From Leptolyngbyaceae cyanobacterium C42_A2020_001 (GTDB lineage: Bacteria > Cyanobacteriota > Cyanobacteriia > Leptolyngbyales > Leptolyngbyaceae): DNA of 38,793 nt. How positions within the stretch are numbered: position 1 is the stretch's first letter; each line of letters starts with the position of its first letter. The notes under the pieces are model-generated. The model saw only the letters and a program-made list of their open reading frames with translations. It was not told the origin of the DNA and did not search any database. The stretch spans positions 1 through 38,793 of the forward strand of contig JACYLN010000008.1 in NCBI GenBank assembly GCA_015272515.1. The letters run 5' to 3'. Made by a program: the position numbers and the translations under genes. Below, piece by piece: positions 1 to 38,793 of the stretch.

Positions 1-156
1 CAGGAGCCTGTAGGAAAGTCTAATCCGCCTCATGTTTTATATCTTCCTTACAGTAGGGTAAGCTAGTTTGAAATTTGTAGGGTCGGTAAAGTAAAAGTAG
101 AGCAGCAATTTGGGTTATGTAATCAGTTGTTCGTCCTGTAAGTATTTGGTTCTCTA

Positions 157-1593
157 CTATGATGCTAGATGTCCTACTAATGGTTGCCGCTGGCGTAATG
201 GAATTTCGATCCAAAACTCAGCACCCAAGCCTGGTTCTGATACACACCGAAGGGTTCCTCTGTGTTTTTCAGCAATAATTTGATAGCTGATGGATAACCC
301 TAGTCCTGTTCCTTTCCCAACTGGCTTTGTGGTGAAGAATGGGTCAAACAATCTAGCTCTAACTGCTTCTGTCATTCCAGGTCCATTATCTGCAATGCAG
401 ATTGCAACATGGCTGTTATGATGAACTGCCGTTTTAATGGTGATTTTGCTAGGATTTCGTCGAATTTCCATCAGCGATCGCTGGCTATCATAGCTATGCA
501 GCGCATCGATTGCATTACTCAAAAGGTTCATAAATACTTGATTGATCTGCCCCACAAAACATTCAACTAACGGTAGCTTGCCATACTGCTTAACGACTTC
601 AATTGGGGGATTTTCTGCCCTTGATTTTAATCGATTTTGTAAAATCAAGAGTGTGCTGTCTATCCCTTCATGAATATCAACAGCTTTCATTTCTGCCTCA
701 TCTAAACGAGAAAAATTTCTTAAAGACAGCACAATCTGACGGATGCGATCGGCTCCTACCTTCATCGAAGAAAGCAACTTAGGTAAGTCTTCCAACAGAA
801 AATCCAAATCAATCGTTTCGATATGTTTTTCGATTTCTAAATACGGCTCAGGATAAAAACGCCTGTAAAGATTTAATAGGTCTAACAAATCTTTAGTATA
901 TTCATTGGCGTGTTCTAAATTGCCATAAATAAAATTCACAGGATTGTTGATTTCGTGAGCGATTCCAGCCACTAACTGACCCAAACTCGACATTTTCTCA
1001 GTCTGAATCAATTGTGATTGAGTCTGTTGTAACTCGTTCAGTGCTTGCTTAAGTTTTGTGGCTTGGGCTTCGGCAATTTCAGCTAGGTTTTCTTTAATTT
1101 GTAATGCACTTCGTAGCTGAGCTTGTTGCTGTCTTAATTCCTCCGTTAACTTCTTTGTGTCGATCAGTGCTGTGTTTTTAGCTTGTAGTAAAAAGAGAAA
1201 ATCAACAATTGGATCATGAGTTGCAAAGTCTTTTAGTTTAATTCCTAAAGGTCCCAGGCTGGCGGTATCAGTAACCCAGGGTGATCCCAGAAAAAAGATC
1301 ACATCCTCGTCCTCAACGTACATCATCTGTCCCTTTAGTTGCATCTCATTATGACGAGATTCCAGGATGAAAAGAGAGCGAGACTGCTGCTTAATTAGAT
1401 CAAACTCAAACTCGATTCTGGGACGATTGATGTGAAAATGCTGATTGATTTGACTACCAACTAATTCTGTAAGAGTAATTCGCCGCAGAACTTCCCCAGC
1501 TTGTAAAATTTCGCGATCGCGGTTGAAGACAAAATGAAACGGAAACGCGCTGGAAAATAGCTGCGGCGGTAAACAAAGATGTGGAGAAACCAT
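157..1593 (-). CDS. H-NOX-associated (HNOBA) sensor histidine kinase
   Basis: A 478-residue cytoplasmic histidine kinase with no membrane segment. Residues about 12-135 form an HNOBA (haem-NO-binding-associated) domain, recognisable by FPFHFVFNRDREIL, the LKGQMMYV strand and the SPWVTD motif. A coiled coil follows (about 138-200), then a HisKA dimerisation helix with phospho-acceptor His213 in GIAHEINNP. The HATPase domain has an N box (NQVFMNLLSNAIDAL), G1 (DNGPGM) and G2 (GKGTGLGLS). HNOBA kinases are the usual partners of stand-alone H-NOX proteins, whose NO-bound form controls autophosphorylation. The ATG at 1593 lies only 2 bp after the H-NOX stop codon, so the two are surely co-transcribed and probably translationally coupled. 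No response regulator is seen beside it, so the phosphotransfer target is unknown. The catalytic core closely resembles that of the multi-PAS kinase at 22855-26031. Confidence 0.93.
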   Translation of the reverse strand: MVSPHLCLPPQLFSSAFPFHFVFNRDREILQAGEVLRRITLTELVGSQINQHFHINRPRIEFEFDLIKQQSRSLFILESRHNEMQLKGQMMYVEDEDVIFFLGSPWVTDTASLGPLGIKLKDFATHDPIVDFLFLLQAKNTALIDTKKLTEELRQQQAQLRSALQIKENLAEIAEAQATKLKQALNELQQTQSQLIQTEKMSSLGQLVAGIAHEINNPVNFIYGNLEHANEYTKDLLDLLNLYRRFYPEPYLEIEKHIETIDLDFLLEDLPKLLSSMKVGADRIRQIVLSLRNFSRLDEAEMKAVDIHEGIDSTLLILQNRLKSRAENPPIEVVKQYGKLPLVECFVGQINQVFMNLLSNAIDALHSYDSQRSLMEIRRNPSKITIKTAVHHNSHVAICIADNGPGMTEAVRARLFDPFFTTKPVGKGTGLGLSISYQIIAEKHRGTLRCVSEPGLGAEFWIEIPLRQRQPLVGHLAS

Positions 1594-1595
1594 GA

Positions 1596-2150
1596 TTATT
1601 CGGGTTGTTTATACTGAATTGAAAATTCGTCGTGTTCTGCACCCTCCTCTCGACTCTGTGTTTGAGTTACTTCAACCTCTGTATTAAATCGGGTTCCTAA
1701 TCCTTTGACTAACCCCACCACCATTGGAGCTAGCCCCTCTCGATTGGAGTGATAGTGAAGTTTGAGAGATTCTTCTGTTTGATCAGTACAATCAAACGAT
1801 GGAGGGTTGAGCTGGGGAAAAATCACTCCAACACGGGCGTGTAAATTATCCAAATTCTCCAAAAACTCCGGCAGATTGTCACCGCTCATTTCCATCATTT
1901 CGCCATAGCCTTCTTGAGCGGTGTATTTTACCCAAAACTCTCCAAACGCCTGCATAATTTCACAAGCAGATAACCCCAATACCTCGCTGGCAGCTTTGAC
2001 TAGTTTATGAGTAACATCATCCGGATAACCTTCCATACTGATGAAACTGTCAACCTCTAGGTCTGCTTTTTGCTTAATTTCTTTCCAGGTTTGTTCGCCA
2101 AAGTGTTTGCACACCATGTCTTCGATCGCTTTATTAACCAGTCCGTACAT
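1596..2150 (-). CDS. H-NOX haem nitric-oxide/oxygen sensor protein
   Basis: A 184-residue stand-alone H-NOX protein. The start [12 protein letters not shown] is the classic H-NOX N terminus. His104 in NLHARVG is the expected proximal haem ligand, and Tyr133, Ser135 and Arg137 form the YxSxR motif that holds the haem propionates. The distal Tyr that gives O2 affinity in the Thermoanaerobacter protein lies five residues after that Arg; here the position is Pro142, so I infer an NO-selective sensor that does not bind O2. The ATG at 2150 is preferred over an upstream in-frame TTG (2162) because GGAG stands six bases before it. Two HNOBA effectors flank it, the kinase 2 bp downstream and the c-di-GMP enzyme upstream. 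A MITE-like element now lies between this gene and the upstream effector. Confidence 0.95.
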
Positions 2151-2189
2151 ATCATTCTCCAATGTAATACCGTCAGGCTTTTATCATTA

Positions 2190-2329
2190 GAGGGTGGTTG
2201 AGAAGTGCCAGATGTTTTGATTCGTCCCCTTAAAACCTTCGATTTTGAAGGATTGCCAAATTGGTATTCCCCATTGGGAGCGCTAGGGGGGACTGTTTGA
2301 GCCGCAATTAGCACTTTTCAAACATCCTC
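2190..2329. mobile_element. MITE-like element, 140 bp, TTA target duplication
   Basis: The ends are imperfect terminal inverted repeats of 19 bp: GAGGGTGGTTGAGAAGTGC at 2190-2208, and at 2311-2329 the complement of GAGGATGTTTGAAAAGTGC (4 mismatches). TTA occurs immediately outside both ends (2187-2189 and 2330-2332), the target duplication expected of IS5-family elements that begin with GAG and duplicate TNA. No transposase is encoded. The interior has palindromic C- and G-rich stretches. It sits between the GGDEF-EAL gene and the H-NOX gene, so it may alter read-through or supply a processing or termination hairpin. Confidence 0.75.
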
Positions 2330-2371
2330 TTAAGCCTAAAATTCCCACTTTTCTTTTAATGGCAACACAAT

Positions 2372-5143
2372 TTAAACAATAAATTGTGTTGCAAGTAGAT
2401 TTTTTGCTCTCTTGCTGTCTAAAGGTTTAGAAAAGAAATATCCTTGTCCACTTTCACATTGCAATTCCTTTAAGTGGGCGAGTTGTTCGGCAGTTTCCAC
2501 TCCTTCTGCTACCGCATCCATGCCTAAACTGCGGGCAAGCATCACCACTGTCCGAATGATTTCTAATTTCTCACTGTCTGTATCTACGCTCTGAATGAAT
2601 GAGCGATCGATTTTAAGCGTGCTGACTGGAAAGCGGTTGAGATAGCTTAAAGATGAATAACCTGTTCCAAAATCATCCATCGACAATTGAATTCCGAGTG
2701 CTTGAAGCTGCAACAGACTGGCAGTCGTAGACTCTACATTATCCATCAAAATACTTTCGGTTATTTCCAGCTTTAAACTATCAGCAGCTAACCCCGTTTC
2801 TTGCAAAATTTGCTGGATTTGCGTTGTAAAGTTTGGCTGTGCAAATTGTTTACTAGAAATGTTGACGTTGATTGTTAAGGTATGTGCTGAAGGAAATTCC
2901 TGCTGCCATTGGCGCATTTGTTGACAAGCTTCCTGCAATACCCAATCTCCTAAAGGAATAATCAATCCAGTCTCTTCTGCAACTGGAATAAACTCACCTG
3001 GCGCTATTAACCCCCGCTCTGGATGGTGCCAGCGAACAAGTGCCTCAAATCCAGTAATTTGTTGATTCTTTAGAGACACAATGGGTTGGTAATGTAGATG
3101 AAACTCATGTCGTTCAAGTGCTCGCCGCAAATCGGTTTCCAGTTGCAGAAGGGTGACTGCCCGCACATGCATAGCAGTGTCAAAGATTTGATACTGAGCC
3201 TTGCCTTTTCCTTTGGCATGGAACATGGCGGTGTCTGCATCCCGCAGTAAATCTTGGGGTTGTTCATACCCAGTTGTGCTGAGGGCTATACCAACGCTCG
3301 TACTGGCGAAGATCTCATGTCTACCCAGCTTAAATGGCAGCGTCAACTCTTTTTGCAATCGCTCGGCAATTTGGGCTGCATACTGACTGTCTTGAATCTC
3401 TTCTAAAAGGATTGCAAACTCGTCACCACCCAGGCGTGCAATTAAATCTGTTCGCCGCAGGGATGCTTCCAGCCTGCGAGAAATGGCAATCAGCAGTTGA
3501 TCGCCAACCATGTGTCCGAGACTATCGTTGATGACTTTAAACCGATCCAGATCCAGGAAAAGAACCGCGAACAGATAATCTTGCTGCTGCTTGCTGCGAG
3601 CGATCGCCTGCTCCAATCGATCAATAAACAGAGCACGGTTTGCTAAACCTGTTAACCCATCGTGCAGTGCATCATGGAGTAGCTGTTCTTCAACTCGCTT
3701 GCGCTCAGAAATATCGCGACAAACAATCACGCCCCCTTTCGGAGTCCCATTTTTGTCTTTGAGTGGTCTTCCGGTCACTGTGACCCAAATGCCATCGGGT
3801 GCCTGAGCATGACGCACAAACATTTCCACATCGGTGACTTCCTCCCCTCGAATTGATCGCTCTAAGGGCAGATCCTCTGTGTTGAATGGGGTCACGCGAT
3901 CGGCGCGAAAGAGATTCATGGTTTGCGAACAGTGATTGGCGACCAAGTGAGTTGCTTGACTGCCAAACATCCGCTCGGCTGCCGGGTTGAAGACTAGAAA
4001 ATTTCGATTCTCATCCGCAACAATTACCGCATCGCCCATGCTATCTAGAATTGACTTCAAGCTTTCGGAAATCTCCGTTTGCTTTACTAATGCTGCTTCA
4101 ATTTGTTTTCGTTGAATAAATTGCCCAATCTTGATGCCGATGTCTGCCATCATCTCTTGCAAACTATCATCTGGTTCGCAGGGTCTATGGCTGAAAAACT
4201 CAAATACCCCAATCACCTCAGTGCCATTTTGAATTGGTAATGCAAAACCACCTTGTAACCGGGCAGCGATCGCGTGTAGTCTGCGGGGTGAGTTGGGATC
4301 TTTGGTGATGTCATCAGTCCAGATTGGTTCGCGATCGTGCCAAACGCACCCCGCCAAACCAACTCCCATCGGGAGTGTCAGCATCCGATTCAATAGCTCA
4401 AATTCTTTGAAATGCTCAGGCAGTGCCGTCCAAACCCCATGACACTTCAGTTCTTTGGCAGATGGATCTACCATCCACAGCACACCCACCTGCCAGTCTA
4501 AGGCAGCGCAGATTGCTTCTAACAGTTTGATGGCAGCGTCGCTAAATGTGGACGATTCTGCAAGGATATGCGTTACCGCATAGAGTGCTGCTAATTTGCG
4601 GTTAGCTGTGCGGAGTTCTGCCCGTTGCTCGGTCAATTCATCGGTTAATTTCTTGGCATCCGACAAGGCAGTATTTTGTGCTTGTAATAGAAACAGAAAA
4701 TCAACGACTGGATCATGAATTGCAAAATCGCTGAGGGTTAAGCCATAGGATTTGAGTGATGCAATATCTGTAACCCAGGGAGAGCAGAGAAAGAAGATAA
4801 CTTCTGTTTGCTCAACATAAATCATCTGTCCCTTGAGCTTCATGCCATTGTGCAGGGACTCTAGCAAGAAAAGCGATCGCGATCGCTTACAAATTTGTTC
4901 AAATTCAATTTGAATATTAGGTCGAACAACTTGAAAGTGTTTCTCAAGTTGGCTTCCAACGATCAATTCAGGATAGATTTGTTGTAAAACTTCCCCAATT
5001 TGAAGAATTTCTTGATTTCGATTAAATACTAAATGAAAAGGAAAAACCTCTGTAAATAAATCTGGTATTAATGTGAAGCAGGATATTGATTTCACATCTT
5101 TAAAAGAGAAAAGATTGGGTAAAGCCGTTGTTGCACCTTCCAT
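2372..5143 (-). CDS. HNOBA-GAF-PAS-GGDEF-EAL c-di-GMP synthase/phosphodiesterase
   Basis: About 923 residues, soluble. In order: an HNOBA domain (about 20-160) very similar to that of the kinase at 157-1593, a GAF domain (about 185-340), a PAS domain (about 360-480), a GGDEF domain (about 485-650) and an EAL domain (about 660-915). The cyclase site RLGGDEF is intact, and an RRTD inhibitory I-site lies five residues before it. The EAL domain keeps EALVRW, DDFGTGYSS and the later KIDRSF and AEGVE motifs, so both activities look possible. The HNOBA domain predicts control by the neighbouring H-NOX protein, that is, NO-dependent c-di-GMP turnover. The ATG at 5143 is chosen because AGGAG precedes it by four bases; an in-frame GTG at 5158 has no such site. 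Which activity dominates cannot be read from sequence. Confidence 0.92.
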   Translation of the reverse strand: MEGATTALPNLFSFKDVKSISCFTLIPDLFTEVFPFHLVFNRNQEILQIGEVLQQIYPELIVGSQLEKHFQVVRPNIQIEFEQICKRSRSLFLLESLHNGMKLKGQMIYVEQTEVIFFLCSPWVTDIASLKSYGLTLSDFAIHDPVVDFLFLLQAQNTALSDAKKLTDELTEQRAELRTANRKLAALYAVTHILAESSTFSDAAIKLLEAICAALDWQVGVLWMVDPSAKELKCHGVWTALPEHFKEFELLNRMLTLPMGVGLAGCVWHDREPIWTDDITKDPNSPRRLHAIAARLQGGFALPIQNGTEVIGVFEFFSHRPCEPDDSLQEMMADIGIKIGQFIQRKQIEAALVKQTEISESLKSILDSMGDAVIVADENRNFLVFNPAAERMFGSQATHLVANHCSQTMNLFRADRVTPFNTEDLPLERSIRGEEVTDVEMFVRHAQAPDGIWVTVTGRPLKDKNGTPKGGVIVCRDISERKRVEEQLLHDALHDGLTGLANRALFIDRLEQAIARSKQQQDYLFAVLFLDLDRFKVINDSLGHMVGDQLLIAISRRLEASLRRTDLIARLGGDEFAILLEEIQDSQYAAQIAERLQKELTLPFKLGRHEIFASTSVGIALSTTGYEQPQDLLRDADTAMFHAKGKGKAQYQIFDTAMHVRAVTLLQLETDLRRALERHEFHLHYQPIVSLKNQQITGFEALVRWHHPERGLIAPGEFIPVAEETGLIIPLGDWVLQEACQQMRQWQQEFPSAHTLTINVNISSKQFAQPNFTTQIQQILQETGLAADSLKLEITESILMDNVESTTASLLQLQALGIQLSMDDFGTGYSSLSYLNRFPVSTLKIDRSFIQSVDTDSEKLEIIRTVVMLARSLGMDAVAEGVETAEQLAHLKELQCESGQGYFFSKPLDSKRAKNLLATQFIV

Positions 5144-5206
5144 TGTTCTCCTACGCACGAGTTCACCATGATTGAAAGGTTACTTAAGAATCAAATGTTT
5201 GATATT

Positions 5207-5232
5207 GGGGCGAGTGGATCTTGCTTCGCCCC
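5207..5232 (-). terminator. Possible hairpin terminator of the oxygenase/methyltransferase cassette
   Basis: GGGGCGA at 5207-5213 pairs perfectly with TCGCCCC at 5226-5232 around a 12-base loop. It lies just downstream of the diiron enzyme gene (minus strand) and before the GGDEF-EAL gene. The sequence after the stem on the minus strand is AT-rich but not a clean U tract, so termination is tentative. Confidence 0.4.
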
Positions 5233-5264
5233 CTAGATTCATAAGCCGTAAAACCTGTTTCTAA

Positions 5265-5993
5265 TTAGGCTGAAACAAGCTGCCGAGAGTGACCTGCATA
5301 TGCATGTGTGGATGTTTGGCGCACAATTCCATCAAAGAAACATGCTCTTGCATTCATCGCATCAAGAATTGCCCGATTCACATCCATCGCAACTTCTGTT
5401 GTAGTAATACGAGGTTCAATCAAAGCTGCTAACTGGGCTGCATGGCTGTCATCCACATCAATATGCACATCAAAAAAGATCAATGCTTCTTTGGATAAAG
5501 CCGTTGCTCCAGCAATGCCGCGTTGAAGCTGGGAATAGAGGGTATTCACAATTCCCTCGGACGCGAAACAGACGGCTCCCAGGGCTGCCAAATAGCTATA
5601 TTGATGGGGTAAGTTCAGATAGGTGTCGATTAGATGCCGAGTTTCGGGTTCGGTTGGCAGGGATGAAAGCGTTTCGTCATCAATTCCTAATGCTCGTGTG
5701 AACTGACGAAATAGCTCAGGATGGGCAAGATTTGGATCTCCCTGCCCCATCTCGTCGAACAAGTTCTCTAAAATCACCCGTTGGGCACCTTCATCAGGAC
5801 AGCGGGATAAAATGCCAGCCAATATGCGGTTGAATTCTTTTGAGAATTTATACATCTGAACCGCCAATATCTGAACTTCTGCTAGTGTGAGCTGGGTTGT
5901 GCGGCAGCGAACTAGAAACTCGTGACTCCACAAGGGGTGGTTAGCAGTTACCTCAAGGAAGGATTGCATGACGGAAGAAGAGGGTGGTTTCAT
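5265..5993 (-). CDS. Haem-oxygenase-like diiron enzyme (iron-containing redox enzyme family)
   Basis: A 242-residue all-helical protein of the TenA/PqqC/haem-oxygenase-like superfamily. The likely metal ligands are in the order expected of the HDO (haem-oxygenase-like diiron oxygenase/oxidase) group: Glu76 in LENLFDEMG, His91, Glu146 in FASEG, and His177, Asp181 and His184 in FFDVHIDVDDSHA (HxxxDxxH). Characterised members perform N-oxygenation, C-C cleavage or desaturation of small molecules or amino acids; the substrate here cannot be named. The start ATG overlaps the stop of the upstream methyltransferase (ATGA, 5990-5993), so translation is coupled. With the Fe/2OG-type oxygenase it completes a three-gene set. 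CADD-like proteins in folate or PABA synthesis are an alternative relative. Confidence 0.85.
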   Translation of the reverse strand: MKPPSSSVMQSFLEVTANHPLWSHEFLVRCRTTQLTLAEVQILAVQMYKFSKEFNRILAGILSRCPDEGAQRVILENLFDEMGQGDPNLAHPELFRQFTRALGIDDETLSSLPTEPETRHLIDTYLNLPHQYSYLAALGAVCFASEGIVNTLYSQLQRGIAGATALSKEALIFFDVHIDVDDSHAAQLAALIEPRITTTEVAMDVNRAILDAMNARACFFDGIVRQTSTHAYAGHSRQLVSA

Positions 5994-6757
5994 CGCGTTA
6001 CCTGTACAGCTAAATGGAGTGGATAGTCAACGAGGGGTTTGAAGAACGATTGATCAAGCTCGACGTGGTTTGGTTGCACTCGTAGCTCTCGTAATGTTGG
6101 CATGGTGTTGAATCCAGCCGCTTTGAGGGCATCGAAGTAGTCTTCCAATGTTTTGTGAACGAGCTGCACATCCAGCCAAGAACCATCGCGTTTCCAAATT
6201 CGTCCTGGAAACTGGCGATCGCGCTGACTGAAGTAACCAGCTCCTTCCACCTGAAAATAAAAGGGATATTCTGCTTGCCGCATGTAAGGAAAAGCTGGAT
6301 GGGGCACGCTGAAGATAAATCGTCCTGCGGGACGCAGAATTCGAGCGACTTCTGCCATACATTGTTGAGTCTGCTCGACAGTTAGATAGTTGAACAGGAA
6401 GACGGCAACTACCAGATCGAGTTGGCGATCGCCAAATTGAGATAAATCTGTAGCACAGCCAACCTCATAGTGAATGCCGAGGCAATCTTCAGACTCCTGC
6501 GATCGAGCAGCGGTAATCATTCCCTGGGAAAGATCCATCCCAGTCACTTCCCCGGCTCCTCGGCGACGCAACTCTCGGCTGCAATACCCCTCGCCACATC
6601 CCAAATCGAGGACACGCAGTCCGGCGATCGGTTCGCATAATTCTAAGATTGCAGGACGCGCCGTAAAGTCTGAAAGTGAACTGGGTTCTCCACGAACCCA
6701 ATTTGAAGCAGTGTTGTTATATAGGTTTCTAGTTGAGTCGGTGTTCGTTGCCATCAT
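5990..6757 (-). CDS. Class I SAM-dependent methyltransferase of the oxygenase cassette
   Basis: About 255 residues. Motif I LRVLDLGCGEGYCSREL and the following acidic strand (GEVTGMDLSQGMI) define a Rossmann-fold SAM methyltransferase of the Methyltransf_11/25 type. The core continues with LDLVVAVFLFNYL and the post-motif RILRPAGRFIFSVPHPAF, similar to small-molecule and UbiE-like enzymes. No membrane segment or signal peptide is present. The start is uncertain: two ATGs at 6757 and 6754 and a TTG at 6787 are in frame, and none has a strong ribosome site. It ends in a 4-bp overlap with the diiron enzyme gene and follows the oxygenase gene by about 95 bp, so it probably methylates an intermediate shared by those two enzymes. 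The methyl acceptor is unknown. Confidence 0.88.
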   Translation of the reverse strand: MMATNTDSTRNLYNNTASNWVRGEPSSLSDFTARPAILELCEPIAGLRVLDLGCGEGYCSRELRRRGAGEVTGMDLSQGMITAARSQESEDCLGIHYEVGCATDLSQFGDRQLDLVVAVFLFNYLTVEQTQQCMAEVARILRPAGRFIFSVPHPAFPYMRQAEYPFYFQVEGAGYFSQRDRQFPGRIWKRDGSWLDVQLVHKTLEDYFDALKAAGFNTMPTLRELRVQPNHVELDQSFFKPLVDYPLHLAVQVTR

Positions 6758-6850
6758 ATTGCTTATTGATGAACAGATTTGAATCAAGGCAATGCTCTAA
6801 TTTGAGGAAATATCAACTGTGGGTTGAAAGTGCCATCCTGAAACGAGGAA

Positions 6851-7843
6851 TTAAAACAGTGGCACAGTCCGATAGCCCCTCGTGTAGAGAGGAACTGAAC
6901 CCAAATTGGTTTTTCTAGCTCTTGCCTCTTCAACAGACTCGTCAAACACAATCAGGGTATCTGTACCCACTTTGAGCCAATCCTCATAGGGCACACTCAT
7001 ATCAGTTTCAACGCCTCCACTGCTGGGAGGAACCATTGCCCGGTAAGCTTCGTTAAACTTGCGACGGAAACGAAAATCAACCGATATTCGCACCCCATCA
7101 GAAACTCGTCGCACGGTTTGATGTAGCCCACGGGCATCATTGAAGTACATAGTGCCGTGTTGCAATCTGGCGTTGTCATAAGACACTACCATTGGAATGT
7201 CTTTTCCTTCGTTAAAGTCGGACATGACTCGCATAGTCGGCAACTCCATCTCACGAGGCATTTCACCTGCTTCGATGGTGATGTTGTTGATGTCGCCAAA
7301 CAAGGGCAGAACCACGACTGTTGCATCGGGTACAACCCCTGCCCAAACATCGCTGTGGCGTTTGGTACTGGTAAAAGGTAAGCGCAGGGCATCGGGGTTC
7401 ATTGTGCCATAAACGATCCGCAGGTTGACGGGCAAATCAACTGCCTCAATCAGGTCATTGGCTCCCAATTGGCGAAAGGCGTTAGCAACGCTTTTTTGAA
7501 AAGCGTTGAATTCCAGAATGTGTTCACGTTTTGGCATCAATAACCCAGTGCCCATGTAGTTGGGCAGTGTGCCTTTTGCTTCTAACAGGCGTTCTAACAT
7601 TTCTGCTTCAGGCAGTACGATAGGACTGTTTAAGCAGGCTGAGACATAGGCCGCGGCGGCGGATTGAATTTGCTGAAATAGCTCAAGTTTAAGGGTGTGT
7701 TCAAAGAGCAGGCGGTAGTCATGGCGGGTGGCGATTCTGGATGCTAACTCGTTAAAGAGTTGGTCACCTAATTGAGAGAATGCGATCGCTGGTTCATCTG
7801 CTTTGGAATGAACCTGTAGACGTTCGATCAGTCCTTCAACCAT
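6851..7843 (-). CDS. Putative Fe(II)/2-oxoglutarate-dependent oxygenase
   Basis: A 330-residue protein I cannot place in a named family. It carries the cupin-type facial triad of Fe/2OG enzymes: His163-x-Asp165 in KRHSDVWAG, a distal His241 in GLHQTVRR, and Arg252-x-Ser254 (RIS), 11 residues later, at the usual 2-oxoglutarate-binding position. The N-terminal 140 residues are helical without motifs I recognise. The ATG at 7843 has AGGAG eight bases upstream and is preferred to an upstream in-frame GTG at 7894. It is the first gene of the cassette with the methyltransferase and diiron enzyme. Hydroxylation, desaturation or ring formation on a small metabolite is the reasonable expectation. The assignment rests on motif spacing only, so a non-2OG double-stranded-beta-helix protein is possible. 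Confidence 0.65.
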   Translation of the reverse strand: MVEGLIERLQVHSKADEPAIAFSQLGDQLFNELASRIATRHDYRLLFEHTLKLELFQQIQSAAAAYVSACLNSPIVLPEAEMLERLLEAKGTLPNYMGTGLLMPKREHILEFNAFQKSVANAFRQLGANDLIEAVDLPVNLRIVYGTMNPDALRLPFTSTKRHSDVWAGVVPDATVVVLPLFGDINNITIEAGEMPREMELPTMRVMSDFNEGKDIPMVVSYDNARLQHGTMYFNDARGLHQTVRRVSDGVRISVDFRFRRKFNEAYRAMVPPSSGGVETDMSVPYEDWLKVGTDTLIVFDESVEEARARKTNLGSVPLYTRGYRTVPLF

Positions 7844-8440
7844 TCTTTCTGCTCCTGATTGCTTACAATAATTAGCTGACTTCATTCCATGCACATTAAG
7901 TAGGGAACTCCATGACTCCGTCAGAATCTATGCCTCAATGATTAGCTGATGGTTGATTCTTGAAGAATTAAATGAATTACTTAAATGCATCAATGTTTTG
8001 TTGATCTTGTTTCCGATTGAGATTTGAACTATGTCTTCAAGTTAGTGACACAGTGGATATAAGTTTGTTTTAACAGTGAATTTTTCCTAATACAACTGTT
8101 GAAAATACAGAGGGTGCTTAAATAAAATTAATAAAAATATCCTTTCTGGAAACCCCTACGGCTCTGGTTAAACAGATGATTTCGACGGTTGAGAACGTGT
8201 TTTGTGAGCAATTTAATTTGTCTTCTACATCATTTCTTTGAAAGGGCAATCGTTCTCTTAATAGGGAATTTATTTCGCTCCCCGTATATCTAACGAATCA
8301 AATATAGGAACTTTCAGCAATTTGCATGATGAGATTTCAGCGATTTAACTGAGCGTAGATCAGTACGCCTTAATTTCAGTCAAATAGCCGAAATTAACCC
8401 GAATTTGGGTATGAAGTGTTCTCGTGGGGTTGTGTTTCGC
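7844..8440. other. AT-rich non-coding region upstream of the oxygenase cassette
   Basis: About 600 bp with no convincing gene on either strand and no HIP1 octamer. It is clearly AT-richer than the flanking genes and presumably holds the promoter for the minus-strand cassette, since moaE on the other side converges toward it only with its 3' end. I see A/T tracts and short imperfect inverted repeats (for example around 8360-8410) but no recognisable riboswitch, tRNA or known small RNA. A small RNA or an eroded gene cannot be excluded. Confidence 0.5.
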
Positions 8441-8962
8441 CTAACAATCTTCCACTGGTTGCTCACAGGCACCAATGCTCACCCAACTGGTGGAACCGTC
8501 TGCCCAGTGTTCCTTTTTCCAGATGGGGGCGTTGTGCTTTAATGTGTCGATCGCGTATTTACATGCGGCAAACGCCTCTGACCGATGCGGACATCCCACT
8601 GCAACTAGCACACTAATTTCTCCAATCCCCAACCGCCCCACCCGATGGTGAATGACTACGTGGGTAACATCTGTCCAGCTTGCTCGAATCTCGGCAGCAA
8701 TTTTTTGAAACACACGCAACGCCATCGGCTCGTATGCCTGATACTCCAGCGCTACCACCGATTTACCATCCGTATGGTTTCGCACCATGCCGCTCATCAC
8801 GACGATCGCGCCATTGGCAGCATCATCCGCTAACCCGTACACTTCATCCAGCGATAGGGGCGCAAACCGGATAGCGAAGTGATCACCAGGATGAACACTC
8901 ACTAAGGATGGGGGCTGAGTAGGGGATTGAGCGATCGCAGGAGTGTTAGCAATCTCAGTCAT
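8441..8962 (-). CDS. moaE: Molybdopterin synthase catalytic subunit MoaE
   Basis: A 173-residue protein. MoaE inserts sulfur, carried on the MoaD thiocarboxylate, into cyclic pyranopterin monophosphate to make molybdopterin. The family signatures are clear: GAIVVMSGMVRNH, LEYQAYEPMA, HHRVGRLGIGEISV and CPHRSEAF, and the active-site lysine region YAIDTLKHNAPIWKKEHW (Lys142, and Lys149 or Lys150). The N-terminal 20 residues are a non-conserved Pro/Thr-rich extension. No moaD or other molybdopterin gene is seen beside it, so it is an isolated pathway member, common in cyanobacteria where nitrate reductase needs the cofactor. It is followed at 41 bp spacing by cutA upstream on the same strand, with no obvious functional link. 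Confidence 0.95.
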   Translation of the reverse strand: MTEIANTPAIAQSPTQPPSLVSVHPGDHFAIRFAPLSLDEVYGLADDAANGAIVVMSGMVRNHTDGKSVVALEYQAYEPMALRVFQKIAAEIRASWTDVTHVVIHHRVGRLGIGEISVLVAVGCPHRSEAFAACKYAIDTLKHNAPIWKKEHWADGSTSWVSIGACEQPVEDC

Positions 8963-9003
8963 GACTTTGTTCTAGACCTACCACCGTCACCATAACACTG
9001 AAT

Positions 9004-9339
9004 TCAGGCTGGGTTCACATGGTCTGCAATCCATTGCAAGTAGGGTTGAGAGCCTGCTAAAATCGGCAATGCAATAATCTCCGGCACTTCGTAGGGATGG
9101 ATTGCCCGGAGCTTTGCCTCTAATTCGACAAATTTGCTTAGCTCAGATTTAATCAGCAGTTGCCATTCCTCTTCCGTTTGCAGGTCACCCTGCCAGGTGT
9201 AGATAGAGCAAATTGGGAGCAGATTGACACACGCCGCCAATTTTAGTTCTACCAGCGTTTTGGCGATCGCGGCTGCCTGCGCTCTAGAGGGGGCGGTCAC
9301 CAACACCACACAAAACTGATGATTTTTCGATTGTTCCAT
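9004..9339 (-). CDS. cutA: Divalent-cation tolerance protein CutA
   Basis: A 111-residue protein of normal CutA1 length. It shows the family pattern VVLVTAPSRAQAAAIAKTLVE, LAACVNLLPICSIYTWQGDLQTEEEW, then IHPYEVPEIIALPI and YLQWI at the C terminus. CutA1 forms a very stable trimer with a ferredoxin-like fold. It has been linked to copper or divalent metal tolerance, but its biochemical role is unsettled. It lies between moaE and the HlyD-type gene on the same strand, 21 bp from the latter, so a shared transcript is possible. Confidence 0.95.
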   Translation of the reverse strand: MEQSKNHQFCVVLVTAPSRAQAAAIAKTLVELKLAACVNLLPICSIYTWQGDLQTEEEWQLLIKSELSKFVELEAKLRAIHPYEVPEIIALPILAGSQPYLQWIADHVNPA

Positions 9340-9360
9340 CTTCCGTGCTTTAGGGGCAGT

Positions 9361-10812
9361 CTAGCGAACGGATTTGAAGCTATCGACTTTTTGAGTAAAG
9401 CCATCCACAAAAATGCTCATCACTGATCGCTGCCGAACTTTGATGTTAGCGCTGACCGACATCCCTGATTGCAATCGTAAATCGCGTCCGTTATCTTTTA
9501 GCCCGTCCATGCTATCTAACCGCACGGTGACTGGAAAACTATAGAACTGACGCACTTGTGTAGGTGGAAGGGCATCAGAGCCGATTGATTCAACCACGCC
9601 TTTGAGATCACCAAATTCACTGAAGGGATAGGAATCGACTCGGACATCAACAGGTAACCCAGTCTTAATGAAACCAATATCTTTATTGGGAATGAAGAGT
9701 TCCACTTTGAGGGCATCTTTGGGAACCACTTTCAACACGGGTTCAGTAGTTGTAGCAACATAGCCTGGTCCCGATGCCTTCAGGTCGAATACAGTGCCCT
9801 CAACGGGTGCACGCACTTCTTGATATTGCAATGTTTGCTCGGCTTGTTTCAGTTGACTGTCGATTTCAGCAATTTTTTTTTCGTTTTCCACGATCGCCTT
9901 ATTCAACTCCCCATCAATTTGGGCAATCCGTTTTTCATTGTCCGCCACCTTCGTCAGCAGATCCTGATTGGAGAGCGCGATTGTGTTTTGAAATTTTTGC
10001 TGTGCTTGAGCGATCGCCAGCCTCAACCGCCCCTGTTCTTCCTGCAATTGCTGCACTCGTGCCTGACTGGTTTTTACTTCCTGCTGCTGACGCAAGTATT
10101 GAATTCGAGCTAATCCGCCTTCCCGCGCCACCTGATCTAAGTCTTTAAAGATACCTTGATTAATCTGTAAAATTTCCTTCGCAGTGTTAAGCTGCACCTG
10201 ATTTTGTGCCAGTTGCTTTTGTAATTGTTCTGTTTCTAGCTGGGCAGTGCGCTGGCGAGTCTTGACTTCTTCCAAACTAGATTGCAAACGGAGTGCTTGT
10301 TCTGAGCTGAGACTCATACCTGTGGTGGAGCCATTGAGCTGTGCCCGATACAACGCTGTTTCGGCAATCAAGGCGGCTCGGCTCTTGGTCAGTGCCAATG
10401 TTTCAGCGGGAATTTTGAATTCTGGAGTTTCACCAGTTCCATCTGGAATGGAACTGCCCATTTCCTGACGGTAGAACAATGTCTCGGCTCTCAAAGCATC
10501 CCGGATTTTTTTTAACGATTTAACCTGGGCTTCGGCTGTTTTTTGATCTAGCGTAATCAGTAGAGCACCTTTGCTAACGCGATCGCCATCTTGCACATGA
10601 ACCACCTGAACTACGCCATTCAAGGGAACCCGTACTTCTCGCACAGTGCCCTGAGGCTCTAGCTGTCCTGTTGCAGAAACGGCTTCTTCTAACTTGGCAA
10701 AATACGCCCACAGAACTGTAAACGTTGTGACTCCCACAATGCTCCAAACTACTGCCCGCGACCACTTAGGCGATCGGCGTAAAATAACTGGTTGGTCAAA
10801 ATGGGTGCTCAT
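9361..10812 (-). CDS. HlyD-family periplasmic adaptor (membrane fusion) subunit
   Basis: About 483 residues. A short cytoplasmic N terminus is followed by one membrane helix (WSRAVVWSIVGVTTFTVLWAYF), then a biotinyl-lipoyl-like half motif (GTVREVRVPLNGVVQVVHVQDGDRVSKG). A long periplasmic coiled-coil hairpin (about 90-330) contains many Gln-rich heptads. The second lipoyl half (YQEVRAPVEGTVFDL) and a beta-barrel domain end the protein. This is the adaptor that joins an inner-membrane ABC or PCAT exporter to an outer-membrane TolC-like channel, usually for peptides, proteins or glycolipids. No ABC partner is present nearby, so its cargo is unknown. The ATG at 10812 (MSTHFDQPV) is preferred to an in-frame upstream start at 10866 because the extra 18 residues are not typical of the family. 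Confidence 0.9.
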   Translation of the reverse strand: MSTHFDQPVILRRSPKWSRAVVWSIVGVTTFTVLWAYFAKLEEAVSATGQLEPQGTVREVRVPLNGVVQVVHVQDGDRVSKGALLITLDQKTAEAQVKSLKKIRDALRAETLFYRQEMGSSIPDGTGETPEFKIPAETLALTKSRAALIAETALYRAQLNGSTTGMSLSSEQALRLQSSLEEVKTRQRTAQLETEQLQKQLAQNQVQLNTAKEILQINQGIFKDLDQVAREGGLARIQYLRQQQEVKTSQARVQQLQEEQGRLRLAIAQAQQKFQNTIALSNQDLLTKVADNEKRIAQIDGELNKAIVENEKKIAEIDSQLKQAEQTLQYQEVRAPVEGTVFDLKASGPGYVATTTEPVLKVVPKDALKVELFIPNKDIGFIKTGLPVDVRVDSYPFSEFGDLKGVVESIGSDALPPTQVRQFYSFPVTVRLDSMDGLKDNGRDLRLQSGMSVSANIKVRQRSVMSIFVDGFTQKVDSFKSVR

Positions 10813-10984
10813 ATCACTGTGGTTTGTTAAGAAGTTGACTGGTATAAACAGAAAACTCTGATACAAGATAGCCTACACTGCCAGAGAGTCTGCAACCAGG
10901 TGAGAAACGGTGAAACCTGGATTTTACGTTTAATTTACAGAATCTTTTTACCTTCCTAATACTGCCAACTGAGGTTTGATAGTC

Positions 10985-11437
10985 ATGAGTTCGCCCGCTG
11001 CGATTACGTTAATTCAACGGTTACCTGCTAACTCAAACGCATCTCCGTCTCTGAATTTGCCACTGGCCGCCGAGGAACGAACGCGATCGCGCCATCGGTT
11101 TGAAACATTGGATGGACAGGTGGTTTACCTGCACCTGCCCAGGGGGACTGTATTGCAGGATGGCGATTTGCTGCAAACCGAAGATGGATTGATCGTTCAG
11201 GTGGTGGCAAAGCCGGAACCCGTCCTCACGGTCACAGCTCCTTCTCCACTGCAACTGCTGCAAGCGGCATATCATCTTGGCAACCGCCATGTACCGCTGG
11301 AAATTACGGAAACCTACCTGCGGCTGTCTCCCGATTCGGTGCTGCAAGAAATGTTACGGCATCGGGGGCTAGCGGTGGTTGAAGAAGTGCAGCCCTTTCA
11401 GCCAGAGGTGGGGGCGTATGGTGGACATCAGCATTAG
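10985..11437 (+). CDS. ureE: Urease accessory protein UreE (nickel chaperone)
   Basis: A 150-residue protein. UreE delivers Ni(II) to the UreFDG complex that activates urease. It shows the N-terminal half with [26 protein letters not shown] and the C-terminal metal-binding half with [17 protein letters not shown], whose His aligns with the conserved dimer-interface nickel ligand. The C terminus GAYGGHQH is a very short His tail compared with His-rich enterobacterial forms. The ATG at 10985 has GAGG ten bases upstream; an in-frame TTG at 10976 is less likely. It is divergent from the HlyD-type gene and followed by ureF, but the other ure genes are not in the window. A MITE-like element separates it from ureF. 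Confidence 0.95.
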
Positions 11438-11454
11438 GGGGATAGGGAAGTGGG

Positions 11455-11598
11455 GGCGTTGCTGAATCCAACTATGATTCGCCCCCTTAACCCCCCAACT
11501 TTGGGGGGCAACAGTCTTCAAAGTCCCCCAGAATTGGGGGATTTAGGGGGCAATGCAGAAACTCACTTTGTAATTTCATACTTCTATTCAGCAACGCC
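11455..11598. mobile_element. MITE-like element, 144 bp, with 8-bp target duplication
   Basis: Perfect 13-bp terminal inverted repeats (GGCGTTGCTGAAT at 11455-11467, its complement at 11586-11598) bound a non-coding 144-bp segment. GAAGTGGG occurs directly outside both ends (11447-11454 and 11599-11606), a clean target-site duplication. The interior holds C-run/G-run hairpins of a type common between cyanobacterial genes. It lies in the ureE-ureF gap. No transposase is encoded, so it would have been mobilised in trans; the terminal repeat recalls IS903-like IS5-family ends, but that identity is a guess. Confidence 0.85.
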
Positions 11599-11661
11599 GA
11601 AGTGGGAACTGTAGGGGCAATGTCTTGGGTTTGCCCAGCAAAATATAAAGAGAAAAGGGAC

Positions 11662-12357
11662 ATGGGAGAGTTTGAGTTATTACGTTTGTTACAGCTTGCC
11701 AGTCCGGCGTTGCCGATTGGGGCATATAGCTATTCGGAGGGGGTGGAGTCGCTGGTGGAGATGGGGGCGATCGCCAGTTCAACCAGTCTGGAACATTGGA
11801 TTAGGCAAGAACTGTGCTACGGAGCGGGGCGGCTGGAGGCAGCGGTGATGCTGCGAGGATACGAGGCGATTCAGCGGCGGGATGCAGTCGATCTACAGTA
11901 TTGGAATCAGTGGCTTTTGGCAGCACGAGAAACAGAGGAGTTGCGCTTGCAGAGTGTGCAGATGGGGCGATCGCTGTTGCGGTTGTATCTTGATTTGCAT
12001 CCCGATGCGTTGCTGAAAAATAAACAATTGTTCTTGCTAGATGGGCTGCAAACGCAGGACTGTAATTTGCCCATTGCATTTGCGATCGTGGCGGCTGGCT
12101 GGCAGATTAACCGCCAGGCTGCGCTGCTAGGGTATCTTCACAGTTGGGCAACGAACCTTGTGAATGCTGGGATTAAACTCATCCCTCTAGGACAAACCGC
12201 CGGACAACAAATGTTGCTAAACCTCCAGCCAGTTTTGCTTCAAGCAGCGGCAGAGATTGCAGTCCTGCCGGATGAGCAGTTAGATAGCTGTAGCTGGGGA
12301 CTCGCGATCGCGAGTATGACCCACGAAACTCAATACAGTCGTTTATTCCGAAGTTAA
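11662..12357 (+). CDS. ureF: Urease accessory protein UreF
   Basis: A 231-residue protein. UreF joins UreD and UreG on apo-urease and gates nickel insertion. Family signatures are [25 protein letters not shown] at the start, then [18 protein letters not shown] and QMGRSLL, with the conserved C-terminal region [24 protein letters not shown]. The ATG at 11662 starts the conserved domain directly and follows AAGGGA; the in-frame sequence back to 11602 crosses the edge of the MITE-like element and does not look like UreF. Co-directional with ureE, from which it is separated by the transposon insertion. Confidence 0.95.
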
Positions 12358-12551
12358 GCAAACAAAATTCTATTGATAAGTTGTGCTGAACAGAAGAAAA
12401 GTTTAAGAAAGCCTAACTTTTGTTTACACGGCTTTACCTTTGAATAAGTATTTATACCTCTCCCCAGAGGTGGCGCTTCGGCGCTGTCTGCGGTTAAGGA
12501 AGTTTTTGTTTGACAACTTTTTTAACACTAGTATCATTTGTCACTGTTGCG

Positions 12552-13097
12552 ATGCAGAGATTAAGTGTAGAGACATTACTTGCTGAATACCGACTTGGTA
12601 AGCGCGACTTCAGTAAGGCAAATTTAAGTGAAGCCAACCTGTTTGAAGTTGACTTATCCCAAGTGAATTTTTCTGATGGCGATCTGACGAATGGTTACAT
12701 GCCCTATTCAAATTTAAGCCAAGCAAATTTTCAAAATGCTGTTTTGCGAAATGCGGAATTGAGTGATAGTCAGCTCTATCAAGCCAATTTTGCAAACGCA
12801 AATTTAGAGGATAGCAAACTGTCTAGAGCTAATCTTCGATCTGCTAATTTATCCCACGCCAATTTAGTTAGAGCTAATCTTCAGGGAGCCGATCTATCGA
12901 ATGCGAATTTAAGTTCTGCGGATTTAAGAAATGCAGATCTATCCCGCGCCAATCTGGAGAATGCCGTTTTGACCAATGCTCAACTCAGCGGTGCTACGTT
13001 CTTTCGCGCTCAAAACGCCAACTTCTCGGGAGCCTTGATAGATGCCAGCACAACCCTACCCGATGGGCATCGACCGAGTGAAGGTGAGGGAGAATAG
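12552..13097 (+). CDS. Pentapeptide-repeat protein
   Basis: About 182 residues, nearly all tandem A(N/D)LXX pentapeptides (for example FSKANLSEANLFEVDL and LRSANLSHANLVRANL). These fold as a right-handed quadrilateral beta helix. The short N-terminal helix MQRLSVETLLAEYRLGKRDF is the usual cap that leads into the first coil in cyanobacterial members. There is no signal peptide with the 12552 start; an in-frame TTG at 12510 would add a hydrophobic stretch (TTFLTLVSFVTVA) and could make a membrane-targeted form. Neither start has a strong ribosome site. Biochemical function is not known for most of this family. Confidence 0.9.
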   Translation: MQRLSVETLLAEYRLGKRDFSKANLSEANLFEVDLSQVNFSDGDLTNGYMPYSNLSQANFQNAVLRNAELSDSQLYQANFANANLEDSKLSRANLRSANLSHANLVRANLQGADLSNANLSSADLRNADLSRANLENAVLTNAQLSGATFFRAQNANFSGALIDASTTLPDGHRPSEGEGE

Positions 13098-13259
13098 GTG
13101 ATTGGTGATTGATGAACGAATAGGTAGGTAAGTAAGTAGGTAGATGGAATTTCACTCGCTCACTCGCCTACCCCTTCATCTATCCATCTCCCTATCTCCT
13201 CCACTTCTCTTATCTTCCTGACCTTCTTGTTCTTCGCCTGCCTTCTGGCTTCTGCCTTC
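13098..13259. repeat. Simple-sequence intergenic repeat tract
   Basis: Low-complexity DNA built of TAGG/TAAG steps, then C/T-rich CTCAC, CATC and CCTTCT units. A 15-mer here (13143-13157, GATGGAATTTCACTC) occurs as its exact reverse complement inside the glycosyltransferase gene at 21694-21708, so the tract belongs to a dispersed family. No gene is present. Confidence 0.7.
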
Positions 13260-14252
13260 TCAGTCTTGCTCAAAGGCTTTGCCGAGTGCGGCGGGTGGGG
13301 TGCTGTGGATGGTTTGCCTGGCGGCACGCCCAATTTGGGGAGGAAGCAATTTGAGCGATCGCTCTAGCCACTCGCTTGAAGTTAATACCAGAAACAAAAT
13401 CATCAACACAAATGGAGCGACGGTAAATACCTGGGTGGGCACGTTGGGGATGGTGCTTTGGGCGACGCTTGCTAGCGATTGCAGCACCCCAAATAGGTAG
13501 CAACTGAGCGCCACTCGCAGGGGATTCCACCCGCCAAAAATGACGATCGCCAATGCAATCCAACCGTAGCCTGCGGTGTGGCGATGGCTCCATCCAGCTT
13601 TGAAATCTAGCGAAAAGGCGGCTCCGCCAATTCCCATTAGTGCCCCACCGAATAACGTGTAGACATAGCGCATCAGCACAACATTGGTGCCACGGGCGAA
13701 AGCTGCCCCAGGTTGTTCCCCGATTGCTCGCAGCATCAGCCCAGAGCGGGTGCGGTAGAAGTAAATCACGGCTGCCACAATCAACCCATAGCTAAGATAC
13801 ACTAGCAAATCGCTTTGGAAAAATAGCTTGCCCAGGATGGGAATGTCTTGCAGGATGGGGATTCTGAAGCTAGGAACGGTGGGTCCGGGGATGCGAACAA
13901 AGGGATTGCCCAAAAACGATGACAGATCGGCACAGAGCAGTGCCAGCACAAACCCGATCGCCACTTGAGACTGCTTCAGGGTTAACGCTCCAAATGCCAC
14001 AATTGCCGCGATCGCAGCACCCACAATTGCTGCCGCCGCAAATCCTAGCATTAGGCTGGGCACCGTTCCCAAGCCTTCTGTGGTTTTGGCAATAGCAAAC
14101 CCCGACATGGCGCACAGCAAAATTGTGCCTTCGGCTGAGAGGTTAATCACCCCTGCCCGTTCGGTAAAGGTTTCGCCGATGGTGGCAAACACGAGCGGTG
14201 TAGAAGTTGCGATCGCCACTGAAAGAATCGAAATAATCTGGGAAGTTTCCAT
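13260..14252 (-). CDS. ABC transporter permease, NupQ/YufQ-like (nucleoside or simple-sugar type)
   Basis: About 330 residues and eight to ten hydrophobic segments. The N terminus has the signature LVFATIGETFTERAGVINLSAEGTIL, typical of BPD_transp_2 permeases such as NupQ that work with BmpA/NupN lipoproteins to import nucleosides. The EAA-like loop is RAIGEQPGAAFARG, and the family motif AGYGWIALAIVIFGGWNPLRV lies near the C terminus. The ATG at 14252 (METSQIISIL) is preferred to a longer in-frame start at 14285. No ATPase, second permease or binding protein is adjacent, so this is an isolated subunit. The neighbouring apt gene fits a purine-salvage theme, but that is only inference. Confidence 0.88.
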   Translation of the reverse strand: METSQIISILSVAIATSTPLVFATIGETFTERAGVINLSAEGTILLCAMSGFAIAKTTEGLGTVPSLMLGFAAAAIVGAAIAAIVAFGALTLKQSQVAIGFVLALLCADLSSFLGNPFVRIPGPTVPSFRIPILQDIPILGKLFFQSDLLVYLSYGLIVAAVIYFYRTRSGLMLRAIGEQPGAAFARGTNVVLMRYVYTLFGGALMGIGGAAFSLDFKAGWSHRHTAGYGWIALAIVIFGGWNPLRVALSCYLFGVLQSLASVAQSTIPNVPTQVFTVAPFVLMILFLVLTSSEWLERSLKLLPPQIGRAARQTIHSTPPAALGKAFEQD

Positions 14253-14349
14253 TGCGGTAGCAGTTTTCAACTGTACGAAATACACCCTATGCCCTAGCCC
14301 CTACACCCTGCCGCAACAGACAATACCAGGGGGAAGCAACTATTTCCTA

Positions 14350-14655
14350 TCAACTTCCTCGTGCTAAAAACTCAATCTTTGGTAGCAGCGGATCTTGTAC
14401 GATTCCCACGCCGCCAAAATTCCAGCGCTTGATCAGGGCTTCGAGTTGACTTCCTGGAATCGACTCAACCGCAAAGCGATCGGCGATGTCTTTCCCGTGG
14501 GTATTCAGGTAGCTGAGGGCATCAAAGTGTTCCTGAAACAACAGCAAATAGCCAGAATTGCTTTTTGCTGCGGATGCTTCATCCTGCCGTAGATGGGCAA
14601 CCAGATATTGACCATCCACCTTTGAGCGCACTAAGTAATAGGTTTGGGAATACAT
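14350..14655 (-). CDS. Conserved-looking small protein of unknown function
   Basis: A 101-residue soluble protein that I do not recognise. It opens MYSQTYYLVRSKVDGQYLVAH, has a central LLLFQEHFDALSYLNTHG segment and ends in a region rich in Gly, Ile and Val. The composition suggests a small alpha/beta domain without membrane segments, metal motifs or signal peptide. It begins 2 bp after the stop of the DppB-like permease gene, so it is almost certainly on that transcript and probably translationally coupled. It lies about 97 bp before the NupQ-like gene. Confidence 0.75.
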   Translation of the reverse strand: MYSQTYYLVRSKVDGQYLVAHLRQDEASAAKSNSGYLLLFQEHFDALSYLNTHGKDIADRFAVESIPGSQLEALIKRWNFGGVGIVQDPLLPKIEFLARGS

Positions 14656-14657
14656 GA

Positions 14658-15707
14658 TTAACCGTCATCTCCCAATTTGATTCGGGGATCAACCAGCTTT
14701 AGCAGCAGGTCTGCTAACAGGTTACCGACGATCAGCATCGCTGCTCCAATCATCAGGCTGGCCATCACCAGGTAAATGTCTTGTGCCAGCAACGCCTGGT
14801 AAATCAGTCGTCCAAGACCGGGCCAGTTAAAAAAGTACTCGGTGATGAAAGCTCCACTTAGCAATGCCGCAAATTCAAAGCCCAACAGCGTGATTAATGG
14901 ATTGATGGCATTTCGCAGGGCATGGACGTAAATGACTCGATTTTCAGGTAAGCCTTTGGCGCGGGCAGTTTGAATGTAGTCTTGCCGCAACACGTCTAGT
15001 AATTGTCCACGGGTGATGCGCTGGAGTCCGGCAAAGCTGGTGATGCTGAGGGCGATCGTGGGCAAAATCATGTGCCAGCCAATATCCAAAATTTTGCCGA
15101 ACAGGGTGAGGTCTTCAAAATCAATGCTGGTCATGTCGCCCACGGGGAAAAGCGGCGTGGTGTTTTGGGCAAAGATCAGCAGTAGTAGGGCTGCAATGAA
15201 ACTGGGAAAGCCCTGCCCGATGTAACTGATGACCCGAAACAGGCGATCGATAAATTTGTTTTGATTCACGGCACCAATGATCCCCATTGGTACTGCGATC
15301 GCCCAGGTAAACACCAGCGACGAAATTGCCAACAGCAGCGTTGCGGCAACCCGTTCCCACAGCAAGGAAGACACGGAGCGGTTGTAAACAAAGCTTTCAC
15401 CAAAGTTGCCCTGCAAAACCACCTGCCGCAGCCAGCGAAAGTACTGTTCAATCCAGGATTTATCCAACCCAAACTGCCGCTGGAGTTGCTCGATCCGCTC
15501 TGGCGAAATCTTGGGGTTTTCTTTCAAGGCGCTCAAATAATCACCGGGTGCAATTTGAATCAGCAGAAAACATAGCATGGATGCCAGCAGCAGGGTGATC
15601 AAGCCTTGCAGCAACCGCTTGACAATGTAGGCAAACGTGTCGCTGGCAAAGAACGTTGTCAACGCATCGATCGCAGACTCAAACCGATTTTGAACGGAAG
15701 TGCTCAT
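14658..15707 (-). CDS. ABC transporter permease, DppB/OppB-like
   Basis: A 349-residue inner-membrane permease of the BPD_transp_1 family. It has the DppB-type N-terminal helix and LIQIAPGDYLSALKENPKISPERIEQLQRQFGLDKSWIEQYFRWL, the periplasmic segment found in peptide and nickel permeases. The coupling loop is ARAKGLPENRVIYVHALRNAINPLITLLG, which contacts the ATPase, and the C terminus DLLLKLVDPRIKLG is typical. Cyanobacterial homologues often stand alone in the genome rather than in a full dpp operon, and no ATPase or binding protein is visible here. The peptide-uptake label therefore rests on the family only. Confidence 0.92.
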   Translation of the reverse strand: MSTSVQNRFESAIDALTTFFASDTFAYIVKRLLQGLITLLLASMLCFLLIQIAPGDYLSALKENPKISPERIEQLQRQFGLDKSWIEQYFRWLRQVVLQGNFGESFVYNRSVSSLLWERVAATLLLAISSLVFTWAIAVPMGIIGAVNQNKFIDRLFRVISYIGQGFPSFIAALLLLIFAQNTTPLFPVGDMTSIDFEDLTLFGKILDIGWHMILPTIALSITSFAGLQRITRGQLLDVLRQDYIQTARAKGLPENRVIYVHALRNAINPLITLLGFEFAALLSGAFITEYFFNWPGLGRLIYQALLAQDIYLVMASLMIGAAMLIVGNLLADLLLKLVDPRIKLGDDG

Positions 15708-15773
15708 GTCCTAACTGTGGGCTGTAGGAGTGGTTTCCAGTGTAGTCGTTAATTTGGTTCAACGAACAGCCAC

Positions 15774-16298
15774 TCAATCCCCTTCGTATTGCACCAACGA
15801 AATAATTGGCACAGAAGGTAACTTTTCGCGTCCCTTGAGATCCACCAGTTCAATCACAAAAGCGCATCCCACCAGGGTGCCGCCTGCTTGCTGAATCAAT
15901 TCAGCCGTGGCACCTGCTGTCCCACCCGTAGCAATCAAGTCATCCACCATCAGCACTTTAGAACCGGGCGGATAGAGCGCATCCTGATGCACCTCCAGGC
16001 GATCGCGACCGTATTCCAACTCGTACTCAATCGCATGAACCGCTGCTGGCAACTTGCCCGGTTTACGAACTGGAACAAACCCAGCTCCTAGTTTGGTTGC
16101 TAGCGCTGCCCCAAAGATAAAACCGCGAGACTCCATTCCGGCAATGAAATCGGGCGATAGATCGGCGCACTTTTCGGCAAGGCACTGAATGGTGTAATCA
16201 AACCCTTTGGCATCTCGTAGCAGGGTGGTAATGTCCTTAAACGAAATCCCAGGTTTGGGAAAATCTGGCACTTCACGAATCAGCGTTTTGATATCCAT
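15774..16298 (-). CDS. apt: Adenine phosphoribosyltransferase
   Basis: A 174-residue cytosolic enzyme that joins adenine and PRPP to make AMP and pyrophosphate. The order of motifs is standard: [21 protein letters not shown] at the N terminus, [25 protein letters not shown], then the PRPP-binding loop [15 protein letters not shown] and the C-terminal EL segment. Length and start are normal. It stands alone between the adenylate cyclase gene and the DppB-like permease on the same strand, with no overlap, so a private promoter is likely. Confidence 0.96.
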
Positions 16299-16372
16299 AA
16301 GTCAGTCAGGGGATCACTCAATACCAGTCGGTTTATACCAGATCTTGTACCCCTATATTGTTGCAGTCACGT

Positions 16373-17896
16373 CTAAACACGAGTGGGAAGGGCGGCAACT
16401 CGCTGCCTGGATGGCTTTCGCCCAGTGAGCAGGTAGGCTGCCATTTCACCTTTCCCTTTCACCTGAATTGCGCCCCGGGCTTGGAAGGTGTAGCAATGCT
16501 TGAGGCGCTCGTAGGTAGCAGCCGTAACCTGTATTTCGCCTGGCAATCCGTGGGATTCCATGCGGCTGGCAACATTGACGGTATCGCCCCAGAGGTCATA
16601 AATGAATTTTTTGGTGCCAATCACGCCAGCAATCACGGGGCCAGAGTTGATGCCAATCCGAATGTCGCAGTCGTGCCCCCGTTCCAGGCTAAACATGGTG
16701 ATTTCGCCCAGCATATCCAGCGCCATCTCAGCGATCGCTTCGGCATGATCCTCACGGGGATTGGGCAAACCACCCACCACCATATAGGCATCGCCAATGG
16801 TTTTGATTTTCTCCAGCCCGTGTTTTTCCGTGAGGCGATCGAACCGGGAAAAAATTTCGTTGAGTAAGGAAATCAATTGTGTTGGCGGAATTTTTTCCGA
16901 TAACTTGGTGAAGTTGACCAGATCGGCAAACAACACCGTTGCTTCGGCAAACCCTTCGGCAATGCTGCTATGCCCTTCTTTCAATTGTTCGGCGATCGGT
17001 TCCGGCAGGATGTTAAGCAACAACTGTTCTGATTTTTCCTGCTCAACCGTGAGTTGTTCGTTTGCCCGACTCAGTTGCGAAGTGCGTTCAATCACCCGCA
17101 ATTCTAAGTCTTTAGAGGTTTGGCGCAGTTTGGTAATCACCAGCGCAATCCCCATTAATGCCAGTAACAACAAGCCCGACAACATTGTAAACGTGCCTTG
17201 CAATCCGGCGCGGGTTTGGGCGATGAAGCTATCCAGTGGTCGAGTAATTTCCAGTACACCGCGCACATCCCCCTCTTTCCAATCTTTTTTAGGGCTGCTG
17301 GGATGGGTGTTGTGGCACTCCACGCAACTCGGTTTCATGATGTCGGCTTCAGCATACCGGAGCGATCGCCGCCCCTGAAAATCTTCCACCCGTACAAAGC
17401 GCTCTTTGGGATTTTGCCGCAGAAAGGCGATCGCGGCTGCCTCGAAATCATCTTTGGGACCACCTTCTGCTTTGCGCCAGGGAAACGGCAGATCGCTATA
17501 TAACCGCACCGACATCCCCGGATTTTGCTGGCTAATCGATTTACTCAGCTCGATTAAATAAGTTGCAGGCAGGGGAATTGCCCCTGGTTGAGTGATGTAG
17601 TCGTGGGTAACACTAATGCCGTTAACCTGGGCGCGGCTCACCGCATTCGTACTGTAAAGGGTGCGGGCTTCCTTAATAGCTTGAGCATAGAGGGCAGAGC
17701 TTTGTACCGCTTGCGACTGAATCAGGTCAGACGAGAGGCGCGACATATTGTAAAGGGCACCCGCTAACCCTGCCACAAAGAGAACTGCTAAGAGGAGAAT
17801 CGTCCGGCGGTTCAGAAGGTGAACCAGAAAATTCAGGATTGGACGCAGGATCGGTAGCTTGGAACGCTTTCTAGAACTGGAGGTAGCCAGATTCAT
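16373..17896 (-). CDS. Membrane adenylate cyclase with periplasmic c-haem (DUF3365/Tll0287-like) sensor
   Basis: About 507 residues. Membrane helix 1 (about 32-48) and helix 2 (about 234-254) bracket a periplasmic DUF3365 domain with a CVECH haem-c motif (about 191-195). A coiled coil and a class III nucleotide cyclase domain follow. The catalytic set is complete: metal Asp in LFADLVNF and GDAYM, adenine-selecting Lys in KIKTIG and Asp in IYDLWG, and transition-state Asn and Arg in VNVASR. This predicts cAMP rather than cGMP synthesis. The sensor domain suggests control by redox state or a haem ligand, which is inference. The ATG at 17896 has GGAG seven bases upstream; an in-frame TTG at 17965 would add 23 residues. 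It is divergent from a cyclic-nucleotide-binding protein gene. Confidence 0.92.
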   Translation of the reverse strand: MNLATSSSRKRSKLPILRPILNFLVHLLNRRTILLLAVLFVAGLAGALYNMSRLSSDLIQSQAVQSSALYAQAIKEARTLYSTNAVSRAQVNGISVTHDYITQPGAIPLPATYLIELSKSISQQNPGMSVRLYSDLPFPWRKAEGGPKDDFEAAAIAFLRQNPKERFVRVEDFQGRRSLRYAEADIMKPSCVECHNTHPSSPKKDWKEGDVRGVLEITRPLDSFIAQTRAGLQGTFTMLSGLLLLALMGIALVITKLRQTSKDLELRVIERTSQLSRANEQLTVEQEKSEQLLLNILPEPIAEQLKEGHSSIAEGFAEATVLFADLVNFTKLSEKIPPTQLISLLNEIFSRFDRLTEKHGLEKIKTIGDAYMVVGGLPNPREDHAEAIAEMALDMLGEITMFSLERGHDCDIRIGINSGPVIAGVIGTKKFIYDLWGDTVNVASRMESHGLPGEIQVTAATYERLKHCYTFQARGAIQVKGKGEMAAYLLTGRKPSRQRVAALPTRV

Positions 17897-18170
17897 CAAA
17901 TTTCTCCATTTAGCACCTGACGCTATTGTTTTCAGGTCAGAGTCCTGGTTATCCGGAGATTTCAAAAATTATTTTTCTATCCAGGTCAAGTCTTTCATGG
18001 AAAAAACATAAGAAAATCCTGTCTCCTTACAAGAAGTTCATAAAGATTTCTAATTTTCTCCGGCTTCGACGGTAATCCATTGAATGTGTGAATCTAACGG
18101 ACCTATAAGGCTGTCGTCTGTTCCCTGATTTCTATCCATTCAAGTCCATACGGAGTTGGGAGACTGCTGA

Positions 18171-21100
18171 ATGTTAGGAGCGCATAAGCTTTCACAAGTG
18201 TCTGAGCGTCAGATGCACCTAGTGCGATGGGTGCTAACGGTTGGCTGGATCGCGATGATTGGCTCGTTATTTTGGGACCCTATCTCACCCTACCTTACCG
18301 ATCCGACTGCGGTGTTCAGTCCGTTGCAGTTCGATCCGGATCAGTGTGTGCAGGTGCAGGGGCAATGCTTGCCACAAAAACCGTATTCAATCGGGCTGTT
18401 TGTGTTCTGGTCACTGGTGATTCCTGCTTCTATTTTGATTTTGCTGGTGTTTGGGCATGAAACGTGGCGGCGGATTTGCCCAATGTCGTTTTTATCGCAA
18501 ATTCCAAGAGCGTTGGGAATTCAGCGTAAACGCAAAGTGGAGTCGCGTAATGGTGGGGGGGCAACGCGCTATGAAATGGTGAAAATCCGTAAAGATTCTT
18601 GGCTTGGTAAGTATCATTTATATGTGCAGTTTGGCTTGTTAACGCTGGGGTTAGCGGCTCGATTACTGTTTATTAATTCCAATGCGATCGCGCTGGGGAT
18701 TTTCTTAGTAGCAACCATTATGGCGGCGATCGTGGTGGGATTTCTGTACGAAGGTAAAAGTTGGTGTCAGTACTTCTGCCCAATGGCTCCGGTACAACTG
18801 GTTTTTAATGGTCCGCGCGGGTTGATGGGAACTGAAGCCCATCAAGGTCCGCGCCAAACTGTAACCCAATCCATGTGTCGCACGGTAGATAAAGAAGGCA
18901 ATGAAAAAAGTGCCTGTGTGGGGTGTCAGTCTCCCTGTATTGATATTGATGCCGAACGCAATTACTGGGAAGTCGCTTCCAAACCGGGTCGTCGCTTTGT
19001 GCAGTATGGCTATGTTGGCTTGTTACTTGGTTTCTTCATTTATTATTTCTTGTATGCAGGTAGCTTTGATTACTTGTTCTCTGGAGCCTGGTTGCGAGAA
19101 GAAAATCAGCTTGCGACTTTATTAAGTCCTGGATTTTATCTTGCTGATCGGGCAATTCCGATTCCAAAGGTTGTTGCAGTTCCGTTAACATTGGTTGGTT
19201 TTGTGGTGTTCAGTTATGGTGCCTTAACACTGATTGAAAAAGATTATCGCAAGTCTCTTAAACGGCTCCAGGGAACAGTTTCTAGCCAGCAAGCTACGCA
19301 TACAATTTTCTCCATTTGTACGTTTCTTTGCTTCAATCTCTTCTTCTTCTTTGTCAGTCGATCGCTACTCTCGACTTTCCCGTTTCCGGTACATTTGCTG
19401 TTTAATGGCTTTATTGTGCTGGTCAGTACCTTATGGCTTTCCAGAACCCTCAACCGCAGTTCAGAACTGTATACCCGTGAAAGTCTGGCGAATACGCTAC
19501 GTCGGCAATTAGGCAAACTCACCATCGATTTCTCTCGCTTTTTAGAAGGGCGATCGATGGAAGATCTAAAAGCGGAAGAAGTTTACGTATTGGCGAAAGT
19601 ACTACCCGGTTTCAACCAGGAGCAGAGTTTGCAGGTGTATAAGGGCGTATTGCGAGAAACATTGGAACAGGGCAATGCGGATTCTGCTTCCAGCCTGGAA
19701 GTGTTGCGTCCAATTCGGCAGGAATTGAACATTAAGGATGAAGATCACTTTGCTGTGTTGACGGAATTGAGCAGCGTGGAACCAGATTTGCTCGACCCGA
19801 AGAAGCGCCGCACTCGCGAAAATCAGTTACGGATTGAAAGTTATCGCCAGGCGTTGGCTTCCATGCTGCTAGATTTGCTGGATAGTGGCATGTCGTTGCA
19901 GGAAGCGATGCAGCGGCAGCGCAAACAAATTCAGTTCCTCAAACTGGAATACGGCATGACCAGCGAAGAAGAAGAGGAGGTGTTGAACCAGATTTTAGCG
20001 GGTGAGAAAAGTACGATTTTGCGAAAAGCGGATACGTTACTGGAACAAATGCGGCAGTTGGCAGTTCGCGATCGCGTGTTGGATGATCACGTCCTGGCTG
20101 CTCAAACTCCAGTCTTTAAGTTTCTACGCTTAACCGCAGTGCAACAAAAACAGCAGATTTTAACCAAACAAATGTTGGGTTTACTAGAAGTGCTGGGCGA
20201 CGCGACGGAATCCCTGGAACTGGCAGGAACGACTCGGGCCCTGGCGATCGCGGTTCTGCCAGACATTCTTCAAGCGGTAGACGGGGCACAAACCTGGAAA
20301 ACACGCCTCAAACCAGAGGTGCTGGCAGTGTTAGAAGGAGAAACGCCCACCCCAACTTCGTTAGAAAATGGTCAGTTAAGCCAGTGGGCACCCGATTTAT
20401 CCACCGCTGCCCTTTCTGAATTGAAAGCAACGGATTCTGGTTCACCTGATTTAATTTCGCCTGATTCAAGCAGCACCCTTGCGCTGGAAACAGTTCTAGA
20501 TGAATGGCTCTATGAACTCGATCCGTTGATTCAAGCGCTAGCGCTGTATGGATTGAATGTGCTCAACCCGCAAGTAGCGATCGCAAAAGCCGACCAAGTT
20601 CTCAATTCCCGTAATCAAGGGCACTGGCTGATTCAGGAAACCGCCGAAACTGTGCTGAGTCAAAATCAGGAGCAAATTGACAACGAGGTGCAAACCCTGA
20701 TTGCCCAAATAACGCTGCGCGGTAAGGCGGAGAAGCAAACCTTTCAGCAACCCGTGGTGCGGGTGGGCAGTAGTCCCGTGAATGACATTGTGTTGCCTAG
20801 CCCAGCGGTGGCAAAGCATCACGCCATCTTTTACCTGGATGGGGAAGATTACAGCGTGTTGGATTTGGGTAGCACCGATCGCGGCTTGTATGTGGGCAAC
20901 AAACATTTGAGCAGCGATCGCGATCGTCTGGTACAAGGAGAACGCATCAAATTTGGTGAATCCGCTGACCCCAGCATCACCGTTTATTGGGACAAACAAC
21001 CCCCGCTCAAAAAAGCCCCCACTGAAACATTGGGCACGCTGGATAAAGTCATGCTGCTGTACGAAAGCCGCTTTTTCCGTTCCCTCAACCCCGATGCGCT

Positions 21101-21479
21101 GATTGAACTGGGGCGAGATGCGATCGTCAAAATTTACCCCCGTGGCGATCGCATGTGTCAGGCAGGCGATCCCTCCGATTCCATTCTGCTGCTAATCGAC
21201 GGCACTGCCGAAGTGGTGATTCAGCGCGGCGATGCCCAGCAAACCGTGGGCATGGTGAACGTGGGCGAAACCATCGGTGAAATGGGCGTACTCACTCGAC
21301 AAAAGCGCTCTGCGTCGGTAATTTCTGTATCCGATTATTGCCGCGCCCTCGTCATCCAAGCCGATCGCTTCGATACGGTTTTGCGCCAAGATCCAGAAGT
21401 TTCCAGAAATCTGCTTGTGGTGCTCAGTAGCCGCCTGCAAAGCATGACCAGCAAAATTAAAGCGACAGCAAAGGCATAG
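18171..21479 (+). CDS. Membrane Fe-S protein with FHA and cyclic-nucleotide-binding domains
   Basis: A 1102-residue multidomain protein. Several membrane helices in the first 420 residues carry a NapH/NosR/CcoG-like core with WCQYFCP (Cys199, Cys203) and a second cluster site of Cys236, Cys249, Cys252 and Cys256 (CVGCQSPC), suggesting Fe-S centres. A soluble, mostly helical region without recognised motifs spans about 430-850. An FHA domain (about 862-935, with RVGSSPVNDIVL and the SVLDLGSTD strand) precedes a C-terminal CNMP domain (about 957-1085). Its phosphate-binding cassette is intact: GEMGVL with Glu1037 and RSA with Arg1046, so cAMP binding is plausible. The divergent adenylate cyclase, 274 bp away, suggests a signal source. 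Phosphothreonine recognition by FHA is also expected. Function is unknown. Confidence 0.85.
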   Translation: MLGAHKLSQVSERQMHLVRWVLTVGWIAMIGSLFWDPISPYLTDPTAVFSPLQFDPDQCVQVQGQCLPQKPYSIGLFVFWSLVIPASILILLVFGHETWRRICPMSFLSQIPRALGIQRKRKVESRNGGGATRYEMVKIRKDSWLGKYHLYVQFGLLTLGLAARLLFINSNAIALGIFLVATIMAAIVVGFLYEGKSWCQYFCPMAPVQLVFNGPRGLMGTEAHQGPRQTVTQSMCRTVDKEGNEKSACVGCQSPCIDIDAERNYWEVASKPGRRFVQYGYVGLLLGFFIYYFLYAGSFDYLFSGAWLREENQLATLLSPGFYLADRAIPIPKVVAVPLTLVGFVVFSYGALTLIEKDYRKSLKRLQGTVSSQQATHTIFSICTFLCFNLFFFFVSRSLLSTFPFPVHLLFNGFIVLVSTLWLSRTLNRSSELYTRESLANTLRRQLGKLTIDFSRFLEGRSMEDLKAEEVYVLAKVLPGFNQEQSLQVYKGVLRETLEQGNADSASSLEVLRPIRQELNIKDEDHFAVLTELSSVEPDLLDPKKRRTRENQLRIESYRQALASMLLDLLDSGMSLQEAMQRQRKQIQFLKLEYGMTSEEEEEVLNQILAGEKSTILRKADTLLEQMRQLAVRDRVLDDHVLAAQTPVFKFLRLTAVQQKQQILTKQMLGLLEVLGDATESLELAGTTRALAIAVLPDILQAVDGAQTWKTRLKPEVLAVLEGETPTPTSLENGQLSQWAPDLSTAALSELKATDSGSPDLISPDSSSTLALETVLDEWLYELDPLIQALALYGLNVLNPQVAIAKADQVLNSRNQGHWLIQETAETVLSQNQEQIDNEVQTLIAQITLRGKAEKQTFQQPVVRVGSSPVNDIVLPSPAVAKHHAIFYLDGEDYSVLDLGSTDRGLYVGNKHLSSDRDRLVQGERIKFGESADPSITVYWDKQPPLKKAPTETLGTLDKVMLLYESRFFRSLNPDALIELGRDAIVKIYPRGDRMCQAGDPSDSILLLIDGTAEVVIQRGDAQQTVGMVNVGETIGEMGVLTRQKRSASVISVSDYCRALVIQADRFDTVLRQDPEVSRNLLVVLSSRLQSMTSKIKATAKA

Positions 21480-21571
21480 AATAGAGCACGAAACAATCAA
21501 TTGTTTGCAGCAATTCTGGCTGATAGATTGGTGCAGGTAATTAAATCGAGGTCTAAAGTTGCTCCTAAATC

Positions 21572-22765
21572 ATGCTTGCCCTGGAAATTTTGCTCATCCT
21601 GCTAATCGCTGGAGGCAACGCCTTTTACCTGGCGTGTGCTTTTTTCACCTATCGATTTTTTGGGGAGAAGAGGAGGCAGGGGGCAGGAGTTGAGAGTGAA
21701 ATTCCATCCACCCATTCCCCCCCCCACCCATCTACCCATTCACCCATGCCCTCTCCCCCCGTTTCTATCCTTGTTCCAGTTTGTGGGCTGGATGCGGGTG
21801 CCTGGGAGAACTGGTCGTCTCTGTGTACGCAAAATTACCCAGATTATGACGTGCTGTTTGGCGTGGTTGATCTAGAAGATCCAGCGGTTCCGGTGATTCA
21901 ACAGTTAAAGGCAACCTATCCTAATAAAGTGCGGTTGTTCACTGGTTTAGAGCCGCGTGGCATTAACCATAAGGACAGCAGTCTTAGCTATTTGCTGGAG
22001 GAAACGGATCACGAGATTTTAATCTTTGTAGATAGCGATATTCGCGTCCATGCTGACTACATTCATACGGTGACGACTCCTCTGGCAGATGCAAAAGTGG
22101 GGATGGTGACCTGTGCCTATGTTGGCTACAATCCGCAGTCATTAGGAGCGGCGATCGCCTCCTTTGGGCGCTGTTTTGATTTCATCCCCAGTTTGCTAAT
22201 TGCGCGGGCGATTGATGGCGGGCTGAAATGCGCCGTGGGTACAACGATCGCCACCCGTCGCGATGCCCTCAATGCTTATGGCGGTTTGCATCTGAATCGT
22301 ATTGGTTCTGACTACAACATTGGCAAACGGGCAGCCCAGGCAGGCTACATTGTGGAGCTTTCCCCCTATGTGCTGGAGTCGGATACGGGGACGGAAAGGG
22401 TGGGGGAAGTGTATCGCCGGGAACTGCGCTGGGCACGCACCATTCGCTTCAATCGGGGTGTTCAGTATTACTCGATGATTTTTTGCTACGGCATTGTGTT
22501 TTGTCTACCCCTGTTGCTGGTGTCGGGGTTTGCTAGCTGGGCGATCGCGCTCTCATTGGCAACGCTGGCAATTCGCTATTTGCAGGTGCTCATCTCCATT
22601 TCCAGCATGAATGCTCCTCGCTTGGTTCCCTGGCTCTGGGCGTTGCCATTACGGGATGTGCTCAGTTTTGTGATTTGGCTAGTGGGCGCTTACGGGCAAA
22701 AGGTATACTGGCGCGGCAGACAGTTAAGAGTGTATGAAGATGGACTTATTACTCAGTGGGAGTAA
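21572..22765 (+). CDS. Ceramide-glucosyltransferase-like family 2/21 glycosyltransferase
   Basis: A 397-residue membrane enzyme. An N-terminal helix leads to a GT-A domain with VSILVPVCG, the DxD-like FVDSD (Asp154, Asp156), a later catalytic Asp247 in GSDYNIG and the processivity-type motif R283-ELRW. Three or so C-terminal helices anchor it. This pattern matches GT21 ceramide glucosyltransferases and HpnI-like hopanoid or glycolipid enzymes. The acceptor lipid is unknown, and no hpn gene is in the window. Residues about 36-62 are an odd Pro/Ser/Thr/His tract encoded by simple-sequence DNA between the anchor and the catalytic domain. It ends 89 bp before the multi-PAS kinase. Confidence 0.88.
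   Translation: MLALEILLILLIAGGNAFYLACAFFTYRFFGEKRRQGAGVESEIPSTHSPPHPSTHSPMPSPPVSILVPVCGLDAGAWENWSSLCTQNYPDYDVLFGVVDLEDPAVPVIQQLKATYPNKVRLFTGLEPRGINHKDSSLSYLLEETDHEILIFVDSDIRVHADYIHTVTTPLADAKVGMVTCAYVGYNPQSLGAAIASFGRCFDFIPSLLIARAIDGGLKCAVGTTIATRRDALNAYGGLHLNRIGSDYNIGKRAAQAGYIVELSPYVLESDTGTERVGEVYRRELRWARTIRFNRGVQYYSMIFCYGIVFCLPLLLVSGFASWAIALSLATLAIRYLQVLISISSMNAPRLVPWLWALPLRDVLSFVIWLVGAYGQKVYWRGRQLRVYEDGLITQWE
21675..21765 (+). repeat. Simple-sequence insert inside the glycosyltransferase gene
   Basis: A purine-rich GGAGGCAGGG stretch passes into CCACCCATCTACCCATTC units. It includes a 15-mer (21694-21708) that is the exact reverse complement of intergenic 13143-13157. The reading frame stays open, adding a Pro/Ser/Thr/His linker. 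Confidence 0.65.
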
Positions 22766-22854
22766 CCAAGAATCGCGGTATCACAAGCAAAATTGGGAAG
22801 TCTAGATTATGTGCGTTTGATTGTTGCTCTACCCTTCGTGCTTCAGAATTCAGT

Positions 22855-25800
22855 ATGCATCAGCCGTTTAAGGACGTTCTACCTGAAACTTCACTTTTGA
22901 ATCCTGCCCCTTTTTTTCAGTTGTCCTGGGATCTCTTGAGTGTCTTGACCCAGGATGGTGATTTCAAACTCGTGAACCCCGCCTGGGAAGCAGTTTTAGG
23001 CTGGACACCTGCCGAATTACTGGAACAGTCTTGGTTAGAGCGGGTTCATCTCAACGATCGCGCCCAAACCCTGGTTGCCCTCAGTCGCCTTGCCGATTCC
23101 GACTGCGCGGTTGTCACTTTTGAAAATCGGTTTCAGCATCAGTATGGACATTATTGCTGGTTATCCTGGCGAGTGGCGATCGCGCCCGATCAGCAGTTAT
23201 ACGCCGCCGTAAAAGATATTACCCCTCAAAAGCTCAACGCCCAACTCAGCGACGAAATTAAACACCAGCAATATACCGAAGCAGCGCTTAAAGCCTCCAA
23301 AATTCAACTGGAATGGCAATTTCAAGAACAGGAGAACGCCCTTAGAAACGCAATTGCACGCCTCGAAAAGGAAATTGCCGAGCGGAAACAAATTGAACAG
23401 ACACTGGCAACCAGCGATGCGCGCCTCAAAAATATTGCTGCCAATATTCCAGGTGCCATTTTTCAGTTTTGCCACAACAGCGGCAGGTGGCAAATGGATT
23501 ACATCAGTGATGGCATCTGGAACATCATGGGTATTCGAGCTGAGGATGTGATTAAGGATTTATCGGCTTTCACCGCCCGCATCCATCCCCAAGACTTGCG
23601 GCAATACATCGCATCAGTGGCAGACGCAGTTGAAAATCTCACCCCCTGGCACTACGAAGGCCGGTTAATTAAACCCAGTGGGCAGGTGCGGTGGCTTCAG
23701 GGAGACGCAACCCCAAGCCAAACTCCTACGGGAGAAGTCGCGTTTTGTGGAGTGTTTCTTGACATTACCGATCGCAAAGAAGCCGAAATTGCATTGCAGC
23801 AGGCAAAACAGGATTTAGAAGGGAAAATTGCAGAGCGCACCCAAGAACTACAGCAGGTCATTGCTCAACTTGATCAGGATAATCAGGAGCGCGATCGCGT
23901 TTTACAGGAACGGGAAGCAGCCGAAATGCGGTTGCACGATCGCGAACAGTTTCTTCGCAACATTTACGAAAGCGTCAACCACGAAATTTTTGTGATTGAT
24001 ATCGATGAGAATCAAGAATTTCGCCACGCCGGACTCAATCGCTTTGCCGAACAAGTCACCGGATTCCGCACAAAGGATGTGGTCGGCAAAACCATGCAGG
24101 AAATATTTGGAGTGGAAGAAGGCAATGGAATTTGTCAGCGATTTCAGGAATGTGTTCAGACCCGCTCAACCATCATTTACGAAGAGTGTTTGACCTTCCA
24201 AAATCAACCGACTTGGTGGCTCACTACTCTCAGCCCCTTACAAGACAACAACAAACGCATTTATCGCTTAGTTGGCACTGCGTTTGACATCAGCGATCGC
24301 ATCAAAGCCGAACAAGAACTCAAAGAATCTAAACACCTCCTGCAACTAGTCTTCAACACCCTGCCTCAGCGCGTCTTTTGGAAAGACAAAACCTGTCGTT
24401 ACCTGGGTTGTAATACACTATTCGCCAGAGATGCTGGATTCTCATCTCCTGATCAAATTGTTGGTAAAGATGACTATGCATTGCCCTGGAAAGCACTTGC
24501 AGAAACACTTCAGCAAGAAGATCTGACCGTCATGCAAAACAACACTCCAAAAATTAATTTTGAGGAATTAAAATGTTTGGGCACTGGCGAGATGATGTGG
24601 CTACGGAAAAATAAAATTCCTTTACACAACGAACAAGGAGAAGTGATTGGCATTTTTGGTTCCTACGAAGATATCAGCGAAACCAAACAGCAAGAAGCTG
24701 AACGTAAACGGGCAGAAGAACAACTGCGGCAAAGCGAACAACGCTTTCGAGATGTTTCCGAAGCGGCTGGAGAGTATTTGTGGGACATTGACGCGAATGG
24801 AGTTTATACCTTCGTCACTGATAAAACCAAACAGGTGAAAGGATACAGCCCTGATGAACTTTTGGGACGCGCGCTTTTTGAGTTTATGCCGCCTGAAGAC
24901 GTTGCAGGAGTGCAGCAAACTCTACAGACAGCCGTTGTTCAAAAAAGCAGCTTTAAACTACAACACCGAGATATTACCCCGGATGGCGAAATCGTTTGGG
25001 AAGAAGTAAACGGCGTTCCTTTGCTAGATGCTCAGGGAGAACTGATTGGCTTTCGTGGAACCGGATTGAGTATCACCGAACGCAAACAAGCCGAAGAAGC
25101 TCTGCGCCAATCGGAAGCGGAATTACGCCAGCAAACTCAGGAGTTAGAACAAACGCTCCACGAACTTCAGCGCACTCAGGCACAACTGGTGCAGAGCGAA
25201 AAAATGTCTAGCTTGGGGCAATTAGTGGCTGGCGTTGCCCACGAAATCAATAATCCAGTGAATTTTATTCATGGCAACCTGCTCCACGCTGAACAATATG
25301 CCCAAGATTTATTGGAACTTTTACACCTCTACCGACGGCACTGCTCTCTGCCTCCTGCCCACATTCAAGAACGAGAAGAAGATATAGATCTGGAGTTTTT
25401 AATTGCGGATTTACCCAAGCTGCTGATGTCGATGAAAGTTGGTGCCGAGCGCATTCGTGAAATTGTCAAATCGCTTCGTACTTTCTCGCGGTTAGATGAA
25501 GCAGAATTTAAAACTGTTGATATTCATGATGGGATTGAGAGCACGCTGATGATTCTACAGAATCGCCTCAAACCTAAGTCGAATATTCCAACTATTCAAG
25601 TTATTAAGAACTATGGAGAATTACCTCCTGTGGAATGTTACGCCGGACAGTTGAATCAGGTGTTTATGAATATTTTGAGTAACGCGATCGATGCGTTAGA
25701 AGAGTGTTTGGCAGTTAAGAATCGAGAGCCAGAAGGTTATGGAGACTACTCTCCAACCATTCAAATTTCTACAGAACTTTCTATTAACAACACCGCAATT

Positions 25801-26031
25801 ATTCGCATTGCTGATAATGGATTGGGAATGTCTAAAGCAACTCAAGAGCGGCTGTTTGATCCATTTTTTACAACCAAGCAAGTAGGGAAAGGAACCGGGC
25901 TGGGAATGTCTATCAGCTATCAGATTGTAACGGAGAAACATGATGGGTTTCTTACCTGTCTCTCGGTTCCTGGTGAAGGAGCGGAATTTATTATCGAAAT
26001 TCCCATTTGCCAAAACATTTCAAAGCCGTGA
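22855..26031 (+). CDS. Five-PAS sensor histidine kinase
   Basis: About 1058 residues, soluble. Five PAS-type sensory units are visible. They start near FQLSWDLLSVLTQDG, ARLKNIAANIPGAIFQF, REQFLRNIYESVNHEIF, LLQLVFNTLPQRVFW and RFRDVSEAAGEYLWDI, and four of them close with a PAC-type strand ending DIT/DIS/SIT before ER, DR or ET. Coiled coils join several of them. The kinase core has His in GVAHEINNP and an HATPase with NQVFMNILSNAIDAL, DNGLGM and GKGTGLGMS. The core is strikingly similar to that of the HNOBA kinase at 157-1593, down to VDIHDGIESTLMILQNRLK, so the two share recent ancestry and may share targets. The ATG at 22855 is chosen because the in-frame sequence upstream from 22756 looks non-coding. 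No response regulator is adjacent. Confidence 0.93.
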   Translation: MHQPFKDVLPETSLLNPAPFFQLSWDLLSVLTQDGDFKLVNPAWEAVLGWTPAELLEQSWLERVHLNDRAQTLVALSRLADSDCAVVTFENRFQHQYGHYCWLSWRVAIAPDQQLYAAVKDITPQKLNAQLSDEIKHQQYTEAALKASKIQLEWQFQEQENALRNAIARLEKEIAERKQIEQTLATSDARLKNIAANIPGAIFQFCHNSGRWQMDYISDGIWNIMGIRAEDVIKDLSAFTARIHPQDLRQYIASVADAVENLTPWHYEGRLIKPSGQVRWLQGDATPSQTPTGEVAFCGVFLDITDRKEAEIALQQAKQDLEGKIAERTQELQQVIAQLDQDNQERDRVLQEREAAEMRLHDREQFLRNIYESVNHEIFVIDIDENQEFRHAGLNRFAEQVTGFRTKDVVGKTMQEIFGVEEGNGICQRFQECVQTRSTIIYEECLTFQNQPTWWLTTLSPLQDNNKRIYRLVGTAFDISDRIKAEQELKESKHLLQLVFNTLPQRVFWKDKTCRYLGCNTLFARDAGFSSPDQIVGKDDYALPWKALAETLQQEDLTVMQNNTPKINFEELKCLGTGEMMWLRKNKIPLHNEQGEVIGIFGSYEDISETKQQEAERKRAEEQLRQSEQRFRDVSEAAGEYLWDIDANGVYTFVTDKTKQVKGYSPDELLGRALFEFMPPEDVAGVQQTLQTAVVQKSSFKLQHRDITPDGEIVWEEVNGVPLLDAQGELIGFRGTGLSITERKQAEEALRQSEAELRQQTQELEQTLHELQRTQAQLVQSEKMSSLGQLVAGVAHEINNPVNFIHGNLLHAEQYAQDLLELLHLYRRHCSLPPAHIQEREEDIDLEFLIADLPKLLMSMKVGAERIREIVKSLRTFSRLDEAEFKTVDIHDGIESTLMILQNRLKPKSNIPTIQVIKNYGELPPVECYAGQLNQVFMNILSNAIDALEECLAVKNREPEGYGDYSPTIQISTELSINNTAIIRIADNGLGMSKATQERLFDPFFTTKQVGKGTGLGMSISYQIVTEKHDGFLTCLSVPGEGAEFIIEIPICQNISKP

Positions 26032-26100
26032 ATGCTACATGCTGACAGTCCTTGTAAGTTGAGCTAAGACAGTGGAGAGTTTCGTCGTCCTGGCTCTGTC

Positions 26101-28791
26101 ATGAAGAAATATTTTGGGCTTTCCTCATGGGTACTGACGGTGGGTGTTGGTTTTGGGGTTGGTAATTTAGCGTTTCATGCTCCAAGTTCTGTGTCAGCAC
26201 AGAATTTCTTCAATCAACGAGCGATCGCCCAATCCCTTCCTCAAACCGATCAACTTCTGAATGCTGGGCAACAACAGTATCAGCGAGGGCAACTGCGCGA
26301 AGCTCTGGCGACGTACCAAACAGCACGCGAACAGTATCGCCGCTCTGGAGGTAGTGCCCTGGAGCAATTACGCCGCCAGGATGGGGAAGCTGCTGCGACT
26401 CAGATGGTTGGGCTAATTTATGCTCGTCTGGGACAATACCAGTTAGGGTTAGATACTTTGCAGCAAGCCGCCAAATTACACGAAACCCTAATTGAGCGAG
26501 CTGGCAATGCTGAGAAAAACGACACCACCCTGCAAATCTTTTTCAAAAATCGCAGCAGACTACGCTCAACGCTTTCCTTTCTGGGCTTAATTCATCAACG
26601 GCTGGGGCAATATCAAAAAGCGATCGCTTATAACCTGGACGCACTGGCTCGAAGTGGTAGAAGTCCAGGAGATTATGCCTTAGACGGCGAAATTTTGAAC
26701 ACACTTGGCACCGTTTACGCCAGCCAGAAACAGCCTGCCAAAGCTTTAGAAGCCTATTACCAGGCAATGCAAATCGTTGAAACAGTGGGTTATCCCTTAG
26801 GACGCGACAGTTCCACAGGGGGCAAGCCAATCAACTTTATTGAGGCAAACAAGCTGATTTATAGCCCCCAACGCCCCAACAGCCAAGATACGACGAATTT
26901 ACTAGAAAAAGCGATTCAGCCTACCTATCATGCACCTGTGCGGATGCACCCCTGGGCACGATATTTGTTTGTTGCCACGCTCAACAACATTGGTAATGTC
27001 TACGCTCAGGTAGGCAAGGCGCAGGCACAATTCTTTTTTTTGAAAGCGCTGGACTCTAGCCGCTTTACCAGCGATCAAGAACTAGAGGCAATTAGCCTCA
27101 ACAATGTGGGCATCGGTTACAGCAATGCTGGGCAAGCCACACAGGCACGGGAGTACCATCAAAAGGCGTTAGACGTGAGCCGAAAACTGGGCGATCGCGC
27201 CCTGCAAGCCAAAACCCTTACCCACCTCGGAACGGCATTTTTGCAAGCCAATGACTACGGACAAGCTACGACCAACCTAACGGCTGCAATGGAAGCGCTA
27301 GAATCCCTGCGACCAGGCTTAAGCGACGACAACTTTCTCGCGTTGTTTGAAACACAGACCCAAACTTACGCACTACTGCAAACAGCATTGATTGCCCAAA
27401 AGCAGCCAGAGCAAGCCCTGGAGATTGCCGAACGAGGCAGAGCCAGAGCCTTTGTTGAACTGCTAACACGCCGATTGCAGCCCGTAGATAGCGCCCAAAT
27501 AACCGTTCAACCGCTAAACATTGCTCAAATTCAACGGGTTGCCAAAACTCAAAACGCAACCTTAGTAGAATACTCACTCATCGGCAACGATACTCTTTAC
27601 ATCTGGGTTGTGCCGCCGAGTGGCGCGATCGCGTTTCGCGCGGTTGATCTCAAACCCCTCTTTGCTAACCGTCGAGGCACCCTGGCAAACTATATCGAAC
27701 AAATGCGGTTCGAGAGTTTAGGAGTGCGGGGGCGGAGTACCGCAACCAACCGTCGTACTCGTGGTGAACAACGTGCTACTTCAACTGACTTGCAGCAGCT
27801 CCACCGTTTACTGATCGAGCCAATCGCCGAATATCTACCGAAGGAACCCGGTTCTCAAATCATCTTTATCCCGCAGGGTGCCCTGTTCTTAGTGCCCTTT
27901 GCAGCCCTCCAAAACGCTTCTGGCACCTATTTGATCGAACAGTACACGATCGCGATCGCGCCGTCTATTCAAGTGCTTGAGCTAACGCAGGGACGAGAAG
28001 GAGGGAAGAGTCAGCAGCCAGGAATCAAAAGTCAGCAGTCAGCAAGAATTGGTAGAAGCAATAGGAAAGTCTCAACCGGAGTAACTCGAAGTGGTCGCAA
28101 AACAATTGCCTCCCCATCTTCCCCCATTGCCTCCCCCTCTCCGACTCCCAACTCCCTCACCCCATCGCTAATCGTCGGCAACCCCACAATGCCCAAAATC
28201 GTCTTGCAGGCAGGGCTACCACCTGAGCAATTATCTGATTTACCGGGAGCTGAACTTGAGGCGAAGGCGATCGCGTCGTTGCTGAAGGTCTCTGCTTTAA
28301 CACGTGCCCAAGCGACAGAGAGATTCATTGTGCAGCAAATGCCCAACAATCAACTGATTCATCTGGCAACCCATGGATTGCTGGATGATTTCCAGGGATT
28401 GGGAGTTCCCGGTGCGATCGCCTTGGCTCCAGATGTACCCAACCTGGAAAAAGGCGATGGATTGCTCACGGCCAACGAAATTTTGGATTTGAATTTAAAC
28501 GCAGATCTGGTTGTACTAAGTGCGTGTGATACCGGACGGGGACGAATCACGGGAGATGGGGTCGTGGGATTGTCGCGATCGCTGCTCTCAGTTGGTGCAT
28601 CCAGCGTTGTCGTTTCTCTCTGGTCCGTCCCCGATGCACCCACTGCGACCCTAATGGTGGAGTTCTACCAGGCATTGCTCAAAAACCCTAACAAAGCTCA
28701 AGCACTGCGCCAAGCCATGCTCACCACCCTTCAGGAGCATCCCGAACCTCGCGATTGGGCAGCCTTTGTATTAATTGGCGATTTAGAGTAA
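26101..28791 (+). CDS. Exported TPR-CHAT domain protein
   Basis: 896 residues. An N-terminal signal sequence (MKKYFGLSSWVLTVGVGFGV then SVSAQ) predicts export. About seven TPR units follow, for example MVGLIYARLGQYQLGLDTL, AYNLDALARS, TLGTVYASQKQPAKAL and NNVGIGYSNAGQATQA. The C-terminal CHAT domain is a caspase-like protease fold with His758 in LATHG and Cys809 in SACDTG, both catalytic residues present. CHAT-TPR proteins abound in filamentous cyanobacteria; a protease role is established for some relatives (for example those in type III-E CRISPR systems and separase-like enzymes), but not for this form. Residues about 633-687 inside the CHAT domain are a Ser/Pro/Arg-rich insert encoded by simple-sequence DNA. 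It follows the multi-PAS kinase by 69 bp, so a shared transcript is possible. Confidence 0.9.
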   Translation: MKKYFGLSSWVLTVGVGFGVGNLAFHAPSSVSAQNFFNQRAIAQSLPQTDQLLNAGQQQYQRGQLREALATYQTAREQYRRSGGSALEQLRRQDGEAAATQMVGLIYARLGQYQLGLDTLQQAAKLHETLIERAGNAEKNDTTLQIFFKNRSRLRSTLSFLGLIHQRLGQYQKAIAYNLDALARSGRSPGDYALDGEILNTLGTVYASQKQPAKALEAYYQAMQIVETVGYPLGRDSSTGGKPINFIEANKLIYSPQRPNSQDTTNLLEKAIQPTYHAPVRMHPWARYLFVATLNNIGNVYAQVGKAQAQFFFLKALDSSRFTSDQELEAISLNNVGIGYSNAGQATQAREYHQKALDVSRKLGDRALQAKTLTHLGTAFLQANDYGQATTNLTAAMEALESLRPGLSDDNFLALFETQTQTYALLQTALIAQKQPEQALEIAERGRARAFVELLTRRLQPVDSAQITVQPLNIAQIQRVAKTQNATLVEYSLIGNDTLYIWVVPPSGAIAFRAVDLKPLFANRRGTLANYIEQMRFESLGVRGRSTATNRRTRGEQRATSTDLQQLHRLLIEPIAEYLPKEPGSQIIFIPQGALFLVPFAALQNASGTYLIEQYTIAIAPSIQVLELTQGREGGKSQQPGIKSQQSARIGRSNRKVSTGVTRSGRKTIASPSSPIASPSPTPNSLTPSLIVGNPTMPKIVLQAGLPPEQLSDLPGAELEAKAIASLLKVSALTRAQATERFIVQQMPNNQLIHLATHGLLDDFQGLGVPGAIALAPDVPNLEKGDGLLTANEILDLNLNADLVVLSACDTGRGRITGDGVVGLSRSLLSVGASSVVVSLWSVPDAPTATLMVEFYQALLKNPNKAQALRQAMLTTLQEHPEPRDWAAFVLIGDLE
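28000..28163 (+). repeat. Simple-sequence insert inside the CHAT coding region
   Basis: A GTCAGCAG-type repeat passes into a TCCCC/CTCCC-rich tract typical of intergenic cyanobacterial DNA. It is in frame and interrupts the CHAT domain between its first strands and the SLIVGNP segment. Confidence 0.6.
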
Positions 28792-28805
28792 GCGATTACC
28801 TTTTT

Positions 28806-29585
28806 CTAGCCCATGCCCATAATTTCATAGCCAGCATCAACGTAAATAACTTGTCCAGTAATGCCGCTGGATAGATCGCTGCATAGAAAGGCGGCTGTAT
28901 TACCGACCTCGGTTTGGGTAACGGTGCGGCGTAGGGGCGCAACTTCTTCTACGTGATGAATCATGTCGAGGATGCCACCGACGGCTGATGATGCCAGGGT
29001 ACGAATGGGCCCTGCGGAAATGGCATTCACCCGGATGTTGCTGGGGCCGAGTTCAGATGCCAGGTAGCGGACGCTCATTTCTAACCCGGCTTTCGCGATC
29101 CCCATGACGTTGTAGTTAGGGATGACGCGTACTCCGCCCAGGTAGGTCAGGGTGACGATGCTGCCGCCTTCGCTCATCAAAGGTTTAGCGACTCCGCACA
29201 GTTTGACCAGGGAGTAGGTGCTGATGTCTAACGCAGTGGCAAAGCCCGATCGCGAAGTTTCGGCAAAACTACCGGAGAGATCGTCTTTATTTGCAAAAGC
29301 AAGGCAATGAATCAGAATGTCAATTCTGCCCCACTTATCCTGCACGCTGTCAAAGGCGGCTTGAATCTGGTCGTCGTCTTGCACATTGCAGGGGACAAAG
29401 ATGCTGGGATTGAGTGGCTCAACGAGTTCGGCAACTTTTTTCTCCATCTTGCCTTTTTCGTCGGGTAGGTAAGTGATCCCAATGTTGGCTCCGGCTTTGT
29501 GGAGCTGTTGCGCGATTCCCCAAGCGATCGAACGGTTATTAGCAATTCCAGTGACTAAGGCGTTTTTTCCAGTCAAGTCCAGCAT
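28806..29585 (-). CDS. fabI: Enoyl-[acyl-carrier-protein] reductase (NADH), FabI
   Basis: A 259-residue short-chain dehydrogenase-type enzyme that performs the last reduction of each fatty-acid elongation cycle. The nucleotide-binding motif is LVTGIANNRSIAWGIA, the FabI variant of the glycine-rich loop. The catalytic pair is Tyr158 and Lys165 in YNVMGIAKAG (Tyr-x6-Lys), with the additional Tyr148 in LTYLGG. The substrate-binding loop is AGPIRTLASSAV and the C terminus DAGYEIMGMG is typical. The length is normal. It is convergent with the CHAT gene (14 bp between stops) and divergent from ntcA. Confidence 0.97.
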   Translation of the reverse strand: MLDLTGKNALVTGIANNRSIAWGIAQQLHKAGANIGITYLPDEKGKMEKKVAELVEPLNPSIFVPCNVQDDDQIQAAFDSVQDKWGRIDILIHCLAFANKDDLSGSFAETSRSGFATALDISTYSLVKLCGVAKPLMSEGGSIVTLTYLGGVRVIPNYNVMGIAKAGLEMSVRYLASELGPSNIRVNAISAGPIRTLASSAVGGILDMIHHVEEVAPLRRTVTQTEVGNTAAFLCSDLSSGITGQVIYVDAGYEIMGMG

Positions 29586-29967
29586 AGAGATCCACAGTTA
29601 GGAGCAACTATTCAGCATACTGTGAATAGGGTCTGAAGGTAACGGGGTGAACAAACAATGTGGGGCAGGAGCTTTGCGATCGCCTAACCTTGTCGCATCG
29701 TTGGAGTTTTGGACTTTCCTTGAGGAGAATAGGCGTTCACTTTGCCAAGCTACGGTTAAGATACTGTTAATTCAATACAGACTTTCTACACCTGCCAATA
29801 GTCTGCTGATTTGTAAATCTCCCAAGTCTTTTGTACCGAGAAAGAGATATGTAACAACTATTACAAAAAACCCTGTTGGAGTGCGTTTAAGTGTTCTAAG
29901 TTACAGAGCTTCTATAAGCTGGTCGGCAGTTATTTTTTAGCAGAGTCTGAGGCTCCGAATAAAGGAT
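29586..29967 (+). other. fabI-ntcA divergent intergenic region
   Basis: About 380 bp between the fabI start and the ntcA start. It holds the promoters of both genes, one HIP1 octamer near 29677 and the NtcA palindrome at 29851-29864. An open frame across part of it (about 29647-29940) has no features of a real gene. No RNA structure is recognised. Confidence 0.6.
29851..29864 (+). promoter_or_regulatory. NtcA-binding site GTA-N8-TAC upstream of ntcA
   Basis: GTAACAACTATTAC matches the NtcA consensus exactly. It lies 103 bases upstream of the ntcA ATG, in the expected direction for autoactivation, as known in other cyanobacteria. A weak -10-like TTAAGT follows at 29887-29892, 22 bases downstream, which is the usual spacing, though it departs from TAN3T. 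Confidence 0.7.
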
Positions 29968-30639
29968 ATGGTCGTGACGCAAGATAAGCCGTTAGCATCG
30001 GTATTTCGTCAGATAGGGGGTGGGGTGTTTCCCCCTGTTGTTGAAACGTTTGAGCGTGGAAAGACGATCTTTTTTCCAGGCGATCCAGCAGAACGGGTGT
30101 ATTTCTTGCTGAAAGGTGCCGTTAAGCTTTCTAGAGTGTATGAGGCAGGGGAAGAAATCACCGTGGCGCTGCTGCGTGAAAACAGTGTGTTTGGCGTGTT
30201 GTCCCTCATCACTGGGCATCGTTCTGATCGGTTTTACCATGCCGTAGCATTCACCCCTGTAGAACTGCTTTCTGTACCCATTGAGCAGATGGAGAAAGCT
30301 CTGAAGGATAATCCCGATTTGTCGATGGTGTTGTTGCAGGGGTTGTCATCTCGGATTTTGCAAACGGAGATGATGATTGAAACGTTGGCGCATCGAGATA
30401 TGGGATCACGACTGGTCAGCTTTTTGCTGATTTTGTGCCGGGATTTTGGCGTACCCACAAAGGATGGAATTACGATTGACCTCAAGTTGTCTCATCAGGC
30501 GATCGCAGAGGCAATTGGCTCAACTCGTGTAACGGTCACGCGGTTGTTGGGTGATTTACGGCAAGACAAAATGATATCCATCCATAAGAAAAAAATTACT
30601 GTCCACAATCCTGTGACCTTAAGCCAACAATTTACGTAG
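29968..30639 (+). CDS. ntcA: Global nitrogen regulator NtcA
   Basis: A 223-residue CRP/FNR-family transcription factor that activates nitrogen-assimilation genes when 2-oxoglutarate is high. The N-terminal sensor barrel has the characteristic [51 protein letters not shown]. The long dimer helix includes [24 protein letters not shown]. The helix-turn-helix [25 protein letters not shown] is the strongly conserved DNA-reading element. AAGGAT stands just before the ATG. The upstream palindrome at 29851 suggests autoregulation. PipX is a known partner in the family but is not encoded nearby. Confidence 0.98.
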
Positions 30640-30776
30640 ACTTAAACTATTCGCCCGCACACATTTTTGAACTCCTCATCGTGAAACCACAACTCCTGAG
30701 ACATAGGGTAGGCTGTAGATAAAGCCTGCGTCGCTCTGCGTTGTGAATTCGGTGTGACAGGTGCTTTGGAGATTGA

Positions 30777-32120
30777 ATGTCCAGCGGGCTAATTCTGATT
30801 TTGGCGATCTTGGTTCTCGGTGGGGTGATTGCTACCGTGGGCGATCGCATCGGCACAAAGGTGGGCAAAGCTCGCCTTAGTTTGTTTAACCTCCGCCCCC
30901 GGCGAACTGCTACCCTGGTAACGATTTTGACTGGTGTTGTAGTTGCCGCTTCGACCCTGGGTATTTTGATTGGCACCAGTGGTCCACTCCGAACAGGTAT
31001 TTTTGAATATGAACGGATTCAGCGCGATCGCCGCCGTGCCAGAGCCGATCTGCAAACCGCTAGAGAAGAGTTGCAGGCAGCCAGAAACGAAAGACTGCAA
31101 ATTGGCAAAGAACTCAACAAAGCGCGAACAGACCGCTCAACCGCCCAGAGGCAACTGCTAGAAACCAATGAATCGTTAAAAAGTGCAGTTGTGGAGCGAG
31201 ACAAAGCAAATGCTGTACGTTCGCAAGTGCAATCTGCCCTATCTCAGGCACAAGCGGAACTCAATCAGAACGAAACGCAGCTAGCAATGGTAACCAATCA
31301 GGCTGCGAGGCTGCGATCGGAAATTAACCAACTGCAAACAGAGCGGCAACGGGTAATTGCTCAGGGAGAAGAGGAAATTCGTGCTAAAAATGCGGTGATT
31401 CAGGAGCGAGAACAGCGTTTAAAACTGTTAGAAGCCCAACAGGAATTTTTAGTGCGAGAAATTGCCAAACTAGAGCGAGAAGCAGAAGGGCTACGTCGCG
31501 GTAATGTTGCCATTCAGCGGGGGCAGGTGCTATCTACAGCCGTGGTGCGAATTGTGAACCCAGCCGCTGCCCAAGATGCGGTCGATCGCCTGCTAAGGGA
31601 GGCAAACCGAGTGGCAACTCAACTGGCTCGTCCTGGTAGCCGTCAACAGGAACAAATCATTTTGATTACCAAAGCTGAAGTGGGACAACTGGCAAATCAA
31701 ATTGATGATGGACGTGATTATGTGGTTCGGGTGCTCTCTGCTGCCAACTACTTAACAGGAGAAACGCCAATTCAGGTGGTGGTTGAAGCCGTACCCAACC
31801 AGGTGATCTTCAACAAGGGAGATGTGGTTGCCTCTACCTCGATTGATCCCTCAGTGGCGACGGATGCCGAAATTCAACAGCGGATCAACTTGTTGCTGGC
31901 AGCAGCAAATTTTCGCGCTCGTCGGCTGGGAATTTTGACCGATACGGTGGAAATTGGGCGGGTGCAAAACTTGCTTACCTTTATTGAGCGCATCAAAGAA
32001 TATAAGCAAGCGGTGGAATTGCGGGCGATCGCGGCTACCTCCACCTACACCTCTGGCCCGCTTACTGTTGAACTAGAAATTACGCCAAACGGGCAGGCAG
32101 GGGCGCGATCGTTCCAGTAA
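30777..32120 (+). CDS. DUF3084 coiled-coil membrane protein
   Basis: A 447-residue protein. Two N-terminal hydrophobic helices (residues about 2-22 and 45-65) flank the basic VGKARLSLFNLRPRRTATLV. A long coiled coil (about 80-245) of Glu, Gln, Arg and Ala heptads follows, then a globular C-terminal domain with LSTAVVRIVNP and the segment NYLTGETPIQVVVEAVPNQVIF. This arrangement is that of cyanobacterial DUF3084 proteins, whose role is not established. It is 137 bp after ntcA and co-directional. The topology suggests a membrane-anchored coiled-coil scaffold, which is inference only. Confidence 0.85.
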   Translation: MSSGLILILAILVLGGVIATVGDRIGTKVGKARLSLFNLRPRRTATLVTILTGVVVAASTLGILIGTSGPLRTGIFEYERIQRDRRRARADLQTAREELQAARNERLQIGKELNKARTDRSTAQRQLLETNESLKSAVVERDKANAVRSQVQSALSQAQAELNQNETQLAMVTNQAARLRSEINQLQTERQRVIAQGEEEIRAKNAVIQEREQRLKLLEAQQEFLVREIAKLEREAEGLRRGNVAIQRGQVLSTAVVRIVNPAAAQDAVDRLLREANRVATQLARPGSRQQEQIILITKAEVGQLANQIDDGRDYVVRVLSAANYLTGETPIQVVVEAVPNQVIFNKGDVVASTSIDPSVATDAEIQQRINLLLAAANFRARRLGILTDTVEIGRVQNLLTFIERIKEYKQAVELRAIAATSTYTSGPLTVELEITPNGQAGARSFQ

Positions 32121-32236
32121 GCACGCTCCAGTAAAGCGCCACCCCGAATAGAAACATCCAATTAGAAACACCTCATCATCCTGGTTCACAGGGCATACTT
32201 TTAGTGGAAGACCGCTCCTACTCAGAGGCACCTTGT

Positions 32237-33433
32237 ATGGTAGAAAATCGCACCCGTTTTTTAGAAGCCCCAGTCATTCCTCCCGGTGACGAGGAAGCTT
32301 CTTACGTCGATTACTATTACGATAAGCCGGGCGACTTACCAGGCACGCTGGATATTGACCCTGATGCGCCTCCACCCGTCATTATTTTGATTGATTACAA
32401 CGAAGAAAAGGCAATTCGCCAGGAATTGGAAACCCCAGAAGCCTGCATTCCCTTTCTCGACTCTGAATCTGTGTCGTGGGTAGATGTCAAAGGGTTGGGC
32501 AGCGAAGATATTTTGCAGCGATTAGGTCACGTGTTTAAACTCCATCCGCTCGTGCTGGAAGATGTGGTGAACGTGCCCCAACGCCCCAAAGTTGAAGAAC
32601 ACGGGGATCAACTGCTGATCATCGCCCGTATGGTCACCCTGCATGAAGATGACAAAACCTTTGAAAGTGAGCAGGTGAGCTTAATTTTGGGCAAACACTA
32701 CCTGCTAACAGTTCAGGAGGAACCCCGCTACGACTGCTTTGGTCCCATTCGAGAACGCATCCGCACTGATAAGGGAGCCATTCGCAAAAGCGGACCGGAT
32801 TATCTCGCCTATGCACTCATTGATGCCATCATTGACGGCTTCTTCCCCGTGTTAGAGGCGTATGGCGAGCAACTCGAAGATTTGGAAGATGAAGTGGTTG
32901 CCAACCCAACTCGCCAAACCCTGCAAAAGATCCACTCCATCAAACGAGAACTCCTCACTCTGCGCCGCGCCATCTGGCCCCAACGAGATTCGATCAACGT
33001 GTTGATTCGAGATGGCAGCAAGCTGTTTAGCGATGAGGTGCTGGTTTATTTACGGGATTGCTACGATCATGCAATTCAGGTCTTGGATATGGTGGAAACT
33101 TATCGAGAAGTGGCTTCTAGCTTGATGGATGTGTATCTGTCATCGGTGGGGAACCGGATGAACGAGATTATGAAATTTTTGACTGTAATCTCGTCCATTT
33201 TCATCCCCCTAACGTTCATTGCTGGGGTGTATGGCATGAACTTTAGTACTGAGAAGTCACCTTTCAATATGCCAGAACTGAATTGGTATTTTGGCTATCC
33301 GGCTTGTATGGCGATCATGATTGCGATCGCGGTTTCTATGGCGCTCTTCTTCAAGCGCAAAGGCTGGTTTGAAGATTACTCCGCCGTCAAAGATTTAGTT
33401 TCCAGTGCCACAAAACCCATCGGACATCGCTAG
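32237..33433 (+). CDS. corA: CorA-type magnesium/cobalt transporter
   Basis: About 398 residues. The cytoplasmic N-terminal domain shows VSWVDVKGLGSEDILQRLGHVFKLHPLVLEDVVN, and a long stalk helix includes YREVASSLMDVYLSSVGNRMNEIMKFLTVIS. Two C-terminal membrane helices flank the selectivity motif GMN in GVYGMNFSTEKSPFNMPEL. The pentameric channel imports Mg2+ (or Co2+) and is gated by cytoplasmic Mg2+. The ATG at 32237 (MVENRTRFLEAP) is favoured; an in-frame GTG at 32204 adds 11 residues. The last 29 bases overlap the possible GTG start of the next gene. Confidence 0.95.
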   Translation: MVENRTRFLEAPVIPPGDEEASYVDYYYDKPGDLPGTLDIDPDAPPPVIILIDYNEEKAIRQELETPEACIPFLDSESVSWVDVKGLGSEDILQRLGHVFKLHPLVLEDVVNVPQRPKVEEHGDQLLIIARMVTLHEDDKTFESEQVSLILGKHYLLTVQEEPRYDCFGPIRERIRTDKGAIRKSGPDYLAYALIDAIIDGFFPVLEAYGEQLEDLEDEVVANPTRQTLQKIHSIKRELLTLRRAIWPQRDSINVLIRDGSKLFSDEVLVYLRDCYDHAIQVLDMVETYREVASSLMDVYLSSVGNRMNEIMKFLTVISSIFIPLTFIAGVYGMNFSTEKSPFNMPELNWYFGYPACMAIMIAIAVSMALFFKRKGWFEDYSAVKDLVSSATKPIGHR

Positions 33434-34409
33434 CCCCTTGAGTAGCCCTTCGCCTTATCCAACGCAGCCGAGTTTTCAATCTGATCCGTCGAGAGCAGAA
33501 CCGCTGAGGACGGCTCCAACTCCTGCGCCAGCCCAACCAAATTCTCAGGCTGATCCATCCCCAGCAGAACCGTTGCAAATTGTTCCAGCCCAAACTGCTC
33601 CTGGCGCAATTCCCACCCCTTCTCCTCTACCCGAGCCAACGCGATCGTCCCCTTCCACTACCATTCCTGATCCTGGCACAAAAACAACTCAAGAGATTAC
33701 TCAACCACTGCCATTCAGTACGTGGGATGTGCTGATTCTGATCACTTACTTTGTGTGCATTATTACTGCCATTTCAAAAATCATTAATAACTTTAATGAT
33801 GAGTACACGGTGCGCCTGGACGGGGACGCGCTCAAGCAAAATCTGGCAGAGCAGGATTTAGGAGATATTGTTAGCATTAGCTTCAACTTCGACAAACGCT
33901 ATGAGTTTGGCAAAAACGATAAGTTGCGCCAGTTAGGAATCAATATTGCCAACAAATCTACCACCCACTCTATCTATGTTGATTGGGACTATTGCACCAT
34001 GACTGATTTTGGTGGGCGGGCGCGACGGGTAACGCGGTTAATGCCTGGTACCACTCTGGATTTGTTTCAAATGCAAGCGTTTAGCGCGATCGCCCCTGGC
34101 ACTACCCTTAAAGAAACTATCACGGCTGAAGACGTACTCAAACGCAAAGAGCCAAAGGACGATAAGGTGTCTGTAGCGCTGGCACTGGAAGTTGATAAAC
34201 CGCTGCTCGACTTTGCTGGACTGAATAAATCCGATAAGAAGCGATACACCCGCTTTGTCACTACTATTCAAACCCTGGAGTTTTTCCTGGATGTCGCCAT
34301 TCGGCTAGTCGGTCCAGCACGCTCTTCTGGCGACCATGCCCTGATTCGCTGCAAATTTATTTTGCAAAAGCTGCCCTGGCAGGCGGGGTTACCGTGGAAT
34401 CCGAAGTAG
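33405..34409 (+). CDS. Proline-rich membrane-anchored protein of unknown function
   Basis: Up to 334 residues, not recognised. The first 100 residues are low-complexity Pro/Ser/Ala/Thr with the semi-repeat PSxAEPLxxxPA. A single predicted membrane helix follows (WDVLILITYFVCIITAIS), then a 200-residue domain with SISFNFDKRYEFGKND, DWDYCTMTDFGGRARRVTRLMPG and a final KFILQKLPWQ. The GTG at 33405 overlaps the last 29 bases of corA in another frame, so coupled translation is likely if that start is real; a later start is possible because the Pro-rich part is unconstrained. Adjacency to corA hints at a transporter-associated or envelope role, but nothing in the sequence proves it. Confidence 0.65.
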   Translation: MPQNPSDIASPLSSPSPYPTQPSFQSDPSRAEPLRTAPTPAPAQPNSQADPSPAEPLQIVPAQTAPGAIPTPSPLPEPTRSSPSTTIPDPGTKTTQEITQPLPFSTWDVLILITYFVCIITAISKIINNFNDEYTVRLDGDALKQNLAEQDLGDIVSISFNFDKRYEFGKNDKLRQLGINIANKSTTHSIYVDWDYCTMTDFGGRARRVTRLMPGTTLDLFQMQAFSAIAPGTTLKETITAEDVLKRKEPKDDKVSVALALEVDKPLLDFAGLNKSDKKRYTRFVTTIQTLEFFLDVAIRLVGPARSSGDHALIRCKFILQKLPWQAGLPWNPK

Positions 34410-34604
34410 GAAAGTGGGGAATAGGAGGTGGGGAAGATGGGGAAGGAATTGAAGATTGGAGACGTTCGTGAGCCTCAGTCGAACGATTGAAGATTGGTAA
34501 TGGGGAATTGATGATTCCTGACCTCTGTCTTCTTGTCCGCTTTATCTTCTACCTGTTCCACCTCTCCTGTCTTCTGTGTCCTGTCTTCTGTCTTCTGTTC
34601 TTCC
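34410..34604. repeat. Intergenic simple-sequence and hairpin tract
   Basis: G-rich GGGGAATAGG steps lead to a duplicated GAAGATTGG flanking a small hairpin (CGTTCG 34463-34468, CGAACG 34480-34485). A pyrimidine-rich TGTCTTC/CTCTCC tract follows. It is the same class of DNA as 13098-13259. It lies between convergent genes, and the hairpin may help end transcripts. Confidence 0.6.
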
Positions 34605-35045
34605 CTATCTCCCTTCTTCCCTCCTTTCTTCTTCGCTCTCTTCGGTAATTGCCTGTAGTTCTCGCACTTCTCGTTGCAGGAAGAAGTTGAGAAAGGTACG
34701 GATGCCTGCGATCGCGCCTAGTTTTGCCACATCTTCCCAACTGGGAGAGACTGCGGTTGCTACGATATCGGCGGCAAGTTGAAATTCTAAAGATAGGGCG
34801 AGGGTTTGCCCAAATTCCAGGCGAATCTCTTCCTGTAAGTGGTGACTTCTGCCCTTTGTTTTGTGGTGGAACAATCGCCGAACGGCAATTACCACGGCGA
34901 TCGCTACCACTAAAATCGCGATGGTTTCCAGGGCAATTTCTAACAGTTGAGCAAATTGGGTCAACAGTTCTTCCAGCCATGCTGCTAACCCAACTTTCTG
35001 CTCTGAAGAGACACCCACAGTCGCCATCTCCCCTATCTGCATCAT
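34605..35045 (-). CDS. DUF1622 membrane protein
   Basis: A 146-residue protein with one clear membrane helix (LETIAILVVAIAVVIAVRRLF) and a second amphipathic or hydrophobic stretch (LALSLEFQLAADIVATAV). The motif ESWEDVAKLGAIAGIRTFLNFFLQREVREL-like end (here SWEDVAKLGAIAGIRTFLNF) is the hallmark of DUF1622. The C terminus is very acidic (ITEESEEERREEG) and encoded by purine/pyrimidine-biased DNA that merges with the adjoining simple-sequence tract, so the true end may have drifted. Function is unknown. It is on the minus strand, 51 bp after the acetyltransferase gene. Confidence 0.85.
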   Translation of the reverse strand: MMQIGEMATVGVSSEQKVGLAAWLEELLTQFAQLLEIALETIAILVVAIAVVIAVRRLFHHKTKGRSHHLQEEIRLEFGQTLALSLEFQLAADIVATAVSPSWEDVAKLGAIAGIRTFLNFFLQREVRELQAITEESEEERREEGR

Positions 35046-35096
35046 GGTGCTTCACGAACTCCGCTCACCGACTATAGCGGTTCTCGCTCCCATGTA

Positions 35097-36092
35097 CTAC
35101 ATCCCATCCCCGACTCCCGATTCCCCAGTTTTCACCTGGGAAACAAAGGTATACCGCTTGTAGAACCCAACGGATTGATACAGGTTCAGCGCTCCAGAGG
35201 GATTTTCGGAGTCTACACCCAAAAGCGCGGTGTCCATTCCCTTTGCTTTGAGGGCAAGCATTCCAGTTAACAGCATCGCCCGCCCCAAACCCATCCGGCG
35301 GAACCCGCGACGAGTACCGAGGTCGCCGATCCAACCTTCTTTACGTCCAGTGCGATCGTTCTCGTGAGTGGGGATGATGTTGTAGCAGAAGGCAGCCAGG
35401 GTACCATCGGGGGCAACTGCAACCAGATCGAGTTCTGGAATGTAAGTTGAATCTTCCATCCAGTGTGTGCGATCTTCCACTGTCAAAGCATGGAAATTCC
35501 AGTGATCAATGAATGTTTGGTTGAACATCTCCACCCAGGCGGCAGCTTCGGTGGTTCCCTGAAGGGGACGTACCACGAAACCCGCTGGAAGTTCCGGTTC
35601 GGGAATAGGCTCATTGAGCGATCGCGCCATGCGGTAGAAGTACCGATCCACTCTAAAGCCATGCTGGTTGAGCAGGTGGAGCCGATCTGCCTGATCATCG
35701 CGGGCACCAGAACGTAGTTGAGCCGGAAGGTTGCATTCTTGAGCAACTCGCTTCACTCGCGCTTCTGCCCAGGTCAACACTTCAGTTTCAAGCCCAAGCT
35801 CTCGCATATCAGGGCGAATGCTGAACCACAAAAAGCAGTTCTGTACATCCGTTGCTTTGGGAACCCAGCACTGGGCGATCGCGCAAAGTTCCCCATGCCC
35901 GTCTTCCCACAGGCGCAGATCTTGCTCAAGGTCAAAATCGGGACTGGCAAATTCGTGACGCAAGTCGTCTACGGAAGCAAAATCATCCAGATGATCGGCC
36001 GTTTTACAGGTGTTGATCAGATGGGCGATCGCTGGTAAATCTGTCTCACCGCTGTATTGCCGAAACCGATAGGTTAATAACAAGGCTGTCAC
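35097..36092 (-). CDS. Double-GNAT N-acetyltransferase
   Basis: About 331 residues with two GNAT folds in tandem, as in mycothiol-synthase-like proteins. The first half (about 5-150) is degenerate. The second carries the acetyl-CoA motif DLGTRRGFRRMGLGRAMLLTGMLALKAKG and the C-terminal LGVDSENPSGALNLYQSVGFYKRYTF. The GTG at 36092 has GGAGG six bases upstream, a strong ribosome site, and is preferred over an in-frame start at 36137. Cyanobacteria do not make mycothiol, so the acceptor is probably a different small amine or protein N terminus. It lies divergently with no gene of related function nearby. Confidence 0.88.
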   Translation of the reverse strand: MTALLLTYRFRQYSGETDLPAIAHLINTCKTADHLDDFASVDDLRHEFASPDFDLEQDLRLWEDGHGELCAIAQCWVPKATDVQNCFLWFSIRPDMRELGLETEVLTWAEARVKRVAQECNLPAQLRSGARDDQADRLHLLNQHGFRVDRYFYRMARSLNEPIPEPELPAGFVVRPLQGTTEAAAWVEMFNQTFIDHWNFHALTVEDRTHWMEDSTYIPELDLVAVAPDGTLAAFCYNIIPTHENDRTGRKEGWIGDLGTRRGFRRMGLGRAMLLTGMLALKAKGMDTALLGVDSENPSGALNLYQSVGFYKRYTFVSQVKTGESGVGDGM

Positions 36093-36242
36093 GGGGCACC
36101 TCCAGCCACATGAGCGACATACTACAAGGCAATACAAGACCCTGTTGAGATATTTCGCAAGTCAACTCAAATTTCAGGCAGAAGTCCCAAAAACCCTCAG
36201 AGCTTTTCACCCGAATGCTACTTATCCCCCAACCTCTATCTC

Positions 36243-36791
36243 CTAATTTCCCAACCGATGCCCACACTGACTGCAAAAACGGTCGTCCGGCTTAACACCC
36301 GTACCACACTGACTGCAAAAACGTTGAGTTGTTGAAGTTGCCTGAGCAGACGAGGACGCTCCCATTCGCATCTCCATATCTCCCATCCGCATCTCCATCG
36401 GGTTCATGCTTATTTGCATATCGCCCATTGTCATCGGTTTCATGGGTTCCATTGGTTTCATCGGTTCCATACTCGGTGCAGCGGCTGGAAAACCAGAAAT
36501 TTGCTGCATTTGCATCTGTTCTAGCGCTTCCAGCGAAAAGGCTTCACTCACACCAATGCTATTACCATGCACTCGGATATAGTGAGAGCCTCGCTCTGCC
36601 TGGAGTTTTACGACAGCGCCATTCGTTGTCAGGTACACTTCTGGAGTGGCAGTCCATGCGCCAGTTTGAAAGCTACTACTGGCTTGCTGTTGCTGCCCAG
36701 AGGTGGAACTGGAAATGGTGATCGTTGTTTGCCCGTTGGCGTTGTCCAGGTACAAGGTACGACCCGTACCCAACTTACAACTGTAGGCCAT
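36243..36791 (-). CDS. Methionine-rich double-CxxC zinc-ribbon protein
   Basis: About 182 residues. A beta-rich N-terminal domain (MAYSCKLGTGRTLYLDN, a Gln/Ser linker, then TPEVYLTTNGAVVKLQAERG) is followed by a methionine/proline block (repeats of MKPMEP and MEMRMGDMEMRMG, roughly 135-160). The C-terminal zinc ribbon has two CSQCG pairs (RFCSQCGTGVKPDDRFCSQCGHRLG). I do not recognise the full-length family. The ATG at 36791 has GAGG upstream at nine bases; a longer in-frame start at 36875 exists but would run into the divergent gene. The methionine run resembles copper-binding methionine motifs, which is inference. It is divergent from the exported methyltransferase gene. Confidence 0.82.
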   Translation of the reverse strand: MAYSCKLGTGRTLYLDNANGQTTITISSSTSGQQQQASSSFQTGAWTATPEVYLTTNGAVVKLQAERGSHYIRVHGNSIGVSEAFSLEALEQMQMQQISGFPAAAPSMEPMKPMEPMKPMTMGDMQISMNPMEMRMGDMEMRMGASSSAQATSTTQRFCSQCGTGVKPDDRFCSQCGHRLGN

Positions 36792-36868
36792 ATCAGTTTC
36801 CTCAAGATGTCTCCTCTTCCCAGTGTACAAAGTGGATGATGGATACGACCTGAAATAAACCTTTAAGG

Positions 36869-37651
36869 ATGGCACGGCGAATGATGATTAAGCAAAGAAG
36901 GCAGGAGGGGAGGAAGCTCTGGCGATCGCTGTTTGTCACTCTCTGCTGTCTGAGTTTTGTGCTGTTGTTGCCAGAATGGGCGATTGCAGTTCCCCTAACC
37001 ACTTCTGCTCCGGTTTACGAACAGCGTCCCATTCATCATCCCGATGGCATTGGCAAATTTTACATGGGGCGAGAGATTGCTCAAGTGATGGGGCATCAAG
37101 GTGCGGGCTGGTTGGAGCGATCGAGCCGCGAACAGGAAGAACGCCCTCAGCAGTTGATTGACAATTTAGGCTTGAAACCTACCGATGTGGTAGCAGACAT
37201 CGGTGCGGGAACGGGCTACTTTAGCTTTCGGATTGCGCCGCTGGTGTCACAAGGAAAGGTGCTGGCAGTGGATGTGCAGCCGGAAATGATTGAGATTTTG
37301 CAGTATTTAAAGCAGGAAAAGCAGATTGCGAACGTGGAACCCGTGTTGGGTACGGTAGACAATCCCAACCTGCCGCCCGCTAGCGTTGATCTGGCAATGA
37401 TGGTGGATGCTTATCACGAGTTTGAGTATCCCAGAGAGATGATGACGGCGATCGCTCAAGCCCTCAAACCCGATGGGCGCGTGGTGTTAGTTGAATATCG
37501 GGCAGAAGATCCTCGCGTGTTCATTAAGCCCCTGCACAAGATGAGCCAGCGTCAGGTTCGCAAAGAAATGACAGCGATCGGCTTGACCTGGCTGGAAACC
37601 AAAACGCTTCTACCCCAACAACACGTGATGATTTTTCAGAAAGCCAGCTAA
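36869..37651 (+). CDS. Exported class I SAM methyltransferase
   Basis: A 260-residue protein with a basic N terminus and hydrophobic core (WRSLFVTLCCLSFVLLLPEWAIAVPL) that looks like a signal peptide or uncleaved anchor. It is followed by a full class I methyltransferase domain: motif I VVADIGAGTGYFSFRIA, LAVDVQPEMIEILQ, ASVDLAMMVDAYHEF and the later VVLVEYRAED. Enzymes of this layout occur in cyanobacteria, but SAM is not expected in the periplasm, so the substrate and the fate of the leader are puzzling. A membrane-tethered cytoplasmic enzyme is the alternative. The stop codon TAA (37649-37651) lies inside an attC-like palindrome. Starts at 36869, 36881 and 36884 are all possible. Confidence 0.85.
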   Translation: MARRMMIKQRRQEGRKLWRSLFVTLCCLSFVLLLPEWAIAVPLTTSAPVYEQRPIHHPDGIGKFYMGREIAQVMGHQGAGWLERSSREQEERPQQLIDNLGLKPTDVVADIGAGTGYFSFRIAPLVSQGKVLAVDVQPEMIEILQYLKQEKQIANVEPVLGTVDNPNLPPASVDLAMMVDAYHEFEYPREMMTAIAQALKPDGRVVLVEYRAEDPRVFIKPLHKMSQRQVRKEMTAIGLTWLETKTLLPQQHVMIFQKAS

Positions 37652-37729
37652 CGGTGAAGTTGTGCGGCGGCAGATAACCTTAAACTCTCACCGATAACCT
37701 CTGTACCGTCCGCACCAACGCAGTGTTAG
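37648..37729. repeat. attC-like integron recombination site
   Basis: An 82-bp imperfect palindrome begins CTAACGG at the stop of the exported methyltransferase gene and ends TGTTAG. Outer boxes CTAAC and GTTAG pair, and inner boxes AGTTG-TGCGG (37658-37667) and CCGCACCAACG (37710-37720) pair with one extra unpaired base. That bulge is the hallmark of attC L boxes. The right-hand end GTTAGGT fits the GTTRRRY core. Central bases contain a direct repeat of GATAACCT (37673-37680 and 37693-37700). No integrase is seen, so it would be an orphan site. Confidence 0.6.
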
Positions 37730-37776
37730 GTCGCTGACGGTTGCAGCACCTTAATCTGACTGTCGCTCGCAAATTT

Positions 37777-38736
37777 TTATTTTCTGAATGTACCTTGGTA
37801 ATTAGATGACTTCTCGAATAGTTTTAATTGAACCGGGGGTAAATGGTAAGCATTTTCAGAAGAATCCTCAATATACTCAAGAATACAACGGGCAACATAC
37901 TCACCAAGCTTAACGGGAACCGCATTACCAATCATTTGCTCCAAATCTGATTTATTACCTTTGAATTTGAAAACACTGGGGAATGTTTGAACGTAACTTC
38001 GCTCAATTGTAGTTAAAGGTCGTAAATTCTCATTGACTTCACAAACGTCTCCCTGATGCTTCTGATATGTCTTAGGAATAGGACGATTTACACCCCGCAC
38101 TGTTGGACTAGGCTCATGAATACTAAAAATTGCCCTTCTCTTATAGCTTCTTGGATGCCTATAGAAGTACTCAATTCCTAAACTATCGCCCAAATATTCA
38201 AAGACAGTCATGGGCTTCTGTGATTGATTCTTTGTTAGGTAGAAATTCAAAAAATCATCTTTGCCGCCAAGCTGACCAACCAAAAAATACCTCTTTCTAG
38301 CCTGTGGAACACCACAATAGCTTGCATTTAAGACAGAGGAAGTTAAACCATATCCATTTTCTCTAAAAATTTTTAAGGCTGTTTTCAAAACATGACTTTT
38401 TGCAATTCTCTCAACATTTTCCATGACAAACCAACATGGTTTGACCTGTGAAACAATATTTGCAAAACTCAAAGTCAAGTCTGCTCTGCCAAGACTTTCA
38501 TCTCTTTTGCCCGCACTTGAAAAATCTTGGCATGGAGGTCCACCAATAACAACCTCTGGTTTCAATTCAGCTACATCTAGGTATGCTTTGTCTTCTGAAA
38601 GATCTTTGTTGAAGACAGGATGTTGAAAATTTGCTTTATAGACTTCAATTGCTGGAAGCCAGGAATCAAAAGCAGCAACTACATCAAATCCAGCGTTTTG
38701 AAACCCAAGCGATAAACCCCCGCAGCCACAAAACAA
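37777..38736 (-). CDS. Cytosine-C5 DNA methyltransferase, 5' end missing or TTG start
   Basis: 319 residues as called, a Dcm-type enzyme. Motif I FCGCGGLSLGF, motif IV GGPPCQDFSS with catalytic Cys69, motif VI ENVERI, motif VIII QARKRYFLVG and motif X GNAVPVKLGEYVA are all intact. A target-recognition region (about 170-240) is short. The expected N terminus (Met-...-DLFCGCGG) is absent: reading back, the frame is ADLFCGCGG, then Gln, Thr and Ser, then a TAG (38751-38753), with no ATG or GTG in between. The TTG at 38736 is the only start. The gene is AT-rich and lacks HIP1 octamers, unlike its neighbours, so recent transfer is likely. No cognate endonuclease is seen before the window ends. Confidence 0.8.
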   Translation of the reverse strand: MFCGCGGLSLGFQNAGFDVVAAFDSWLPAIEVYKANFQHPVFNKDLSEDKAYLDVAELKPEVVIGGPPCQDFSSAGKRDESLGRADLTLSFANIVSQVKPCWFVMENVERIAKSHVLKTALKIFRENGYGLTSSVLNASYCGVPQARKRYFLVGQLGGKDDFLNFYLTKNQSQKPMTVFEYLGDSLGIEYFYRHPRSYKRRAIFSIHEPSPTVRGVNRPIPKTYQKHQGDVCEVNENLRPLTTIERSYVQTFPSVFKFKGNKSDLEQMIGNAVPVKLGEYVARCILEYIEDSSENAYHLPPVQLKLFEKSSNYQGTFRK

Positions 38737-38793
38737 ATCGGCACTGGTCTGCTAAAGGATGGTAGTTACAATAAAGGCAGCGTTGAGGATGCA

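Follow-up and report, generated by a model that had tools for sequence, protein, structure and literature searches.

A Predicted Three-Enzyme Oxidative Module Conserved Beside H-NOX Gas-Sensing Genes in Filamentous Cyanobacteria

Introduction

What do an orphan Fe/2OG-type oxygenase, a methyltransferase and a diiron protein make together, and what decides when they make it? This question is raised by a locus of Leptolyngbyaceae cyanobacterium C42_A2020_001, which lies in a stretch of 38,793 nucleotides analysed as a whole (here, the window). In the initial annotation, the three genes were described as one functional unit of small-molecule chemistry without an assignable product, and were interpreted as an oxidative tailoring cassette. 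The enzyme classes, the single unit and the small-molecule chemistry were supported by the present analysis. The self-standing cassette was not retained: the unit shares its block with the genes of an H-NOX/HNOBA gas-sensing pair, and the question on the three genes is thereby reshaped.

Organization of the Locus

The three enzyme genes, here named OX, MT and HDO and collectively the trio, share the minus strand, with OX first, then MT and HDO. Their reading frames and common direction were borne out, as was the overlap of the last two genes, which have the four bases 5990-5993 in common. The H-NOX and HNOBA genes adjoining the trio at 157-5158 had been overlooked in the initial annotation. 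The longest open reading frame was used for gene calls throughout, and the features are as follows.

OX: 6851..7843, minus strand, Fe/2OG-type oxygenase; 330 residues from ATG at 7843, 347 residues from GTG at 7894
MT: 5990..6787, minus strand, class I SAM-dependent methyltransferase; 265 residues from TTG
HDO: 5265..5993, minus strand, haem-oxygenase-like diiron oxidase/oxygenase; 242 residues; PF14518
HNOBA-GAF-PAS-GGDEF-EAL protein: 2372..5158, minus strand, c-di-GMP enzyme with H-NOX-associated domain; 928 residues
H-NOX: 1596..2162, minus strand, haem NO/O2-type sensor; 188 residues from TTG; PF07700, E 6.7e-59
HNOBA sensor histidine kinase: 157..1593, minus strand; 478 residues; PF07701, PF00512, PF02518

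The GTG at 7894 is a possible start of OX, yet homology begins near the ATG at 7843. For MT, the in-frame ATGs at 6757 and 6754 appear likelier starts than the TTG, and the alignment of its homologues begins at about residue 12; the internal ATG at 2150 likewise appears likelier than the TTG of H-NOX. The HNOBA kinase gene begins two bases past H-NOX. In the intergenic footprint between OX and MT, compared across 33 loci, AT-rich blocks are conserved and no clear operator was found. No NRPS, PKS or RiPP genes were noticed in an unsystematic look at the window ORFs listed.

The Three Enzymes

Judged from its sequence and predicted structure, HDO is a haem-oxygenase-like diiron protein with a putative metal site. 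It matches PF14518 with an E value of 5.1e-31 (108.3 bits, cut-off 28.9), and VIA-align placed its AF2 model (pLDDT 89) closest to CADD (Z 28.2), HrmI (25.5) and BesC (23.8), with FlcD and UndA also matching. The residues E81, H91, E146 and H177-xxx-D181-xx-H184 are invariant in 56 of 56 homologues, some genomes being counted twice, which agrees with the HxxxDxxH motif of the initial annotation. These residues correspond to the three-histidine/three-carboxylate ligand set given for the superfamily in an excerpt of PMC13108848 (section 4), and E142 of CADD aligns with E146. CADD is also the nearest solved relative by sequence (E 6e-15). The BesC equivalog NF042919 is aligned end to end (E 4.8e-16), and membership was rejected at 59 bits against a cut-off of 500. 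Membership in SznF was also rejected: HDO has 242 residues and lacks a cupin, and its profile matches SznF at E 0.24-0.26 over partial length.

OX has no Pfam family up to E 1 and no NCBIfam family, and its profile found no 2OG-oxygenase match among PDB sequences. Its AF2 model is of middling confidence (pLDDT 73, pTM 0.79), and residues 150-166, including H163 and D165, fall below a pLDDT of 50. Foldseek with this model returned EvdO1 as the top match (E 1.9e-05); the best 50 matches listed were all Fe/2OG-type enzymes or proteins, with query TM-scores of 0.28-0.36 among the matches listed, and Fe/2OG enzymes also lead in VIA-align, at Z 9.7 and below. With numbering from the ATG, the residues H163-x-D165, H241, R252 and S254 are invariant in 54 of 54 homologues, some genomes being counted twice, and provide the HxD...H iron triad and the RxS arginine for 2OG that had been read from the sequence. 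The fold matches of the model together with the invariant motif support assignment as an Fe/2OG-type enzyme with the double-stranded beta helix expected in the initial annotation.

MT is assigned by its domain profiles as a class I SAM-dependent methyltransferase, matching PF13649 (E 2.3e-22), PF08241 (E 1.1e-20) and other methyltransferase domains above cut-off. No substrate was drawn from the PDB, where the best match, ToxA (E 2.6e-16), is one among 63 generic matches. A mobile origin was considered and rejected: OX gave zero matches at E 0.01 in plasmid and phage collections, and MT gave zero in phages at 1e-20 and zero in viral contigs. PHROGs held nothing for OX or HDO.

Distribution and Linkage to H-NOX

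The trio travels together, the co-occurrence that the initial annotation had named as a check: it is complete at 39 of 42 named cyanobacterial loci, and in all 39 of these H-NOX is close to HDO, at a distance of one gene in 37 and of two genes in 2. Among the carriers of the block are Chlorogloeopsis fritschii PCC 6912 (L036) and Nostoc punctiforme NIES-2108 (L042). Gene order was read in 70 loci, combining named and unnamed sets that have at least five genomes in common. In 56 of them MT precedes a co-directional HDO, 47 of these having exactly the four-base overlap, and the HNOBA-GGDEF-EAL gene lies between HDO and H-NOX in seven of the 70, the window included. Outside the genome of the window, identity to its proteins is 64-87% for OX, 65-87% for MT and 61-90% for HDO (matches of more than 150 residues in the collected loci). 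At 61-90% identity across genomes, the conservation of the trio is far more than chance. The only clusters beside the trio that are common to unrelated lineages are H-NOX and HNOBA. In Nostocales, neighbours of apcE/A/B size look like ordinary common gene order.

In a class sample of 388 genomes, OX was detected in 14 and MT in 18 (E ≤ 1e-50), an HDO orthologue in 17 (E < 1e-100) and H-NOX in 47. Short contigs may hide neighbours in this sample, as in G182, where OX and MT-HDO lie on two contigs. The HDO orthologue stands in one block with H-NOX in 17 of the 17 genomes that carry it, counted per genome and not per independent event, and the hypergeometric value of 1.4e-17 ignores kinship; the 17 blocks fall into nine or ten flank groups. 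On the H-NOX tree, which leaves out two fragmentary places of 50 and contains one very long branch (L162), presence of the trio requires about nine changes (bootstrap 8-9; five forced by starred branches), so that the link between trio and H-NOX has outlasted repeated gain or loss. In these comparisons, the trio is co-inherited in many filamentous cyanobacteria, nearly always with H-NOX and its kinase adjoining.

The YxSxR haem motif is present in the H-NOX of the window and in 87 of the 88 H-NOX proteins examined. The trio is absent at 31 of 50 H-NOX places, so the sensor has other tasks too. A histidine kinase or c-di-GMP enzyme is described as the usual H-NOX partner in an excerpt of PMC9500659, and Nostoc H-NOX proteins have been studied as models for the human NO receptor domain (excerpts of PMC9510103 and PMC9247194). 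A literature search found no task described for H-NOX in cyanobacteria, and a search by the locus tags of a Nostoc H-NOX found no paper.

Replacement of OX and Decayed Loci

In four of the 17 genomes with an HDO orthologue, a TauD-family Fe/2OG protein (PF02668) takes the place of OX. This protein was present in five of 20 genomes tested; none of these five has OX, and within the 20 the two are mutually exclusive. Among solved chains, it is closest to FrbJ, 7n7v, gamma-butyrobetaine dioxygenase and TmpA; its NCBIfam matches are far below cut-off, and no substrate was drawn from it. At three loci MT is lost, along with HDO in whole or for the most part; OX is ruined in two of them and doubtful in the third. 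At L047, OX has two in-frame stops, and MT, HDO and H-NOX are all absent; at L057, just a 3' fragment of OX is left; at G105, MT and most of HDO are lost, and OX is a 313-residue open frame with one TAG near the start.

Proposed Role and Alternative Explanations

We consider it probable that the trio supplies the enzymes of a conserved module linked to H-NOX, in which a small, probably amino-acid-derived metabolite is converted to a small product that is methylated and oxidised. MT would methylate this metabolite, the Fe/2OG enzyme (OX here, the TauD-family protein elsewhere) would likely hydroxylate a C-H bond, and HDO would likely carry out C-C cleavage, desaturation or N-oxygenation. We infer the substrate class and the order of the steps; the HDO family may point to a substrate from primary metabolism or to a free amino acid, as suggested in the initial annotation, and the product would act outside the enzymes producing it. 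Because the module stands with H-NOX and the HNOBA kinase, NO or another haem-binding gas would, via H-NOX, most likely set when the pathway runs. If it is a regulated output, the trio would stand for a new class of metabolism controlled by H-NOX, alongside the control of biofilm and c-di-GMP. It offers a concrete, deletable metabolic partner for H-NOX and a first handle on what the sensor may control, and the orphan OX family, which lacks a Pfam entry, gains a context.

The co-inheritance with H-NOX, the replacement of OX by TauD and the decay at L047 and L057 speak for this H-NOX-linked module, as does an alphaproteobacterial plasmid on which a methyltransferase 51% identical to MT adjoins another HDO. 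Several observations weigh against it. H-NOX stands without the trio at 31 of 50 places. Where HDO and H-NOX are direct co-directional neighbours, the gap between them is 72-414 bases, and about 960 bases separate the divergent MT and H-NOX genes of the TauD lineages. G190 has the order MT-TauD-HDO, with an HDO of another clade, far from its own H-NOX. At the alphaproteobacterial locus, no H-NOX was found among the ORFs read. The open OX frame of G105 also counts against the module.

A BesD/BesC-like pathway is an unlikely account: a lysine- or ornithine-like amino acid would undergo Fe/2OG oxidation, C-C cleavage by HDO and methylation, and the H-NOX adjacency would be inherited order without regulatory meaning. 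It draws on the end-to-end alignment of HDO with BesC (NF042919, E 4.8e-16; Z 23.8) and on BesD and its lysine hydroxylase/halogenase relatives, which OX matches in fold at Z about 9; however, BesD ties in Z with PHD2, PtlH, EctD and PhyH-type matches, and the BesD match to OX therefore does not discriminate. Since the linkage persists through about nine changes on the tree and in nine or ten groups of flanks, inherited order alone explains it poorly. A specialised-metabolite tailoring cassette, the larger scaffold being produced from another part of the genome, is quite unlikely: no recurrent scaffold-making gene stands beside the trio in the 70 loci, and unrelated lineages have only the H-NOX and HNOBA clusters in common, although the patchy distribution (17 of 388 genomes) would fit it. 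A CADD-type role of HDO, as a self-sacrificing synthase of p-aminobenzoate with the trio serving folate synthesis, was rejected on the residues and has a vanishingly small probability. Of the solved relatives, CADD comes closest (E 6e-15; Z 28.2), but its Tyr27 and Lys152, the sacrificial residues according to an excerpt of PMC11965152, are replaced in HDO by Leu27 (56 of 56) and Leu156 (L in 49, I in 7 of 56). Moreover, HDO scores 93.1 on TIGR04305 (cut-off 200), whereas a second HDO in the same genome scores 290.9.

Little supports the trio as maker of an H-NOX ligand such as NO, and we regard such a role as improbable. The trio would then supply, independently of NO synthase, the very ligand sensed by the adjoining H-NOX/HNOBA kinase, be it NO, nitroxyl, an N-nitroso compound or some other small molecule that binds haem: in an SznF-like manner, MT would methylate an amino acid, HDO would N-oxygenate it, and the mononuclear iron enzyme would rearrange or fragment it to NO or an N-nitroso compound. 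The H-NOX neighbour in 17 of 17 genomes, an HDO-cupin fusion adjoining H-NOX in G115, an HDO model that resembles the N-oxygenase HrmI (Z 25.5) no less than BesC (Z 23.8), and the absence of the NO synthase family PF02898 from the genome of the window are consistent with this route. Against it stand the absence of a cupin from the window, the frequent occurrence of H-NOX without the trio, the partial-length match of the HDO profile to SznF (E 0.24-0.26) and the absence of SznF from the best 60 of 92 HDO-cupin profile matches. Judged by spacing and not by alignment, N55 of HDO presumably occupies the expected site of an extra glutamate of SznF. HDO has a six-ligand set and presumably lacks that glutamate, which is reported for SznF in an excerpt of PMC13108848. 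The analogy itself comes from the HDO domain and mononuclear-iron cupin of SznF, which act on methylarginine (excerpts of PMC10849742 and PMC13108848). Were the sensor to bind the product of the trio, a gas signal would arise by a new route, and these cyanobacteria would both produce and perceive a haem-ligand signal of their own.

Comparison With Known Systems

The BesD/BesC step of beta-ethynylserine-type biosynthesis resembles the trio in its small-molecule chemistry, for which an Fe/2OG-fold enzyme is paired with an HDO of the CADD/BesC type. The halogenase motif of BesD is HxG, whereas OX has HxD, OX was no relative in any sequence or profile search, and the trio unit includes a methyltransferase and a gas sensor. 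In streptozotocin N-nitrosation by SznE/SznF, SznE is a methyltransferase. The set described there in an excerpt of PMC10849742, with a methyltransferase, an HDO and a mononuclear non-haem iron enzyme, is alike; unlike it, the trio consists of separate genes, has an Fe/2OG fold instead of a cupin, and has a distant HDO (E about 0.25). The CADD/PabS p-aminobenzoate synthases are nearest to HDO in fold and sequence and differ in the sacrificial Tyr and Lys, which are absent from HDO. Among the papers listed in the literature searches, none was found to describe a conserved three-enzyme oxidative pathway in an H-NOX block. The locus is like bacterial H-NOX signalling pairs in the succession of H-NOX and HNOBA kinase, with a GGDEF-EAL protein in this clade, and is unlike them in the conserved, predicted three-enzyme oxidative pathway within the block.

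Conservation of the Trio

The three genes that the initial annotation described as an oxidative tailoring cassette are real and lie at the reported place on the minus strand, in the following order:

7843-6851, minus strand: OX, Fe/2OG-type oxygenase
6787-5990, minus strand: MT, class I methyltransferase
5993-5265, minus strand: HDO, haem-oxygenase-like diiron protein (PF14518)

In the window, OX and MT are separated by 63 bases, and MT and HDO overlap by four bases. The OX-MT pair is divergently oriented in 42 loci; in 8, including the window, both genes point the same way. AT-rich conserved blocks, one of them towards the OX side, were observed across 33 aligned divergent OX-MT regions (L017-L055), and a shared promoter or operator is possible there. 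Elsewhere in the window, a 1102-residue ORF (18171-21479, plus strand) shows by eye membrane, FHA-like and cyclic-nucleotide-binding-like parts and iron-sulphur-type Cys motifs.

Close OX relatives, searched by peptide patterns across 84,980 species, each represented by a single genome, were found at 42 loci, all of them cyanobacterial. The trio is complete in 39 and contiguous in 38 of these, a small called ORF interrupting it in L049; the full trio is not seen in L047, L057 or L023, the last with OX at the start of its contig. Among 388 genomes of the class, a sample sharing at least five genomes with the 42-locus set, OX is present in 14, MT in 18 (E<=1e-50) and the HDO orthologue in 17 (E<1e-100), while 26 contain any HDO match at E<=1e-20. 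OX was without match in plasmid and phage collections. A relative of MT (51% identity over 255 positions) was detected on a plasmid of Indioceanicola profundi:

L170, 8213-11928 (NZ_CP030127.1): HDO/MT locus, flanked by flagellar-hook-like and sugar-aminotransferase-like ORFs

Here an HDO (24% identity to that of the window; PF14518, E 1.4e-24) directly precedes the MT relative, which is followed by proteins of 452 and 280 residues, neither with a Pfam family, the latter with an HxD...H pattern by eye. PLSDB annotation lists zero genes across this stretch. Since the MT relative adjoins an HDO and no H-NOX (haem NO/O2-type sensor) was seen at this plasmid locus, the arrangement suggests a chemical partnership between MT and HDO that stands by itself.

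Enzyme Classes

The structures of HDO and OX discussed here are predicted models. HDO matches PF14518 (E 5.1e-31), its model (pLDDT 89) matches the p-aminobenzoate (pABA) synthase CADD most closely (Z 28.2, 1.7 A over 213), followed by HrmI (Z 25.5), PqqC (25.1), BesC (23.8), FlcD (23.5) and UndA (22.5), and the six ligand positions are unchanged in 56/56 homologues. A CADD-type pABA synthase was rejected because the residues consumed for pABA in CADD are absent from HDO. A true member of the CADD family is encoded elsewhere in the same genome, on contig C124, and scores 290.9 bits vs. a cut-off of 200. This second HDO (L114 8144-8902, contig C124 about 17200-17859), in which the FY and TTK positions are kept by eye, is a likely pABA synthase in a cyanobacterium. 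MT is a class I methyltransferase with no informative relative in Pfam, NCBIfam and PDB sequence searches.

OX has no family match in Pfam or NCBIfam and no PDB sequence match. Its model (pLDDT 73, pTM 0.79) matches Fe/2OG enzymes, including EvdO1 (E 1.9e-05), KanJ, SnoN and P3H1 in Foldseek, and 3dkq, PtlH, PHD2, EctD, BesD/HalA and MysH in VIA-align (tied, Z 8.6-9.7). Because TM-scores are low and the model is poor precisely near H163/D165 (residues 150-166 below pLDDT 50), the fold assignment rests on these matches together with the HxD, H, R and S residues, unchanged in 54/54 homologues.

The best argument for Fe/2OG chemistry of OX is that a second Fe/2OG family can take its place. Four genomes, G188, G195, G222 and G229, all from a single genus, lack OX and have a protein of the TauD family (in L105, PF02668 with E 1.2e-29) after HDO. 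TauD of this kind occurs in 5/20 genomes tested, none with OX; the fifth, G190, has the order MT-TauD-HDO, its HDO being from a different clade and distant from its H-NOX.

Decay was also observed. L047 has lost MT, HDO and H-NOX and has two stops in the OX frame, and L057 keeps H-NOX and kinase with only the last part of OX, MT and HDO being missing. In G105, MT is gone and HDO is reduced to a C-terminal piece; its OX may or may not be alive, because one TAG lies inside the matched stretch but a frame of 313 residues is open. In L023 and both G182 contigs the sequence ends too early for decay to be scored.

Linkage to H-NOX

Clustering of neighbour genes over 70 loci exposed two more recurrent genes, present in the window as:

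1596-2162: H-NOX (PF07700, E 6.7e-59)
157-1593: histidine kinase with an H-NOX-associated (HNOBA) domain

H-NOX lies one gene from HDO in 37 of the 39 full-trio loci and two genes away in the other 2; an HNOBA-GAF-PAS-GGDEF-EAL protein sits between them in 7 of the 70 loci, window included. In the class sample, H-NOX occurs at 50 places in 47/388 genomes. MT and HDO share its block at 17 places, with OX in 12, TauD in 4 and OX on a separate contig in G182; the others comprise the G105 remnant, an HDO-cupin fusion (G115) and 31 places without any. Gene order read at all 50 places thus puts HDO in one block with H-NOX in 17/17 HDO-orthologue genomes, which form ten flank groups, one (L117) merely a short contig. 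The trio label requires 9 changes on a 48-row tree of H-NOX (bootstrap 8-9), 5 of them forced by starred branches. G191 (L154) and G190 (L169) share outer neighbours with trio-bearing relatives, and no trio remains in between; with H-NOX and kinase only, they are natural 'empty' sites useful for comparison.

At L111 1303-5424 (G115), the HDO-cupin fusion, divergent from the adjoining H-NOX and HNOBA kinase, is a second HDO kind linked to H-NOX. Similar fusions in L109, L110 and L112 have no H-NOX nearby.

No description of an H-NOX-linked oxygenase/methyltransferase unit was found in the full text covered, which included parts of PMC13108848, PMC13185094, PMC8738867, PMC6963936, PMC11965152, PMC10849742, PMC9510103 and PMC9500659; its novelty is provisional because most subscription papers lie outside this coverage.

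Proposed Function and Control

The linkage could be read in two directions. The bold case is that the trio product is sensed by H-NOX. Control of the trio by H-NOX is preferred, because H-NOX persists without the trio and the HDO orthologue is never apart from H-NOX in the sample.

The trio would carry out three steps on a small metabolite. This is the simplest account, because a Fe/2OG enzyme and a methyltransferase accompany HDO and no scaffold gene recurs beside the trio in the 70-locus clustering. No transporter recurs there either, so a diffusible or internal product would fit. The substrates of HDO enzymes described to date are mostly fatty or amino acids (PMC13108848, section 4).
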